Source: Chromatiales bacterium (GTDB lineage: Bacteria > Pseudomonadota > Gammaproteobacteria > Thiohalomonadales > Thiohalomonadaceae). From it: a stretch of 64,000 nucleotides of DNA. Every line of letters starts with the position of its first letter. Positions within the stretch are counted from its first letter, which is position 1. The notes beneath the pieces were generated by a model. That model was not told where the DNA came from, searched no databases, and was given only the letters and a program-made list of their open reading frames with translations. The position numbers and the translations under genes were made by a program. Where the stretch lies: positions 1 to 64,000 of the forward strand of contig QKFD01000091.1 in the NCBI GenBank assembly GCA_003251535.1, given 5' to 3'. This document shows, piece after piece, positions 1 to 64,000 of the stretch.

Positions 1-643
1 CCTTTGCGTGGCTCGCTGGCGGGAGATCGGGGGCATCGGTCTCCAAGACGATGGCCTCGGCGGGGAGTGTGGCCGCTAACTGACGGATCTTGCGCGCCCG
101 CTCAAAGCTCATCACCCCACCAAAGCCGAGTTTGAAGCCGAGATCGATGAACTGCCGCGCCTGCTGCTCAGACCCATTGAAGGCGTGGGCGATCCCCCCC
201 TCGGCAAAATGGAGCCTGCGTAAGGTGGCAAGTACCTGGTCATGGGCCTTGCGCACATGGAGCAGCACGGGCAAGCGCACCGCCTTGGCAATCCGCAACT
301 GCGCCTCAAACAGCCGCTGCTGCCCTCCCCTATCCAGCCCCTCGATGAAGTAGTCGAGGCCGATCTCGCCAATGGCCGGCGGCCGCAGTCGCTCAATGAC
401 CTGCTCCAGCTGCGCCAGCTGAGCCGGTTCAAAACGCTCCAGATAGATGGGGTGGTACCCCGGCGCTGGCAACAACAGGGGATCGGTACGACAGACCGCC
501 TCCAGCCGTGGCAGTTGGTCGGCAAAGAGTCCAGGCACGATGATCCGGCTCACCCCGAGCCCTCGGCAGTGGTCGAGGATAGCGGGGCGGTCATGGTCGA
601 ACTCCTCGACATCGAGGTGACAGTGGGTATCAATCAACTCCAT
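1..643 (-). CDS. TatD family metal-dependent hydrolase (3' end outside window)
   Basis: Amidohydrolase-fold metal-dependent nuclease/hydrolase of the TatD/YcfH group. Reading from the ATG at 643, the protein opens with MELIDTHCHLDVEEF, whose HxH pair is the first metal-binding motif of the family. Further conserved blocks are GEIGLDYF near residue 92, the LPVLLHVRKAHD segment, HAFNGS, and ETDAPDLPP close to the window edge. About 214 residues are visible and the C-terminus runs off the left end; family members are usually 255-270 residues. It is divergent from tcdA, with 65 bp between the two starts. TatD proteins are DNases or quality-control hydrolases, and the substrate cannot be told from sequence. 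The assignment to TatD rather than another amidohydrolase is secure from the order of these motifs. Confidence 0.93.
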   Translation of the reverse strand, partial: MELIDTHCHLDVEEFDHDRPAILDHCRGLGVSRIIVPGLFADQLPRLEAVCRTDPLLLPAPGYHPIYLERFEPAQLAQLEQVIERLRPPAIGEIGLDYFIEGLDRGGQQRLFEAQLRIAKAVRLPVLLHVRKAHDQVLATLRRLHFAEGGIAHAFNGSEQQARQFIDLGFKLGFGGVMSFERARKIRQLAATLPAEAIVLETDAPDLPPASHAK

Positions 644-708
644 TATTTGATGATAACGCGAGTCGCCCTCTTGACCGCTGGCCGCAGCGCGGTAAGACTC
701 CGCGCCCC

Positions 709-1437
709 ATGGACCCCCTCTATGAACGCACCCACATTCTGCTTGGCGATGACGGCCTGATGCGGCTGCGCCAGGCCCACGTCCTAGTGGCCGGGCTCGG
801 AGGGGTGGGCTCCTTCGCCGCCGAGGCGCTGGCCCGTGCCGGCATCGGCCAACTCACCTTGGTGGACCACGATACCGTCGCCCCCACCAACCTCAACCGG
901 CAGTTACCAGCCCTCCACACCACCATCGGCCGGAAAAAGTTGGCCGTCATGTGTGAGCGCATCGCCCAGATCAACCCCGCTTGCACCCTCCACCCCCTGG
1001 ACCGCTTCATCCGACCAGAGGACATGGAGGAGCTGCTGGCGCCACGCCCCGACTATGTGGTGGACGCCATCGACAGCCTCAACTGCAAGACCGCCTTGGT
1101 GGAGCAGGCGTGGCGTCTAGGGCTCGGCGTGGTCTCCAGCATGGGGGCCGGCGGCAAGCTCGACCCAACCCGCCTAAGGGTGAGCGACCTTCAGGAGACG
1201 GAGGTCTGCCCGTTGGCACGCAACATGCGTAAGCGGCTGAAGAAGCGCGGTGTCGGCCAGGGGGTGCAGGTGGTCTGGTCCGACGAGAGTTCAGCCCCGC
1301 CACTACCGCCCCAACCCACCGATCACGGCCGTGATCGAGCAGTCAACGGCACCATCAGCTATCTACCCGCCCTGTTTGGCCTCACCCTGGCCGGTCTGGT
1401 GGTGAATGGTCTGCTGGGTCGGACGGTTGGCCGCTGA
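709..1437 (+). CDS. tcdA: tRNA threonylcarbamoyladenosine dehydratase TcdA (CsdL)
   Basis: E1-like (ThiF/MoeB/HesA) ATP-dependent enzyme that cyclises t6A37 of ANN-decoding tRNAs to ct6A in the cytoplasm. The 242-residue length fits the family. The nucleotide-binding glycine loop GLGGVGS lies near residue 30, followed by the VDHDTVAPTNLNRQ block typical of E1-like adenylating enzymes and DAIDSLNCK near residue 120. The downstream CPLARNMRKRLKKRG and VVWSDESS segments distinguish TcdA from MoeB and ThiF. The start at 709 gives the usual N-terminus (MDPLYERTHILLG). It stands alone between tatD (divergent) and the UMF1 transporter, with no sulfur-transfer csdA/csdE partner in view. Confidence 0.93.
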   Translation: MDPLYERTHILLGDDGLMRLRQAHVLVAGLGGVGSFAAEALARAGIGQLTLVDHDTVAPTNLNRQLPALHTTIGRKKLAVMCERIAQINPACTLHPLDRFIRPEDMEELLAPRPDYVVDAIDSLNCKTALVEQAWRLGLGVVSSMGAGGKLDPTRLRVSDLQETEVCPLARNMRKRLKKRGVGQGVQVVWSDESSAPPLPPQPTDHGRDRAVNGTISYLPALFGLTLAGLVVNGLLGRTVGR

Positions 1438-1559
1438 GCCCTTTGGCTACGGGCCCTTTGGTCAGCCGCCTAGGACAGGGGAGAGAGATCTGCAATATTG
1501 CTTGCGCAATAGACCGGGCGGTTCATGATCACCGCAGCAGCCACCCAACGGGATAGAGC

Positions 1560-2813
1560 ATGGCGCGATACAGTAAGGCGGTATGGGGTTGGGCCCTCTA
1601 TGACTGGGCCAACTCCGCCTTCACCACCACAGTGATGGCCGGTTTTTTCCCGGTATTCTTTAAACAGTACTGGAGCAGTGGCATCCCGGTCACCGAGAGC
1701 ACGCTCCAGCTGGGGCTGGCCAACTCCGCCGCCAGTCTATTGATTGTGCTGTTTGCCCCGTTACTAGGGGCCACTGCCGACCGCAGTGGCACCCGCAAGC
1801 GCTTCCTCGCCCTCTTCACCCTACTTGGAGTGGCCCCTACCGCCGGCTTGTGGTGGATCGGTGAAGGGGAGTGGCAGCTGGCCATCGGCTGCTATGTGTT
1901 GGCCAACCTAGGCCTGGCCGCCAGCCTGGTGTTCTACGACGCCCTGCTGGTCAACGTCGCCCAAGTGGAGTCCTACGATCGGGTCTCAGCCTTTGGCTTC
2001 GCCCTCGGCTACCTGGGGGGCGGCCTGCTGTTTGCCCTCAATGTCGCCATGACCCTCTCCCCCGCCACCTTCGGCCTTACCGACGCGGCCCAGGCGGTAC
2101 GCATCTCCTTTGTCTCGGTGGCCCTGTGGTGGCTGCTATTTACCCTGCCACTGCTGTGGTGGGTCGAGGAGCCGGCGGGGCCGCAGCCGGAACGCATCTC
2201 CTTCATCGCCGGTTGGCGTGAGCTGATCACCACCTTCCATCAACTGCGCCGCCTACGCCCACTGGCCCTGTTCCTAGCGGGCTATTGGCTCTATATCGAC
2301 GGCGTAGACACCGTGATCCGCATGGCGGTGGACTTTGGCCTCTCCCTGGGGCTCAACGCCTCCGATCTCATCGGCGCCCTGCTCCTCACCCAGTTCATCG
2401 GCTTCCCCGCCGCCATCCTGTTTGGGCGACTCGGCGAGCGCCTAGGCCCGCGGCGGGGGATCTTCATCGCCCTAGCGGTCTACGCCGGCGTGGTGGTGGG
2501 GGCCGCCTTCATGCAAACCGGCCTCCACTTCTATCTACTGGCTGCGGTGATAGGCCTCGTCCAAGGGGGGGTCCAATCCCTCTCCCGCTCCCTCTACGCC
2601 CGGATGGTACCCGCGGGCCGCCAGGCAGAGTTTTTCGGCTTTTACAACGTCATGGGCAAGTTTGCCGCCATTATCGGTCCGCTACTGGTGGGGCTCACCG
2701 CCGCCCTCTCCGGCGAACCACGGGTTTCGCTGCTGGTGCTCCTGCTGCTGTTTGGTGGCGGTGCGGCGCTACTGGCACGGGTAGAGGTAGGGGATGGCAG
2801 AGCAGATAGGTGA
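1560..2813 (+). CDS. MFS transporter, UMF1 (Atg22-like) family
   Basis: Twelve-helix inner-membrane major facilitator of 417 residues. The opening ALYDWANSAFTTTVMAGFFPVFF is the hallmark of the UMF1/Atg22 family, whose fungal members export amino acids from the vacuole; the bacterial substrate is unknown. Further family blocks are the GATADRSGTRKR loop after helix 2-3 and GGVQSLSRSLYARMVPAGRQAEFFGFYN near residues 340-365. The TGA stop (2811-2813) is embedded in the ribosome-binding site of the cyclase gene that follows, so the two are probably translationally coupled. Confidence 0.9.
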   Translation: MARYSKAVWGWALYDWANSAFTTTVMAGFFPVFFKQYWSSGIPVTESTLQLGLANSAASLLIVLFAPLLGATADRSGTRKRFLALFTLLGVAPTAGLWWIGEGEWQLAIGCYVLANLGLAASLVFYDALLVNVAQVESYDRVSAFGFALGYLGGGLLFALNVAMTLSPATFGLTDAAQAVRISFVSVALWWLLFTLPLLWWVEEPAGPQPERISFIAGWRELITTFHQLRRLRPLALFLAGYWLYIDGVDTVIRMAVDFGLSLGLNASDLIGALLLTQFIGFPAAILFGRLGERLGPRRGIFIALAVYAGVVVGAAFMQTGLHFYLLAAVIGLVQGGVQSLSRSLYARMVPAGRQAEFFGFYNVMGKFAAIIGPLLVGLTAALSGEPRVSLLVLLLLFGGGAALLARVEVGDGRADR

Positions 2814-2820
2814 GCAGGGC

Positions 2821-4032
2821 ATGTTCGAACTAGAACACCGCCTCAAAGGGACCCGTGGCAGCCACATCATGGCGGAGTTCTTCGGTAACGCCGTCCATTT
2901 TCCCCTCCTCAACATCTTCTACGAACTCTACCGCCACGGCCCAACCGCCTATCTCAGCGATCCCGATCCCTATCTGTTGATGATCGCCGCCATCAGTCAG
3001 GCGATCATCGCCGGTAGCCGCTGTTATCGCGGCCGCTGCCTTCCCCTCTTGGGCAACTTGGCAGGTCCTGGGATCTACACCCTGGCCGAGATGTCGTTGG
3101 AGGGGACGACCCAGTTCTTCAGTGGGCCGCAACACCTCGCCTACTGGTACTACGCGCTGGCCATTGGCCTTATTCAGCTGGTGCGCCATCAGCGCCCCGC
3201 CAGCATCCTGCTGGTGATGGAGCACCTGGTGCGCACCAGTATGCTGTTAACGCTCTATATCCTCCTGGAGCAGACCACCGGCGGCCCCAAGGTCGGCTTC
3301 CTCGGCGATCCCAGCCACCTCTTTATCATCACGGTCATCCCCCTCATCGGTCTGGCGCTAGGCTTTGCCGCCCTCAACGCCGAGCGCTATCTGGAGATCC
3401 TGCGCGAGACCACCGACCAGTTCCAACGCTACTCCGAGTGGCTGTTAGGCAAGGAGCTACTCTCCCAGGCGGTGGCCGATCCGCGCTCCCTGATCCTCAC
3501 CCGCCGCCGCCGAGCCGTACTCTTCTTCGATATCCGCGGCTTCACCTGGTGGTGTGAACGCCACGCCCCGGAAGAGGTGGTCACCATGGTCAACGCCTAC
3601 TACGACGTTGCCGAACCGATCTGGCTGGCCCACAAGGCGATCAAGGTCAAGCTGACGGCCGATGAGATCATGCTGGTGATGTCCACCACCGAGGTGGCAG
3701 TCTCCACCGCCCGCGCCATGGCCGAGGCGCTGCCGCGGGTACTAGGGCGCTACGGCCTAGCGGCAGGGGCGGGGCTCCATGTCGGGCCGGTGATCGAGGG
3801 GCTACTAGGCGCCACCGGCCGCAAGGAGTTTGATGTCCTAGGCGACACGGTAAACGTCGCCAAACGACTCTGCCAGGCGGCAGGCCACGGCGAGATCCTG
3901 CTCTCCCGCGAGGCCCTGGAGGAGGCCTCAGCCCCCCATGGTCAACCGCGCGCCCTGTCGCTGAAGGGGAAGCGGGAGCGGGTGGTCGCCTACCCCTTGG
4001 AGCCGCTGGAACCGCTGCCGGAGCCGATATAG
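2821..4032 (+). CDS. membrane-anchored class III adenylate/guanylate cyclase
   Basis: Class III nucleotide cyclase that should make cAMP or cGMP at the inner membrane. The first ~195 residues contain several hydrophobic segments (about 35-60, 85-110, 130-165 and 165-190). A C-terminal catalytic domain spans about 230-390. The first metal Asp is D237 in FFDIRGFT, the second is D281 in KLTAD (the usual KxxGD has Ala for Gly), and N345 and R349 of DTVNVAKR are the transition-state residues. All key side chains are therefore present. The ATG at 2821 is chosen because AGGTGAG lies 6 nt before it; an in-frame ATG at 2794 overlaps the transporter gene by 20 bp and is an alternative. The 3' end overlaps the convergent NUDIX gene by 43 bp. 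The membrane part resembles no sensor domain I can name. Confidence 0.82.
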   Translation: MFELEHRLKGTRGSHIMAEFFGNAVHFPLLNIFYELYRHGPTAYLSDPDPYLLMIAAISQAIIAGSRCYRGRCLPLLGNLAGPGIYTLAEMSLEGTTQFFSGPQHLAYWYYALAIGLIQLVRHQRPASILLVMEHLVRTSMLLTLYILLEQTTGGPKVGFLGDPSHLFIITVIPLIGLALGFAALNAERYLEILRETTDQFQRYSEWLLGKELLSQAVADPRSLILTRRRRAVLFFDIRGFTWWCERHAPEEVVTMVNAYYDVAEPIWLAHKAIKVKLTADEIMLVMSTTEVAVSTARAMAEALPRVLGRYGLAAGAGLHVGPVIEGLLGATGRKEFDVLGDTVNVAKRLCQAAGHGEILLSREALEEASAPHGQPRALSLKGKRERVVAYPLEPLEPLPEPI

Positions 4033-4532
4033 GGCCGTGCCCGCAGCAGGCCACAGAGGCTCTTGGCATCACTGATGGTGCCATCCCAGGCCCACTCCAG
4101 CGCCTGCTCAAACGCCACCCAGTGGACCTCAATCGCCTCATGCGGCTCATGGGCGGTCTCCCCCAGATGGAGATCACGGGCCAAAAAGAGGTGGATCCGC
4201 TCGTTAAACACCCCCGGGGAGGAGTGGATGAGGCCGAGCCCATCCCACTGCCCCGCCGTCACCCCCGCCTCCTCCGCCAGCTCCCGCCGGGCGGTCTCCA
4301 ATGCGGGCTCTCCCGGCTCCAGCTTCCCCGCCGGCAGCTCCCACAACCAACCCCCAGCGGCGTGGCGCCACTGCCGCAACAGGGCCAACCGCCCCGCCCC
4401 ATCCAGCGCCACCACCGCCGCCCCACCCGGGTGGCGCACCATCTCCAGCTCCACCCGCCGTCCATCGGGGAGGGTGGCCTCCTCCAGGGCCAACTCCACC
4501 ACCCGCCCACGCCAGATAACCTGCTGTGTCAT
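3990..4532 (-). CDS. NUDIX hydrolase, ADP-ribose pyrophosphatase-like
   Basis: Cytoplasmic hydrolase of nucleoside diphosphates linked to another moiety, most like ADP-ribose/ADP-sugar pyrophosphatases. The complete Nudix box (Gx5Ex7REUxEExGU) is at residues 69-91 and begins GKLEPGE. The preceding WELPAGKLE and the later LIHSSPGVFNERIHLFLA match the ADP-ribose type. It has 180 residues from the ATG at 4532, which follows a strong GGGGGTGAT ribosome-binding site. A longer reading frame reaches 4664 but has no better start and would cross into the neighbouring regulator. It is divergent from the sigma-54 regulator (98 bp between starts) and convergent with the cyclase. Confidence 0.9.
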   Translation of the reverse strand: MTQQVIWRGRVVELALEEATLPDGRRVELEMVRHPGGAAVVALDGAGRLALLRQWRHAAGGWLWELPAGKLEPGEPALETARRELAEEAGVTAGQWDGLGLIHSSPGVFNERIHLFLARDLHLGETAHEPHEAIEVHWVAFEQALEWAWDGTISDAKSLCGLLRARPYIGSGSGSSGSKG

Positions 4533-4629
4533 ATCACCCCCTATGCGGCAGTAAGCGCGATTCTCCCATGCCTCGGCAGGGCGCGCTAAACTGCCGTTTA
4601 TGACAGGCGTCCACTGACAGATCCGACCT

Positions 4630-5955
4630 ATGCCCCGTAACGAACCACTCCCCGCCGAGGTCATCTCGCTCCTGGAGGCCTACCGCGACCCAGCGGTACT
4701 CATCGCCCCCAACTACCAGATCCTCGCGGCCAATAGTGCCTATCGGCGCAGCTACGGCGAGGCGGTGGGGCGCAAGCGCTGCTATGAGCTATCCCACCAC
4801 TACACCCTCCCCTGCGACCAGGCCGGCGAGAGTTGCCCCCTATCAAGCTGCCGCGACAGTGGCGAGCCCCAGCGCGATCTCCACCTCCACCACACCCCTC
4901 GCGGCGAGGAGCATGTGGAGGTGGAGATGTACCCGGTCCATGACCGCAACGGCGCCATCCGCGGCTTTCTGGAGGTGATGCGCCACAGCCGCCTAGCCAG
5001 CTCGGTGCCTGGCGGCGGTGGTTTGGTGGGGCGTTCGCCCCGGTTCAACCGGGTGCTGGAGCTGGTACAGCGGGTGGCACCGAGTGATGCCACGGTCCTG
5101 CTCTTGGGGGAGTCCGGCACCGGCAAGGAGTTGGTGGCCCAAGCGGTCCACGACGCCAGCCGACGCGCCAGTGGCCCATTTGTGCCCGTGGACTGCTCCG
5201 GCCTCACCGAGACGCTGTTTGAGTCAGAGCTGTTCGGCCACGAGAAGGGGGCCTTCACCGGCGCCCAGGCGCAGAAGATCGGCCTGGTGGAAGCGGCCCG
5301 TGGCGGTACCCTGTTCCTCGATGAGCTGGGCGACATCCCCCTCTCGCTCCAGGTGAAGCTGCTGCGCCTACTGGAGACCAGCACCTACCGCCGGGTGGGC
5401 GGCATCGAGCCTCAGAAGGCCGATTTTCGCCTGGTGTGCGCCACCCACCGCAACGTCAAAGAGATGGTGGAGGAGGGGCGGTTTCGCCGCGATCTCTACT
5501 ACCGCATCAACACCTTCCCCATCCTGCTCCCCTCCCTGGTGGAGCGGATAGAGGACCTACCGCTGCTGTGCGAGCACCTGCTGAAACGGCTCGGTAGCGG
5601 TCGGCCGTTGAAGATGTCCGATGCGGCCCTGCGCTGCCTTTCGGGCTATAGCTTCCCCGGCAACATCCGCGAGCTACGCAATCTGCTGGAGCGCGCCTCA
5701 CTACTGGCCGATGGCGACCTCATCCTGCCAGAACATCTGCCAGAGGAGTGCTGCGGCCGCGACGGCCGCCTCGCCCCGGGACCCGGCCCCTTCCCCAGCG
5801 ACATCATCCCCCTCGCTGAGGCGGAGCGGCGCTATCTGCTCTGGTCCGCCGCCCGCTTCCGTGGTGAACGGCGCGACCTGGCCGAGCGGCTCGGCATCAG
5901 CGAGCGGACCCTCTATCGCAAGCTGCAAGAGGTGCGGGGTGAGGGAGAGGAGTGA
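4630..5955 (+). CDS. sigma-54-dependent enhancer-binding transcriptional regulator with Cys-rich PAS domain
   Basis: Activator that remodels sigma-54 RNA polymerase closed complexes. It has 441 residues. An N-terminal PAS domain (about 10-115) carries the cluster C51, H56/H57, C62, C69, C74. An AAA+ domain (about 130-370) has Walker A GESGTGKE near 160, the sigma-54-contacting GAFTGA near 207, Walker B FLDELGD near 228 and an arginine-finger region FRRDLYYR. A Fis-type helix-turn-helix is at the C-terminus ([10 protein letters not shown]). There is no receiver domain, so the signal is probably read directly by the PAS domain. The Cys/His cluster resembles the CYE..H...PC...CP motif seen in other PAS sensors and could bind Fe-S or another redox group (inference). 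A sigma-54 promoter and an inverted repeat lie in the next 220 bp, ahead of the cyd genes, making these the likely target. Confidence 0.92.
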
Positions 5956-5990
5956 TCTCCCAGGCCCTGCCCAGTCTGCGAACCGCGTCC

Positions 5991-6042
5991 TTGACACGCC
6001 ATTTTTGACACCACAAAGACAGATTCTACCGCCATATCTGTC
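5991..6042. promoter_or_regulatory. putative enhancer (UAS) for the sigma-54 regulator: direct and inverted repeats
   Basis: Two copies of TTGACAC occur at 5991-5997 and 6005-6011. They are followed by a perfect inverted repeat, GACAGAT (6018-6024) and ATCTGTC (6036-6042), with an 11-bp spacer. The inverted repeat lies 115 bp upstream of the -24 element, a usual distance for an activator binding site looped to a sigma-54 promoter. That this is the operator of the adjacent regulator is inference from position and symmetry. Confidence 0.55.
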
Positions 6043-6147
6043 GCACACAGCCACAATGGCGATAAGGCTTTCATTCAGCTGGCCAACGCTGTTTTCCACA
6101 CCAAAGGCCCGTCACTGCGGCGCCTAGCCACTGCCGATGTCATACAA

Positions 6148-6163
6148 GTGCCATTAATGGCAC
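6148..6163. repeat. perfect 16-bp palindrome overlapping the -24 element
   Basis: GTGCCATTAATGGCAC is a perfect palindrome whose right half contains the TGGCAC of the sigma-54 promoter. A protein bound here would occlude the polymerase, so it could be a repressor site or a chance extension of the -24 box. No candidate repressor is visible. Confidence 0.5.
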
Positions 6164-6173
6164 AGCGCTTGCT
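6158..6173 (+). promoter_or_regulatory. sigma-54 (-24/-12) promoter of the cyd operon
   Basis: TGGCACAGCGCTTGCT matches the sigma-54 consensus TGGCAC-N5-TTGCW at every fixed position. It points at cydP, whose ATG lies 217 bp further on. The 5956-6390 interval contains no gene. Its first part carries the putative activator site, and the stretch after the promoter is a GC-rich leader in which I see no ORF with a ribosome-binding site. Confidence 0.82.
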
Positions 6174-6390
6174 GTTCACCTACAGCGACCCATCGGTATA
6201 CCGGCGGTGGCTCGGGATAACCCTCCGGCCAACCCCGTCACGGTAGCGACTCCTCCCCGTCCCCGCCGCGGAGGGTGGCCACCGCCCCCGTCCAACACCA
6301 GTGGGCCGCCCGGTACCGGCGCCGCGCCCACGGCTCTCCCCCCTTGCCCCAAACGTGGCGCCGGTCCCCTTAAATCCAGGAGATCCACCC

Positions 6391-6567
6391 ATGTTCCACT
6401 CCCGCCTGGTCCGTGAGATCGGTGTGACGCTGGCCATCAAGCTGCTGCTGCTGACCGCCCTCTGGTTCGCCTTCTTCCGCGATCACCAGCCGCCGCCGCC
6501 CCTGGCCGATCACCTACTGGCCCCCGCCAGCGCGACGGTCGCCACCACCCACCGCCCAGGCGCCTGA
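6391..6567 (+). CDS. cydP: cytochrome bd oxidase putative small subunit CydP
   Basis: Small 58-residue inner-membrane protein with one transmembrane helix (about residues 10-29: [20 protein letters not shown]) followed by a short Pro/Ala-rich tail. A charged N-terminus, an R-E-x3-L-x2-K-L helix and an FFR end, encoded immediately upstream of cydA, are the features of the CydP family of putative bd-oxidase accessory subunits. The ATG at 6391 is preceded by AGGAGAT at 8 nt, so the longer frame from 6301 is not used. It is 23 bp upstream of cydA and is the first gene after the sigma-54 promoter. Confidence 0.72.
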
Positions 6568-6590
6568 ACCCCACTACCGAGGAGTCCCCC

Positions 6591-8171
6591 ATGGTCCCAG
6601 ATGAGGTCGTTGATCTATCGCGGTTGCAGTTCGCCCTCACCGCGCTCTACCACTTTCTATTCGTGCCCCTCACCCTCGGGCTCTCCTTCCTGCTGGTCAT
6701 CATGGAGTCGGTCTATGTGATGACGGGCCGGGAGATCTATAAAGACATGACCCGCTTCTGGGGCAAGCTGTTTGGCATCAACTTCGCCCTCGGGGTCACC
6801 ACCGGCATCACCATGGAGTTCCAGTTTGGGACCAACTGGGCCTACTACTCCCACTATGTCGGGGACATCTTCGGTGCGCCGCTGGCCATCGAGGGGTTGA
6901 TGGCGTTCTTCTTAGAATCGACCTTCATCGGCCTCTTCTTCTTCGGCTGGGATCGGCTCAGCAAACGCCAGCATCTGATGGTCACCTTCCTCACCGCCCT
7001 CGGCTCCAACCTCTCGGCGCTCTGGATCCTGGTGGCCAACGGCTGGATGCAGAATCCGGTGGGGGCCGAGTTCAGCTTCGAGACCATGCGCATGGAGATG
7101 ACCTCCTTCAGCGCCCTGCTGTTCAACCCGGTGGCGCAGGTGAAGTTTGTCCACACCGTCTCCGCCGGCTACGTCACCGGCGCCATGTTTGTGTTGGGGA
7201 TCTCCGCCTACTACCTGCTCAAGGGGCGTGACGTGGAGTTTGCCCGCCGCTCCTTCGCCATCGCCAGCGCCTTCGGCCTCGCCGCCTCCGCCTCGGTGAT
7301 CGTGCTGGGGGATGAGTCGGGCTATGAGCTGGGCGATGTGCAGAAGGTGAAGCTGGCGGCCATTGAAGCAGAGTGGGAGACCCACCCGGCACCGGCCGCC
7401 TTCACCCTGTTTGGTCTGCCCGATCAAGAGAACGAGACCACCCACAGCGCCATCAAGATCCCCTTCCTGCTCGGCCTCATCGCCACCCGCTCGGTGGATG
7501 AAGAGGTGACTGGCTTGAAGGACCTCAAGACCCAACACGCCGAACGGATCCGCAACGGCATGGTGGCCTATGGCCTGTTGCAGAAACTACGGGGCGGTCA
7601 AGATGACGCGGCCACCCGCGCCGCTTTCGACGCGGTGAAAGAGGACCTCGGGTACGGTCTGCTGCTCAAGAAGTACACCGCCAATGTGGTGGATGCGAGC
7701 GACGCCCAGATCGAACTGGCGGCCGCCGACACCATCCCCAAGGTGGCACCGCTCTTCTTCAGCTTCCGCATCATGGTGGCGCTCGGTCTCTGGTTCCTGC
7801 TGCTGTTTGGCCTCTCCTTCTGGCACTGCGCCCGCCGCACCGCCGGCCAACGCCGCTGGCTGCTGCGCGCCGCCCTCTTCTCCATCCCGCTGCCGTGGAT
7901 CGCCGCCGAGCTGGGCTGGGTGGTCGCAGAGTATGGGCGGCAGCCCTGGTCCATCGGTGAGGTGCTGCCCACCCGCCTCTCCACCTCCACCCTGAGCGCC
8001 GGTGATCTCTGGTTCTCCCTGGCGGGCTTCATCGGCTTCTACACCCTGCTGTTGGTGGTGGAGATGTACCTCATGTTCAAGTACGCCCGCACCGGCCCCT
8101 CCAGCCTCGGTACCGGCCGCTACCACAGCGAGCATGGCGCCTCACCGGCCCTGGCGCCGCAGCAGGCCTAA
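6591..8171 (+). CDS. cydA: cytochrome bd ubiquinol oxidase subunit I
   Basis: Haem-bearing quinol oxidase subunit in the inner membrane, which reduces O2 to water with quinol and has high oxygen affinity. Its 526 residues compare with 522 in E. coli CydA. The N-terminal [11 protein letters not shown] contains the His that ligates haem b595. [13 protein letters not shown] contains the second ligand His, and the Met of FRIMVALG is the b558 ligand region. The segment from [17 protein letters not shown] to [10 protein letters not shown] is the long Q-loop of the L-subfamily, very similar to E. coli CydA, followed by GRQPW. A GAGGAG ribosome-binding site precedes the ATG at 6591. Confidence 0.97.
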
Positions 8172-8209
8172 CCCCTCCACCCACGACGATTTAACAGAGG
8201 TATTGCTCC

Positions 8210-9352
8210 ATGCTACTCGACTACGAGACCCTGAAATTGGTGTGGTGGCTACTGGTGGGCGTACTGCTCATCGGCTTCGTGGTCACCGACGGCTTCGACA
8301 TGGGGGTGGGGGCGCTGCTGCCATTCCTCGGCAAAACCGATGAAGAGCGGCGCGTCATCATCAACACCGTCGGACCCCACTGGGATGGTAACCAGGTCTG
8401 GTTCATCACCGCCGGTGGCGCCATCTTCGCCGCCTGGCCGGCGGTCTACGCCGCCGCCTTCTCCGGCTTTTATGTCGCCATGCTGTTGGTGCTGTTCGCC
8501 CTCTTCTTCCGCCCGGTGGGCTTTGACTACCGCTCCAAGCTGAAGGATCCGCGTTGGCGCAGCACCTGGGATTGGGGGCTGTTCATCGGCGGCGCCGTAC
8601 CGGCCCTGCTGTTTGGCGTCGCCTTCGGCAACATCATCCTCGGCGTCCCGTTCCAGTATGACGAGCTGCTACGCCCCACCTACACCGGCTCCTTCTTCGG
8701 CCTGCTGCGCCCCTTCGCCCTGCTGGCCGGGGTGGTATCGCTGTCGATGCTGGTGATGCATGGTGCGGTCTGGCTGGCACTCCGCACCGCCGATCCCATC
8801 GAGTCGCGCGCCCGGCGGGTGGCCCAGGTGGCGGGCCTGGTACTCATCGCCGCCTTCGCCGCGGCCGGGGTGTGGCTCTGGCTGGGGGTGGAGGGCTACC
8901 GCATCGTCACCATGCCCCCCACCGATGCCCTGCCCAATCCACTGGCCAAGACCGTGGTCACCGCCGCCGGGGCGTGGCTAGAGAACTACAGCCGCTACCC
9001 CTGGCTACTGGCGGCACCGCTGGCCGGCCTCCTGGGGGCCGCCGCCACCATCCTGCTGGTGGGTGCCGGGCGGGCCGGCTGGGCCTTTGTCACCAGTGCC
9101 AGCGCCATGGCCGGGGTGATCCTCACCGCCGGGGGTTCGATGTTCCCCTTTGTGATGCCCTCCAATACCCACCCGGGCCACTCCCTGACCCTGTGGGACG
9201 CCTCCTCCAGCCAGCTCACCCTGACGGTGATGTTCTGGGCGGCGGCGCTCTTCGTGCCCATCATCCTCGCCTACACCACCTGGACCTACCGCGCCATGTG
9301 GGGCAAGTGGACGGTGGAGTACATCCGCGCCCATGACAAAGAGGCCTACTGA
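8210..9352 (+). CDS. cydB: cytochrome bd ubiquinol oxidase subunit II
   Basis: Membrane partner of CydA in the bd oxidase heterodimer. It has 380 residues, as in E. coli CydB. The conserved first block FVVTDGFDMGVGALLPFLG and the following VGPHWDGNQVWFITAGGA are diagnostic, as is the C-terminal LTLWDASSSQLTL segment. Eight to nine hydrophobic helices are visible. It lies 38 bp after cydA with an AGAGGT ribosome-binding site, and is followed by cydX and ybgE in the same unit. Confidence 0.97.
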   Translation: MLLDYETLKLVWWLLVGVLLIGFVVTDGFDMGVGALLPFLGKTDEERRVIINTVGPHWDGNQVWFITAGGAIFAAWPAVYAAAFSGFYVAMLLVLFALFFRPVGFDYRSKLKDPRWRSTWDWGLFIGGAVPALLFGVAFGNIILGVPFQYDELLRPTYTGSFFGLLRPFALLAGVVSLSMLVMHGAVWLALRTADPIESRARRVAQVAGLVLIAAFAAAGVWLWLGVEGYRIVTMPPTDALPNPLAKTVVTAAGAWLENYSRYPWLLAAPLAGLLGAAATILLVGAGRAGWAFVTSASAMAGVILTAGGSMFPFVMPSNTHPGHSLTLWDASSSQLTLTVMFWAAALFVPIILAYTTWTYRAMWGKWTVEYIRAHDKEAY

Positions 9353-9385
9353 GGCCGCCCCACCCTCTACATAGGAGATCGCACC

Positions 9386-9502
9386 ATGTGGTATTTCGCC
9401 TGGATCCTCGGTGTCCTGCTGGCCTGCGCCCTCGGCGTGATCAACGCCATGTGGTTGGAGGCAGAGCTCGATGACGACTGCGGTGATGGCCCATGCCATT
9501 GA
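9386..9502 (+). CDS. cydX: cytochrome bd oxidase small subunit CydX
   Basis: Thirty-eight-residue single-helix subunit needed for a stable bd oxidase. It begins MWYFAWILGVLLACALGVI, nearly the same as E. coli CydX over the helix, with the usual Trp-Tyr-Phe start and the glutamate after the helix. An AGGAGAT ribosome-binding site lies 5 nt before the ATG. The tail DDDCGDGPCH is unusual in ending with two cysteines and a histidine. The gene overlaps the ybgE start by 10 bp. Confidence 0.92.
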   Translation: MWYFAWILGVLLACALGVINAMWLEAELDDDCGDGPCH

Positions 9503-9804
9503 GCCTACCCCACCCCAGCGGCAGCGGATTCCGCGTCCCCTATCCCAACCCCTTGGCGGCCCGCCTGCTCTCGCTGAGTGCAGCCCTCGGCCTCTCCGGC
9601 TGGGTACTGGTGGTCCCCTCCCAGTTCAGCGGCCTCGGTCACGGCCTGCTGTCGCTGCTGATGCTGGGGCTGGCCGCCGGCTTTATCCACGGCGTCGGCT
9701 TTGTCCCGCGCCTGACCCCTTGGCGCCTGCTGTTCCACCCGCTACTGGCGTGGAGCGCCATGGCCGTGGGGACCGCCCTGGCACTGGCCACCCCCGTGGG
9801 TTGA
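9493..9804 (+). CDS. ybgE: cyd operon protein YbgE
   Basis: Membrane protein of 103 residues with three hydrophobic segments (about 22-45, 50-70 and 80-100). The short motif GFIHGVGFVPR and the position right after cydX match the YbgE family, which accompanies cydABX in proteobacteria; its exact role is unsettled. The ATG at 9493 overlaps the end of cydX by 10 bp, so translation is likely coupled. Confidence 0.82.
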   Translation: MPLSLPHPSGSGFRVPYPNPLAARLLSLSAALGLSGWVLVVPSQFSGLGHGLLSLLMLGLAAGFIHGVGFVPRLTPWRLLFHPLLAWSAMAVGTALALATPVG

Positions 9805-9829
9805 ACTAGCGCCAGCGCCACGGGCACCC

Positions 9830-9869
9830 GGCAGCGGATGGGGAGGGTCTCAGCCCCATCCGCCCTGCC
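9830..9869. repeat. strong stem-loop between ybgE and sqr
   Basis: GCGGATGGGG (9834-9843) and CCCCATCCGC (9854-9863) form a perfect 10-bp stem with a 10-nt loop. GGCA and TGCC outside it extend the stem after a 2-nt bulge. There is no T-run, so it looks like a processing or mRNA-stability element, or a weak terminator separating cyd from sqr, rather than a classical intrinsic terminator. Confidence 0.55.
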
Positions 9870-9910
9870 CACAACCGCCACTCTCCCCTCCACCACCCTG
9901 AGGTTCCTCC

Positions 9911-11185
9911 ATGGCCCATATCGTCATTCTGGGCGCCGGCACCGGCGGCCTGCCCTGCGCCTATGAGTTGCGCGACGCCCTCGGCCGCGACCACCGCATC
10001 ACCGTGGTCAACGGTGCCGACTACTTCCAGTTTGTCCCCTCCAACCCCTGGGTTGGGGTGGGTTGGCGCAAGCGCGCCGACATCACCTTTCCGTTACAGC
10101 CCTATCTGGCGCGCCGCCAGATCCAGTTTGTCTGCGATTGGGTAACCGCCCTCGAACCGGCAGAGAACCGGATCCGCCTACGCTCCGGCGGCTGGCTCGA
10201 CTATGACTATCTGGTCATCGCCACCGGCCCCCGCCTCGCCTTCGATGAGATTGAAGGTGCCGGCCCCCACGGCGGCCACACCCACTCGGTCTGCACCGTT
10301 GACCACGCAGAGCTGGCCCACGCCGACTATCTCGCCCTCACCGAGGAGCCCGGGCCGGTGATCATCGGCGCCTTCCAAGGGGCGAGCTGCTTTGGCCCCG
10401 CCTATGAGTTCGCCGCGGTCGTTGACACCGATCTGCGCCGGCGCCGCATCCGCGACCGGGTACCGATGACCTTCGTCACCTCCGAGCCCTACATCGGCCA
10501 CCTCGGCCTCGGCGGCGTGGGTGACTCCAAGGGGATGCTGGAGTCGGAGCTACGCACCCGCCACATCAAGTGGATCTGCAACGCCAAGGTGACCCAGGTG
10601 ACGCCGGGGGTGATGCACGTGGCAGAGCATGACGACAATGGCCAGCGGGTGCGCGAACACAGCCTACCGTTCCGCTTCTCCATGATGCTGCCCGCCTTCC
10701 AAGGGGTGGAGGCGGTCCGCGGTGCGGCGGGGTTGGCCAATGCCCGCGGTTTTATCGAGGTCGATGAGATCCAGCGCAACCCCACCTATCGCAACATCTA
10801 CGCCCTCGGTGTCTGCATCGCCATCCCACCGGTGGAGCAGACCCCAGTCCCCACCGGCGCCCCCAAGACCGGCTACATGATCGAGTCGATGACCACCGCC
10901 ATCGTCCACAACATCCGCGACGAGCTGGCCGGCAAGACGCCACACGAGACCGGCACCTGGAACGCCATCTGCCTCGCCGACATGGGTGACTCTGGCGCCG
11001 CCTTCGTGGCACTACCGCAGATCCCGCCGCGCAATGTCACCTGGTTCAAAAAGGGGCGCTGGGTCCACTGGGCCAAGATCGCCTTTGAGAAGTACTTCAT
11101 GCACAAAATGAAGAGCGGCACGTCAGAGCCAATCTATGAGAAATATGTGTTGAAGCTGCTGGGAATTGCGCGCTTGAAGCGGTGA
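9911..11185 (+). CDS. sqr: sulfide:quinone oxidoreductase, type I
   Basis: FAD-dependent, membrane-associated enzyme that oxidises sulfide to sulfur/polysulfide and passes electrons to the quinone pool. It has 424 residues. The N-terminal dinucleotide fold GAGTGGLP is followed by YFQFVPSNPWVGVGW. The three redox cysteines fall at C128, C160 (GASCFGPAYE) and C354 (WNAICLADMGD), matching the numbering of Acidithiobacillus and Rhodobacter type I enzymes (about 128/160/356). PVPTGAPKTGYMIE and the amphipathic C-terminus (KRWVHW-like, then KYFMHKMK) also match. Overall similarity to the A. ferrooxidans enzyme is high by memory. It starts 106 bp after ybgE, so it may share the cyd transcript or have its own promoter; bd oxidases tolerate sulfide, which makes the neighbourhood sensible. 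Confidence 0.92.
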   Translation: MAHIVILGAGTGGLPCAYELRDALGRDHRITVVNGADYFQFVPSNPWVGVGWRKRADITFPLQPYLARRQIQFVCDWVTALEPAENRIRLRSGGWLDYDYLVIATGPRLAFDEIEGAGPHGGHTHSVCTVDHAELAHADYLALTEEPGPVIIGAFQGASCFGPAYEFAAVVDTDLRRRRIRDRVPMTFVTSEPYIGHLGLGGVGDSKGMLESELRTRHIKWICNAKVTQVTPGVMHVAEHDDNGQRVREHSLPFRFSMMLPAFQGVEAVRGAAGLANARGFIEVDEIQRNPTYRNIYALGVCIAIPPVEQTPVPTGAPKTGYMIESMTTAIVHNIRDELAGKTPHETGTWNAICLADMGDSGAAFVALPQIPPRNVTWFKKGRWVHWAKIAFEKYFMHKMKSGTSEPIYEKYVLKLLGIARLKR

Positions 11186-11227
11186 GGGAGTGGCGGGGCG
11201 TGGGGCACAGCACCCACGCCGCCTCAC
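11182..11227. repeat. long hairpin at the end of sqr
   Basis: GTGAGG (11182-11187, containing the sqr stop) pairs with CCTCAC (11222-11227), and GCGTGGG (11198-11204) pairs with CCCACGC (11213-11219). No T-run follows, so it may act as a Rho-assisted 3' end. The rest of the 11186-11427 gap shows no gene I can support. Confidence 0.45.
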
Positions 11228-11427
11228 TGGACGGAGCGGCCACGAACGGCCAGCGGCCTCACCTGAGCGTGGCGCTATCCCTGTCACGATAGGCCGTCCA
11301 TATGATGCGCAGCGAGGTCAAAAAACGCCGTGGATGGGACACACCCATGGCCGTGAAAACAGAGCCAGCCCCAAAAGCGCTGGCAGCGCAGCCCCCCTCT
11401 GATGGTCCCCTCACAACTTGTCTCCCT

Positions 11428-12093
<666 letters not shown>

Positions 12094-12160
12094 TTACTCT
12101 GCACGGAGGAGTGGGCTCGTCTACCTTACAGCAAAGCCCCGTGGCGACAAGGAGTTGACC

Positions 12161-12739
12161 ATGGCGTTCGCCTACGCCGTTGAGCTGTTGCTGCATCGAC
12201 TCGGGATCACCTACGAGCTGCACACCCTCTACCGCCACACAACACCCCATGCAGCGGCCAGCCAGCTCGGTTTCACCTTGGATGCGTTGGCGCGGGCACT
12301 ACTCCTCCATGATCGCGCTGGCCCCGTGTTGGCGATCCTCCCCGCCAACCGGCAGCTAGAGCTATCCACCCTGCGTCGCCACCTTGCGCGTCCCCAGCTG
12401 CTCCCCCTCCCCGCGGGCCTCCTGCGCCACCACCGGATCCACTACCCCGCCCATAGCCTCCCCCCTCTAGCCCAGCTGCACCAGCTAACGACCGTGGTGG
12501 ATCTGCACCTGGTGCAGCCGCCACAGATCTGGTTGAGCACAGGGATCGAGGGGCAACTCATCTGCCTGGCGAGTGAGCCCTTCTGCCGCCTCCAAGGTAA
12601 CGCCAGCTGGTGCCAGTTCACCCAGATCCAGGCCCACCGCCCCCGCTACGGTCGCACCCCCTACCCCTGGCCCAAGCCAGAGCACGGCCACTCTGCCATC
12701 CGCTTTCCCCGCCGGGCGCGCCGGGCACAACGTGCCTGA
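12161..12739 (+). CDS. YbaK/aminoacyl-tRNA editing domain-like protein
   Basis: Protein of 192 residues whose first ~150 residues resemble the YbaK/ProX aminoacyl-tRNA deacylase fold. A helix (LLLHRLGITYELH) leads to an H-x3-AAxxLG segment, then a strand ALLLHDRAGPVLAILPANRQLELSTLRRHL that mirrors the family's K-x-L-(V/L)-x-D...PAxxxLxxxxL block. The family's lysine before the strand is arginine or alanine here (LARALLLH), so deacylase activity is doubtful. The ATG at 12161 follows AGGAGTTG. The basic tail RRARRAQRA might bind nucleic acid. It is divergent from murU (73 bp). Family membership is moderately sure, function is not. Confidence 0.6.
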   Translation: MAFAYAVELLLHRLGITYELHTLYRHTTPHAAASQLGFTLDALARALLLHDRAGPVLAILPANRQLELSTLRRHLARPQLLPLPAGLLRHHRIHYPAHSLPPLAQLHQLTTVVDLHLVQPPQIWLSTGIEGQLICLASEPFCRLQGNASWCQFTQIQAHRPRYGRTPYPWPKPEHGHSAIRFPRRARRAQRA

Positions 12740-12879
12740 ATAGCGCTAGTCCTTGGCAAGCGACGCGAGTATCGTGCAGCTGCCGTGCGCCGCCCCAAAG
12801 TAGTCCAGTGCGGCACCTCGGTCACCATCTCTTCAAATGGGCCAGCTATGCTGGACTATTCGGTCCTCAAGGAGCCCTG

Positions 12880-14232
12880 ATGCAACAGCCTGTGATGCCC
12901 GCGACGGAGAAGCAGAAGCGTCCCCCTCGGCAGCGCGGGGTGCGCTACAAGGACGACGCCGATATCGCCGCCTGGCTGAGTGACGTAAAGCGGGCGGATG
13001 AGGAGCGCTTCTTTAACTTCGTCGCCCGACTGCCGCCAGAGATCCGGGCCGAGACCATCGTCGAACTCCCCGCCCCTATCCAGCTCGATCTGCTAGAGCA
13101 GCTGGAGCCGGCCGCCCTCATCGAGGTGATGACCAGCCTAGAGACCGACGACGCCACCGATCTCATGCAGCTGCTATGGGACCTGGACCCGGAGAAGGGG
13201 GAGGCGGTCTTCGCCGGGCTGGATGAGCGGCTCCAGGGCACCATCCGGCGCTTGATGATCTACGAAGATCGCCAAGCGGGCTCCCTGATGCAGACGGAGC
13301 TGTTCGCCGCCCGCGCCAACGAGACCATCCAGAACTCAGTCAAACGGCTGCGCAAGCTGAAGCAGCAGGGGATGTTGGACAACCCCAACGACGTCTTTGT
13401 GGTGGACGATCGCAACCGGCTACTGCGGGTGATCCCGCTGGCCGAGCTGATCCTGGTGCCGATGCGCAGCCACTACCAAGATGTGATGGAGCAGTTCCCC
13501 GAGCCCCACCAGGTGGAGGCGACCGCCCCTATCGATGAGGCCGTGCGGGCCATCGAGCGCTACGACCTGGCCATCCTGCCGGTGGTCGATCGGGATGGCC
13601 ATCTACTCGGCCAGATCACCCACGACGACGCCATGGATGTGGTGCAGGAACGCGCCACCGCGCAGATCTACCACCTGGCCCAGTTGAGCCCCGAGGAGGA
13701 GCTGCGTGAGAGCGCGGTGGAGACCGGTCGCTCCCGCGCCTTCTGGCTGGCCATCAATCTGTTCAATGTCACCTTGGTCTCCTACGTCATCGGTTTCTTT
13801 GAACAGGCCATCGAGGCGGCGGTGGCGCTGGCGGTGCTGATGCCCATCGTGGCCAACATGGCGGGTACCGCTGCCGTCCAGACCCTCACCGTGGTGGTAC
13901 GACAGATGGCGCTGGGGGAGCTGACCATCGGCAACGCCTTCACGATGGTCCGCAAGGAGTTGACCATTGCCACAGGCAACGGGGTGCTGTTTGGTCTGTT
14001 GGCGATGTTGATGAGTTGGTGGCGCTTCGGTTCGCTCCAACTGGGGGCGGTGGTGGCGATAGCGATGGGTTTTAGCATGTTTCTGGCCGCCCTCCTGGGG
14101 GCGACCATCCCGGTACTACTGAAGCGGTTTGGGATCGATCCGGCGGTGGCCAGCTCCACCTTGGTGATCACCCTGATGGATGTGATCGGCTTCTTCTCCT
14201 TCCTGGCACTGGCCAGCGCGGTGCTGTTATAG
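12880..14232 (+). CDS. mgtE: magnesium transporter MgtE
   Basis: Mg2+-selective channel/transporter of the inner membrane with 450 residues, the usual length. The N-terminal helical MgtE_N domain (about 25-150) contains LEQLEPAALIEVMTSLETDDATDLMQ and is followed by two CBS domains (about 155-275). The five-helix membrane domain (about 305-450) contains AVLMPIVANMAGTAAVQT and DPAVASSTLVITLMDVIGF, the pore-lining and Mg2+-site segments. The start at 12880 has AAGGAG 6 nt upstream, and upstream in-frame codons lack family similarity. A short CCAGC-TAT-GCTGG repeat lies in the leader near 12842. Regulation in the family is by intracellular Mg2+ binding to the N and CBS domains. Confidence 0.95.
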   Translation: MQQPVMPATEKQKRPPRQRGVRYKDDADIAAWLSDVKRADEERFFNFVARLPPEIRAETIVELPAPIQLDLLEQLEPAALIEVMTSLETDDATDLMQLLWDLDPEKGEAVFAGLDERLQGTIRRLMIYEDRQAGSLMQTELFAARANETIQNSVKRLRKLKQQGMLDNPNDVFVVDDRNRLLRVIPLAELILVPMRSHYQDVMEQFPEPHQVEATAPIDEAVRAIERYDLAILPVVDRDGHLLGQITHDDAMDVVQERATAQIYHLAQLSPEEELRESAVETGRSRAFWLAINLFNVTLVSYVIGFFEQAIEAAVALAVLMPIVANMAGTAAVQTLTVVVRQMALGELTIGNAFTMVRKELTIATGNGVLFGLLAMLMSWWRFGSLQLGAVVAIAMGFSMFLAALLGATIPVLLKRFGIDPAVASSTLVITLMDVIGFFSFLALASAVLL

Positions 14233-14292
14233 GGATCACCCGCTGACCGACGGGGTTACAATGACCCAGCCCCTCAGCCCTGCCCAGATCCG

Positions 14293-14868
14293 ATGATCCG
14301 CCTCTGTCGCCCGCTACTACTGCTACCTCTCCTCCTCCCCCTGCTGGCCACCGCGGGCCCGCTGGAGGAGGGGTTGCAGGCGTTCCAGGCCAAACGCTAC
14401 CCCCAGGCCCTCAGCCTCTGGCGCCCCCTGGCGGAGGCAGGCAATGCCAACGCCCAGTACAACCTGGGGCTGCTCTATGCCAACGGTTGGGGGGTGGAGC
14501 AGGACCCGGTAGCGGCCCTGGAGTGGTATCGGCGTGCCGCGGCACTGGGCAATGCCGATGCCCAATACAACCTAGGGCTGATGTACGCCGAGGGGCAGGC
14601 GGTATTCCGCTCCGATCCGGAGGCCGTCAAGTGGTGGGAGCTGGCGGCGGCCCAGCAGCACCCCCAGGCCCAGTTCAACCTTGGGGTGATGTACGCCTAT
14701 GGCCGGGGCACCCGGGAGGATCCGGGCACCGCCCTGACACTATGGGAGCGGGCCGCCCGTGCCGGCTACGGCCCGGCGGCCGGGGCGCTGGCCACCGCCT
14801 TTGAGCAGGGGCTGTTTGGCCTATCCAAGGATGCCAAGGCCGCCGCCGCCTGGCGTCGGCTAGAGTGA
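14293..14868 (+). CDS. secreted Sel1-repeat (SLR) protein
   Basis: Protein of 191 residues with a signal peptide (MIRLCRPLLLLPLLLPLLATAG) and then four to five Sel1-like/TPR-like repeats of 36 residues. These are recognisable by A-x2-G-xAxAQYNLGLLYANG, GNADAQYNLGLMYAEG and HPQAQFNLGVMYAYGRG. Such repeats form an alpha-solenoid that mediates protein contacts in the periplasm. The partner is unknown. The 3' end overlaps the convergent gene by 9 bp. Confidence 0.88.
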   Translation: MIRLCRPLLLLPLLLPLLATAGPLEEGLQAFQAKRYPQALSLWRPLAEAGNANAQYNLGLLYANGWGVEQDPVAALEWYRRAAALGNADAQYNLGLMYAEGQAVFRSDPEAVKWWELAAAQQHPQAQFNLGVMYAYGRGTREDPGTALTLWERAARAGYGPAAGALATAFEQGLFGLSKDAKAAAAWRRLE

Positions 14869-15483
14869 CCCCTCACCCGCGGCTGGCTCTTTGGACTCCG
14901 AGGTTGTGGGGGTTGCCATGGCTGCGGAGGTCTCTGACCCGTCGGTGCTGGGCGGTGGCAGCTGGCGCGCCTTGCTGATCAACCCCTCCAGCACCCGTAG
15001 GTTGCTGCTGATGAACTTGAGGTCATCCGCCGCCACCCCAGCCTCCACCATCCCCCCCACCGGCACGGCGTGGCTCTTCTTCTCCCACGGCGCCAACTCG
15101 TCATCCACATAGCGCAGAAACTCAGAACAGAGGGCGGGGCCATCCTCCCCCGCCAGCGCCTGCTCGCAGAGATTGCCCTTGACCAAGGCCAGAGTGGTGA
15201 CCCGACGGGTGGTGGCGACGATCTCCCGCACCTCGGCGGGATCCGAGACCTGATCAGTGGGGGCGGGCGAGATGAGGCCAGCGCCGGTGGGGTTGGCGGT
15301 CCCCACCGCGGCACTCGGAGGCGGTTCGATCACCTCTTTGCCACCACACTGCTGCGAGTTGTAGGGGTACCAGCGGCCACCCACCTTACACTGGGCCCCG
15401 GCCATGGCGCCGCCGGTCAGTAGCAGGCCCAGTAGCAGTACAGTTAGGCGTCCGCCTGGACGCCAGGGGAGAGGATTGGACAT
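14860..15483 (-). CDS. secreted protein of unknown function
   Basis: From the ATG at 15483 the protein has 207 residues. A signal peptide (VLLLGLLLTGGAMAGAQC) may be cut before Ala-Gln-Cys. It is followed by a small Cys motif (CKVGGRWYPYNSQQCGG) near residues 31-47, a Pro/Thr-rich linker, and a helical middle region with two more cysteines (NLCEQALAGEDGPALC). The C-terminal 40 residues are Ser/Thr/Glu-rich and probably disordered. The two Cys pairs suggest periplasmic disulfides. I do not recognise a named family. It stands between the Sel1 gene (convergent, 9-bp overlap) and the end of the pst operon. Confidence 0.65.
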   Translation of the reverse strand: MSNPLPWRPGGRLTVLLLGLLLTGGAMAGAQCKVGGRWYPYNSQQCGGKEVIEPPPSAAVGTANPTGAGLISPAPTDQVSDPAEVREIVATTRRVTTLALVKGNLCEQALAGEDGPALCSEFLRYVDDELAPWEKKSHAVPVGGMVEAGVAADDLKFISSNLRVLEGLISKARQLPPPSTDGSETSAAMATPTTSESKEPAAGEGSL

Positions 15484-15655
15484 TGGAGTAGACCTTGCGA
15501 GCTGTTTGCGGTGAACCCCCGTCCCCATGGGCCGGTAGCACGCTCACCCCGTGAGGACTCCGCACCGGAGCGCTCCCTCGCCACCGCCGCTAGCTACCGC
15601 CGGGATCGGCTCGATTATGCCAGAGTCCCACCCCTGGGCCACCCCTTGGCCCAAA

Positions 15656-15686
15656 AACAGCAAGGCCGCCCTGGGGGCGGCCTTGC
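15656..15686 (-). terminator. intrinsic terminator of the pstC-A-B-phoU operon
   Basis: GCAAGGCCGCC and its complement GGCGGCCTTGC (15660-15670 and 15676-15686) form an 11-bp stem with a 5-nt loop. On the minus strand it is followed by TGTTTTTGG. It lies 26 bp after phoU ends. The 15484-15711 interval holds no other feature I can support. Confidence 0.85.
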
Positions 15687-15711
15687 GAAGGCAGAGCCGA
15701 CTCAGGAGCGG

Positions 15712-16428
15712 CTAGTCGGGGCGCTTCGCCTCCGCCTCCAGCTGGTCCAGGCTGATGTGGCGCACATCCTTGCCCTTCACCATATAGATGAGATATTCGC
15801 AGATGTTACGGGCGTGGTCGCCAATCCGCTCCAGGGCGCGGGCCGACCAGATGACATCCAGCACCCGGGTGATGGTGCGCGGGTCCTCCATCATGAAGGT
15901 GATGAGCTGGCGCATGACCGACTCATACTCCTTATCCACCTTCATATCCTCCCGTGCCACCGCCGCCGCCGCTTCAGGATCCATACGGGCGAAGGCGTCG
16001 AGGGCATCGTGCAGCATCTGCCGCACATGGTTACCGAGGTGACGCACCTCCACCATCAGGGTGCGGCCGCCGGCGTGGCCGGAGTCGGCCAGGCGCAACG
16101 CCATGCGGCCGATGCGCTCCGCCTGGTCCCCGATCCGCTCCAGATCCGTAATGGTCTTCACCACCGCCACCAGCAGACGCAGGTCACTGGCGGCCGGTTG
16201 ACGGCGGGCCAACACCCGGGAGCACTCCTCGTCGATGGCCACCTCCAGGGCGTTGACGCGGTAGTCGGAGGAGACCACCTTCTCACCCAGCTCGACGTTC
16301 TCCTCGGTCAGGGCGACGATGGCATCCGCCAACTGCTGCTCCACCATGCCACCCATGGCCAGCACGCGGTTGCGGATATCCTCCAACTCCACATTGAACT
16401 GTTGGGAGATATGGGTGCCGAGTTTCAT
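15712..16428 (-). CDS. phoU: phosphate signalling protein PhoU
   Basis: Negative regulator linking the Pst transporter to the PhoR kinase. It has 238 residues of all-alpha structure with two PhoU repeats. The opening [30 protein letters not shown] and the metal-site motifs ([17 protein letters not shown] near 95-110 and [17 protein letters not shown] near 200-215) are clear. It is the last gene of pstC-pstA-pstB-phoU, 32 bp after pstB, and is followed by an intrinsic terminator. Confidence 0.96.
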
Positions 16429-16460
16429 CAGTTCATTCCTTCCGGACGGTTTGCCCCGGG

Positions 16461-17297
16461 TTAACCATAGCGGCCGGTGATGTAGTCTTCGGTCTGCTTC
16501 TGGCGCGGGTTGGTAAACATGGCATCAGTATCGCCAAACTCGATCAGCTCGCCCAGATACATAAAGGCGGTGTAGTCGGAGACACGCGCCGCCTGCTGCA
16601 TGTTGTGGGTGACGATGACAATGGTGTAGCGCGCCTTCAATTCGTAGATTAGCTCTTCGATCTTGAGCGTGGAGATGGGGTCGAGGGCCGAGGCCGGCTC
16701 ATCCAGGAGCAACACCTCCGGCTCGATGGCGATGGCGCGGGCGATCACCAAGCGCTGCTGCTGACCACCGGAGAGGCCAAGGGCGTTGTCCTCCAGCCGA
16801 TCCTTCACCTCATCCCACAGCGCGGCGCCACGTAGCGCCTGCTCCACCACCTCATCCAGGATGCGGCGGCTGTTCACCCCCTGGATGCGCAGTCCGTAGG
16901 CGACATTCTCATAGATGGATTTGGGGAACGGATTGGGCTTCTGGAATACCATCCCCACCCGCCGCCGCAGCTGTGCCACATTGACACCGCGACCATAGAT
17001 ATCTTGGCCATCGAGGAGGATTGAGCCCTCGATGCGCACGCCATCCACCAGGTCATTCATCCGGTTGAAACAGCGCAGCAGGGTCGATTTACCACACCCG
17101 GAGGGACCGATGTAGGCGGTCACCCGCCGCTTGGGGATGGTCATGTTGATGTTGGTGAGGGCGCGCTTATCCCCGTAATAGAGATCCAGCGACTGCACCT
17201 CCAGGGCGATCTCTTCGGTCTCCAGATTGAGGTAGCGTTGCTCCCGCTCCAGCGCGCTGAAGTCGATGCCGTGGGTCATGTTGCTCTGCGTAGTCAT
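16461..17297 (-). CDS. pstB: phosphate ABC transporter ATP-binding protein PstB
   Basis: ATPase of the high-affinity phosphate importer, with 278 residues. Walker [10 protein letters not shown], the ABC signature LSGGQQQR, Walker [12 protein letters not shown] and the H-loop [21 protein letters not shown] are all intact. [17 protein letters not shown] in the Q-loop region is the PstB-specific segment. It sits 22 bp after pstA and 32 bp before phoU. Confidence 0.97.
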
Positions 17298-17319
17298 GGG
17301 GGGCTATCTCGATAGCATA

Positions 17320-18984
17320 TCAGTGCTCAAGGGCACGGTACTTCTCCCGCAGCCGGTTACGGATGGTGATGGCGGCGAGGTTGAGCACCACAATCACAAA
17401 CACCAGCAGGAGCGAGGTGGCATAGACCAGGGGCCGGGCCGCCTCGACGTTGGGACTCTGGAACCCGACATCGTAGATGTGGAAGCCCAGATGCATGAAC
17501 TTGCGCTCCAGATGGAGGAACGGCGCATTCCCGTCCAGCGGCAGCGAGGGGGCCAGTTTCACCACCCCCACCAGCATCAGCGGTGCCACCTCGCCGGCGG
17601 CGCGGGCGATGGCGAGGATGATACCGGTCATCATCGCCGGGCTGGCCATCGGCAGGACGGTGCGCCAGAGGGTCTCCGCCTTGGTCGCCCCCAGGGCGAG
17701 CGAGCCCTCGCGGATAGAGCGGGGGATGCGCGATAGCCCCTCCTCGGTGGCGACGATCACCACGGGCACCGTGAGGATGGCCAGGGTGAGGGAGGCCCAG
17801 AGGATGCCGGGGGTACCGAAGGTTGGGGCCGGCAGCGCCTCGGGGAAGAAAAGCCGGTCGATGTTGCCACCCAACAGATAGACAAAGAAGCCCAGACCAA
17901 AGACGCCGTAGACGATGGAGGGGACACCGGCCAGGTTGTTGACCGCAATACGAATGAGGCGAGTCAAGGGCCCCTGTTTGGCGTATTCCCGCAGATAGAC
18001 CGCCGCCACCACCCCAAATGGGGTGACCATCAGCGACATCAAGAAGACCATCATGACGGTGCCAAAGATGGCCGGGAAGATGCCCCCTTCGGTATTGGCC
18101 TCGCGCGGCTCTTCGCTGACGAACTCCCACAGCTTGACGGCGTAGAAGCTGAGCTTCTCGCCCAGGTGCAGCGCATTGGGCCGATAGGCCCGCACCACTT
18201 GGGCCACCTCAATCGTCACCTCGCTGCCATCGGCGATGGTGGCGGTCAGGTGATCGCGCCGTACCTGGTCGTAGAGCGCCGAGAGCTGCACCTGCAACTT
18301 GCCATAGCTCTCTTCCAGCTGCTGACGCTTGGCCGCCAGCTCCTCCCCGGCGGCCGGGGTGAATTTGCCATCCAGCTCCAGACGCCGCTGCTTGAGCCGC
18401 AGCCGCTCCATCGCATAGTTGACGGTGCCGATCTCGCCGGTCTCGATGTCGCGGATCTGGCGATAGATGTCACGGGCCCGCTGGATCCGCTCTTGCAGCG
18501 CATCCCAAGCGGCCTCCCCCTCGGCTACGGTGGTGTTACCCTCCTGCACCGACTTCAGGTAGCCGAAGAAGTTACCCCACTCGCGCCGCTCCAGCACCAT
18601 CACCGCTGCGGGGTAGCTGCTCCCCTCCATCAGCGGCTCGGCTAACCAACGGAAGTCAGAGCCGTAGGTCTCGCGGTTACCCACCTTGACCAGGTAGCGC
18701 GAGGTGTTGACCACCTCCGCCGGCACCGCCACACCAGCGGCCCGCAGCCGCTCGCCAGTCACCTCCTCTTGGTCATGCACCTCGCCGATCACCTGTACCA
18801 CACGGTCAGGCGTCTCGTGGTACTTGACCTCCAGTACCGCATGGGGCCAAAAGTGGCCGAGCCCACGCACCGCGATGAGCAACAGCAACCCCAGTACCGC
18901 AATGATGCTGAGGCTGACGGCACCCGCGTTGATCCAGATCCACGGCTCGCCACTGCGAACCCAACTGCTGAACTTCGAACTCAT
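17320..18984 (-). CDS. pstA: phosphate ABC transporter permease PstA, extended form
   Basis: Inner-membrane permease of the phosphate importer. At 554 residues it is far longer than E. coli PstA (about 296). One N-terminal transmembrane helix (about 20-42) is followed by roughly 235 extra residues predicted to be periplasmic and rich in coiled-coil-like helices (about 125-230). The normal six-helix permease follows, with the EAA-type loop EGSLALGATKAETLWRTVLPMASPAMMTG near residues 425-455. Extended PstA proteins are known in several proteobacteria such as pseudomonads, so this is a subfamily trait rather than a fusion artefact. The start is 10 bp after the pstC stop. Confidence 0.94.
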   Translation of the reverse strand: MSSKFSSWVRSGEPWIWINAGAVSLSIIAVLGLLLLIAVRGLGHFWPHAVLEVKYHETPDRVVQVIGEVHDQEEVTGERLRAAGVAVPAEVVNTSRYLVKVGNRETYGSDFRWLAEPLMEGSSYPAAVMVLERREWGNFFGYLKSVQEGNTTVAEGEAAWDALQERIQRARDIYRQIRDIETGEIGTVNYAMERLRLKQRRLELDGKFTPAAGEELAAKRQQLEESYGKLQVQLSALYDQVRRDHLTATIADGSEVTIEVAQVVRAYRPNALHLGEKLSFYAVKLWEFVSEEPREANTEGGIFPAIFGTVMMVFLMSLMVTPFGVVAAVYLREYAKQGPLTRLIRIAVNNLAGVPSIVYGVFGLGFFVYLLGGNIDRLFFPEALPAPTFGTPGILWASLTLAILTVPVVIVATEEGLSRIPRSIREGSLALGATKAETLWRTVLPMASPAMMTGIILAIARAAGEVAPLMLVGVVKLAPSLPLDGNAPFLHLERKFMHLGFHIYDVGFQSPNVEAARPLVYATSLLLVFVIVVLNLAAITIRNRLREKYRALEH

Positions 18985-18994
18985 TGAGGGCGCC

Positions 18995-21268
18995 TCAGAG
19001 ATTGCTGTACTTGCGACGCAGGCGCTGGCGCACGACCTCCGCCAGGGTGTTGACCAAGAAAGTGAAGAGGAACAGCACGAAGGCCGCCAGGAACAGCACC
19101 CGATAGTGGGTACTCCCCACCTCCGACTCCGGCATCTCCACCGCGATGTTGGCGGAGAGGGTACGCATCCCTTGGAACAGACTGAGATCCATCACTGGCG
19201 TATTGCCGGTGGCCATCAGGACGATCATGGTCTCACCCACCGCACGCCCCATACCGATCATCACCGCCGAGAAGATGCCAGGGCTGGCGGTGAGGATCAC
19301 CACCCGTGAAAGGGTCTGCCACGGCGTGGCCCCCAGGGCGAGGGAGCCGAAGGTGAGGTGCTTCGGCACACTGAAGACCGCATCCTCGGTGATGGAGAAG
19401 ATGTTGGGGATGACCGCAAACCCCATGGCGATCCCCACCACCAGGGCGTTGCGCTGGTCGTAATCGATCCCCAGCACCTGTTCCACCCAGGTCCGCATCC
19501 CCCCCTCGCCGAACACCATGCCTTCAAAGGGAGGACCCAGTACAAACACCAACCAGCCGGCCAGCAGCAGCACCGGGATGAGCAGCAGCGCCTCCCACCC
19601 CTCGGGTACGCCACCGCGGATCCGCTCCGGTAGGTTGTGCCATACCCAGGCGAACAGCAGCGCCGAGAAGGGCAGGGCGAAGAAGATGGCAAACACCCCA
19701 AACAGGTGGTGCTCCACGAACGGCGCCAGCCACAACCCCGCCAAGAAACCGAGGATCACCGTCGGCAGCGCCTCCATGATCTCGATGGTGGGCTTCACCA
19801 GCTGCCGCATCGCCGGGGACATGAAATAGGCGGTGTAGATGGCGCCCAAGATGGCCAACGGTACCGCCACCAGCATGGCGAAGAAGGCCGCCTTGATGGT
19901 CCCAAAGGCGAGCGGCGTGAGGCTGAATTTGGGTTCAAAGTCATTGGTGGCAGCAGAGGACTGCCAGATGTACTTCGGCTCCGAGTGGCCCTCGTATTGG
20001 ACCTTGCCCCACAGGGCCGACCACGACACCTCGGGGTGCTCGTTGTGTAGCCGCCAGGTCTGTAGCCCCCCCTTGGCATCGCGGGCCAGGAGGGTGTCAC
20101 CGCGAGGCGAAATGGCGATGGCGGTCACCGCCTGGTCGGCTATCCGCTCCACCAGTAGCTTCCGATCAGCCGTGGAGTGGTAGACCCCCACATAGCCCTC
20201 GGCATCGGCCGCCAGAAACCCCTTACGCCGTGACTCTGCCTCGATGGCGAGGATGGGGGCCTGTTGATAGTCGAAACTGCGGATGCGCTGGAGGGTGGTG
20301 CGGTTCTCGGCATCGCGGACCGGCATCCATTGGGCGATCTCCCCCTGGGAGTTCCCCACCAGCAGAGAGAAGCCGCCCAGCAGGAAACGCAGTGCCGTCA
20401 GCTCCCCTTTAGCGACCACCCGCACCCGCTCGGCCAGCTGTAGCTCATCCTCCGCCAGCGTATAGCGCGCCAGATCCCCGCCCCGATTGGCAAGGTAGAG
20501 GGTGGTCTGATAGGGATCGAGCAGCAGGAAGTCGGGCTCAAACGGCGGTGTGAGGGTCTGATCCAGTACCGGCTCTAAGGTGGACTCCTCGGTGATGAGG
20601 TTGGTCTGCTTCTCAAAGCTGCGCACCACGACGCGATGATCGGCGGTGATGGCCGCCACCGAGAAGCGGTCATCGCTATCGCGGATGGCCACGTGGGAGA
20701 GCGGCTGACCGGCGTCATCGATGGCTACCGGCTCCTCGCCGTAGGGGTACTCGATCTCCGGGGTGATCGTCCGGACATCGTTGGGATAGCTCACCTTGAA
20801 GCGGTGGCGTATCGGCAGCAGGCTACCGTCGGCCAAGCCCAGGGCCACCAGACTTGACGCGGCGCTCTCGCTAACGGCCACCGTCACCTGCCCGGGGGCG
20901 GGTGCCGCCAACAGGGCGGTGGGGGGGAGCGGTTTACCGGAGACCAGATCAAAAAATACTGCGTGGCCATCGTTGGTGTAACGCACCCCCATCTCACCCA
21001 GCTCATCGGTAGCGAGCAGCAGTGTCGGCCCCGCCTCTGGGGCAGGCGTGGCAAAGCTCGCCACCCGATCGGCGCTAGCGGGGACAAACAGCGGGAAGAC
21101 GACCCAGAAGAGATAGAAGAAGATCAGCAGAATGGCGATGATGACGCCCGTTCCGCCCACTGCCACCAGATAACGGGTGATACGGTCTTTGAGGAGGCGC
21201 CAGTCCTCATAGCGACTGGCACTGGTAACGTCGGCCGGCTGGGCCATGGGGGGGCTCTCTTGTGACAT
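18995..21268 (-). CDS. pstC: phosphate ABC transporter permease PstC, extended form
   Basis: Second permease of the phosphate importer. It has 757 residues against about 319 in E. coli. A first helix near 30-60 is followed by about 380 residues of beta-rich periplasmic sequence resembling a WD40/YVTN-like propeller (blocks such as VTAIAISPRGDTLLARDAKGGLQTW). The permease core spans about 460-757 with the loop HLTFGSLALGATPWQTLSRVVILTASPGI. The first ATG (21268) lies almost at the predicted transcription start of the Pho promoter. The ATG at 21247 (MAQPAD) would leave a leader and is a realistic alternative start. Confidence 0.92.
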   Translation of the reverse strand: MSQESPPMAQPADVTSASRYEDWRLLKDRITRYLVAVGGTGVIIAILLIFFYLFWVVFPLFVPASADRVASFATPAPEAGPTLLLATDELGEMGVRYTNDGHAVFFDLVSGKPLPPTALLAAPAPGQVTVAVSESAASSLVALGLADGSLLPIRHRFKVSYPNDVRTITPEIEYPYGEEPVAIDDAGQPLSHVAIRDSDDRFSVAAITADHRVVVRSFEKQTNLITEESTLEPVLDQTLTPPFEPDFLLLDPYQTTLYLANRGGDLARYTLAEDELQLAERVRVVAKGELTALRFLLGGFSLLVGNSQGEIAQWMPVRDAENRTTLQRIRSFDYQQAPILAIEAESRRKGFLAADAEGYVGVYHSTADRKLLVERIADQAVTAIAISPRGDTLLARDAKGGLQTWRLHNEHPEVSWSALWGKVQYEGHSEPKYIWQSSAATNDFEPKFSLTPLAFGTIKAAFFAMLVAVPLAILGAIYTAYFMSPAMRQLVKPTIEIMEALPTVILGFLAGLWLAPFVEHHLFGVFAIFFALPFSALLFAWVWHNLPERIRGGVPEGWEALLLIPVLLLAGWLVFVLGPPFEGMVFGEGGMRTWVEQVLGIDYDQRNALVVGIAMGFAVIPNIFSITEDAVFSVPKHLTFGSLALGATPWQTLSRVVILTASPGIFSAVMIGMGRAVGETMIVLMATGNTPVMDLSLFQGMRTLSANIAVEMPESEVGSTHYRVLFLAAFVLFLFTFLVNTLAEVVRQRLRRKYSNL

Positions 21269-21274
21269 AACTTG

Positions 21275-21319
21275 ATGTTAGAGCTGTCTTATTACAGCTA
21301 TATGACAGCCCCATGACGG
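21275..21319 (-). promoter_or_regulatory. PhoB box and -10 of the pstC-A-B-phoU operon
   Basis: On the minus strand three 7-bp units at 11-bp pitch read CCGTCAT, CTGTCAT and CTGTAAT (21313-21319, 21302-21308, 21291-21297), close to the PhoB repeat CTGTCAT. Exactly 10 nt later comes a -10-like TAACAT (21275-21280), the normal PhoB-promoter geometry in which the box replaces the -35. Confidence 0.82.
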
Positions 21320-21341
21320 ACCATTACAGGGAGATGGCAGT

Positions 21342-22094
21342 TTACTCCGGCAGCGCCCAGAGGGGGACATGACGGCTGGCGCCACGCACCTCGGCATCCA
21401 GCTGGCGGTAGGCCGGCTCCTTGCTCGCCACCAGACCCCAGAAGGCGGCCGAGTGGTTGAGGTGGACGGTGTGGCACAGCTCATGCACAAACAGATAGCG
21501 CACCAGTGTCGGCGGCAGAAATAGTAGGCGAAAGTTGAGGCTGATGGTGCCGCGGGCCGAACAGCTCCCCCAACGGCTGCGTTGATCCCGAATACTCACC
21601 CGTTGGTAGTGCAGCCCACTGGCAGCGGCCACCGCCGCCAGCCACGGCGCCAGCTCCGCTGCCGCTTGCTGGCGCAGCCAGGTCAGCAGCAGCGGGCGCC
21701 ACCCCCCCTCCTCCGCCAGGGTCAGTTGCAGCCGCCCCCCGCTCAACTCCCGCAACTGTGGCCGGTGGCTGGGGACGGGCAGATATTCAATCAGATAGTG
21801 GCGACCGACGGCCGCCAGAGAAAGCTCAGAGGGGCGCTCGACCACCCCGGGGTGCAGCGCCCCCAGTCGCTCCAGGTGTTGGATCAACCAGTGACGATAG
21901 CGCTCCAGGATGGCCGGCGCCTGGCGCCGGTCAAAGCCATAGGGGACCACCATCTCCACCCGCCGGGGTGGCAAGACCTTGAGATGGACCCGGCGGGCCC
22001 GTCGGCTGGGGCGAATGGCCACCGCGACCCACTGGTCGGCCCACTCAAAGCGTAGCGCCGCCTCCCCCCCCGCCTGCGGCATCACCTCACCCAT
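21342..22094 (-). CDS. YgjP-like (DUF45) zinc metallopeptidase-domain protein
   Basis: Protein of 250 residues with the YgjP/WLM-type fold. HELCHTVHLNHSAAFW near residue 203 gives the HExxH zinc site and the downstream third ligand. QRSRWGSCSARGTISLNFRLLFLP just before it is the other family signature. The N-terminal half contains the typical RRARRVHLKVLPPRRVEMVVPYG beta region. The activity of this family is not established. It lies between the pst operon promoter and an unknown gene on the same strand, with no obvious link to phosphate. Confidence 0.85.
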   Translation of the reverse strand: MGEVMPQAGGEAALRFEWADQWVAVAIRPSRRARRVHLKVLPPRRVEMVVPYGFDRRQAPAILERYRHWLIQHLERLGALHPGVVERPSELSLAAVGRHYLIEYLPVPSHRPQLRELSGGRLQLTLAEEGGWRPLLLTWLRQQAAAELAPWLAAVAAASGLHYQRVSIRDQRSRWGSCSARGTISLNFRLLFLPPTLVRYLFVHELCHTVHLNHSAAFWGLVASKEPAYRQLDAEVRGASRHVPLWALPE

Positions 22095-22227
22095 CTATTT
22101 TCCGCACTCAGCACTACCACCTCCGCGGGGAGGCGGGTGGGCCGATGGGGTGAGGTGACAGCGGTGGAGGGTGGCGGGTCGTCAGGTAGCAACCGCAAGG
22201 TAGCGGAACAGATGGGCGCCAATCGGC

Positions 22228-22572
22228 TCAGAAGCGGATGATCTCGACATTTTCTATCTCCCCAATCTCCTCCACCGAGATCTCTTCGCTCGGTGGCAGT
22301 AGGAGATTCTCTACGGTGGAGTAGTCGAAGCCGTAGAACTCCCGGATATAGCGATAGGTAGGGTTGGCCCCCACGTGGTGGGACTCCACCTGTGCGACCA
22401 CCTGGCGCGCTAGCTCACACGCCTCACTGGCCGATAGTTCAACGGTAAACACCCGTCCATCCTGGCGAAAACCGGCTTGCACCATGGCGGTCTTCAACTC
22501 GTCAAACACGTGGCGCACCGTCTGATACGGCTGGTTCTCGTAATCCATGTTGATGGCAATGGCATAGCGCAT
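22228..22572 (-). CDS. conserved-looking hypothetical protein
   Basis: Small soluble protein of 114 residues from the ATG at 22572, which has AGAGGG 7 nt upstream; a GTG at 22599 would add nine residues. The sequence alternates strands and helices: MRYAIAINMDY, then an amphipathic helix TVRHVFDELKTAMVQAGFR, then RVFTVELSASEACELARQVVAQVE, and an acidic C-terminus. There is no signal peptide and no cysteine cluster. I do not recognise a family. It is followed by a 133-bp gap with nothing evident and then by the YgjP-like gene. Confidence 0.65.
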   Translation of the reverse strand: MRYAIAINMDYENQPYQTVRHVFDELKTAMVQAGFRQDGRVFTVELSASEACELARQVVAQVESHHVGANPTYRYIREFYGFDYSTVENLLLPPSEEISVEEIGEIENVEIIRF

Positions 22573-22772
22573 CGAGTCGCCCTCTTCTCCAAACGTCACC
22601 GACTCTAGTCCCGATTTCTCACCACTGTGTCACATTGGTGGACCTACCCCATTGATAGGGCGGTGTCGAGCCTAGCGATTCCCTCACATATTATCCATAA
22701 AATGGGCCAAAGAGACGACTTGGCTAGCAACCGCCCAGCCACCTCAAATAACCGGCTGGTAGAATCGCCGCT

Positions 22773-23567
22773 ATGCACAAGTATGGCGGTACTTTGGTTT
22801 TTCGCACCCGCGACACATTCGGCCCCATCGAGGTGGTGGAAGATGGGCGGGCCCGCTCCCTTCACTTTGGCAGTGAACCCAAGCAGAGCAGTATGGATTT
22901 GCACAATCCGCTCCGCCTGGAACTCACCTATACCCGGGCCATGGCCACCGCCCTGCTGTTTCTGCCCCAACCCCAGCGGGTGCTGCTGCTGGGGCTGGGG
23001 GGGGGATCTCTGGCCAAGTTTCTACTGCACTACACCGCCACCGAGCTAGATGTTGTGGAGTATCGACCGGCCGTTGCCGAGGTGGCCCAAGCGTGGTTTG
23101 CCCTCCCCCTGGAGCCCCGCCTCCATCTCCACATCGACGATGCCGCCCACTATGTCCACTGCATCCAGCAGCGGGAGATGGCCCCCTACGATATCGCCCT
23201 CATTGACGCCTATGACGCCGAGGGGTTGGCCACCGCCGTCCAGGGATTTGGTTTCATCGAACAGATCCAACAACTGCTGGCGCGGGAGGGGATCGCCGTG
23301 TTCAACCTCTGGGCCGATGAGCAGGAGGTGCTAGAGGAGCTGCTGGCGGACCTCAAGCAGATCTTTGGCAACCTGCTGCTGCTGCCCGTGGAGGGTAAGG
23401 CCAATCTCATCGCCCTAGTCACCAACGGCCGCGCCCTGCGCCAACGGCTGCGCCAGGTGGAGGGGGAGGCGAAGCAGCTAGGTCAGCGCACCGGCCTGGA
23501 GTTTCCCCAGCTGCTCAAACAGTTGCGAAAACATAACCGCCTCCTGTTAGGCGGTCTATTCGGCTAG
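22773..23567 (+). CDS. spermidine synthase-like SAM-dependent methyltransferase-fold protein
   Basis: Protein of 264 residues with the spermidine synthase/Rossmann fold. The short N-terminal beta region reads TFGPIEVVEDGRARSLHFG. The nucleotide-binding loop is VLLLGLGGGSLAKFLLHY near residue 72, with the acidic VVEYRPAVAEVAQ after it. The next strand, IALIDAYDAEGLA, replaces the catalytic D-x-(T/S)-D-P seen in true aminopropyltransferases, so it is probably not a polyamine enzyme. It is the only plus-strand gene inside the phosphate region and shares a bidirectional terminator with pstS. No clear ribosome-binding site precedes the ATG. Confidence 0.82.
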   Translation: MHKYGGTLVFRTRDTFGPIEVVEDGRARSLHFGSEPKQSSMDLHNPLRLELTYTRAMATALLFLPQPQRVLLLGLGGGSLAKFLLHYTATELDVVEYRPAVAEVAQAWFALPLEPRLHLHIDDAAHYVHCIQQREMAPYDIALIDAYDAEGLATAVQGFGFIEQIQQLLAREGIAVFNLWADEQEVLEELLADLKQIFGNLLLLPVEGKANLIALVTNGRALRQRLRQVEGEAKQLGQRTGLEFPQLLKQLRKHNRLLLGGLFG

Positions 23568-23576
23568 CCGGCCCCC

Positions 23577-23604
23577 AAAACAAAACGCCCCCTTGCGGGG
23601 GCGT
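23577..23604. terminator. bidirectional terminator between pstS and the spermidine synthase-like gene
   Basis: ACGCCCCC (23585-23592) and GGGGGCGT (23597-23604) form an 8-bp stem with a TTGC loop. On the minus strand it is followed by TTTTGTTTTGG, a good intrinsic terminator for transcripts from phoB/phoR/pstS. The plus side has only a weak T-tract. Confidence 0.82.
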
Positions 23605-23627
23605 CTCGTCTACCGCCGGAGAGCGCC

Positions 23628-24602
23628 TTACTCCAGCTTGCCCAACTCCCGCTCCACCAGCTTGGCCGGCAGTGGGATATAGCCATCCTTCACCACCACC
23701 TGCTGACCCGACTTGGAGAGCACCATCTTGATGAACTCGCGCTCCAGCGGCGGCAGCGGCTTGTTCGGGTGCTTGTTGACGTAGATATAGAGGAAGCGCG
23801 AGAGCGGATAGCTACCATCCAGGGCGTTCTCGGCGCTGGCCTCGATGAACGGCTTACCCTCTTTGGCCGCCAGCGGTACCGCCCGCACACCGGAGGTGCG
23901 GTAGCCCACGCCGGAGTAACCGATGCCATTCAGCGAGCTGGAGACCGACTGGACCACCGAGGCGGAGCCGGGCTGCTCGTTGACGTTGTTGCGGAAGTCA
24001 CCCTTACACAGGGCGTGCTCCTTGAAGTAGCCGTAGGTACCGGAGACGGAGTTACGGCCGTAGAGCTGGATCCCCTGATTGGAGAGGGGGGCACCCACCG
24101 CAAGCTGGTTCCATTCGGTGATGTCGGCCTTGGCGCCACATTTGCGGGTGGCGGAGAAGACCGCATCCACCTGCTCCATGGTCATCCCCTTGATGGGGTT
24201 GTCCTTATGGACGTAGACCGCCAGGGCGTCGATGGCAACCGGAATAGCAGTGGGCTTGTAGCCAAACTTCTTCTCAAACGCCTCCACCTCTTTATCCTTC
24301 ATCTTGCGGCTCATGGGGCCGAGATTGGAGGTGCCCTCGGTGAGGGCCGGCGGTGCGGTGGAGGAGCCGGCTGCCTGGATCTGGATATTGACGTTCGGGT
24401 AGGCGCGCTTGTACTCCTCAGCCCACAGGGTCATGAGGTTGGCGAGGGTATCAGAGCCTACGCTAGACAGATTGCCAGAAACGCCGCTCGCCTTGCTGTA
24501 CTCAGGCAACGCAGCATCGACCTTGGCCTCAGCCCAAACCTGACTGGAGAAGAGCGCGGCGGCCAACAGGCTGCCAGCAGCGATGAGTTTCGCGGGTTTC
24601 AT
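23628..24602 (-). CDS. pstS: phosphate ABC transporter substrate-binding protein PstS
   Basis: Periplasmic phosphate-binding protein. From the ATG at 24602 it has 324 residues with a signal peptide ([24 protein letters not shown]). Type II periplasmic-binding fold motifs include [23 protein letters not shown], the phosphate-contacting [23 protein letters not shown], and the [18 protein letters not shown] segment. It lies after phoB-phoR but has its own PhoB boxes. It is split from pstCAB-phoU by three other genes. Confidence 0.96.
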
Positions 24603-24641
24603 CAATCGAACTCCTCGATGGTGTAATCGAAATCGAGGCCG

Positions 24642-24675
24642 ATTGTGCGCGCCCAATATGACAGTCACATGACAC
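24642..24675 (-). promoter_or_regulatory. PhoB box and -10 of pstS
   Basis: Minus-strand direct repeats GTGTCAT and CTGTCAT (24669-24675 and 24658-24664) with a 4-bp spacer match the Pho box. Ten nt downstream is CACAAT (24642-24647), in the position of the -10. The 40-nt leader then reaches the pstS ATG. Confidence 0.85.
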
Positions 24676-24700
24676 CCGCGCGCCCCTCAACGGTTTTATT

Positions 24701-24744
24701 GTGACAGCCCTATGACGCCTCGCGGGCTGTCATAGAGCTGTCAT
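24701..24744. promoter_or_regulatory. additional PhoB boxes at the phoR 3' end
   Basis: A second minus-strand box (GCGTCAT-N4-CTGTCAC, 24701-24718) overlaps the phoR stop codon and lies 43 bp, about four helical turns, from the pstS-proximal box. A third, perfect box (CTGTCAT-N4-CTGTCAT, 24727-24744) is on the plus strand inside the last codons of phoR. Extra upstream boxes are common at strongly induced pstS promoters. Confidence 0.75.
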
Positions 24745-26038
24745 GGGAGACGATCCACTCTTTGCCAAAGTCGCAGGCAAAGGTGCTGCCTTTGCCCACC
24801 TGACTTTGGATACGTAGCGGTGTGCCATAACGGGTCAGCACATGTTTGACGATGGCCAGCCCCAGGCCGGTCCCGCCACTCTCCCGGGAGCGCCCCACAT
24901 CCACCCGATAAAACCGCTCCGTCAGGCGCGGGATATGCTCTTCAGCGATCCCGGGGCCGGTGTCGGTCACCTCAAAGTGGGCGCCGCGGACATCGAGATA
25001 CCAGCGCATGGTGATACTGCCGTTGGCCGGGGTGTAACGCACTGCATTGGAGACCAAATTACTAAAGGCGCTGTGGAGCTGCTTCTCCACCCCATAGATG
25101 CGCAGCGCGGGATCGCACTCCAAGCGGATCTGGTGGTTACGCTCGCCGGAGAGCAGTTCGGCATCTTCGCGGATGGCGGCCAGCATCGCCGGCACCACCA
25201 CAGGGTCGCGGGGCGGGGCGCTGCGGTCGGTCTCCAGGCGGGAGAGCAGGAGCAGGTCCTCCACGATCTGCTGCATCCGATTGGCCTGTTGCTGCACCAG
25301 GCGCAAGGGTCGTCCCCACTCGCGGATGCAGGGGTCATCGGCATCCATCATGGTCTCGGCGCAGCCGCTCACCACCGTCAGGGGGGTGCGCAGCTCATGG
25401 GAGACATTGGCCACGAAGTCACGCCGCATCTGCTCCAGCCGCAACTGGTGGCTGACATCACGGGCGATAAGCAGCCGCTGTTCGTTGCCGTAGGGGATCA
25501 CCCGCACGCTCAAGGTGGTGCCGTCGTTGGAGTCCGCCGGCATCAATAGCGAGCCGCTGCTGGGGTCACCGCCATTGAGGAGGGCGGCAAAGCCGGGGTG
25601 GCGCACCAGATTATCGATACGCTGACCCCGATCCTTGGCAGGGTGGAGCCCGAGTAGACCGCGGGCCGCCTCGTTGAACCACTGGATCTCGTTGTGGGCC
25701 CCCAACACCACCGTGGCGTCGGGCATGGCGGAGGTGGCCTCCTGGAAGCGATTGACCACCTGCCCCAGCTTGCGCTGGCGCTTCAAGTGGCGCTGCTGCA
25801 CCCGATAGAGCTGGTGGAACACCTCACCCCAGAGACCGCGGGCATCCGGCGGCTCGCCTCGCCCACCGGCGGAGAGCCACAGCACCATCGCCCGCAGGTG
25901 GTAGAGCTGGATCCCGAGATAGAACGAGATGGTGAAGAGCAGGGTCCAGGCGATGGCCCCCAGCAACTGGCCAGCAATACAACCGATGACCACTGCGACG
26001 ATGAGCCGCCACGCCTCGGAAGACCATGCCTTGCCCAA
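24710..26038 (-). CDS. phoR: phosphate regulon sensor histidine kinase PhoR
   Basis: Membrane kinase/phosphatase for PhoB, with 442 residues. Two N-terminal hydrophobic helices (about 10-45), a PAS domain (about 98-200, MPDATVVLGAHNEIQWFNEAA), a HisKA helix with phosphoacceptor H214 in NVSHELRTPL, and a HATPase domain with N-box FSNLVSNAVRYTP, G1 DTGPGI and G2 GGTGLGLAIV. This is the standard PhoR layout. The start is 3 bp after the phoB stop, so the pair is cotranscribed. Its last codons carry PhoB boxes for pstS. Confidence 0.95.
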   Translation of the reverse strand: MGKAWSSEAWRLIVAVVIGCIAGQLLGAIAWTLLFTISFYLGIQLYHLRAMVLWLSAGGRGEPPDARGLWGEVFHQLYRVQQRHLKRQRKLGQVVNRFQEATSAMPDATVVLGAHNEIQWFNEAARGLLGLHPAKDRGQRIDNLVRHPGFAALLNGGDPSSGSLLMPADSNDGTTLSVRVIPYGNEQRLLIARDVSHQLRLEQMRRDFVANVSHELRTPLTVVSGCAETMMDADDPCIREWGRPLRLVQQQANRMQQIVEDLLLLSRLETDRSAPPRDPVVVPAMLAAIREDAELLSGERNHQIRLECDPALRIYGVEKQLHSAFSNLVSNAVRYTPANGSITMRWYLDVRGAHFEVTDTGPGIAEEHIPRLTERFYRVDVGRSRESGGTGLGLAIVKHVLTRYGTPLRIQSQVGKGSTFACDFGKEWIVSHDSSMTAREAS

Positions 26039-26041
26039 GGT

Positions 26042-26725
26042 CTATACCTGTGTTGAGAAGCGGTAGCCGGTACCGCGAACGGTCTGGATATAGCGATCCT
26101 GACCCGAGATAGAGAGGGCCTTGCGCAGGCGCCGGATGTGGACATCCACCGTGCGCTCCTCCACATAGGTGCCCCGCCCCCACACCATATCCAGCAGCTG
26201 GTTACGACTATAGACCCGCTCCGGATGGGACATGAAGAAGTGGAGGAGGCGAAACTCGGTCGGCCCCATATCCACCGGCTTGGTTTCAATGGTGACGCGG
26301 TGGCTGGCGGTATCGAGCCGAATTCCTCCCAACTCGATCAGGCCATCATCGCCATGGGCCTGGGTGCGCCGCATCACCGCCTTGATGCGGGCGATCAACT
26401 CCCGAGTGGAGAACGGCTTGGTGATGTAGTCGTCCGCCCCGACCTCCAACCCACGGATGCGATCATCCTCCTCGCTCCGGGCAGTGAGCATGATGATGGG
26501 CACCTCCCGGGTATACTCATCCCGACGCAGGCGCCGCGCCAACTCAATCCCACTGACGGTCGGCAGCATCCAGTCCAGCAGGATGAGATCGGGCAGCGCG
26601 TCGGCCACGCGCCGCTCTGCCTCCTCAGCATCGGCCGCGACATTGATACGGAACCCAGCCCGTTCCAGTGCCATACACACCATCTCTCGGATGGCTGGTT
26701 CGTCTTCCACCAGCAAGATATTCAT
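26042..26725 (-). CDS. phoB: phosphate regulon response regulator PhoB
   Basis: OmpR/PhoB-family transcription factor with 227 residues. The receiver domain has acidic pocket residues E8/D9, phosphoacceptor D51 (LLDWMLP) and the conserved Lys in [10 protein letters not shown]. The C-terminal winged helix contains [26 protein letters not shown] and the recognition helix [12 protein letters not shown] followed by VRGTGYRF. Once phosphorylated it would bind the boxes noted before pstC, pstS and its own gene. Confidence 0.96.
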
Positions 26726-26764
26726 CGTGTTAGCCGTATATGCACGTAGTGTGACACGGGCAGC

Positions 26765-26798
26765 ATTTAAGGATAGAAATATTACACCCTGATGACTG
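26765..26798 (-). promoter_or_regulatory. probable PhoB box and -10 of phoB-phoR
   Basis: The minus strand has CAGTCAT-N4-GTGTAAT (26792-26798 and 26781-26787), a degenerate Pho box, followed after exactly 10 nt by TTAAAT (26765-26770). The same 10-nt spacing is found at pstC and pstS. The weaker match suits autoregulation of the regulator gene. Confidence 0.65.
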
Positions 26799-26888
26799 TC
26801 ATGATTTTGCCCGCTTAGCGGACTTCACCTAGCGACTGTGTGGCGCTGTGTTAGGATGAGAATGAGCCACACCTCACTCAGAGGCGTC

Positions 26889-27668
26889 ATGAACCGCCTA
26901 CTCGATCCCACCTCCACACCCCCCGCCGAAGGTGAGCCACTGCTGCTCCACGGGGAGGGCAACCATCGGATCTATTGGGTGGGGATCCGTCACGCGACGG
27001 CCTTCCGCTGCAACACCTATCTCCTGATCGATGGAGAGGAGGCGCTCCTCATTGATCCCGGTAGCCGCGCCTTCTTCCCCCAGGTGCGCGAGAGCGTCGC
27101 CCGGGTGGTGGAACCCAACCGCGTCATGGGTCTAGTCCTCTGTCATCAAGACCCTGACGTCGCCGCCTCGCTCCCTGACTGGCTGGCACTCAACCCTCGC
27201 CTCACCGTCTTTACCAGTCCCCGCACCCAGGTACTCCTGCCCCACTACGGGGTCAGCGGTTATCGCTTCTACGATGTGGAGGCCGAGCCGGAGTACCAGC
27301 TCGCCGGCGGTGGCGGGTTACGCTTCATCGGCGCACCGTTCCTCCACTCCCCGATGGCCTTCGCCACCTTCGATCAATGTTCCGGTGCGCTCTTCTCCGG
27401 TGACATCTTCGCCGCCATCGATAACAGCTGGCAGCTGGTGGTCACTCAGTGGGCGGCCCATACCGCCAAGATGGATCTCTTCCATCTCGATTACATGGCC
27501 TCCCATGTGGCGGCCCAGGGATTTGCCCGGCGCCTGCGGGAGCTGCCACTGCAAGCCATCCTGCCCCAGCACGGCTCCATCATCCCCCATGATTTCGTCC
27601 CGGACGCCATCGGCTACCTGGAACAGCTCCAGTGCGGCCTGGACGTCCTCTACCCCGATCTCAGCTGA
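26889..27668 (+). CDS. ODP/flavodiiron-type metallo-beta-lactamase-fold protein
   Basis: Stand-alone MBL-fold domain of the kind found in flavodiiron proteins and in ODP oxygen sensors. It has 259 residues from the ATG at 26889; an ATG at 26862 is an alternative. Candidate diiron ligands are in the expected order: H86, D88 and D90 (CHQDPD), H153 (FLHSPM), D172 (FSGDIF) and H228 (PQHGSI). D88 takes the place of the usual Glu, and the position of the next His (HxExDH) is Val. There is no flavodoxin domain, so oxygen/NO reduction by electron transfer from FMN is unlikely and a sensor role is more plausible (inference). It is followed 28 bp later by a c-di-GMP protein, a pairing that suggests oxygen input to second-messenger output. 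Confidence 0.8.
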   Translation: MNRLLDPTSTPPAEGEPLLLHGEGNHRIYWVGIRHATAFRCNTYLLIDGEEALLIDPGSRAFFPQVRESVARVVEPNRVMGLVLCHQDPDVAASLPDWLALNPRLTVFTSPRTQVLLPHYGVSGYRFYDVEAEPEYQLAGGGGLRFIGAPFLHSPMAFATFDQCSGALFSGDIFAAIDNSWQLVVTQWAAHTAKMDLFHLDYMASHVAAQGFARRLRELPLQAILPQHGSIIPHDFVPDAIGYLEQLQCGLDVLYPDLS

Positions 27669-27696
27669 CGCCGTGACTACGCCCGCCCTTTCGGCG

Positions 27697-30339
27697 ATGG
27701 AACGCATACAACAGTTGGAACAGGAGCTTCAGCAACTCCGCGAGGAGGTACGCCAAGCGGAGCGGCTACGCCGCATGTGGCAGGAGGCGGTGGGTCAACT
27801 GAAGCGGACCCGCGCCGATCTCCTGGCGGCACAACAGGCGTTGCAGGCGAGTAACAGCGCCCTGGAAGAGCGGGTGGCGGAGTTGGGTGCGGCCAAACAC
27901 ACCCTAGAGCGACTCGCCTACAGCGATGAGCAGGTGATCGAGAACATGCAGGAGGGGTTGGTGGTGACCGACGCCAGCGGCACCATCCTGGCGGTCAACC
28001 CCGCCTTCTGCGCCACCACAGGCTATAGCGCTGAAGAGGTCATTGGCCATAACCCGCGCCTGTTGCGCTCTGGTCGCCATGAGGATGGCTTCTATCAGGT
28101 CATGTGGCGCGCCCTCAGCCAGCATGGCCGCTGGCAGGGGGAGATCTGGAATCAGCGTAAAAACGGTGAGATCTACCCAGAGCTGCTCAGTATCAGTGCC
28201 CTGCGGGACTGGCGCGACGACACCATCAACTATATCGGGGTCTTTACCGACATCACCTCTAGCAAACAGGCGGAGGAGGCCCTACGGGCCAGCCAGGAGC
28301 AGCTGGCGGCGGTGACCGCCCTACTCTCCGATGGGGTGGTGATGTTGGATACCGATGAGCGCATCACCTTTGCCAACCCCGAGGCGTGCCGCCTCACTGG
28401 ACGCCCCCTGGCGGAGCTGCTGGAGCACCGCCACACCGATGTCTTGAAGACGGTGGAGCCGCGCGGCCCATTCCTGCTGCCGCCCGGCAGCACGGTACGC
28501 ACCCTGATAGATGAGCACGAGCCCGCCGAGTTCGAGGACCTACACCTCATCCGCCGCGACTCCACCACCCTGCCGATAGCCCTCGCCTCCAGCCCCATCA
28601 TCCAGGGTGAGCGCATCGTCGGTGCCGTGGCCGCCTTCCACGACGTAAGCCGCCGCAAATCGGTGGAGGAGCAGCTGCTCAAGCTCTCCCGGGCGGTGGA
28701 GCACAGCCCGGCCATGGTGGTCATTACCGATCTCCAGGGGAGCATCGAGTACGTCAATCCCCGCTTCACCGAGCTGACCGGCTACGCCCCCGAGGAGGTG
28801 GTAGGGCAGTCCACCGCCGTACTGAAGTCGGGCCGCACCGCCCCAGAACTCTATAGCGAGCTGTGGGAGACCATCCGCTCCGGCCGCGACTGGCATGGCG
28901 AGTTTCTCAATCGCACCAAGAGCGGTGAGCTGTTCTGGATGATGGTCTCCATCTCCCCCATCGTGGATGCCGAGGGGAACATCACCCACTTTGTCTCGGT
29001 GGAGGAGGACATCACCGAGCGTAAGCGGACGGAGGAGAAGATTTGGTATCAGGCCAACTACGATAGCCTCACCGGCCTACCCAACCGCCGCCTGTTCCAT
29101 GATCGACTGCACCAGGCGCTGACCCACGCCCTAGTGGAGCACCGCTCCGGCGCCCTGATGTTCATCGACCTCGACCGCTTCAAGTATGTCAACGACACCC
29201 TTGGCCACGACGCCGGCGACGAGTTGCTGCTCCTGGCGGCGCGCCGACTGGGCGAGTGTGTCAGTGAGGCCGATACCGTGAGCCGTCTGGGGGGCGATGA
29301 GTTCACCGTCATCCTCCCCACCATCAGCAGCGCCCATCGGGCCGAGGGGGTCGCCCAGGCGATCCTGGAGGCACTGACCATCCCGGTGGCCCTCAAAGGG
29401 CAGGAGCTACTCATCTCCGGCTCCATCGGCATCGCCCTGTTCCCGGAGGATGGCGAGACCGTAGAGGAGCTGCTCAAGCGGGCCGATTCGGCGATGTATC
29501 GGGCCAAGGATCGCGGCCGCAACACCTTTGTCTTTTACACCGAAGAGGTGAATGAACTCACCCTGCGCAAGATCGCCATCGAGACCGAACTGCGCCGCGC
29601 CCTGGAGCGCGAGGAGTTGGAGGTGGTGTTCCAACCCATTCTTGATCTCGCAGGCGGAGAGCCGGCCGCCATGGAGGCGCTGCTGCGTTGGCAAAACGCC
29701 CGCCTTGGCGCCATCTCCCCGGCCACCTTTGTCCCTATCGCCGAGGCGGCCGGCCTGATGCCGGCCATCGGTGAGTGGGTACTGATCCGCGCCTGTGACG
29801 AGGCGGCCAGTTGGCACAACCGCAGCGGGCTAGAGGTGCCGGTCTCGGTCAACATCTCCTTGGCACAGCTCAAACATGAGGAGTTTCCCGGCCGGGTCCG
29901 CGCCATACTCGCCGAGAGCGGCCTCCCCCCAGCGCTGCTGATCCTGGAGGTGACCGAGAGCATGGTGATGGATGAGCCGACCCACTACATCACCCAGCTG
30001 GAGCGGCTCTCGGCCCTCGGCGTGCAGGTGGCCATCGACGACTTTGGCACCGGCTACTCCTCTTTGAGCTACCTCAAACAGATGCGCGCCCAGACCCTCA
30101 AGATCGACCAATCCTTTGTCCGCGATCTCCCCCGTGATGGCGACGACGCCACCATCGTGCGCACCGTCATCGCCATGGCCCACCACCTCAATATGCGGGT
30201 CACCGCCGAAGGGGTGGAGCATGAAGATCAACTCGCCTTCCTCCGCGAGGCGGGGTGCGATCGCAGCCAAGGATTTCTCCACGCCAAACCGATGGCAGCC
30301 GCCGAGGTGGTACGCTGGTTGGCGCAATTCAAGACGTGA
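27697..30339 (+). CDS. three-PAS diguanylate cyclase/phosphodiesterase (GGDEF-EAL)
   Basis: Cytoplasmic c-di-GMP turnover protein of 880 residues with no membrane segment. A coiled coil (about 1-75) is followed by three PAS domains (about 78-195, 208-320 and 325-450). A GGDEF domain (about 455-615) has intact SRLGGDEF near 531, and an EAL domain (about 625-878) has MEALLRW near 659 and the loop-6 DDFGTGYSS near 781. The inhibitory-site RxxD is SEAD, so product inhibition is probably lost. Both catalytic motifs look active. The ATG at 27697 is favoured, with a GTG at 27673 as the alternative. The in-frame extension back to 27274 overlaps the MBL gene in another frame and is not coding. Confidence 0.92.
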   Translation: MERIQQLEQELQQLREEVRQAERLRRMWQEAVGQLKRTRADLLAAQQALQASNSALEERVAELGAAKHTLERLAYSDEQVIENMQEGLVVTDASGTILAVNPAFCATTGYSAEEVIGHNPRLLRSGRHEDGFYQVMWRALSQHGRWQGEIWNQRKNGEIYPELLSISALRDWRDDTINYIGVFTDITSSKQAEEALRASQEQLAAVTALLSDGVVMLDTDERITFANPEACRLTGRPLAELLEHRHTDVLKTVEPRGPFLLPPGSTVRTLIDEHEPAEFEDLHLIRRDSTTLPIALASSPIIQGERIVGAVAAFHDVSRRKSVEEQLLKLSRAVEHSPAMVVITDLQGSIEYVNPRFTELTGYAPEEVVGQSTAVLKSGRTAPELYSELWETIRSGRDWHGEFLNRTKSGELFWMMVSISPIVDAEGNITHFVSVEEDITERKRTEEKIWYQANYDSLTGLPNRRLFHDRLHQALTHALVEHRSGALMFIDLDRFKYVNDTLGHDAGDELLLLAARRLGECVSEADTVSRLGGDEFTVILPTISSAHRAEGVAQAILEALTIPVALKGQELLISGSIGIALFPEDGETVEELLKRADSAMYRAKDRGRNTFVFYTEEVNELTLRKIAIETELRRALEREELEVVFQPILDLAGGEPAAMEALLRWQNARLGAISPATFVPIAEAAGLMPAIGEWVLIRACDEAASWHNRSGLEVPVSVNISLAQLKHEEFPGRVRAILAESGLPPALLILEVTESMVMDEPTHYITQLERLSALGVQVAIDDFGTGYSSLSYLKQMRAQTLKIDQSFVRDLPRDGDDATIVRTVIAMAHHLNMRVTAEGVEHEDQLAFLREAGCDRSQGFLHAKPMAAAEVVRWLAQFKT

Positions 30340-30555
30340 CCACCACGGGCCTAGGGGGGTCGCCCCACGGAGCCATGCCCCCGCTCCATGCAACCCCTAA
30401 TCGCCCCGCTGCGCCCTCGCTCCCCACCAACACCCACCCGCCATCTGCTCTAAACTCAGAGTGGGGTGGCGATGGGGCGGGACCTCGACAGAGGCCACGA
30501 CTCGCCCCGCAACCACCAACCGCACGTTCATCATCGGCAAGGGAGGAGCAGAGTG

Positions 30556-31434
30556 ATGGCGGCCAAAGAGATCACATTGCGGGTCACGATCGACCTCTTC
30601 AGCGGGCGCCCCAACCCCGTCATCGACTTTTCGGGGAAGCGGGCCGAGGAGCTACTGGAGCGCCTCAAACCGTCAACCCCCATTGCCCGGGAGCTGCTGG
30701 GGACACCACCGATCCCCACCCTGGGCTACCGCGGCATGGTGATTGAACAGCCAGGCGGCCCGATGAAGGGGTTGCCGGGGAGCTTCCGCTTACTGGGTGG
30801 CGTCGCGGTGACCCCTGCGGGTGGCCAGCACATTGCCGATCCAGAGCTGGAAGAGTTCATCTGCGGGAGTGCCCCCAAAGGAGTTGCGGTGGAGCGCCTG
30901 CGGGAGGAGATCCAGCGTTACCGAGAGCTGGAGGCGTTCTGGAACCGCTTCCCCTGGGATAAGCGGGCCCCCGAGCCGGTCTACCCCTGTCCATGCAGCC
31001 CTAGTTACGAACCCGCCTGGTGGAATGTGGCGGCACGCCAGCCCTACAACAACTGCTACAACTACGCGACCAACTACCGCACCGATACCTTTGCCCAGCC
31101 AGGCAAGGCGGCCGGCGCCCAATATGGCGCACTCAACTGTACCGAGGTGCGACAGGGGGCGATCGCCGATGCGCTGCTCGACAGCCCCCAGGCCGATAAC
31201 GTCTGCCCCGAGGTGGGCCATCTGGTGGCCCTGGTAATCGCCCCCAACTGGGATTTCCACTGGTATCGCAAGGGTAGAGATGGCCTATGGAGCCACAAAC
31301 CGGGGGCCACACCGGTGACCAATGTCGATAACAGCGGCCAAGTGATCCACGACCCCCGCACCGCTGACCGCGGCCCCTATACCGACTTCTGTACCTTCAT
31401 GCTGGTCAAGCACGGCCACATCAAGATCGCCTAG
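30556..31434 (+). CDS. hypothetical two-domain protein: FSGR domain plus Cys/His (papain-like?) domain
   Basis: Protein of 292 residues starting at 30556 after GGGAGGAG. No signal peptide or membrane segment is seen. The N-terminal domain (1-108) has DLFSGRPNPV (13-22), PPIPTLGYRG (51-60) and ELEEFICGSAP (97-107), a pattern repeated in the next gene. A helical linker follows. The C-terminal domain (about 155-292) contains NNCYNYATN (C167), DFHWYRKGRDGLWSHKPG (H235, H247), VTNVDNSG (N256, D258) and DFC near the end. A Cys early and a His-aromatic strand followed by Asn/Asp is what a papain-like hydrolase fold would show, but this is inference. I recognise the CYNYA/HWYR motif pair only as a recurrent uncharacterised domain. 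A 216-bp gap with nothing evident precedes it. Confidence 0.75.
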   Translation: MAAKEITLRVTIDLFSGRPNPVIDFSGKRAEELLERLKPSTPIARELLGTPPIPTLGYRGMVIEQPGGPMKGLPGSFRLLGGVAVTPAGGQHIADPELEEFICGSAPKGVAVERLREEIQRYRELEAFWNRFPWDKRAPEPVYPCPCSPSYEPAWWNVAARQPYNNCYNYATNYRTDTFAQPGKAAGAQYGALNCTEVRQGAIADALLDSPQADNVCPEVGHLVALVIAPNWDFHWYRKGRDGLWSHKPGATPVTNVDNSGQVIHDPRTADRGPYTDFCTFMLVKHGHIKIA

Positions 31435-31442
31435 GGGGCCCC

Positions 31443-31772
31443 ATGCCACCGTGTATCGCAACCGCCCTCGTCTTCTCCGGCCGCACCGATCCGCAGTGGC
31501 CGTTGGCGGAGAGCTGGGGCGAGCGGCTGGCCGCACTATGGCAACCACTGACCCCGCTGAAGGGGGAGAAGCCCCCCTCCCCAACACGGCTGGGGTACCG
31601 CGGTTGCCGCTTCGAGTGCCAAGGCTGGAGCTACACCATCTATCGCACCACGGTCTGTCGGGTACGGGGGGAAGAGGTGGAGTGCCGGGCCGACCCCACC
31701 CACACCATTGAGCGCGAACTCATCGGCACTGCCCCCCCGGGCCTCTTACCCCCTGGGATAGTGGATCTTTAA
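31443..31772 (+). CDS. hypothetical FSGR-domain protein, partial paralogue of the upstream protein
   Basis: Small protein of 109 residues starting 8 bp after the preceding stop, so the two form an operon. It repeats the N-terminal domain of its neighbour: LVFSGRTDPQW (9-19) against DLFSGRPNPV, PPSPTRLGYRGCRFE (44-58) against PPIPTLGYRGMVIE, and DPTHTIERELIGTAPPG (84-100) against DPELEEFICGSAPKG. It lacks the Cys/His domain but carries four cysteines of its own (C55, C59, C72, C81). It could be a binding partner, cofactor or immunity-like inhibitor of the larger protein, but function is unknown. Confidence 0.68.
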   Translation: MPPCIATALVFSGRTDPQWPLAESWGERLAALWQPLTPLKGEKPPSPTRLGYRGCRFECQGWSYTIYRTTVCRVRGEEVECRADPTHTIERELIGTAPPGLLPPGIVDL

Positions 31773-31796
31773 TCCCCGGACGGCGAGGCGCACCGG

Positions 31797-32312
31797 TTAG
31801 CCGATCGCCCTGGCAACCGCCGGGGCGATCAATTTATGGGCCGGGGCCACCGGCAGCATATAGAGCTTGCCGAGGAAGTTGTGGAGATGCACGACCGTGG
31901 TCATGTTCACCACCACCTCGCCGGAGGGCTGCTCGGCACGGCTCACCGATAGCACCACCTTCAGGTGCTTGTCGTTATCCCCCATCAACACCTCGTCAGG
32001 GGTGATCTCCAGCAGCGTGAAGATGCCAAGCCGCTCCCCCACCTGATAGTCCGCCTCCGGCTTTTCAAGGGAAAATTGGGCCATCCCCCCCAGGTCCTTG
32101 AGTCCAACCCACTGCACCACCCGATTGCGCACCTGCATACAGCGGTCGATCCACTTAGGGGTGGCGCGCATGGCCTTGATGAACTGACCTAGGGCGGTCA
32201 ACCCAGGCTCTGCCGCCACCACAGACCAGGAGTCGGAGAAGTAGGCCCCTTGCGCATAGTCAGCGATGCGGGTACCCGGTGGGATCGTCGTTGCTTGAAC
32301 GTTATGGGCCAT
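31797..32312 (-). CDS. DUF2867-like protein
   Basis: Soluble protein of 171 residues from the ATG at 32312, which has GAGAGG at 9 nt; a TTG at 32321 is possible. The pattern DSWSVVAAEPGLTALGQFIKAMRATPKWIDRCMQVRNRVVQWVGLKDLG, then VGERLGIFTLLEITPDEVLMGDNDKHL, and VVVNMTTVVHLHNFLGKLYMLPVAPAHKLIAPAVA, fits the DUF2867 family, a SRPBCC-like fold of unknown function. It is convergent with the FSGR pair, 24 bp apart. Confidence 0.75.
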   Translation of the reverse strand: MAHNVQATTIPPGTRIADYAQGAYFSDSWSVVAAEPGLTALGQFIKAMRATPKWIDRCMQVRNRVVQWVGLKDLGGMAQFSLEKPEADYQVGERLGIFTLLEITPDEVLMGDNDKHLKVVLSVSRAEQPSGEVVVNMTTVVHLHNFLGKLYMLPVAPAHKLIAPAVARAIG

Positions 32313-32360
32313 CTCGATCAACCTCTCAACGGCCGCTCAGCCAGCCGGCCTTAAGTAGTT

Positions 32361-32378
32361 GCCTCTGTCGCCAGAGGC
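32361..32378. repeat. short perfect hairpin
   Basis: GCCTCTG and CAGAGGC with a TCGC loop lie upstream of the DUF2867 gene. No T-run follows. It may be part of the leader or a 3'-end structure for transcripts coming from ilvD. Confidence 0.4.
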
Positions 32379-32422
32379 GGTATAGAGCAGCCCCCCAACC
32401 CGCTACCCCGCAAAACCGCTAG

Positions 32423-32647
32423 TTATTTGGCTGCCAGACCCTTCGGCCCGCCAAGGTCTCCCTCGTCGTCGGGTGTACAGAGGCGGATCCGCCAACCCTG
32501 CGCCGTCTGCATCAGCGGGTAGCCGGGGTGGAAACGCCAGAGGGCTCGGCCGTTTAGGTGGATGCTGGAGCAGGCCAGATCGCCCACAGCGAACGGCTCC
32601 CCGCTGGGCAAAAAAGGCCGCTGGGACAAAACTGGCGCCCCCATCAC
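32423..32647 (-). pseudogene. possible remnant coding sequence downstream of ilvD
   Basis: A short frame ending at 32423 reads like real protein (PFAVGDLACSSIHLNGR, WRFHPGYPLMQTAQGWRIRLCTPDDEGD). The better-looking upstream stretch (SRQHMMALCQRYRAQGDGG, about 32690-32630) is in another frame, and the two meet near 32620 at a C/G run. This is what a frameshifted small gene would look like, though chance open frames are common at this GC content. Otherwise the 32313-32752 interval contains two hairpins and nothing else I can support. Confidence 0.3.
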
Positions 32648-32703
32648 CCTGTGCTCGATAGCGCTGGCAGAGGGCCATCATGTGCTGACGGGAGAGATCT
32701 CAG

Positions 32704-32741
32704 CCCCCCGGATCGACCCACAGCGCGACCAATCCGGGGGG
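32704..32741. repeat. inverted repeat just after ilvD
   Basis: CCCCCCGGAT (32704-32713) and ATCCGGGGGG (32732-32741) are perfect complements around an 18-nt loop, 12 bp beyond the ilvD stop. There is no T-run on the minus strand, so a 3'-stabilising or Rho-assisted end is more likely than a classical terminator. Confidence 0.5.
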
Positions 32742-32752
32742 ACGGCGGGCGG

Positions 32753-34606
32753 CTAACGCCGCTCCAGCTGGCTCACATCCCGCACCGCCCCGCGGGCGGC
32801 GGAGGTGGTCATGGCGGCATAGGCCCGCAAGGCGGCAGAGACGGGGCGCTCACGTCCCACCGGCTGCCAAGCGGCTGAGCCCTTCGCCTCCATGGCGATA
32901 CGGCGCCGCGCCAACTCCTCATCGCTGACGGCCACCTGGATAGTGCGACCGGGGATGTCGATCTCGATGGTATCCCCCTCCTCCACCAGGCCAATGGCCC
33001 CACCCTCGGCGGCCTCGGGTGAGACGTGGCCGATGGAGAGGCCGGAGGTACCGCCGGAGAAGCGGCCATCGGTCAGTAGGGCGCACGCCTTACCGAGCCC
33101 CTTCGACTTGAGGTAAGAGGTGGGATAGAGCATCTCCTGCATCCCCGGCCCACCGCGAGGGCCCTCATAGCGGATCACCAACACATCTCCGGCCTGGATC
33201 CGATCGGCCAGGATCGCCTCCACGGCCGCATCTTGGCTCTCGAAGATGCGGGCCGGCCCAGAGAATTTGAGGATAGAGGCATCCACCCCGGCGGTCTTCA
33301 CCACACACCCATCCACCGCGATGTTGCCGTAGAGCACCGCCAGACCACCATCCTTGGAGTAGGCGTGCCCTGCATCGCGCAGGCAGCCCTGCTCGCGGTC
33401 CAGATCCAAGCTCTCATAGCGCTGCTCCTGGGAGAAGGCCTCCGTGGTGGGGACCCCGCCGGGGGCGGCGCGATAGAACGCCTTGCGCTTCTCGTCGGTG
33501 GTGAGGCGCACATCCCACAGTGCCACCGCCTCCGCCATGTTGGCGGCGTGGACCGTGGCCACCTCGCGCCGCAGCAGGCCGGCCCGATCCAACTCACCCA
33601 GGATGGCCATGATGCCACCGGCGCGATGGACATCCTCCATGTGGTACTGCTGGGAGGAGGGGGCCACCTTGCAGAGGTGGGGCACATGGCGGGAGAGGCG
33701 GTCGATATCGGCCATGGTGAACTCCACCCCCCCCTCCTGGGCTGCCGCCAACAGGTGGAGGATGGTGTTGGTGGAGCCCCCCATGGCGATATCCAGCGAC
33801 ATCGCATTCTCAAAGGCCGCATAGGTGGCGATGGAGCGCGGCAAGACACTGGCGTCGTCCTGCTCGTAGTAGCGCCGCGCCAGGGCGACAATCATCCGCC
33901 CCGCCTCCAGGAAGAGCCGCTTGCGATCGGCATGGGTCGCCAGCAGAGAGCCGTTGCCCGGCAGCGATAGCCCCAGCGCCTCGGTGAGGCAGTTCATGGA
34001 GTTGGCGGTGAACATGCCGGAGCAGGAGCCGCAGGTGGGGCAGGCAGAGCGCTCCATGACCGCCACATCTTCATCGGACTCGCTCGGGTTGGCGGCCGCG
34101 ACCATGGCATCGATCAGGTCAAGGTGGTGAACGGTGCCACCGATCACCGCCTTCCCCGCCTCCATCGGTCCACCGGAGACAAAGATGGTGGGGATGTTGA
34201 GGCGCAGCGCCGCGTTCAACATCCCCGGGGTGATCTTGTCGCAGTTACTGATGCAGACCAGGGCATCGGCACAGTGGGCATTCACCATATACTCCACCGC
34301 ATCGGCGATGATCTCGCGCGAGGGGAGCGAGTAGAGCATCCCGCTATGGCCCATGGCGATGCCATCATCGATGGCGATGGTGTTGAACTCCTTGGCCACG
34401 CCGCCAGCCGCCTCAATCTCCCGACACACCAGTTGGCCCAAGTCCTTGAGATGGACATGGCCGGGCACAAACTGAGTAAAAGAGTTGGCCACAGCGATGA
34501 TCGGCTTCTCGAAGTCGCTATCCGTCATGCCGGTGGCGCGCCAGAGGGAGCGGGCCCCGGCCATATTGCGACCGGCGGTGGAGGTGCGGGAGCGGTACTG
34601 GGGCAT
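32753..34606 (-). CDS. ilvD: dihydroxy-acid dehydratase
   Basis: Iron-sulfur dehydratase of valine/isoleucine synthesis that converts dihydroxyacids to 2-keto acids in the cytoplasm. It has 617 residues, the normal length. Cluster ligands are in [13 protein letters not shown] and [25 protein letters not shown]. The substrate/metal motifs [14 protein letters not shown] and [23 protein letters not shown] are intact. AGGA precedes the ATG at 9 nt. It stands alone here, without other ilv genes, and is divergent from the binding-protein gene. Confidence 0.97.
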
Positions 34607-34734
34607 GGCACAATGTCCTGAAATATGAGGGGGTTGATCCTAGCCCGGCGGGCCGTTGGCCGAATAGCATACCACCCCCATGGACCGCACCCCACGCCCG
34701 ACCTAGGGCGCCGGGCGGCGGTGGATGGGACGTT

Positions 34735-34803
34735 TATAATCCATCTAAGGCGCACGGAACGATGCGTCGGCAAACAACGCGACCCCTCCGCAGCGAAGCG
34801 GAG
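34735..34803 (+). promoter_or_regulatory. promoter -10 and leader hairpin of the binding-protein/c-di-GMP cassette
   Basis: A perfect TATAAT (34735-34740) lies 82 bp before the ATG at 34823, with no good -35 in front. The leader contains CTCCGC-N6-GCGGAG (34786-34803), a 6-bp hairpin. No PhoB box is present despite the PstS-like first gene. The remainder of the 34607-34822 divergent gap is featureless. Confidence 0.45.
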
Positions 34804-34822
34804 TCGCCGCGGGAGCCCGAGC

Positions 34823-35827
34823 ATGATCTTCCACCCGATGGTCTGGCGGTCCCTGCCGCTACTCCTCTGCCTCCTCTCCAGCGCGGCCCAAGCCGAACAC
34901 CCCCCTATTCCACTGCGCGGACCGCCCTTCTCCGATCCCGCCCAACTCGCCCCGGTCCCGGCGGGTTGGGGGCAGCGCCCCATCGCCTACGCCGACTGGG
35001 CACGCGGTGCCGCCTTCGCCATCACCCTCGACCAGCACCTCTACCCCGCCCTGCTCCCCTATGTGCAGCACTTTGCCCGTGAGCACCAGGTGGATATCGC
35101 CGTGCAGGAGGGGACCTGTGGCACCTCGGCCGGCGCCCTGACCCGCAAACAGGCGGATATGGGGGGCTTCTGCTGTCCGCCGAGTTTGGAAGATCGGTTA
35201 CCCGGGCTGACCTATCACACCGTCGGCATCGCGGCCCTGGCGCTGTTGGTCAATAGCAGCAATCCCGTGGACAACCTACCGCTGGAGACGGTGCGCCTCG
35301 CCTACCGCGGCAAGCGCTACCGTTGGTCGGAATTTCATAGTCGAGAGGGGGCGATCGGGCCGGACCTCCCTCTATTTCCATTGAGCCGACTCCACTGCAA
35401 GAGCCGCCCCGGCCACTGGCGGCTACTGCTGGACAACGAGGATCTCTTTGGCCCCAATGTTGCCGAGATGAGTAGCATTCCCGATATGATGCAGCAGGTG
35501 GCCAGCGATCCCAGCGCCCTCGGTTATGAGGTCGCCTGGAACATCCCCCGTGAGCAGGTGACAGGTAAGGTACGCACCATCGCCATTGACGGCTACTCAC
35601 CGTTCGATGAGCAGGCGCTATTGCGGGGCGACTACCCGCTCTACCGCACCTACAACATCACCACCTGGGAGGGGGCCCAGGCCAAGCCATTGGCGACCCA
35701 ACTGGTGGCCTATCTCATGGAGCAGGTGGAGCGGCACGGCCATGAGTTTGGCATCGTCTCAACCCAGCGGCTCAAGGCGGCGGGTTGGCGCTTCCGTGGC
35801 AACGAACTCTACGACGAACCCCATTGA
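34823..35827 (+). CDS. PstS-like periplasmic substrate-binding protein
   Basis: Exported type II periplasmic-binding protein of 334 residues with a signal peptide (SLPLLLCLLSSAAQAE, cut near 24). The central region, EGTCGTSAGALTRKQADMGGFCCPP, resembles the anion-binding GTS-x-GAL segment of PstS. The following VGIAALALLVNSSNPVDNLPLETVRLAYRGKRYRW is the hinge and strand block shared with PstS. Four cysteines (C99, C117, C118, C192) are unusual in a PstS. No transporter genes adjoin it. Instead it starts a cassette with a histidine kinase 3 bp downstream, so it probably delivers ligand information to that kinase. The ligand is likely an oxyanion such as phosphate, but that is inference. The ATG at 34823 follows GGGAG; longer in-frame codons lack a signal peptide. 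Confidence 0.8.
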   Translation: MIFHPMVWRSLPLLLCLLSSAAQAEHPPIPLRGPPFSDPAQLAPVPAGWGQRPIAYADWARGAAFAITLDQHLYPALLPYVQHFAREHQVDIAVQEGTCGTSAGALTRKQADMGGFCCPPSLEDRLPGLTYHTVGIAALALLVNSSNPVDNLPLETVRLAYRGKRYRWSEFHSREGAIGPDLPLFPLSRLHCKSRPGHWRLLLDNEDLFGPNVAEMSSIPDMMQQVASDPSALGYEVAWNIPREQVTGKVRTIAIDGYSPFDEQALLRGDYPLYRTYNITTWEGAQAKPLATQLVAYLMEQVERHGHEFGIVSTQRLKAAGWRFRGNELYDEPH

Positions 35828-35830
35828 GCG

Positions 35831-38395
35831 ATGTTCTCCCGCATCCCCCTCCTGCCCAAAATGTTGCTCCTCACCCTGTTGGTGGGGGCACTTATCTGGG
35901 TGCCGCTCGATCTCTTCCACACCCAGCGTCTGGCGGAGTTAATGCGGGCCCAACAGATGGCGCAGTTGGAATTTTCTGCCCAGGAAGATCGGGTCTACTT
36001 CGATCACTTTCTCCGCACCTACCACCAGGCGGCCCGCTTCTTCGGCGCGGAGAACCGCCTCAGTGACTATCTCGATCAGATCGAAGCCAACGGCAGTTGG
36101 CAAACCGATGCGGTGATCACCCCACAGCAGGTGGACCTACCGCCCCCCTGGCTACCGCGCACCTCCGTGCTCCGCATCTTTCCGCTCCCCCGCTTCGTGC
36201 TGCTGCTGGATAGCGATGAGCAGGTCAGGGAGATCTACGCCTCCGGCGAGACGCCACCGCCCCACCAGCTACTCCACCCCCAGGCCATCTTGATGCAGCT
36301 GAGCCACTCGGGCGTCCTGATGTCCAACGTCGGGGGGATCCCCTACCTGCTCAGCTCAGAGGCGATAGTGGCCGACGACGGGCGGCTGCGGGCCCGTCTC
36401 ATCCTCGCCACCCCCCTCGATAGCGAGTTCCTCCGCAACGCCCAGAAACCAGGGGTAGAGGACCATCTCACCCTGCTGATCCGGGACGACCGAGTAGTGG
36501 CCAGCAGCCGCCCCGATCTCATCCCCGAAGGGGAGACCGTGGCCACCTTCAAACACCACTACATGATCCTGGGCAAGTCCTTCTTCGACTACGGTGTCGC
36601 CGATCTCTTCGTCCAGTTCGCCACCGTAATGTCCACCAGCGAGGTGGAGGCGCTCACCCGTGAGCTGCGCCACGAGGAGCGCCGGCTACGCGCCTTCACC
36701 GCCGCCGGGCTATTGACCGCCTTCCTGCTCATCATTATCTGGGTCACCCGTTCCGTCCGCCGCGTCACCCAGCAGATCACCAGCTTCTCCCGCCAGACCT
36801 TGGGGGTCGATCCCCAGGAGTTGAGCGGTGATGAGCTGAAGATCTTGGCGCTCCAGTTCACCGCCCTGCGTAGCGAGATCGAGGCCTCCCGCGCCGCCCT
36901 CACCGAGGCGGTGGAGGAGCGTACCCGCAGCGAGCTAGAGGCGGCCCAGCAGGCCCAGATGGTGGCCCTGCTGCGTAATGTCACTGACGCCCTGGGGGTC
37001 GGCGTGCTGCGGCTCGGCCCGCAACCACAACCCCTCAACGGCGTGATGGAGCGGCTGTTTGCCTGCTGTCCAACCCTCTTCTCGCTGGCAGAGGATGAAG
37101 AGTCGGCGGAGCGCGAGGTGATCGACGCCAATGGCCGGTTGCGGGTGTTTGACCTCCACCGCCCCCTGGAGGAGTTTTTGCTCGTACTGGAGATCACCGA
37201 GGCGCGTGAGACCCGCCAGCGCCTCGCCCTCGCCCTCCAGGCCATTGAGCACACCACTGAAGGGGTCTTTGTCACGGAGGCCGACGGCACCGCCATCCTG
37301 GTCAACCCCACCCTCGCCCGCCTCATCGGCATCGACGAGGAGGGGACCCGCCAGCGGCGCCTCCCCCTCCTCCCGCTACTCACCGACGACCCGCAGCTGC
37401 GGGCGGAGGTGGAGCAGGGCCTGGCCCAGACCGGCAGCTGGGAGGGGGATCTCACGCTGCACACCGACACCGGCAACCACCGCCTCTGGCTACGCCTCGG
37501 CCAGGTGCAGGAGCAGACCAGCGACACCCTCCACTATGTCGGCGTGGTGTCAGACATCACCGAGCGCCACCTCGCCACCGAACGGCTGGCACGCTACGCC
37601 GAGGAGCTGCAACAGGCCAATGAGGAGGTGAAGAGCTTCGCCTCCATCCTCTCCCACGACCTGCGCTCCCCCCTGGTCAACGTCAAGGGGTTTGTCGGGG
37701 AGTTGCGCCACGCGGTCACCACCCTGCAACCGCTGCTCGATGGCACCCAGGCAGAGCCCCTGACCCCAGAGCAACAGCAGCTGGTGAAAGAGACCTTCAG
37801 CGCCGATATCCCCGAGGCGCTTGATTTCATCGACGCCTCGGTGCGCAAGATGGACCGCCTGATCCAGGCTATCCTCACCCTCTCCCGCCTGGGCCGGCGG
37901 GAGCTAAAACCGGAGCCACTGCCCTTGGGTCCCCTGGTCGAGGAGCAGATCGAATCGCTCCGTTTCCAACTGGAGCGGCGCCAGGCCACCATCACCGTGG
38001 GAGAGCTGCCGGTGGTCCTGGCCGATCGCACGGCCATGGAGCAGATCTTCGGCAACCTCATCGGTAACGCGGTCAACTACCTCGTCCCCGAGCGCCCCGG
38101 CCGGATCACCATCCGCGCCGATGAGGGGGTCAACGAGGTGCAGATCCACATCAGCGACAACGGACGCGGCATCGACAGCGCCGATTTCCCCAAGGTCTTT
38201 GCCATCTTCCGCCGGGCCGGCCCCCAAGATGTGCCGGGCGAGGGGATGGGACTCGCCTTTGTGCAGACCTTGGTTCGCCGCCATGGTGGCCGCATCTGGT
38301 TCCAATCGGCCCTCGGTGTGGGCAGCACCTTCAGCATCGCCCTGCCCCGTCAGCCACTCACCTCACTACCGAGTCACCGCCGCCATGCCGCCTGA
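35831..38395 (+). CDS. membrane sensor histidine kinase with PAS domain
   Basis: Hybrid-free kinase of 854 residues. TM1 is at about 11-30, with a periplasmic sensor region at about 31-290 (dCache-like length). TM2 at about 292-310 is followed by a HAMP/coiled-coil linker and PAS-like regions (about 380-455 and 465-585). A HisKA domain has its phosphoacceptor in SFASILSHDLRSPLVNV near 605, and the HATPase domain has N-box FGNLIGNAVNYL, G1 DNGRGI and G2 GEGMGLAFVQ. The HDLRSPL phosphoacceptor box with an Rcp-type regulator immediately downstream is a common pairing. The start lies 3 bp after the binding-protein stop, and the end overlaps the response regulator by 11 bp. Confidence 0.9.
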   Translation: MFSRIPLLPKMLLLTLLVGALIWVPLDLFHTQRLAELMRAQQMAQLEFSAQEDRVYFDHFLRTYHQAARFFGAENRLSDYLDQIEANGSWQTDAVITPQQVDLPPPWLPRTSVLRIFPLPRFVLLLDSDEQVREIYASGETPPPHQLLHPQAILMQLSHSGVLMSNVGGIPYLLSSEAIVADDGRLRARLILATPLDSEFLRNAQKPGVEDHLTLLIRDDRVVASSRPDLIPEGETVATFKHHYMILGKSFFDYGVADLFVQFATVMSTSEVEALTRELRHEERRLRAFTAAGLLTAFLLIIIWVTRSVRRVTQQITSFSRQTLGVDPQELSGDELKILALQFTALRSEIEASRAALTEAVEERTRSELEAAQQAQMVALLRNVTDALGVGVLRLGPQPQPLNGVMERLFACCPTLFSLAEDEESAEREVIDANGRLRVFDLHRPLEEFLLVLEITEARETRQRLALALQAIEHTTEGVFVTEADGTAILVNPTLARLIGIDEEGTRQRRLPLLPLLTDDPQLRAEVEQGLAQTGSWEGDLTLHTDTGNHRLWLRLGQVQEQTSDTLHYVGVVSDITERHLATERLARYAEELQQANEEVKSFASILSHDLRSPLVNVKGFVGELRHAVTTLQPLLDGTQAEPLTPEQQQLVKETFSADIPEALDFIDASVRKMDRLIQAILTLSRLGRRELKPEPLPLGPLVEEQIESLRFQLERRQATITVGELPVVLADRTAMEQIFGNLIGNAVNYLVPERPGRITIRADEGVNEVQIHISDNGRGIDSADFPKVFAIFRRAGPQDVPGEGMGLAFVQTLVRRHGGRIWFQSALGVGSTFSIALPRQPLTSLPSHRRHAA

Positions 38396-38822
38396 TCACC
38401 AGACCACCCTGCTGTTGGTGGAGGATGACCCGGGCCACGCCCGGCTCATAGAGAAGAACCTGCGACGCACGCGGCTCGCCTGTCCCCTGCGACATGTGAG
38501 CGATGGTCAGGCGGCGCTCGACTTCATCTACGGCAGCGGGACCTTCTGCGGTGAGACGCCCCCCCGCCAGCTGATTGTCCTGCTCGATATCAACATGCCC
38601 GGCCTGGACGGCTTCCAGGTGCTAGAACAGATAAAGACCGATCCGCGCACCCGTACCATCCCGGTGATCATCCTCACCACCACGGATGACGAGCGCGAGG
38701 AGCGCCGCTGCTACGAGTTGGGTTGTGATCTGTACATTACCAAGCCGGTCGACTACGCCGCCTTCAGCGAGGTGGTACAGCGGCTCGGGGTCTATCTCTC
38801 GCAACTGGCGGTGAGCGCATGA
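38385..38822 (+). CDS. Rcp1-type single-domain response regulator
   Basis: Receiver-only protein of 145 residues. It has the acidic pocket E13/D14/D15 (LVEDDPGHARLIEKNL), phosphoacceptor D68 (VLLDINMPGLDG), a Thr in ILTTTDDEREERRCYELGCDLYITKP, and K120. The insertion between strands 2 and 3 and the C-terminal FSEVVQRLGVYLSQL helix are typical of Rcp1-like regulators. It overlaps the kinase gene by 11 bp and the following REC-GGDEF-EAL gene by 4 bp (ATGA), so the three are translationally coupled. It probably relays phosphate from the kinase or competes for it. Confidence 0.9.
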   Translation: MPPDHQTTLLLVEDDPGHARLIEKNLRRTRLACPLRHVSDGQAALDFIYGSGTFCGETPPRQLIVLLDINMPGLDGFQVLEQIKTDPRTRTIPVIILTTTDDEREERRCYELGCDLYITKPVDYAAFSEVVQRLGVYLSQLAVSA

Positions 38823-41281
38823 TCCGGGTGTTATGTATCGAAGACGATGACGCGATGGCGCGCCTGGTGCAGCGTCGGCTGGAGCGTAGCGGCTACACCT
38901 GTACCCTGGCGGCCAACGGCGAGCTGGGCCTGGAGTTGGTGCAGCGCGGGTCATTCGACATCGTGATTGCCGACTACTGGATGCCCGGGGTCTCCGGCAT
39001 GGAGGTGCTCAGTGAGCTGAGCCACCACATCGATCCGCCGCCGGTCATCATGCTCACCGGCCTGGATGACCTTGAGGTGGCCGTCTCGGCCATGCGCCTG
39101 GGGGCGGCCGACTTCCTCAGCAAGGACACCCAAGGTCGCTACCTCGACCTACTCCCGGCGGTCATCGAGCGGGTCATCAGCCGGCGCCGGCTGGAGGGGG
39201 AGCGGGAGGCGGCGCGGGCCCTGGCCCAGGTCACCCTAAGTTCCATCTGCGATGCGGTCATCACCACCGACGCCAACGGCTGCGTCAACTACCTGAACCC
39301 AGTGGCCGAGCAGCTGACCGGCTGGCCCAAAGATGAGGCCAGGGGGCGCCAGGCGGCGGAGATATTCCGCACCATCCATGAGGTGAGCCGCCAACCGCAG
39401 CCCGATCCCGTCGCCCAGGTGCTGAGCAGCGGTGCGGTACCGCGCCGCGGCAACCACACCCTACTCCTCACCCGCGACGGCCGTGAACTCCCCATCGACG
39501 ACAGCGCCGCCCCCATCCGTGACCTCCAGGAGCGGATCCTCGGGGTGGTGCTAGTGTTTCAGGACGTCACCGCCCGCCGCGAGTCGGAGCGCAGCCTGCG
39601 GATGTTCCAGAAGCTGTTTAAACACACCTCTGAGGGGATCATCGTCACCGACCCAGTCGGGGTGATCCAGGATGTCAACCACGCCTTCTGCCGCATCACC
39701 GGCTATAGCCGCGACGAGGTGTTGGGCCGCACCCCGGCGGTGATGAAGTCCAACCGCCATGACGCGGAGTTCTACCAAGCGATGTGGCGCCGCCTCCTCG
39801 CCTCCGGTGAGTGGCAGGGGGAGGTGTGGGACCGGCGCAAGAGCGGTGAGATCTACCCCAAGTGGCTCTCCATCAATGCGGTGCGCAATAGCCACGGCGA
39901 GACCACCCACTACGTCGGCATCTTCAGCGACATCACCACCATTAAGCGCACCGAGGAGCGGCTCCACCAACTCGCCCACTACGACACCCTCACCGCCCTC
40001 CCCAACCGGATGCTGTTTCAAGACCGACTGGAGCAGACCCTCCTGGGGGCGGAGCGCCACGACCGCGGCTTTGCGGTGATGTTCATCGACCTCGATCGCT
40101 TCAAGATGATCAACGACACCCTCGGTCACCGCGCCGGCGATGCCCTGCTGGTGGAGGTGGCGCGCCGCCTCAGCAGCACCGTACGGGAGAGCGACACCGT
40201 GGCCCGCCTGGGGGGCGATGAGTTCACCGTGATCCTGCCCGAGTTGGTGGAGCGCTCCCATGCGTCCCAAGTGGCGCAGAAGATCATCGAGGCCTTTGCC
40301 CTCCCCTTCACCATCCAGGGTCAGGAGCTGTTCACCAGCCCCTCCATCGGTATCGCCCTCTACCCGGAGGCGGGGCTGAGCGCCGAGGCGCTGACCAAGG
40401 CGGCCGATAGCGCCATGTATCAGGCCAAGGCGCGGGGTCGTAACAATTTCCAGTTCTACCGCCCCGACGCCAGTGATCTCGCCCACGCCCAGCTGGCGCT
40501 GGAGCACGACCTGCGCCAGGCGTTGGCACGGGGCGAACTGATCCTCCACTACCAACCGGAGATCGCCATCGACAGCGGCGCCGTCACCGGGGTGGAGGCG
40601 CTATTGCGCTGGCGCCACCCGCAGCGAGGCGAGGTGGCACCGGCGGAGTTCATCCCCATCGCCGAGGAGAGTGGGCTCATCAACGCCATCGGCGCGTGGG
40701 TGCTGGAGACCGCCTGCCGCGAGGCGGCCAGTTGGGAGAGCAAGGGGTGTGCCCCGCTGCGCGTGTCGGTCAACATCTCGGCCCAACAGGTGCAACAGGG
40801 CGATTTCATCGCCACCGTGAGCCAGGCGCTGACCCGCAGCGGCCTGCCCCCGGAGCGGTTGGAGCTGGAACTCACCGAGTCGCAGATCATGCGCAGCCGC
40901 GAGGAGTGCCGTGAGCGGTTTGACGCCTTACGGGCGATGGGGGTACAGCTCTCGGTGGACGACTTCGGCACCGGCTACTCCTCCCTCGCCTACCTCAAGC
41001 GCCTACCCATCACCAGCCTCAAGATCGACCACACCTTCATCCGCGACCTCTACGTCAACCACGACGACGCCGCCATCTCCCGCGCCATCATCGCCATGGC
41101 CAAGACCCTCAATCTGCGGGTGGTGGCAGAAGGGGTGGAGTCCGAGGCGCAGATGGCCTTCCTGCGCCAGGAGCAGTGCACCAACGCCCAGGGGTTCTAC
41201 TTCAGTCCGCCGGTCTCGGCGGAGGAGCTGCCCGGGGTGCTCCAAGGGTGGCAGAGGAGGCGCGCCGGCGAACCCGGCTAA
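38819..41281 (+). CDS. response regulator with two PAS, GGDEF and EAL domains
   Basis: Protein of 820 residues that would set c-di-GMP levels in response to phosphorylation. The receiver domain (1-125) has D9-D11, phosphoacceptor D52 (IVIADYWMPG) and K102. Two PAS domains (about 145-255 and 262-375) follow. The GGDEF domain (about 385-545) has intact RLGGDEF near 465 and an inhibitory-site RESD five residues before it. The EAL domain (about 560-812) has GVEALLRW near 590 and DDFGTGYSS near 714. All catalytic motifs are intact, so switching between synthesis and breakdown is possible. It is the last gene of the binding protein-kinase-regulator cassette and is followed convergently by the M1-like peptidase gene (4-bp overlap). 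Confidence 0.93.
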   Translation: MIRVLCIEDDDAMARLVQRRLERSGYTCTLAANGELGLELVQRGSFDIVIADYWMPGVSGMEVLSELSHHIDPPPVIMLTGLDDLEVAVSAMRLGAADFLSKDTQGRYLDLLPAVIERVISRRRLEGEREAARALAQVTLSSICDAVITTDANGCVNYLNPVAEQLTGWPKDEARGRQAAEIFRTIHEVSRQPQPDPVAQVLSSGAVPRRGNHTLLLTRDGRELPIDDSAAPIRDLQERILGVVLVFQDVTARRESERSLRMFQKLFKHTSEGIIVTDPVGVIQDVNHAFCRITGYSRDEVLGRTPAVMKSNRHDAEFYQAMWRRLLASGEWQGEVWDRRKSGEIYPKWLSINAVRNSHGETTHYVGIFSDITTIKRTEERLHQLAHYDTLTALPNRMLFQDRLEQTLLGAERHDRGFAVMFIDLDRFKMINDTLGHRAGDALLVEVARRLSSTVRESDTVARLGGDEFTVILPELVERSHASQVAQKIIEAFALPFTIQGQELFTSPSIGIALYPEAGLSAEALTKAADSAMYQAKARGRNNFQFYRPDASDLAHAQLALEHDLRQALARGELILHYQPEIAIDSGAVTGVEALLRWRHPQRGEVAPAEFIPIAEESGLINAIGAWVLETACREAASWESKGCAPLRVSVNISAQQVQQGDFIATVSQALTRSGLPPERLELELTESQIMRSREECRERFDALRAMGVQLSVDDFGTGYSSLAYLKRLPITSLKIDHTFIRDLYVNHDDAAISRAIIAMAKTLNLRVVAEGVESEAQMAFLRQEQCTNAQGFYFSPPVSAEELPGVLQGWQRRRAGEPG

Positions 41282-43356
41282 CGGGCCTCCTCCAGCTCCC
41301 CCAGACGTGGTGGCAGCGCCAGTGGCGGCAGCGTCCCCTCCTGCAAGCGCACACTGAGCGGCGAGTCGGCCGTCGGCCACTGCCCCTTCACCACGTTGTC
41401 AGGGGCAGCGCCGGAGAACAGTAGATAGCCATATTTGCCATAGTGGGGCAGTTTGCGCGCCAACCCCGGCAGGGCATCGATCTGCCCACTGGCCACCACC
41501 CCCACCGGCCCCCCGGGCAGAGGCCGCACCAGCGCCAGGCTTGCCACGGAGCGCTCCAGCACCGCCTCGCCAAGCGCGACCTGCGCGCCCTTTGCCGCCA
41601 CCCCACTCCCTTGCAACCCTTCAGCCAGGAAGCGGTTCTCCCACCCCAATAGCCACACCGGCTGTCCCGCAGGCAGGGTAGTCAACTCACTATCTTTCAC
41701 CACCCGCTGCGCCCCCAACGCCTCGGCCAGGGCGCGGTAACCGGCCTGCAACGGCGCGGCGGCCGCGGCCGGCACCACGGCCACGCCCCCCTCTGCGGCA
41801 AATAGCCCATCCAGTGCCGGCGGCAGCTCCTCCGGCAGGAGCTGGCGAAACAGGTCAAAACGGGGATCCACTGCCAGCCGCAGCGGGCGCTCGGCCAGCT
41901 CAATGACAAACTGCCCCTCCTCGCTCACCAACTCCACACTCCGCTCCAACGGCGGTCCCTGCGCCAGCTGTACCGCCACCGGCACCCGCAACCGGTAGGG
42001 GGCCCCACCCTGCACCTGCTGTAGGGTAAAGGCGACCTGCCAACCCGTGGCGGTCTCGCTCGCCGCGGCCGCCGTCAGACGCAGCTCCGGCGCGCCAGCC
42101 CGCTCCACCCACTGTTCAAAGAAGGGGCCCAGCGAGCGCCCACTGGAGTCCTCGAACACCCGTGCCAAGGTCGCCCAGTCGGTGCGCTGGAAGCGCTGGC
42201 TGGTATAGAGCCGCCGCAGGGCGCCAATGAAGGTGGCATCCCCCAGCTCCAAGCGCAGCATATGAAACAGCATCGCCCCCTTGCCATAGCCCACCGCCTG
42301 GCTGGCACTACTGTGACGACTGCGGAACTCCACCAGTGGCAGCGCCCCCGCCTCCTGGGCGAAGGCGGCGTACTTATGCAGTAGATCGCGCCGATAGCGG
42401 GCCCCACCCCCCGCCTGCGCCGCCAGCAGGTGGTCGGCCAAATAGGCGGTCAACCCCTCTGACCAGTTACCGCTGGCGTAGTCCACATAGACGCCGTTGC
42501 CCCACCAGTCGTGCAGCACCTCGTGGGGGTAGGAGCTATCGATGATGAAGGGCAAGCGCAGCAAGCGGCCCCCCAGCAGGGTGAAGGAGGGGAAGCCGTA
42601 ACCGCTCTGCCAGAAGTTCTCCACCAGGGCAAACTTGGGGTAGGGATAGGGGCCGAGCAGGCGGCTGTAGAGCCCCAGATAGCGCTCGGTGGCGGCTAGA
42701 TAACGCTCTGCCAGCGCCTCGTCAGCGGTGAGCAGCCACACCTGCGCCTCCCCCCAGGGGGTGGCACGGCGGTAGCTCTGGAAGCGGTTGGCCACCAGGG
42801 CGATCTCCTCCTGCGGCTCCCGCTCTCGCCAACCGTGTGGTTGCTCCTCACCGGCGCTCACCCCCTGCCAACCGCTGGGGAGGGTCAGCTCCAGGTCAAA
42901 GGTGAGATAGTCAGACCCCACCAGCGGCTGGGGATACCAACCACTGGCGGCACTGAGGAACACCCCCTCCGGCCCGATGTGGCCAGGGGTAGCATACAGC
43001 GCCTGGGGATCTGCGGGCGGTGCCACCAGCTTCCCCTGATAGTTGAGGGCCACCCGGGTCGCCGGCTCCGGCAGGGTGACGCGGTAACCACACCAGCTCG
43101 GCAGACCGGCCAGTGCCCCCAGCGCCTCCAACTGCCCCGCAGCCACCTGCGGAGTCAAGGCGCAGTGGAGGGCAAACTCCCACTGCGCCACCGGCTGCGG
43201 CAGCTCAATCTGGTCCTCCGCCAGCAACTCCCCCGCCAACGGCGCCAAGGTGACGCTCAACTGGTGGTGCATCACCGCGGGTGCCGCCTGCACCCCCGCG
43301 GTGACTAGGCAGAGGAGCCAGGCCCCCAGCCGCCGCCAGTCTGGCCCTTCTGACAT
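41278..43356 (-). CDS. secreted M1-family (gluzincin) metallopeptidase-like protein
   Basis: Exported protein of 692 residues from the ATG at 43356, with a signal peptide ending near AGVQAAP. The zinc site HEVLHDWWGN (H278, E279, H282) is followed by NWSEGLTAYLAD, whose Glu (about 301) is the third ligand of M1 peptidases (HExxH-x18-E). The N-terminal beta domain (about 25-215) and the helical GKGAMLFHMLRLELGD block after the site also fit. The GAMEN substrate motif is not evident; GYGFPSFTLLGG occupies that position. The C-terminal ~200 residues are beta-rich without a clear match. It is probably periplasmic and acts on peptides. The starts of this and the ChaN gene are only 36 bp apart. Confidence 0.82.
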   Translation of the reverse strand: MSEGPDWRRLGAWLLCLVTAGVQAAPAVMHHQLSVTLAPLAGELLAEDQIELPQPVAQWEFALHCALTPQVAAGQLEALGALAGLPSWCGYRVTLPEPATRVALNYQGKLVAPPADPQALYATPGHIGPEGVFLSAASGWYPQPLVGSDYLTFDLELTLPSGWQGVSAGEEQPHGWREREPQEEIALVANRFQSYRRATPWGEAQVWLLTADEALAERYLAATERYLGLYSRLLGPYPYPKFALVENFWQSGYGFPSFTLLGGRLLRLPFIIDSSYPHEVLHDWWGNGVYVDYASGNWSEGLTAYLADHLLAAQAGGGARYRRDLLHKYAAFAQEAGALPLVEFRSRHSSASQAVGYGKGAMLFHMLRLELGDATFIGALRRLYTSQRFQRTDWATLARVFEDSSGRSLGPFFEQWVERAGAPELRLTAAAASETATGWQVAFTLQQVQGGAPYRLRVPVAVQLAQGPPLERSVELVSEEGQFVIELAERPLRLAVDPRFDLFRQLLPEELPPALDGLFAAEGGVAVVPAAAAAPLQAGYRALAEALGAQRVVKDSELTTLPAGQPVWLLGWENRFLAEGLQGSGVAAKGAQVALGEAVLERSVASLALVRPLPGGPVGVVASGQIDALPGLARKLPHYGKYGYLLFSGAAPDNVVKGQWPTADSPLSVRLQEGTLPPLALPPRLGELEEAR

Positions 43357-43392
43357 AGAATGAATCACTCCACTTGCCCAAGACATCACACC

Positions 43393-44514
43393 ATGCACCG
43401 CTCCACCCTCCTACTCCTCTGCGCCCTACTGCTACCCGCCAGTGCCACGGCCCAACCTGAACCGCCCGCAGTGGGTGGTTGGTCGGCCATTGATCTCACT
43501 GCCCTGCCTACCTTGGATGCCATCATCCCGCGCCTGGTCCAGAAACAGGTGGTCTATGCCGGTGAAAACCACGACGACTACGCCACCCACTTGGTGCAAC
43601 TGGAGCTACTCAAGCGCCTCCACGCCGCCCATCCCGATCTCGCCCTTGGGGTGGAGTACTTTCAGCAACCGTTCCAATCGGTCCTCGACCGCTTTGTTGC
43701 GGGGGAGATCGACCAGAACGAGCTGCTGCTCCAGAGCGAATATTTTGATCGCTGGAGCTACGACTGGCGCCTCTACCAACCCATTTTCGAGTATGCCCGC
43801 GCCCAGCGCATCCCCATCATCGCCCTCAACGTGGCCAGCGAGCTGCATAACCAGGTAGCGGCAGGCGGGATCGCCGCCCTCAGCGAGGCGGAGCGGGCGG
43901 GCCTGCCGGAGATCGATCGCAGTGATAGCGCCTATCGGGAGCAGCTACAGACCATCTTCCAACAGCACCCCGGCGCGGAGCAGAAGTCGTTCGACGCCTT
44001 TTATGAGGCGCAGCTCCTGTGGGATGAGGGCATGGCCCAACGGGTGGCGCAGTGGCTCACCGCTCACCCCACTGGCCATATGTTAGTGCTGGCCGGCACC
44101 GGCCACCTCCAGTTCCGCGCGGGGATCCCCAATCGGGTGGCGCGGCGGGTGGCGCTCGACGATGCCGTGGTGCTGAGTGGTGCCGTGAGTGAAATTTCGT
44201 CGCACACCGGCGACTACCTGCTGCTCCCCCCGGAGGTAAAGCTACCGCCACCGGGACGACTTGGCATCATGATGGAACAGCGTGCAGCAGGGGTATTCGT
44301 AGCGGCCCTCGATGACCCGAGCCCGGCCAAACAGGCAGGGATAGAGCAGGGGGATCGATTGGTGACGGTGGCCGGGCGCCCCATTACCCACATGGCCGAT
44401 GTGCGCACAGCCCTCTGGGATCGGCGCCCGGGGGAGGAGATCGCCGTTGAGACAGAGCGCGCTCCCCCCTCAACGGCCCCCAGCGTTACCATATATCAGG
44501 TCCCTCTGCGGTAG
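43393..44514 (+). CDS. ChaN-like (haem-binding uptake family) lipoprotein-type protein with C-terminal PDZ domain
   Basis: Exported protein of 373 residues with a signal peptide (STLLLLCALLLPASATAQ). The ChaN domain (about 40-270) has VVYAGENHDDYATHLVQLELLKRL, GVEYFQQPFQ, DRWSYDWRLYQPIFEYARAQRIPIIALN and GTGHLQF, all typical of the family. A PDZ domain (about 285-370) follows, with GIMMEQRAAGVFVAALDDPSPAKQAGIEQGDRLVTVAGRPI. ChaN proteins bind haem or act in iron acquisition in a few species, but the wider role is uncertain. The cysteine-free signal end means it is not a lipoprotein here. It is divergent from the M1-like peptidase. Confidence 0.87.
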   Translation: MHRSTLLLLCALLLPASATAQPEPPAVGGWSAIDLTALPTLDAIIPRLVQKQVVYAGENHDDYATHLVQLELLKRLHAAHPDLALGVEYFQQPFQSVLDRFVAGEIDQNELLLQSEYFDRWSYDWRLYQPIFEYARAQRIPIIALNVASELHNQVAAGGIAALSEAERAGLPEIDRSDSAYREQLQTIFQQHPGAEQKSFDAFYEAQLLWDEGMAQRVAQWLTAHPTGHMLVLAGTGHLQFRAGIPNRVARRVALDDAVVLSGAVSEISSHTGDYLLLPPEVKLPPPGRLGIMMEQRAAGVFVAALDDPSPAKQAGIEQGDRLVTVAGRPITHMADVRTALWDRRPGEEIAVETERAPPSTAPSVTIYQVPLR

Positions 44515-44583
44515 CGCATCGACTACCCGCGGCGTACCCCACCAGCGTCCGCCCGGGGACCGGCGGACACGGGGAGAGCCACC

Positions 44584-45780
44584 ATGCGTTGGCCTCTGCT
44601 GCTGTTACTGCTCCTGTTGTTCACCCCGCCGCTAGCGGCGGCGGGGGAGCCCGCCAACGACGCCGCCCCTGGTGTGACCCTCCACCTGTTCTGGCGTGAC
44701 GGCTGCCCCCACTGCGAGCGGGCCATCCACTATCTCTCCACCCTCCCCTCGCAGCTACCGGGGCTCACCATCGCCGCCTATGAGGTGGGGAGCGATCCGG
44801 AGGCCCAGCGCTGGTTGGAGCGTATCAGCGAGCGGTTAGCGCTGGAGCGGGTGGCCGTGCCGCTCATCCTGGTGGGACCCAACGTATTCATCGGCTACGA
44901 CCAGGACGACGCCACCGGCCAGCAGATCCGCGCCACCATTGAGGCGTGTCTGGCCACCCCCTGTCCCGATCCACTCCCCGCCCTGCTGGCCGGGGGGGCC
45001 GCCGCCACGCCGGCCACCGTCAGCCCCCTACCGGAGCAGATTGACCTCCCGCTGTTCGGCCCGGTGGATCCCCGCACCCTCTCGCTCCCGTTACTGACCG
45101 TAGTGCTGGCGGCGCTGGATGGCTTCAATCCCTGCGCCATGTGGACCCTCATCTTCCTCTTGGGGCTGCTCATCGGTATCGGCGACCGACTGCGCATGTG
45201 GCTACTCGGTGGCGCCTTCATCGCCGCCTCGGCCGCCGTCTACTTCCTGTTCATGGCGGCCTGGCTCAACACCCTCCTACTGCTCGGCGCCGTCACTTGG
45301 CTGCGCTGGGCGGTGGGTCTGCTGGCGCTAGGCGGCGGGGGTTACTATCTGCTGGAGTTCTGGCGCAACCCCGCTGGGGCGTGTCGCGTCACCGGCGCCC
45401 CGCGCCGACAGCGGGTGTTAGAGCGGCTAAAAGGGCTGGCCGGCGAGCGGAATTTTCTCCTCGCCCTAACGGGCATCGTGCTGCTAGCGGTGGCGGTCAA
45501 TCTGATCGAGCTGCTCTGCTCCGCCGGGCTACCGGCGATCTACACCCAGGTATTGACCCTCTCCGCCCTCCCACGCTGGCACTACTACGCCTACCTGCTG
45601 CTCTACATCGCCATCTTCATGCTCGATGATCTGCTGGTCTTCGTCATCGCCATGCAGACCCTGCGGGTCAGTGGCCTCAGTGGCGGCTACGCCCGCTGGT
45701 CCCATCTCATCGGTGGCGGTGTGCTGTTGGCCATCGGGCTGCTGCTGCTGCTGCATCCCGAGTGGCTCCACTTTGCCTGA
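44584..45780 (+). CDS. thioredoxin-like/CcdA-like fusion thiol-disulfide transporter
   Basis: Protein of 398 residues. A signal peptide (1-20) is followed by a periplasmic thioredoxin/glutaredoxin-fold domain with C41-P-H-C44. A linker leads to six membrane helices (about 165-395) related to CcdA/DsbD. C184 (DGFNPCAMW) and C312 (NLIELLCSAG) are the expected redox pair in helices 1 and 4 of that fold. Electrons would pass from cytoplasmic thioredoxin through the membrane cysteines to the periplasmic CPHC site. It is smaller than DsbD and has the opposite domain order. The target might be the neighbouring cytochrome or the Cys-rich exported proteins, which is inference. The ATG follows GGGAGAG. 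Confidence 0.85.
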   Translation: MRWPLLLLLLLLFTPPLAAAGEPANDAAPGVTLHLFWRDGCPHCERAIHYLSTLPSQLPGLTIAAYEVGSDPEAQRWLERISERLALERVAVPLILVGPNVFIGYDQDDATGQQIRATIEACLATPCPDPLPALLAGGAAATPATVSPLPEQIDLPLFGPVDPRTLSLPLLTVVLAALDGFNPCAMWTLIFLLGLLIGIGDRLRMWLLGGAFIAASAAVYFLFMAAWLNTLLLLGAVTWLRWAVGLLALGGGGYYLLEFWRNPAGACRVTGAPRRQRVLERLKGLAGERNFLLALTGIVLLAVAVNLIELLCSAGLPAIYTQVLTLSALPRWHYYAYLLLYIAIFMLDDLLVFVIAMQTLRVSGLSGGYARWSHLIGGGVLLAIGLLLLLHPEWLHFA

Positions 45781-46245
45781 TCACGGCTCCGGATCGATGC
45801 GATAGAGGGCGTGACAGGCGACGCACTGGGAGAGCTGATCGGCCAGCCGGCTGAGTAGTAGATCCGCCTCCTCCCCCTGCCGAGCCGCCACGGCGATGGT
45901 GTCGAAGTTACTGTGGACCCCAAGCCCCAGCTGCTTAAACTCCAAGGGCAGTTTGGCCATCAAGGTGGCCGGCACGGCGTGGGTGGCCCCCGTGCCGACC
46001 GCACTAGCGGCGTTGGCGGCCCGCTCCCCTTCGCCGTCGGCAATGGCGGAGGCGATCCCCTGCACCGAGGCGAGCATGGCGCGCATCTCGCCCAAAACCA
46101 CATCCCGCTCCGCTGGTGTCAGCAAGATAGCGCTCCGCCCATCACTAGCGGGTACTGTGCGGCCGACCACAAACAGCCAGCCGGCGACAGCGATGGTCCC
46201 TAACCAGAGGGCAAGGGCGAGAAAGGCGAGGTTGCGGGCAGTCAT
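45781..46245 (-). CDS. small membrane-anchored monohaem c-type cytochrome
   Basis: Protein of 154 residues from the ATG at 46245 (GGAG upstream). An uncleaved or cleavable N-terminal helix (NLAFLALALWLGTIAVAGWLFVV) is followed by a helical domain and a single haem site C141-V-A-C144-H145 just nine residues from the C-terminus. A C-terminal CxxCH in a four-helix bundle is the arrangement of cytochrome c' and cytochrome c-556 types. An LTPAERDVVLGEMRAMLASVQGI segment fits the first helix. It is convergent with the thiol-transport gene (stop codons adjacent) and divergent from the receiver-domain gene. Confidence 0.78.
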   Translation of the reverse strand: MTARNLAFLALALWLGTIAVAGWLFVVGRTVPASDGRSAILLTPAERDVVLGEMRAMLASVQGIASAIADGEGERAANAASAVGTGATHAVPATLMAKLPLEFKQLGLGVHSNFDTIAVAARQGEEADLLLSRLADQLSQCVACHALYRIDPEP

Positions 46246-46366
46246 GATCAGGCTCCGTTGGCTGGCAGTCGCCATAGGATAGAAGCTAATGACCCGCGCC
46301 CCCATGATGGGGATCAAGGCGGGCATGGCGGATGCTATGCTGAACCCCCCATCCAGTGGAGGTCCC

Positions 46367-47230
46367 ATGGATAAGATCAAGGTGTTGGTGGTGGATGACG
46401 CCGCCTTCATGCGCGATATCGTCAAGAAAGGGCTACGCACCCAGTTTCCAGGGCTTCTCGTCGATGAGTGTGCCACCGGTCGCCAGGCGCAGCAGCGCAT
46501 TGAGCAGACCCCCTACGATCTCATCCTCTGTGACTGGGAGATGCCAGAGATGCGGGGCGATGAGCTGCTCTCCTGGCTACGCGGGCGGGAGAGCGGCGGG
46601 ACCACCCCCTTCGTCATGGTGACCAGCCGCGGTGACAAAGACCATGTGGTGAAGGCCATCGAGCTAGGGGTGAACAACTACCTGGTCAAGCCATTCAGCA
46701 ACGAGAAGCTCACCACCGTGGTGGCGCGTAGCCTCACCCAGTGGTTACGGATCTCGCTCCAGGAGTTGAAGGAGCGCACCCGCGTCACCCCCATCGGCTT
46801 CGGCAACGACTCCGCCCAAGTGCTCGGTGCCCGCGACATCGGCCTCTCGGGGGCGGTGCCGGTGGCCGCCCGGGTGGAGAGCAGTGGGCCACCCCCCCAA
46901 TCGGCCCGCCCCAGTCGCAAGGTGCTGGCCCAGCTGCGCTTTGGGAACCAGGTGGTGGCCGGTCTGGTGAAGGAGATCGATCTGGAGCGGGTGAGTTTAG
47001 TGCTTAAGCGCTCAGAGGCGATCCCTACCCTGCTGGAACCGGCGGTTTTCGACTTCAGTGTCGGTGAAGGGGAGGCGCAACAGATCTCCCGGGTCAACGG
47101 CTATGTCCACACCCTCGCGGCCCGGGAAGATAGCCGGGAGACCGAGTTCATCAATCTGGTCCTACGCTTTGTCGATAGCGATCCCGAGAAGGAGCGGCAG
47201 CTAACGCGCTACCTCGCCTCGCTGCAATAA
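46367..47230 (+). CDS. response regulator with C-terminal PilZ-like domain
   Basis: Protein of 287 residues starting at the ATG at 46367 after GGAGG. The receiver domain (1-125) has D10/D11, phosphoacceptor D56 (LILCDWEMPEMRG) and K108 (LVKPF), close to CheY. A linker of about 60 residues precedes a beta-rich domain (about 185-287; KVLAQLRFGNQVVAGLVKEIDLERVSL and INLVLRFVDSDPEKERQLTRYLA) of PilZ-like shape. The c-di-GMP-binding RxxxR and D/NxSxxG motifs are not visible, so if it is PilZ it may be a non-binding type. It may serve motility or surface behaviour, like other REC-PilZ proteins. Confidence 0.8.
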   Translation: MDKIKVLVVDDAAFMRDIVKKGLRTQFPGLLVDECATGRQAQQRIEQTPYDLILCDWEMPEMRGDELLSWLRGRESGGTTPFVMVTSRGDKDHVVKAIELGVNNYLVKPFSNEKLTTVVARSLTQWLRISLQELKERTRVTPIGFGNDSAQVLGARDIGLSGAVPVAARVESSGPPPQSARPSRKVLAQLRFGNQVVAGLVKEIDLERVSLVLKRSEAIPTLLEPAVFDFSVGEGEAQQISRVNGYVHTLAAREDSRETEFINLVLRFVDSDPEKERQLTRYLASLQ

Positions 47231-47302
47231 CCTGCGGCTACCATCGTTGGATCGGCCGCGACCGACAGCCCCCTCTCAAAGGACCAGGCACACCCGGGCA
47301 AG

Positions 47303-48052
47303 ATGAGAGTCTTTAGCGCGATAGTTCTATGCGCCCTCGGCGCCACGGCCCATGGGGCGGGCTTCGACTGCACACAAGCGAGCCTGCCCACCGAGCGGAT
47401 GATCTGCGCCCAGCCACTACTCTCCAGCCTCGATAACTCGCTCAACCTGCTCTACGCCTCCCGCCGGCAACACTACCCCGACAGTGAAGCGCTAGGGCGC
47501 AGCCAGAGGGAGTGGTTGGAGCAGCGCAATAGGTGTGACTCCAGCGCGTGTCTGGAGAGGCGCTACACCGATCGGCTCTCCCAATTGGCGGCGTGGGGAG
47601 CCGCCAATCACATAGATGCCGATGATCTGCAAGCCCTCTTTGGCGATGAGGTGGGCACAATCGAGCGCGCCGACATCCTCTACCAGCGGCAAGACGAGAG
47701 TAGTGGAAGCGTGGTATTGCTGGCCGTCCTACACGGCTTCGAGCACGGCAGCTGCCGCCCTCGCGGTGCCTGCGGCTGTGGTGAGGCCAACTATCTTGGC
47801 TACCTGCGGCTCGACCAAGGCACGCACACGGTAAAAAAGAGAGAGGTGAAGAAGTTCTACAGCAGCTGCCAGCTGCTGGTGGCCGGGCTGGAGAACTACT
47901 TCATTATGGAGACCTGGACCCATGTCATTGTCGGGGCAACGGACGAGGGGGCAACAATAGGGCCACTCGTGCCGCTCATCCAGTTTGACAAACAGAACGA
48001 TGGCGCCGGCCTTACCCTCCTAAGCCCCCCCTCTACCGCCCAGGGGCACTAG
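47303..48052 (+). CDS. exported LprI-like (DUF1311) domain protein
   Basis: Protein of 249 residues with a signal peptide (MRVFSAIVLCALGATAHGAG). The LprI/DUF1311 domain (about 20-95) has FDCTQASLPTERMICAQPLLSSLDNSLNLLYASRR and SQREWLEQRNRC, with the four-cysteine pattern of lysozyme-inhibitor-like proteins. The C-terminal ~150 residues form a beta-rich part with CRPRGACGCGEANYLGYL of unknown role. It is probably periplasmic and disulfide-bonded. The 48053-48135 gap up to the pnp terminator holds nothing evident. Confidence 0.8.
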   Translation: MRVFSAIVLCALGATAHGAGFDCTQASLPTERMICAQPLLSSLDNSLNLLYASRRQHYPDSEALGRSQREWLEQRNRCDSSACLERRYTDRLSQLAAWGAANHIDADDLQALFGDEVGTIERADILYQRQDESSGSVVLLAVLHGFEHGSCRPRGACGCGEANYLGYLRLDQGTHTVKKREVKKFYSSCQLLVAGLENYFIMETWTHVIVGATDEGATIGPLVPLIQFDKQNDGAGLTLLSPPSTAQGH

Positions 48053-48129
48053 CCTGGCACCCTCACTGCGCGGCACCTGACACTGGGCTTGGCGCTCCGC
48101 TGCTCTCGCGGAGGAGAGGGGATACCCCT

Positions 48130-48162
48130 AAAACGCATAGAGGCCCTAAAAGGGCCTCTATG
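48130..48162 (-). terminator. intrinsic terminator of the rimP-pnp operon
   Basis: CATAGAGGCCCT (48136-48147) and AGGGCCTCTATG (48151-48162) form a perfect 12-bp stem with a 3-nt loop. On the minus strand it is followed by CGTTTTAGG. It lies 33 bp beyond the pnp stop. Confidence 0.88.
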
Positions 48163-48195
48163 GAACAACCAAGAGCGAGGAGGAGGGGCCGCCGC

Positions 48196-50283
48196 TTACT
48201 CCTGAACCGCCTTCATGCTGAGGCGGATACGGCCCTGCTTATCGATCTCCAGCACCTTGACCTTGATGAGGTCTCCCTCTTTCAGCTTGTCACTGACATT
48301 CTCCACGCGCTCATCGGAGATCTGGGAGATATGCACCAGACCATCCTTGCCCGGGAGAATGGTGACAAAGGCGCCGAAGTCCATCAGCTTGGCCACCCGG
48401 CCCTCGTATACCAGACCCACCTCCACATCGGCCGTCAGCTGCTCAATGCGCCGCCGTGCCTCTTGGCCGGCCGCCGCATCGACAGAGGCGATCTTGACGG
48501 TACCATCGTCGGTGATATCGATGCTGGTACCGGTCTCTTCGGTGATGGAGCGGATGGTGGCGCCACCCTTGCCGATAACATCCCGGATCTTCTCCGGGTT
48601 GATCTTCATGGTGATGTAGCGGGGTGCGTACTCGGACATCTCGGCACGCGGGGCCGGCAGCACCTCGTGCATCTTGCCGAGGATGTGGATACGCGCCTCG
48701 TGGGCCTGGGCCAGGGCGATCTCCATGATCTCCCGGGTAATCCCCTCGATCTTGATATCCATCTGGAGGGCGGTCACCCCCCCGTCGGTCCCGGCCACCT
48801 TGAAGTCCATATCGCCCAGGTGGTCCTCATCTCCCATGATGTCGGTGAGGACGGCGAACTTATCGCCCTCCTTGATGAGACCCATCGCCACACCGGCCAC
48901 CGGCGCCTTGAGCGGCACACCGGCATCCATCAGCGAGAGGGAGGCACCACAGACGGAGGCCATGGAGCTGGAACCGTTGGACTCGGTGATCTCCGAGACC
49001 ACGCGCACGGAATAGGGGAAGTCTTCGACGTTGGGCATCACCGCCGCCACGCCGCGCTTGGCCAGTCGGCCATGGCCGATCTCGCGCCGCTTGGGGCTAC
49101 CCACCATACCAATCTCCCCAACGCAGAACGGCGGGAAGTTGTAGTGGAGCATGAAGTGCTCTTTACGCTCCCCCTCGATGGCATCGATGATCTGCGCATC
49201 GCGGGCGGTACCGAGGGTGGTGACCACCAGCGCCTGGGTCTCACCGCGGGTGAACAGCGCGGAGCCGTGGGTACGGGGCAGCACACCATTACGAATGGTA
49301 ATGGGGCGCACGGTCCGGGTATCACGGCCATCAATGCGGGGGTAACCCTCGATGATACGGCTGCGAACCAGCTCATATTCGAGGTTTTCGATGGCGATCC
49401 GCACCGCCTCGGGGGCGTAGGCGGGGTCGGCCCCTTCACCGGAGAGCTTGGCCAGCAGCTCAGAGCGGATCTCACCGAGCCGATCGTAACGCGCCTGCTT
49501 CTCCTTGATGGTGTAGGCCTCGCCAATGGCGTTGCGACCGGCGGCGGCCACGGCATCGGCGATGGAGGTATCTGCCACCGGCGGCACCCAGGACCAGGGC
49601 TTCACCCCCAGCTCGGCAGCCAGCTCACGGATAGCGCGAATGGCCGCCTGCATCTGCTCATGGCCAAACATCACCGCCCCAAGCATCACCTCTTCGGAGA
49701 GCTGCTTGGCCTCGGACTCCACCATCAGCACGGCGTTTTCAGTACCGGCGACCACCAGGTCGAGATCCGACTCCTCCAGCTCCTTGTAGAGCGGATTGAG
49801 CAGATACTCGCCCCCCCTGTAACCGACGCGGGCCGCGCCGATGGGGCCATTAAAGGGGATACCGGAGACGGCCAGGGCAGCGGAGGCGCCGATCATGGCC
49901 GGGATATCCGGATTGATCTGCGGATCCAGCGACATCACCGTGGCGATGACCTGGGTCTCGTTGGTGAACCCCTCAGGAAAGAGCGGACGCAACGGGCGAT
50001 CGATTAAGCGGGAGTTGAGGGTCTCGATCTCGGAGGGACGACCTTCGCGGCGGAAGAAACCGCCGGGGATCTTGCCAGCAGCGTAGGTACGCTCCTGGTA
50101 GTTGACCGTGAGCGGCAGGAAGTCCCGCCCCTCTACCGGGGACTTGGCCGCCACGACGGTGACCATCACCACCGTCTCCCCCATACTGACCATCACCGCA
50201 CCGGAAGCCTGACGAGCTATCTCGCCGGTTTCGATTCGGACCGTTTGTGCGCCGAACTGGAACTCTTTCTTCACCGGGGTCAC
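48196..50283 (-). CDS. pnp: polyribonucleotide nucleotidyltransferase (PNPase)
   Basis: Phosphorolytic 3'-5' exoribonuclease of RNA decay, a trimer and degradosome component in relatives. It has 695 residues, the usual length. Two RNase PH domains (about 1-210 and 310-540) carry [10 protein letters not shown], the catalytic region [20 protein letters not shown] and [16 protein letters not shown]. They are followed by a KH domain ([20 protein letters not shown], about 555-615) and an S1 domain (about 620-690). It lies 47 bp after rpsO as in E. coli. Confidence 0.98.
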
Positions 50284-50330
50284 TGCGTTACCTTTCCTAT
50301 AATGCGGGCGGGATGGTCAGCCGAGGCTGC

Positions 50331-50600
50331 TTACTTGCGCAGACCGAGACGGCCAAGAAGCTCGCGGTAGCGCTCGATATCGGTCTTCTTAAGATAGTCG
50401 AGCAGCTTGCGGCGCTTGCTAACCATCCGCAGCAGGCCCTGGCGGGAGTGGTGATCGTGGTGGTGCGCCTTGAAGTGACCGGAGAGGTCCTCAATACGCG
50501 CGGAGAGGAGGGCGATCTGTACTTCCGGGGAGCCGGTATCGCTTACGGATTTGCCGAACTCGGTGACGATGGCCGACTTCTGCTCTGCGTTCATTGCCAT
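50331..50600 (-). CDS. rpsO: 30S ribosomal protein S15
   Basis: Primary 16S-rRNA-binding protein of the small subunit platform, with 89 residues, the standard length. It contains [50 protein letters not shown] and ends LGLRK. The start at 50600 (MAMNAEQ) has GGAG 11 nt upstream; ATG 50594 is the conventional second choice. In the leader GGAG is followed by CTCC, so the Shine-Dalgarno sequence could be folded away, in keeping with S15 autoregulation known in relatives. Confidence 0.98.
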
Positions 50601-50699
50601 GTTAAAGGAGACTCCTGAACTGACGGGTGCCAAAAAGTGAAGCGCCGCATTTTACCCTTCGGGTGCGACGCCGAACAAGGGAAGTGGACCGTTTGGGAC

Positions 50700-51617
50700 C
50701 TATCCCGGTAGAAATAGCCGTTTGGGGGCCACCCGACCATCATCAAGGATGTGGCCAACACCGATGAAACCGCGCCCGGCGGCAAACAGCCGCACCATGC
50801 CGCTGGTGGGTGCCTGGGGCACCAACACGGCCTGCCCCTGCTTGAGATAGTAGGCGAGATTTTCGGTCAGCTGCACCGCAGGCCACCCGGCTAGGGCCTC
50901 CTCCACCGGCAGCAGCAGCCGATCGAGCGCCTCTTGCCCCTCCTCCGCTGCGGCCCGCAGCTGGTCGAGGGTGACGGCACCCGCCTCCAGAAACGGCCCC
51001 ACCAGGGTGCGCCGCAGGTAGGAGAGGTGGGCCCCACAACCGAGCTGCTCACCGATATCCTCAGCCAAGGTACGGATATAGGTACCTTTGGAGCAGTGGA
51101 CGAAGAGGGTCAACTCGTCCCCCGCCAACTGCTCGGCGGTCAGCTCAAAGATGTGGACGGTGCGCGGCGCCCGCTCCACCTCGATCCCCTGGTGGGCCAG
51201 CTTATAGAGCCGCTGCCCCTGATGCTTAACGGCGGAGTGCATGGGGGGGATCTGCTGGATCTCACCGCGAAAATGGGTCAGAACCTCCTCCACGCGGGCC
51301 TCATCTACCCCTTCAACCGAACGGGTATCGATCACCTCGCCCTCGGCATCGGCGGTGGTGGTACGGACCCCCAGTTTGCAGATACCGCGATAGGCCTTAT
51401 CGGCATCGAGGAGAAAGGCGGAGACCTTGGTCGCCTCGCCGAAACAGAGCGGCAGCAGGCCGCTGGCCAGCGGATCCAGGTTGCCGGTATGGCCCGCCTT
51501 GCGGGCGCCAAAAATCCGCTTAGCCTCTTGTAAGGCCGCATTGGAGGTGAGGCCAATGGGCTTATCAAGCAATAGGATGCCGTTGACGTTACGGCCACGT
51601 TGACGTTGGCGAGTCAC
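50700..51617 (-). CDS. truB: tRNA pseudouridine-55 synthase
   Basis: Makes pseudouridine 55 in the T-loop of tRNAs. It has 305 residues when started at the GTG at 51617, giving MTRQRQRGRNVNGILLLDKP, which aligns with the E. coli N-terminus. The longer frame to 51776 runs through rbfA and is not used. The catalytic Asp lies in TGNLDPLASGLLPLC. YKLAHQGIEVERAPRTVHI and SKGTYIRTLAEDIGEQLGCGAHLSYLRRT are further family blocks, and a C-terminal PUA-like region ends the protein. There is a 7-bp gap after rbfA. Confidence 0.96.
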   Translation of the reverse strand: MTRQRQRGRNVNGILLLDKPIGLTSNAALQEAKRIFGARKAGHTGNLDPLASGLLPLCFGEATKVSAFLLDADKAYRGICKLGVRTTTADAEGEVIDTRSVEGVDEARVEEVLTHFRGEIQQIPPMHSAVKHQGQRLYKLAHQGIEVERAPRTVHIFELTAEQLAGDELTLFVHCSKGTYIRTLAEDIGEQLGCGAHLSYLRRTLVGPFLEAGAVTLDQLRAAAEEGQEALDRLLLPVEEALAGWPAVQLTENLAYYLKQGQAVLVPQAPTSGMVRLFAAGRGFIGVGHILDDGRVAPKRLFLPG

Positions 51618-51624
51618 AGGGAGA

Positions 51625-52008
51625 TCAATCTTCTGAATGGTCTGGGTCTGGGTCTGGGTGCTGATGCACCGCCTGGTCGATGAGTGCCGACAGGCGGGCC
51701 CCCTCCTCAAAGGAGCGGTCGTAGGAAAAATGGAGTTCAGGCACGGCGCGCAGCCGCATCCGCCGCCCCAACTCACGACGCAGAAAACCGGCGGCCCGCC
51801 GCAGGCCGACGATGGCCGGCTCTAGCGCCTTGTCCGGGTCTAGCATCGTGATGTAGACGGTGGCGTGGGCCAGGTCACGGCTCATCTCCACCGCAGAGAC
51901 CGTGACCATACCCACCCGCGGATCCTTCACCTCAAACTGGATCAGCTCCGCCAACTCCCGCTGCATCTGCTCGCCGACACGGCGGCTACGGCTAAACTCT
52001 TTTGCCAC
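51625..52008 (-). CDS. rbfA: ribosome-binding factor A
   Basis: Single KH-like domain protein that matures the 5' end of 16S rRNA in 30S subunits. It has 127 residues with a GTG start (MAKEFSRSRRVGEQMQRELAELIQFEVKDPRVG). VTVSAVEMSRDLAHATVYI and the PELHFSYDRSFEEGARLSALID end are characteristic. The C-terminal tail of alternating Asp/Pro/His is a local extension. It lies 22 bp after infB. Confidence 0.96.
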   Translation of the reverse strand: MAKEFSRSRRVGEQMQRELAELIQFEVKDPRVGMVTVSAVEMSRDLAHATVYITMLDPDKALEPAIVGLRRAAGFLRRELGRRMRLRAVPELHFSYDRSFEEGARLSALIDQAVHQHPDPDPDHSED

Positions 52009-52030
52009 TTAGGTTCTAAATCCTCGGCAA

Positions 52031-54862
52031 TCAAAGGGTACGCTGGACCTGGATCCGCTCGTAGACCTCGATCTGGTCACCGACTCGGACGTCGTTGTAG
52101 TTCTTCACACCGATGCCGCACTCGAAGCCCTGCTTGACCTCGGCGACGTCATCTTTGAAGCGACGCAGCGACTCCAACTCCCCTTCGTAAATAACCACAT
52201 TCTCCCGCAGGACGCGGATGGGGTTGCTGCGCTTGACCACACCATCCACCACCATACAGCCGGCCACTGCGCCAAACTTGGGGGAACGGAAGACATCGCG
52301 CACCTCGGCCAGACCGATGATCTGCTCCTTGAACTCAGGAGCGAGCATCCCGGTCATCGCCTTCTTCACCTCATCCAGCAGCTCATAGATGATGGAGTAG
52401 TAGTGGAGGTCCACCCCCTGCTCCTCTACCAGCCGCTTGGCGCCACCGTCGGCACGGACGTTGAAGCCCAGGATGATGGCGTTGGAGGCGATGGCGAGGT
52501 TGACATCCGACTCGCTGATCCCACCCACGCCGCTGGCGACGATACGCACCTTCACCTCATCGGTGGAGAGCTTGGTGAGGGCATCGCAGATCGCCTCGGT
52601 GGAGCCTTGGACATCGGCCTTGAGCAGGATGTTGAGGGTATTGACCTGCCCCTCCTGCATCTGGGAGAAGACATCCTCCAGCTTCGCCTGCTGCTGCTTG
52701 GCCAACTTGACGTCGCGGAATTTGCCTTGGCGGAACAGGGCCACCTCACGCGCCTTGCGCTCGTCGGCCACCACCACCGCCTGATCACCGGCGGCAGGGG
52801 TACCCGAGAGCCCCAAGACCTCCACGGGAATGGAGGGACCGGCCTCATCCACCGGCAGGCCATTTTCGTCAAGCAGTGCGCGCACGCGGCCAAACTCGTG
52901 GCCACACAGCAGCATATCGCCCTTGCGCAACGTACCCCGCTGCACCAGGACCGAGGCGACGGCACCGCGCCCCTTGTCGAGCCGCGATTCGAGCACCACG
53001 CCCTGGGCGCGCCCCTCGGCCGGCGAGGTCAGCTCCAACACCTCGGCCTGCACCAGGATGGAGTCGAGCAGGACATCAACACCGGTCCCCACCTTGGCAG
53101 AGACATGGACAAAGATGTTGTCACCGCCCCAATCCTCCGGGATCACCCCGAGCTGAGACAGCTCGTTCTTGACCCGATCCAGATCCGCCTCAGGCTTATC
53201 GATCTTGTTGACCGCCACGATGAGGGGCACCTCAGCCGCCTTGGCGTGCTGTACCGCCTCTTTGGTCTGCGGCATAACGCCATCATCGGCAGCGACCACC
53301 AGCACCACGATATCGGTCACCTCGGCACCACGGGCGCGCATGGAGGTGAAGGCGGCGTGGCCCGGGGTGTCGAGGAAGGTGATCATCCCGCGATCGGTCT
53401 CGACGTGGTAGGCGCCGATATGCTGGGTGATACCACCCGCTTCACCGGCGGCCACCCGGGTGCGCCGAATGTAGTCGAGCAGCGAGGTCTTACCATGGTC
53501 AACGTGGCCCATGATGGTGACCACTGGTGCCCGCGGCAGCTCCTCCACCCCGATCTCGGCGGCCATCACCTCCTCTTCCAGGGCATTCTCCCGCAGCAGG
53601 GTCGCCTTATGACCCATCTCCTCAACCACAATGGCTGCGGTCTCTTGGTCGAGCACCTGGTTGATGGTAACCATGGAGCCCATCTTCATGAGCGCCTTGA
53701 TCACCTCAGCGGCCTTGATCGACATCTTGTTGGCCAGATCGCCAACGGTGATCGTCTCGGGCAGCGCCACCTCGCGCACGATGGGCGCCGTGGGCTTCTC
53801 AAAGGCGTGCCGCCCGCCGGTCGCACCCGGCCGACCCCGCGCCGCTGCTGGCGCCCCAGTGGTCCGCTTTTTCCGCCGCCCACCCTTGCCGGCGGCGACG
53901 TGCAACTCTTCCCGATCCGAGCGGTCGTCCTCCCAACTGCGTCCAGTGGTGTTCCCGCTGCCACCACCACCACCACCACTGCCGCCGCCACCCGCACGGC
54001 GTTGACCGGTGGAGGCCTTCTTATTGTCTACCTTGCCCCCTGGACGACGGGCGCTGTCATCATCCCGCCGCCGTGTATCATCGCCACCACCACCCGGCCG
54101 CGCTTGGGTAGCGCCTGGACGGGCAGGGGTAGAGGCGGGGCGGGCACCGGGAGCGGGGCGCGCACCAGGGGCCGGACGGGCACCGGTGGTCTGTGGGCGG
54201 CTCGGGGCATTGCCGGTAGGACGTGCCGGGCGACTGGGAGCGGCGCTGGGCGCCTGCTCACGCGGGGCACTGACCTCTGCGCTTTGGCGACGGCTCGTCT
54301 CCTCTTTGCGCGCCGCCTCTTCGGCCTTGCGACGCGCCTCCTCCTCTTCGGCCACCTTACGGCGTTCGGCCTCCTCGGCTAGGCGACGCGCCTCGGCTTC
54401 AGCCTCGGCGGCGGCCTGTTGTGCCGCCACTTCAGCTTGCCGCTGGGCCTCTTCGTCCGCCCGGCGCTGGGCCTCCTCCTGCATCTGCAACTCCAGGCGA
54501 TCGGCAACTTCCTGATCCCGACGCCGGGTATCCTCTTCAGTAGTCGGTGCGCTGCGCTTGACGTAGGTTCGCTTTTTACGGACTTCCACCGTCACGGTCT
54601 TGCCCTTACCGGCTATCCCGGTCATCTGCCGCAATTCGCTAGTGGAGCGCCGTTTGAGGGTGATCTTGGTCGGCCCTCCCTCGGTACTCTCCCCCTCACC
54701 ATGCTGGCGCCGCAGGTAGTTGAGCAGCTTCTCCTTACCTTCGTCGCCAATGCGGTCATCGGCGCCGGAGACCGTGATCCCCGCCTCCCCCAACTGCGTC
54801 AGCAGTCGGTCCAGGGGTACGCCGATCGCTTCGGAAAACTCTTTGACGGTCACTTCTGTCAT
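52031..54862 (-). CDS. infB: translation initiation factor IF-2
   Basis: GTPase that brings initiator tRNA to the 30S subunit. It has 943 residues. The N-terminal IF2_N domains are [29 protein letters not shown] and, later, [24 protein letters not shown] long charged linker (about 120-330) includes Glu/Ala/Arg-rich helix and a Pro/Gly/Arg-rich part with a near-tandem GARPAP repeat. The G domain has [20 protein letters not shown] and NKIDKPEAD, followed by beta-barrel domains and the C-terminal fMet-binding domain. It lies 3 bp after nusA. Confidence 0.98.
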
Positions 54863-54865
54863 GCT

Positions 54866-56380
54866 CTACTCCTGCTTCTCGGCACCCTCGTCGTCCGCAA
54901 ACCACGGCCGACGTGCAGTCATGATGAGTTGGGCGGCTCGCTCCTCGTCCATCCCGTCGATCTCCATTAGGTCGTCCACAGCCAATTCGGCCAGGTCATC
55001 CATGGAGGTGACGCCCTGCTCAGCAAGGGCGAAGGCCAGCTCGCGGTCCATTCCCTCCATACTCAGGAGGTCCTCTTTTGGGGCGGAACCGCCGTGCTCG
55101 GCGCTACTAATCTCGCGGGTGAGCAGTACATCTTTGGCGCGGGCCCGCAACTCCTCGACGATATCCTCGTCGAACTCTTCGATCTCCATCATCTCGGCCA
55201 CCGGCACATAGGCGACCTCTTCGATGCTGGAGAAGCCCTCCTGAACCAAGATGGCGGCGACCTCTTCATCGACATCCAACTGGTCCATGAATAGGCGCAT
55301 GACGGCATTGGCCTCGGCCTCGCTCTTCTCCTCCGCCTGACCCACGGTCATGACGTTGAGGTCCCAACCGGTCAGCTCGGAGGCGAGGCGGACATTCTGG
55401 CCGCCACGACCGATGGCCTGGGAGAGCTGCTCCTCGGAGACCGCCACATCCATCGCGTGGGAATCTTCATCCACCACGATGGACATCACATCGGCCGGCG
55501 ACATGGCGTTGATAACAAACTGGGCGGGGTTCTCATTCCAGAGAATGATATCGACCCGCTCGCCGTTCAGCTCATTGGTGACCGACTGGACGCGGGAACC
55601 ACGCATCCCAACACAGGCCCCAACCGGGTCGATGCGGGGATCTAAGGAACGGACGGCAATCTTGGCGCGCAACCCCGGGTCACGGGCGGCGGAGACGATC
55701 TCAATCAGCCCCTCACCCGCCTCGGGCACCTCAAGTTTGAACAGCTCGATCAGAAACTGCGGCAGCGTGCGGCTGACGAACAGCTGCGGCCCGCGAGGCT
55801 CTGGACGAACGTCATACAGCAGACCACGGACCCGATCACCAGGGCGCACCGCCTCACGGGCGATAAGGTGATCCCGAGGCACCAGGGCCTCGATGTTATT
55901 CCCCATGTCGAGGATGACGTTGCCGCGCTCGATGCGCTTGACCACGCCATTGATGAGCTCGCCCTTGCGGTGTTTAAACGCCTCCACCACCTGGATCCGC
56001 TCTGCCTCACGGACCTTCTGGACGATCACCTGTTTGGCGGTCTGAGCGGCAATGCGACCAAACGAGACCGACTCCATCGGCTCTTCGATGTAGTCACCCG
56101 GTTGAATGTCGGCGCTCTCTTCCCGCGCGGCACTCAGGGTAAATTGACGCAAGGGGCTATCGAGGGGTAAGCCGGCGGTGTCGTCCACCACCTCCCAACG
56201 ACGAAACGTATCGTAATCGCCAGTCCGACGGTCGATGGCCACCCGCACTTCGATGTCACCGCCATGCTTTTTCTTGGTAGCGGTCGCCAGCGCTGCCTCG
56301 ATCGCCTCGAAGATGATCTCCTTATCGACACCCTTTTCATTGGAAACGGCGTCGACAACCATCAGGATCTCTTTATTCAT
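54866..56380 (-). CDS. nusA: transcription termination/antitermination factor NusA
   Basis: RNA polymerase-binding elongation factor with 504 residues. It has an N-terminal domain ([18 protein letters not shown]), an S1 domain (about 135-200, [26 protein letters not shown]), two KH domains (about 230-345, [28 protein letters not shown]) and two acidic C-terminal repeats (about 360-500). The Gln/Arg-specific E. coli-type C-terminus is present. It lies 56 bp after rimP and 3 bp before infB. Confidence 0.97.
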
Positions 56381-56436
56381 ACCCGCCTCAACTCGCCTCC
56401 AGCATCTCTCCGGCTACCCCGAGCAACCCCTCTGGG

Positions 56437-56892
56437 CTACCACTTGGGTACCAGGCGCGCGCGCTCTATATCGCTCAGCGGTAACACCCGCTCTTCGCCA
56501 TCGACTTCGATAACCACCTCGCCTTCCCTGACGCTGAGCAAGGTCCCTTTGAAATTCCTCCGCCCAGCGATGGGACGGTGCAATTTGGCCTTGATCTCTT
56601 CGCCGACGACCCGCTCATAGTGCGCTGCAGTAAAGAGCGGCCGGTCGAGTCCGGGCGAGGAGACCTCAAGGGTGTAGTGGCCCTGGACGGGGTCCTCAAC
56701 ATCCAGCACCGCACTCACCTGCCGACTCACCCGCTCGCAGTCATCCACACCGATCCCATCGGGTTTATCGATGTAGATCCGCACCACAGGGTGGTGGGTA
56801 CCGCTGACATACTCGATGCCGATCAACTCATAACCGAGTCCAGTGATGCTCGGTTCGAGAAACGTCGTCAATCGCTGTTCGATCGGGCCCAT
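56437..56892 (-). CDS. rimP: ribosome maturation factor RimP
   Basis: 30S assembly factor with 151 residues from the ATG at 56892 (MGPIEQRLTTFLEPSITGLGYELIGIEYV). The block VRIYIDKPDGIGVDDCERVSRQVSAVLDVEDPVQGHYTLEVSSPGLDRPL is highly conserved in the family, and the C-terminal SH3-like domain follows. AAGGAT lies just before the ATG; a TTG at 56910 would fall inside the terminator T-run and is unlikely. It is the first protein gene of the operon downstream of initiator tRNA. Confidence 0.95.
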   Translation of the reverse strand: MGPIEQRLTTFLEPSITGLGYELIGIEYVSGTHHPVVRIYIDKPDGIGVDDCERVSRQVSAVLDVEDPVQGHYTLEVSSPGLDRPLFTAAHYERVVGEEIKAKLHRPIAGRRNFKGTLLSVREGEVVIEVDGEERVLPLSDIERARLVPKW

Positions 56893-56904
56893 AGGATCCT
56901 TCAG

Positions 56905-56930
56905 AAACAAAAAATGGGCCTACGGCCCAC
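56905..56930 (-). terminator. terminator/attenuator-like hairpin directly upstream of rimP
   Basis: On the minus strand GTGGGCC-GTA-GGCCCA is followed by TTTTTTGTTTCTG and, 9 nt later, by the rimP ribosome-binding site. The stem is 6-7 bp with a 3-nt loop and a true T-tract. Its position 15-40 nt before the start codon suggests conditional readthrough (attenuation or NusA-dependent control) rather than plain termination. The 56931-57072 leader upstream of it has GC-rich repeats but no ORF or clear promoter that I can support. Confidence 0.7.
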
Positions 56931-57072
56931 TTCGACATTCACCCTTCGGTCTCTCGCGCGCAGCAGCGCAGCGAGTATTCCGCATCGCCCGCCCCAGCGG
57001 ACGATGACCAAGTGGTTACTGGGTCGACATGGTCATCTGCATCCGTTACAAGCGGCCGTCGATGCGGCCAAT

Positions 57073-57092
57073 AAAAAACCCCGATTCCGGGG
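57073..57092 (-). terminator. intrinsic terminator in the metY-rimP leader
   Basis: CCCCG (57079-57083) and CGGGG (57088-57092) with a 4-nt loop are followed on the minus strand by TTTTTTATT. It is the second of three terminator-like hairpins between the tRNA and rimP. Confidence 0.7.
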
Positions 57093-57188
57093 CGACCGTT
57101 AAACACAGCAGCTCAACCGGGCATCCCCAGTTCAGGGCCGCGATTTTATCGGACCCCACTGCCCATCGCAAGTTTGACGCCCGAAACG

Positions 57189-57221
57189 AAAAAAGGCGGG
57201 TTTTGACGACCCGCCTTTTTT
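57189..57221. terminator. bidirectional intrinsic terminator after the initiator tRNA gene
   Basis: GGCGGGT (57195-57201) and ACCCGCC (57209-57215) form a 7-bp stem with a 7-nt loop, flanked by AAAAAA on the left and TTTTTT on the right, so either strand has a T-run. It lies 39 bp beyond the tRNA 3' end. Confidence 0.85.
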
Positions 57222-57259
57222 CCTATCCACCTGACCATCAGGTCAGGTGGCAGTGTGTT

Positions 57260-57336
<77 letters not shown>

Positions 57337-57349
57337 ATTGAGAAACGAG

Positions 57350-57378
57350 ATATTATAGATACTCGACTACCCTGTCAA
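57350..57378 (-). promoter_or_regulatory. sigma-70 promoter of the initiator tRNA gene
   Basis: On the minus strand TTGACA (57373-57378) is a perfect -35. It is followed by TAATAT after 17 nt (57350-57355), overlapping a TATAAT at 15 nt (57352-57357). The predicted start is only a few nt from the tRNA 5' end, leaving a very short leader. Confidence 0.85.
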
Positions 57379-57386
57379 GAATTTAT

Positions 57387-57695
57387 TTAGGCCCGGCGCC
57401 ACTCATAGCGCCAGAGGAAGCCGGGCAGCGCCAATACCAGGAACAGGCAGGCGGTAACGGCATAAAACTCCCACCCCTGCGGAAAGATCTCTCCATTGAG
57501 TTTCCGCTCCATGCCAAAGGCGATGCCGCCAACGACAAAGTAGAGGATCAGCCACTCCAACCAACGCCACCAGATCCGCTTCCCATTCGGGGAGCTGAGG
57601 ACCAACAGGCGGCGCTCGGAGAGCCAGGGCAGGTTGGCCGCCAGCAGGGCAACCCCAATGAGGGAATAGATGTAGGAGGCTAGTAATTCAGACAT
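57387..57695 (-). CDS. DUF2818 family membrane protein
   Basis: Inner-membrane protein of 102 residues from the ATG at 57695 with about three helices (8-25, 45-65 and 78-97). SYIYSLIGVALLAANLPWLSERRLL and LPGFLWRYEWRR are typical of the DUF2818 family, which is repeatedly found just after nuoN in proteobacteria. Its role, possibly in complex I assembly, is not established. It is the last gene of the nuo cluster, 83 bp after nuoN. Confidence 0.85.
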   Translation of the reverse strand: MSELLASYIYSLIGVALLAANLPWLSERRLLVLSSPNGKRIWWRWLEWLILYFVVGGIAFGMERKLNGEIFPQGWEFYAVTACLFLVLALPGFLWRYEWRRA

Positions 57696-57778
57696 GCCGC
57701 TTATGACTCTGCACCAACCACGAGGTTCCCGGCCCCGAGGGCCGGGCGTGGGCATTGTCCGTCAGCCGGGGAGTGACT

Positions 57779-59218
57779 TCAACCCGGGATGGCGGCGGCG
57801 CAGAGCGCCATCAACCAGCTGGGGAAGAGACCAAGCGCTAGGACGGCCAGGCCATTGGCAGAGAGTAACCAATGTTGATCGGCCGGCGGTGCGATGGGGG
57901 TATCCACCTCTGGTGCATCGAAGTAGGCCACCTTGACCACCCGCAGGTAGTAGAAGGCGCCGATGACCGAGAAGACCACCGCAACGATAGCGAGCCAAAC
58001 CATATCCACCTGTACCACCGCCTGAATCACCGCCAGCTTGGCCCAGAAGCCAAGGAACGGCGGGACACCTGCCATGGAGAAGAAGAGCATCAGAACCATC
58101 AAGGCCAGCCAAGGATTCCGGCTGTGGAGCCCTCTGTAGTCGTTGATCTGATCGGCCTCAAAGCCACTGCGGCTCATGATGAGGATGAGACCAAACCCGC
58201 CCAGGGTCATGAGGAGATAGGTGAGCGAGTAGAAGAGGGCCGAAGAGTAGCCACTCCCGTTGGCCGCCACCACACCCATGAGGAGGAAGCCGATGTGGGA
58301 GATACCGGAGTAGGCCAACAGCCGCTTCAGGTTGGTCTGCGCGATAGCCACCACATTGCCGAGTGCCATGGAGAGCACCGCCAAGAGGGCCAACACGCTG
58401 CTCCACTCCTCTGCCAGGCCCCCCAAACCATCCACCAACAGCCGCATCAACATGGCAAAGGCGGCCAACTTGGGGGCAGAGCTAACAAAGACGACGACGG
58501 CGGTAGGGGCGCCGTGATAGACGTCCGGGATCCACATATGGAAGGGCACGGCCCCCAACTTGAAGGCGACCCCGATCAACAGAAAGAGCAGCCCAAAGGA
58601 GAGCACCACACCATATTCGGAGCTGGCCGAGATGGCGGTGCGGATCTCGCTGAGATCGAGTGAGCCGGTCACGCCGTAGACCATCGACATGCCGTAGAGC
58701 AGCATGGCGGAGGCCATCGCCCCCAACACGAAATATTTCATCGCCGCCTCAGAGGCGACCCCGTTATCACGCTGGAACCCCACCATGGCGTAGAGCGCCA
58801 GGGACATCAACTCCAAGCCAAGATAGAGGGTGAGCAGGCTGTGGGCCGAGATCAGCACCATCATGCCGAGCACGGCAAACAGCGCCAGGACAAAAAACTC
58901 GCCCTTATAGATATTGCGCGCCTGGAGATAGGCCTTGCCGTAGAGGAAGACGGCAAAGGTGGCGATGTAGACCGACACCTTTAGCAGGTTGGCCAGCGGA
59001 TCGGTCACAAAGGTCCCGGAGAAGGTGACGACCGTCCCTTCGCCAGTCAGCGCCAAGGTGAGCAGGAGCGCCACCACCAGCGTGGCCTGGGCCAGCAGAT
59101 AGGTGACGTTGCGCGCCCGTTCGCTGAGGAATGGGTCGAGCAGCAGGATTACAGAGGCCATGCCGAGTACGAACATCTCGGGGACGGCGGGCAGGAAGTT
59201 GGGCATTACGAAACTCAT
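57779..59218 (-). CDS. nuoN: NADH-quinone oxidoreductase subunit N
   Basis: Antiporter-like proton-pumping subunit of complex I with 479 residues and about 14 helices. Blocks such as LGLELMSLALYAMVGFQRDN (conserved Glu), AFKLGAVPFHMWIPDVYHGAPTAV (conserved Lys) and NVVAIAQTNLKRLLAYSGISHIGFLLMG (broken-helix Lys) identify NuoN. It lies 15 bp after nuoM. Confidence 0.97.
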   Translation of the reverse strand: MSFVMPNFLPAVPEMFVLGMASVILLLDPFLSERARNVTYLLAQATLVVALLLTLALTGEGTVVTFSGTFVTDPLANLLKVSVYIATFAVFLYGKAYLQARNIYKGEFFVLALFAVLGMMVLISAHSLLTLYLGLELMSLALYAMVGFQRDNGVASEAAMKYFVLGAMASAMLLYGMSMVYGVTGSLDLSEIRTAISASSEYGVVLSFGLLFLLIGVAFKLGAVPFHMWIPDVYHGAPTAVVVFVSSAPKLAAFAMLMRLLVDGLGGLAEEWSSVLALLAVLSMALGNVVAIAQTNLKRLLAYSGISHIGFLLMGVVAANGSGYSSALFYSLTYLLMTLGGFGLILIMSRSGFEADQINDYRGLHSRNPWLALMVLMLFFSMAGVPPFLGFWAKLAVIQAVVQVDMVWLAIVAVVFSVIGAFYYLRVVKVAYFDAPEVDTPIAPPADQHWLLSANGLAVLALGLFPSWLMALCAAAIPG

Positions 59219-59233
59219 GGTCCGTCCCCTAAA

Positions 59234-60751
59234 TCACAGCAGCTTTGAGGTGGTCACCTGGGTCAGGAGGTGCTCCACCGTTGAATGCATCACCTCCACC
59301 AGTGGTGCCGGATGGATACCCAGCCAGAGCACCGCAACCGCCAGTACCCCAAGGACCAAGAACTCCCGGGCGTTGATGTCGGTCAGTGCAGCGACATGCT
59401 CATGCGTCACCTTACCGAAGATGACCCGCTTGACCATCCAGAGGGTGTAGGCAGCGCCCAGGATAAGGGTCAAGGCGGCGAAGAAGGCGTACCAGAAGTT
59501 GGCCTTGAAGGTCGCCAGAATCACCATGAACTCGCCGACAAAACCCGAGGTGCCCGGCAGACCGGCGTTGGCCATGGCGAACAGCACCATGAAGGCACCG
59601 AAGGTGGGCATGGCATTCACAACGCCGCCATATTGGGAGATCTCGCGGCTATGCACCCGATCGTAGAGCACCCCAACACAGAGGAACATGGCACCAGAGA
59701 CCAGGCCGTGGGAGACCATCTGTACCATGGCGCCCTCGATCCCCATGCCGGCCCCTTGCAAACTGCCCCGCTGGGCGATGGCAAAGACGATGAAGAAGCC
59801 GAGGGTGACAAAGCCCATGTGGGAGATAGAGGAGTAGGCGATCAACTTCTTCATGTCGCTCTGTGCCAGCGCCACGAAGCCGATGTAGACCACCGCAATG
59901 AGCGACAGCAGGATCATCAGCCAATCGAGGGCGTGGCTGGCATCCGGCGTAATGGGCAGCGAGAAGCGCAGGAAGCCATAGCCACCCAGCTTGAGCATGA
60001 TGGCCGCCAGGACTACAGAACCGCCCGTGGGTGCCTCAACGTGGGCATCGGGCAACCAGGTGTGAACTGGCCACATCGGCACCTTAACGGCGAAGGCGAT
60101 GAGGAAGGCGAAGAAGATGAGGATCTGCGCATCGAGCCCAATCGGCACGTTATGGAAATCAAGGATGGAGAAGCTGCCCGCCTGGAAGTAGAGATAGATC
60201 AAGGCGACCAACATAAACACCGAACCGAAGAAGGTGTAGAGGAAGAACTTGATGGTGGCGTAGACCCGCCGCGGGCCACCCCAGATACCGATGACGATGA
60301 ACATCGGGATGAGGAGTGCCTCCCAGAAGACGTAGAAGAGCATCGCGTCTAGGGCGGCAAAGGCGCCGATCATCAACCCTTCCAGGATCAGGAAGGCCGC
60401 CATGTAGTAGGCCGGGCGGGTCTCAATCACCTCCCAACCGGCGATGATCACCAGTACCGTGATGAAGGTGGTGAGCACGATGAGTGGCATCGAGATGCCA
60501 TCCACCCCCAGGTGGTACTGGATACCAAACCGCTCGATCCAGGGGGTCAACTCCTGGAACTGCATCTGGGCGGTCCCGACATCAAAACCGGTATAGAGCG
60601 GAATGGAGAGTCCGAAGGTCACTAGGGCGGCGATCAACGCCACCACTTTTGCCTCCAGGGTGCTCTTCTCCCCTCCAAAGGCGAGCGTCAGAAGACCGCC
60701 CAGGATAGGGGTCCAGATCACCAGGCTCAGCAGTGGCAGTTCAGCAGACAT
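59234..60751 (-). CDS. nuoM: NADH-quinone oxidoreductase subunit M
   Basis: Antiporter-like subunit of complex I with 505 residues. YHLGVDGISMPLIVLTTFITVL and FYVFWEALLIPMFIVIGIWGG (conserved Glu), VPMWPVHTWLPDAHVEAPTGGSV, and ALAQSDMKKLIAYSSISHMGFVTLG (conserved Lys) are diagnostic. It lies between nuoL and nuoN on the minus strand. Confidence 0.97.
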   Translation of the reverse strand: MSAELPLLSLVIWTPILGGLLTLAFGGEKSTLEAKVVALIAALVTFGLSIPLYTGFDVGTAQMQFQELTPWIERFGIQYHLGVDGISMPLIVLTTFITVLVIIAGWEVIETRPAYYMAAFLILEGLMIGAFAALDAMLFYVFWEALLIPMFIVIGIWGGPRRVYATIKFFLYTFFGSVFMLVALIYLYFQAGSFSILDFHNVPIGLDAQILIFFAFLIAFAVKVPMWPVHTWLPDAHVEAPTGGSVVLAAIMLKLGGYGFLRFSLPITPDASHALDWLMILLSLIAVVYIGFVALAQSDMKKLIAYSSISHMGFVTLGFFIVFAIAQRGSLQGAGMGIEGAMVQMVSHGLVSGAMFLCVGVLYDRVHSREISQYGGVVNAMPTFGAFMVLFAMANAGLPGTSGFVGEFMVILATFKANFWYAFFAALTLILGAAYTLWMVKRVIFGKVTHEHVAALTDINAREFLVLGVLAVAVLWLGIHPAPLVEVMHSTVEHLLTQVTTSKLL

Positions 60752-60782
60752 CCGCGCAGTACCCGTCGCTTGTTGTTATCCG

Positions 60783-62798
60783 TCAATTTCCAGCCAGAAA
60801 GAGCCCAAACATCACCAACAGGCCCAAGATCATGGCGAAAGCGTAGTGATACAGGTAACCCGACTGTAGGTTGCGGCTGACAGCCGCGATCCAGCTCACC
60901 CCTTTAGCCGTTCCATTCACCAGCAGCCCATCGATGAGTCGGACATCGCCGTTGCTCCACAGGAAGCGGCCCAGCCCACGGCTGCCACCGGCGAAGAAAC
61001 GGTCATTGAAGTCGTCAAACCCATACTTTTTCAGCAGTAGCTGGTAGAAACCACCGGAGAGCTGTACCACCTTGGCCGGCAGATCCGTGAGCACCATGTA
61101 GAGGACGAAGGCCGTCGCTACCCCCGCCATGGCGAACCAGAACGGCGCGGTGAAGAAGCCATGCATCAGCATCGCCCCCGGCCCATGGAACTCTTCAGCC
61201 AAGTGACCCAGCACATCGTGCTCCGGCCGCACATGGATGGCCCCAGCGAAGAACTCGCCAAAGGCCATATCGCTGACAAAGATCCAACCGGCCAATACCG
61301 AGGGGATGGCCAACAGGATCAGCGGCACCGTCACCACCCAGGGGGTCTCGTGTGGCTCATGCTGGCCGTGGTGACCATGGGCGTCATCGTGACTCGGCTC
61401 GTGGTGACCATGGGGCGCACCATGGCGGCGGAAACGCTCCTCGCCATGGAACACCAGGAAGTACATCCGGAAGCTATAGAGCGCCGTGATAAAGACCCCG
61501 AGCAGCACTGCCACATAGGCCCAAGGGGCCATGGCCAGGTGGGAGGCACCCACCGCCTCGATGATGGCGTCCTTGGAGTAGAAGCCGGCGAAACCGGGGG
61601 CTCCAATGAGGGCCAACGAACCGACGAGCGAGGTGATCCAGGTGATGGGCATGTACTTACGCAGCCCACCCATATGCCGCATATCCTGCTCATGGTGCAT
61701 GGCGATGATGACGGAGCCGGCACCAAGGAAGAGCAGCGCCTTAAAGAAGGCGTGGGTCATCAGGTGGAAGATGGCGGCGCTATAGGCCGAGGCCCCCAGC
61801 GCCACCGTCATGTAGCCGAGCTGGGAGAGGGTGGAGTAGGCCACCACCCGCTTGATGTCGTTCTGCACCAGACCGAGCAGCCCCATGAAGAGGGCAGTGA
61901 TAGCGCCGATGGCCATCACAAAGTTGAGCGCCACCTCCGACAGTTCAAACAGAGGCGACATACGCGCCACCATAAAGATACCGGCGGTCACCATGGTCGC
62001 TGCGTGGATGAGGGCGGAGATAGGGGTGGGACCCTCCATCGAGTCGGGCAGCCAGACATGCAGCGGCACCTGCGCCGACTTACCCATGGCGCCGATGAAG
62101 AGCAGGATGCAGATCACCGTCATCACGTTCCACTGCATCCCCGGCAGCAGCTCCATGGTGAGGTCTTTGTGCAGTTCCGCAGAGGCGAACACCGCCTGAT
62201 AGTCGAGGCTGTTGAAGTACATCAGCACCGCGGCGATGCCCAGCAGGAAACCGAAGTCGCCCACCCGGTTGACCAAGAACGCCTTGAGGTTGGCGTAGAT
62301 GGCGCTCTCACGGGTATACCAGAAGCCGATGAGCAGGTAGGAGACCAAACCCACCGCCTCCCAGCCAAAGAAGAGCTGCATAAAGTTGTTCGCCATCACC
62401 AGCATCAGCATGGAGAAGGTGAACAGGGAGATGTAGCTGAAGAAGCGCTGGTAACCCGGGTCCTCGGCCATGTAGCCGATGGTATAGATATGGACCATCA
62501 GCGAGACGAAGGTCACCACCGTCATCATCACCGCAGTGAGGTGATCGACCCAGAAGCCCACCTCAAAGCGGATTCCGTCGGCCACCATCCAGGTGTAAAC
62601 GCTCTGCTCCACCGGCCCTCGACCATCGATGACGATGTATTTGAAGACCACCAATGACAGAACGAAGGAGAGTGCCACGCCAGTGATGGTGGCCCAGTGG
62701 GCCGCGTTGCGCGGCAACTGTCGCCCCAGCAGACCGGCGATGATGGAGCCGACCAGCGGCGCCAAGACAATGGTGAGATTTACATTCTCGATGGACAC
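60783..62798 (-). CDS. nuoL: NADH-quinone oxidoreductase subunit L
   Basis: Distal antiporter-like proton-pumping subunit with 671 residues and a GTG start. Antiporter motifs are FFGWEAVGLVSYLLIGFW (Glu), KSAQVPLHVWLPDSMEGPTPISALIHAATMVTAG and VQNDIKRVVAYSTLSQLGYM (Lys). The long lateral C-terminal helix is present. A His-rich cytoplasmic or periplasmic loop (HGAPHGHHEPSHDDAHGHH, near residues 455-475) is a local feature that could bind metal. Confidence 0.97.
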   Translation of the reverse strand: MSIENVNLTIVLAPLVGSIIAGLLGRQLPRNAAHWATITGVALSFVLSLVVFKYIVIDGRGPVEQSVYTWMVADGIRFEVGFWVDHLTAVMMTVVTFVSLMVHIYTIGYMAEDPGYQRFFSYISLFTFSMLMLVMANNFMQLFFGWEAVGLVSYLLIGFWYTRESAIYANLKAFLVNRVGDFGFLLGIAAVLMYFNSLDYQAVFASAELHKDLTMELLPGMQWNVMTVICILLFIGAMGKSAQVPLHVWLPDSMEGPTPISALIHAATMVTAGIFMVARMSPLFELSEVALNFVMAIGAITALFMGLLGLVQNDIKRVVAYSTLSQLGYMTVALGASAYSAAIFHLMTHAFFKALLFLGAGSVIIAMHHEQDMRHMGGLRKYMPITWITSLVGSLALIGAPGFAGFYSKDAIIEAVGASHLAMAPWAYVAVLLGVFITALYSFRMYFLVFHGEERFRRHGAPHGHHEPSHDDAHGHHGQHEPHETPWVVTVPLILLAIPSVLAGWIFVSDMAFGEFFAGAIHVRPEHDVLGHLAEEFHGPGAMLMHGFFTAPFWFAMAGVATAFVLYMVLTDLPAKVVQLSGGFYQLLLKKYGFDDFNDRFFAGGSRGLGRFLWSNGDVRLIDGLLVNGTAKGVSWIAAVSRNLQSGYLYHYAFAMILGLLVMFGLFLAGN

Positions 62799-62802
62799 CG
62801 GC

Positions 62803-63108
62803 TCACCCCTTCAACGTATCCAGGTCGGCCACGTTGATGGTGGCACGATTGCGGAACAGCGCCACCAGGAGTGCCAGGCCAATGGCCGACTCCGCCGCTG
62901 CCACCGTCAAGATAAAGAAGACGAACACCTGCCCGGCGCTATCGCCCAAGAAGTGGGAGAAGGCGATAAAGTTGATGTTCACCGCCAACAGCATCAGCTC
63001 AATGCACATGAGCAGGATGATCATGTTCTTACGATTGAGGAATACCCCTGCCATGCTCACGGCAAAGAGGATCGCCCCAACAACTAGATAGTGCGACAGT
63101 CCGATCAC
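62803..63108 (-). CDS. nuoK: NADH-quinone oxidoreductase subunit K
   Basis: Three-helix subunit of complex I with 101 residues, the standard length. [20 protein letters not shown] and [24 protein letters not shown] (essential Glu residues) and [20 protein letters not shown] are conserved. It lies 4 bp before nuoL. Confidence 0.97.
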
Positions 63109-63121
63109 CTGCTCCCCTCCC

Positions 63122-63727
63122 CTATTTCCGCTCTTCTGCCGACATGCTCACCAGGCGCACCCGGTCAGCCCGTCGCACCTGCACCTGTAGTGACGGCTCT
63201 TGGAACCGCGTATTGGGGCGACGCCGCAGCGTCAAGGTAATGGCTGCGACGATGGCCACCAACAACACTACGGCAGCAATCTCAAATGGGTAGACATAGG
63301 TGGTGTAGAGCTGGCGCCCCAACTCAGCGGTGTTGCTGTAGTCGGCGGCCTTGGCCGGCGGTGCCGGCATCGCCTCCAGGCCGAAGTAGGGCCCGCTCAC
63401 CACCAGGATCATGAACGCGGCGGAGAGCACGGCCACCACGGTCCCCAGCGGCAGGAAGCGGATGAACCCCTCGCGCATCCTGGTCACGTTGATGTCGAGC
63501 ATCATCACCACAAAGAGGAACAGCACCATCACCGCGCCGACATAGACCAGCACCAGGGTGATGGCCAGGAACTCCGCCTCCAACAACAGCCAGAGGCCGG
63601 CCGAGGCGAAGAAGCAGAGCACCAGCGAAAGGGCGGCATGGACCGGGTTACGCACCGATACCACCAGGCCGGCCCCGGTCAACAGGAGCGCCGAGAGGGC
63701 GTAGAACAGCAGTGCTTGAAAACTCAT
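63122..63727 (-). CDS. nuoJ: NADH-quinone oxidoreductase subunit J
   Basis: Five-helix membrane subunit of complex I with 201 residues. The N-terminal half [56 protein letters not shown] is strongly conserved and includes the pi-bulge helix [10 protein letters not shown] basic C-terminal tail follows the last helix. It lies 27 bp after nuoI and 13 bp before nuoK. Confidence 0.96.
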
Positions 63728-63754
63728 GTTGGGGTCCCGTCTCCGGTGGCTGAC

Positions 63755-64000
63755 CTAGCGGTATTTGGCATCCTGGGCCCGCGCAGCAGCGATCTGCGCC
63801 TCGTATTTGTCCCCGACCGCAAGCAGCTTCTCCTTGGTCATGAGCAGCTCATCGCGGGACTCGCCGTGATACTCGTAGACGTGGGTCTCAACGATGGAAT
63901 CGACCGGGCAAGACTCTTCGCAAAAGCCGCAGAAGATGCACTTGGTCAGGTCGATCTCGTAGCGGGTGGTGCGCCGACTACCGTCCTCGCGCTGGGCCGA
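63755..64000 (-). CDS. nuoI: NADH-quinone oxidoreductase subunit I (5' end outside window)
   Basis: C-terminal ~80 residues of the two-[4Fe-4S] subunit of complex I. The visible part contains [24 protein letters not shown], the second cluster-binding CxxCxxCxxxCP. It is followed by the NuoI-typical [26 protein letters not shown] and a stop at 63755-63757. The N-terminus runs off the right edge. Confidence 0.95.

Follow-up and report, generated by a model that had tools for sequence, protein, structure and literature searches.

We suggest that four tightly packed genes in the 64-kb stretch of DNA analysed here (the window) encode a transmembrane signalling operon, in which a PstS-like periplasmic solute-binding protein (SBP) would report to a membrane-bound histidine kinase and, through it, to an enzyme of c-di-GMP turnover. 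That the architecture runs from SBP through sensor to c-di-GMP is, on comparative sequence and predicted structure, highly probable; the complete explanation, which adds that the input is likely a sulfur oxyanion, is one towards which we lean. In the mechanism that we propose, the secreted SBP would bind a small periplasmic ligand, for which a sulfur oxyanion (thiosulfate, for example) is the likeliest candidate, in what would be the old phosphate pocket, now furnished with four cysteines and a retained Arg and His. The loaded or the unloaded SBP would then dock on the kinase at its LuxQ-like periplasmic domain and so alter kinase activity, and the kinase would phosphorylate an Rcp1-type receiver, the receiver domain of a GGDEF-EAL protein, or both. 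The resulting shift in c-di-GMP, probably towards net hydrolysis, would act on attachment or motility.

The external signal is known for few c-di-GMP networks. A 2022 census of such networks mentions no sulfur compound and gives SBP_bac_3 as the only periplasmic-binding-protein family that had been studied in them (PMC8846402). The literature searched held no prior description of PstS-like SBPs with c-di-GMP enzymes, or of the four-cysteine family, and we regard the operon as a new form of SBP-sensor c-di-GMP signalling. If this proposal is true, the choice of a place to settle by sulfur-oxidising and magnetotactic bacteria would find an explanation in a dedicated sensor that couples sulfur compounds to their attachment or motility, and the four-cysteine pocket makes the question of the ligand directly testable.

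Gene organization and surroundings

The first gene (34823..35827, + strand) encodes the SBP, a protein of 334 residues with a Sec-type signal ending in AQA, recognized by PF12849 (E 3e-8) and, below its cut-off, by TIGR02136 (E 2e-13). The gene for a sensor histidine kinase of 854 residues (35831..38395, +) starts 3 bp past the SBP stop codon and is overlapped by 11 bp by that of a stand-alone Rcp1-family receiver (38385..38822, +; PF00072), which is overlapped in turn by 4 bp by that of a REC-PAS-PAS-GGDEF-EAL protein (38819..41281, +). Pfam calls, in gene order, are PBP_like_2; PAS-HisKA-HATPase_c; Response_reg; and Response_reg-PAS-PAS-GGDEF-EAL. The genes, their order, coordinates and overlaps are exactly as the initial annotation had described them, and its remark that the binding protein comes without a transporter also stands, since no transporter gene adjoins the operon. 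The flanks are occupied by a divergent ilvD and, from reading the sequence, by a convergent peptidase-like gene.

PhoB and PhoR (24710-26725), both scoring over curated cut-offs, are encoded about 8 kb upstream of the operon. The window holds 10 PhoB-box matches against 4 expected, and strong matches cluster near PhoBR at 21291-21340 and 24658-24744, one of them perfect (24727). No match was found near 34.6-34.8 kb, ahead of the operon, which bears out the earlier claim that the operon has no PhoB box. A second PAS/GGDEF/EAL protein is encoded about 4.5 kb upstream of the operon (27274-30339, +), and its nearest NCBIfam model is DibA, at 770 bits, below the cut-off.

A conserved pair of binding protein and sensor

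In the kinase, a periplasmic domain of about 260 residues (35912..36694, +) is enclosed by two hydrophobic segments, near residues 11-29 and 286-306, and PAS, HisKA and HATPase_c domains follow, with the H-box SHDLRSPL at residue 608 and a weak HAMP match. The AlphaFold2 model of the periplasmic domain (pLDDT 92) finds its best PDB match in LuxQ, the classic SBP-partner kinase (3c38, E 3.8e-7, TMt 0.61); the top matches, 3c38 and 3c30, have moderate TM values of 0.5-0.6, and the lead of LuxQ over other dCACHE domains is small. Sequence-level searches found no match of the domain to LuxQ and no confident Pfam family for it in the window's kinase, and CHASE4/dCache is detected weakly in relatives.

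The SBP has 71 unique close relatives (the SBP-A family, 37-50% identical), and in 59 of the 71 its gene lies on the same strand directly upstream of one that encodes this periplasmic sensor domain; the two genes usually overlap by 4 bp. Across 369 genomes of the window organism's class, SBP-A occurs in 11 and the sensor (threshold E<1e-20) in 14, which include every one of the 11; these counts are uncorrected for phylogeny. SBP and sensor distances are strongly correlated (Mantel r 0.815), a value reached by none of 5,000 random partner swaps. Because swaps limited to paralogues of the same genome never reach it either (0/5000), the correlation argues for partner-specific co-evolution beyond shared ancestry alone. 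By these comparisons, SBP and sensor have been conserved together and co-evolve in many bacteria; the SBP is carried, among others, by Magnetovibrio blakemorei MV-1 and by Nitrospirae/Thermodesulfovibrionales MAGs. The initial annotation had held that dispersal of the genes in relatives would speak against a common pathway: the SBP-sensor pair is not dispersed, while the four-gene order in part is.

We note two unusual loci. One (L169, 7858-8268) has just a short SBP-like fragment, possibly a decayed SBP, upstream of an intact sensor kinase; in the other (L059, 6040-12624) a single SBP gene has sensor-GGDEF-EAL genes on both sides, which suggests that the enzyme was duplicated around a shared SBP.

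Interchangeable outputs

The receiver belongs to the Rcp1/RcpB family (3heb, E 3e-38; best named matches RcpB 1k66, E 2e-24, and Rcp1 1jlk, E 3e-19), and its predicted phospho-acceptor Asp lies in a DINMPG motif that starts at residue 68. The signatures of the REC-PAS-PAS-GGDEF-EAL protein are intact (RxxD of the I-site at 456, GGDEF at 465, EAL at 593, DDFGTGYSS at 714), and its nearest NCBIfam model is the phosphodiesterase DibA (NF045675, 722 bits against a cut-off of 980). Among 64 proteins bearing the sensor, HATPase_c was found in 49, GGDEF in 14, EAL in 12 and an HD-GYP-type HD domain in one. In relatives the sensor is fused directly to GGDEF-EAL, GGDEF or HD-GYP, and in several genomes its kinase versions are followed by REC-DUF3369-HD-GYP proteins. 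Of 48 paired sensors, 17 have a c-di-GMP turnover domain either in the protein itself or no more than 1.5 kb downstream, as against 1 of 27 other kinases at the same loci (p 0.001, with a small control set); in many cases the output is an ordinary kinase that has no c-di-GMP gene in its vicinity. The outputs behind the pair are interchangeable, and many are predicted to make or break c-di-GMP.

It could be argued that the receiver and the GGDEF-EAL protein are mere neighbours of a kinase that signals elsewhere, given that the four-gene order, with its Rcp1 receiver and REC-PAS-PAS-GGDEF-EAL protein, was not seen in relatives and was found in the window only, and that in other relatives the sensor has transcription regulators as partners. 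We consider this very unlikely in view of the 11 bp and 4 bp gene overlaps, of fusions elsewhere that join this sensor to c-di-GMP enzymes, and of an independent kinase-Rcp-REC-PAS-GGDEF-EAL cluster on contig C1 of the same genome. That cluster has a different input, so the window operon may combine a conserved input with a relay that can be reused. The single pathway from SBP through kinase to c-di-GMP that had been proposed at the outset is supported by genomic comparison, with adjacency, co-evolution, the LuxQ-like sensor and the fusions to GGDEF-EAL and HD-GYP all pointing to it. The nearest analogue of the window's relay is a locus (L136; 44-505, 4438-7976) with an SBP-sensor kinase, an Rcp-like receiver and further kinases downstream.

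A cysteine pocket in a PstS fold

The AlphaFold2 model of the SBP (pLDDT 91) has the fold of the PstS phosphate-binding proteins (Foldseek 4gd5, TMt 0.82; 4exl, 0.79), in which three loops hold the phosphate. In a profile alignment to PstS chains, C99 falls within the first of these loops, C117 and C118 align with the Ser-Arg pair of the second, and C192 aligns with a Ser of the third, so that Ser/Arg/Asp positions that coordinate phosphate in PstS are cysteines in the SBP. The protein scores 50.6 bits against TIGR02136, the model for PstS, whose cut-off is 206.6. It also differs from PstS in having a sensory partner and no adjacent transporter; it is a PstS protein by fold, and not by score, by ligand residues or by transporter.

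C99, C118, C192 and H191 are invariant in the 71 SBP-A relatives, C117 and R189 are each present in 70, and the mature protein of 65 contains exactly four cysteines; the motif is also kept in two more distant SBP subfamilies. The cysteines near the predicted ligand loop, which the initial annotation had singled out as unusual, are real, and because they are nearly invariant in relatives they are, as the alignment has it, no local oddity. One of the distant four-cysteine subfamilies (L065-L070, L072-L074), spread over several genomes of the window organism's class, adjoins GGDEF proteins of about 530 residues with a different sensor. The other distant subfamily (L030, 7552-9987; L031, 5576-6532) carries Tat-like RRxFL signals and has sox genes alongside; Tat export could hint at a cofactor or at prefolding. 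A gene at L031 that had been read as TsdA was reassigned after NCBIfam SoxA/SoxX models were applied. The other PstS-like protein of the window's genome (L002) lacks the four-cysteine motif.

The nature of the ligand

Sensing of phosphate (or arsenate), as first proposed, would be in keeping with the PstS fold, with the distant similarity to TIGR02136 and with the presence of PhoBR in the same window. We think it very unlikely, because cysteines replace the PstS ligand-loop positions and the gene neighbourhoods speak for sulfur metabolism: where these are informative, relatives adjoin sox and not pst genes. The missing PhoB box counts against it as well.

Sulfur is suggested by several loci. 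In one SBP-A genome (G392) the genes for the SBP and its sensor kinase lead into one for a NarL-type regulator, immediately behind which lie soxX, soxY, soxZ, soxA and soxB; in two genomes of the window's own family (G007 and G015) a more distant four-cysteine SBP, with a kinase gene nearby, lies beside sox genes, in G015 together with a sigma-54 regulator. The window's genome has soxB, and most SBP carriers tested have Sox or DsrA genes: of the 22 without SoxB over cut-off, 17 have DsrA over cut-off, a figure gauged in SBP carriers only, and five (G096, G400, G401, G406, G416) have neither over cut-off. As a general test of the sulfur link, SoxB co-occurrence failed in the phylum sample, where there is no enrichment (5/42 vs 60/396), and enrichment is weak in the class. 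Two further leads were set aside. Several loci have rhodanese genes downstream, but ffh comes next in the block, and they carry little weight for sulfur; the reading of a conserved upstream set of genes for 1300, 265 and 195 residues as a molybdoenzyme proved wrong, the large and small genes being the housekeeping genes PurL and Maf. Our best guess for the ligand is thiosulfate or another sulfur oxyanion, and we see about as much chance of its being wrong as right, since SoxB is not enriched in the phylum, a single SBP-A locus (G392) is itself next to sox genes, and DsrA was gauged in carriers only.

It is also conceivable, if rather unlikely, that within the same architecture the cysteines form a redox or metal site that senses Cu, Zn, Hg, arsenite or, through a disulfide switch, the periplasmic redox state, in place of a sulfur oxyanion. 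The SBP has four invariant or nearly invariant cysteines and two His; AioX, of another SBP family, binds arsenite by a single cysteine in its pocket and passes the signal to a kinase (PMC5908839), and periplasmic disulfide switches control c-di-GMP enzymes (PMC8846402). However, no metal or arsenic genes were seen beside the close-family loci examined, sox genes lie beside SBP-A in G392 and beside more distant four-cysteine relatives, and the pocket Arg of an oxyanion binder (R189) is kept. Returning to a sulfur ligand, we tentatively put forward a wider hypothesis, which we would expect to fail somewhat sooner than to hold: that the four-cysteine PstS-like proteins are a widespread family that senses periplasmic thiosulfate or reactive sulfur, perhaps covalently, and forms with the LuxQ-like sensor a plug-in input, which sulfur oxidisers of several phyla may have connected both to sox transcription and to c-di-GMP outputs of five or more kinds.

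Relation to known systems

By analogy, the operon would work like LuxPQ and NspS-MbaA, with an SBP reporting to a membrane sensor. NspS binds polyamines and its fold is not PstS-like, and LuxP is from another SBP family and has a ligand that resembles a sugar. LuxP-LuxQ, the AI-2 receptor of Vibrio, likewise joins a periplasmic SBP to a kinase, the one that the sensor domain here matches best in structure, but LuxQ is a hybrid kinase and there is no four-cysteine pocket. In the NspS-MbaA polyamine system of V. cholerae and S. meliloti (PMC8967002, PMC9993111), the SBP controls a c-di-GMP enzyme via a periplasmic sensor, and its two-gene plan with a GGDEF-EAL partner recurs among relatives of the window operon; MbaA, however, is itself the GGDEF-EAL protein; the window operon, by contrast, works through a kinase and two receivers. 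TspS-TspR and ThsS-ThsR are two-component systems for which a response to thiosulfate has been proposed or shown (PMC6335251, PMC5408782), and TspSR sits upstream of a sox cluster. Both have transcriptional output; in the parts of these accounts drawn on here, no SBP is mentioned for TspSR, and the sensor of ThsS is a PhnD-like domain inside the kinase. AioX-AioS-AioR and the ArxX/ArrX systems (PMC5908839) differ in their PhnD-like SBP, whereas that of the window has the PBP_like_2/PstS fold, in a single pocket cysteine and in their transcriptional output, but they share with the window operon, as we read it, an oxyanion SBP with cysteine in its pocket, a kinase of its own and a response regulator.
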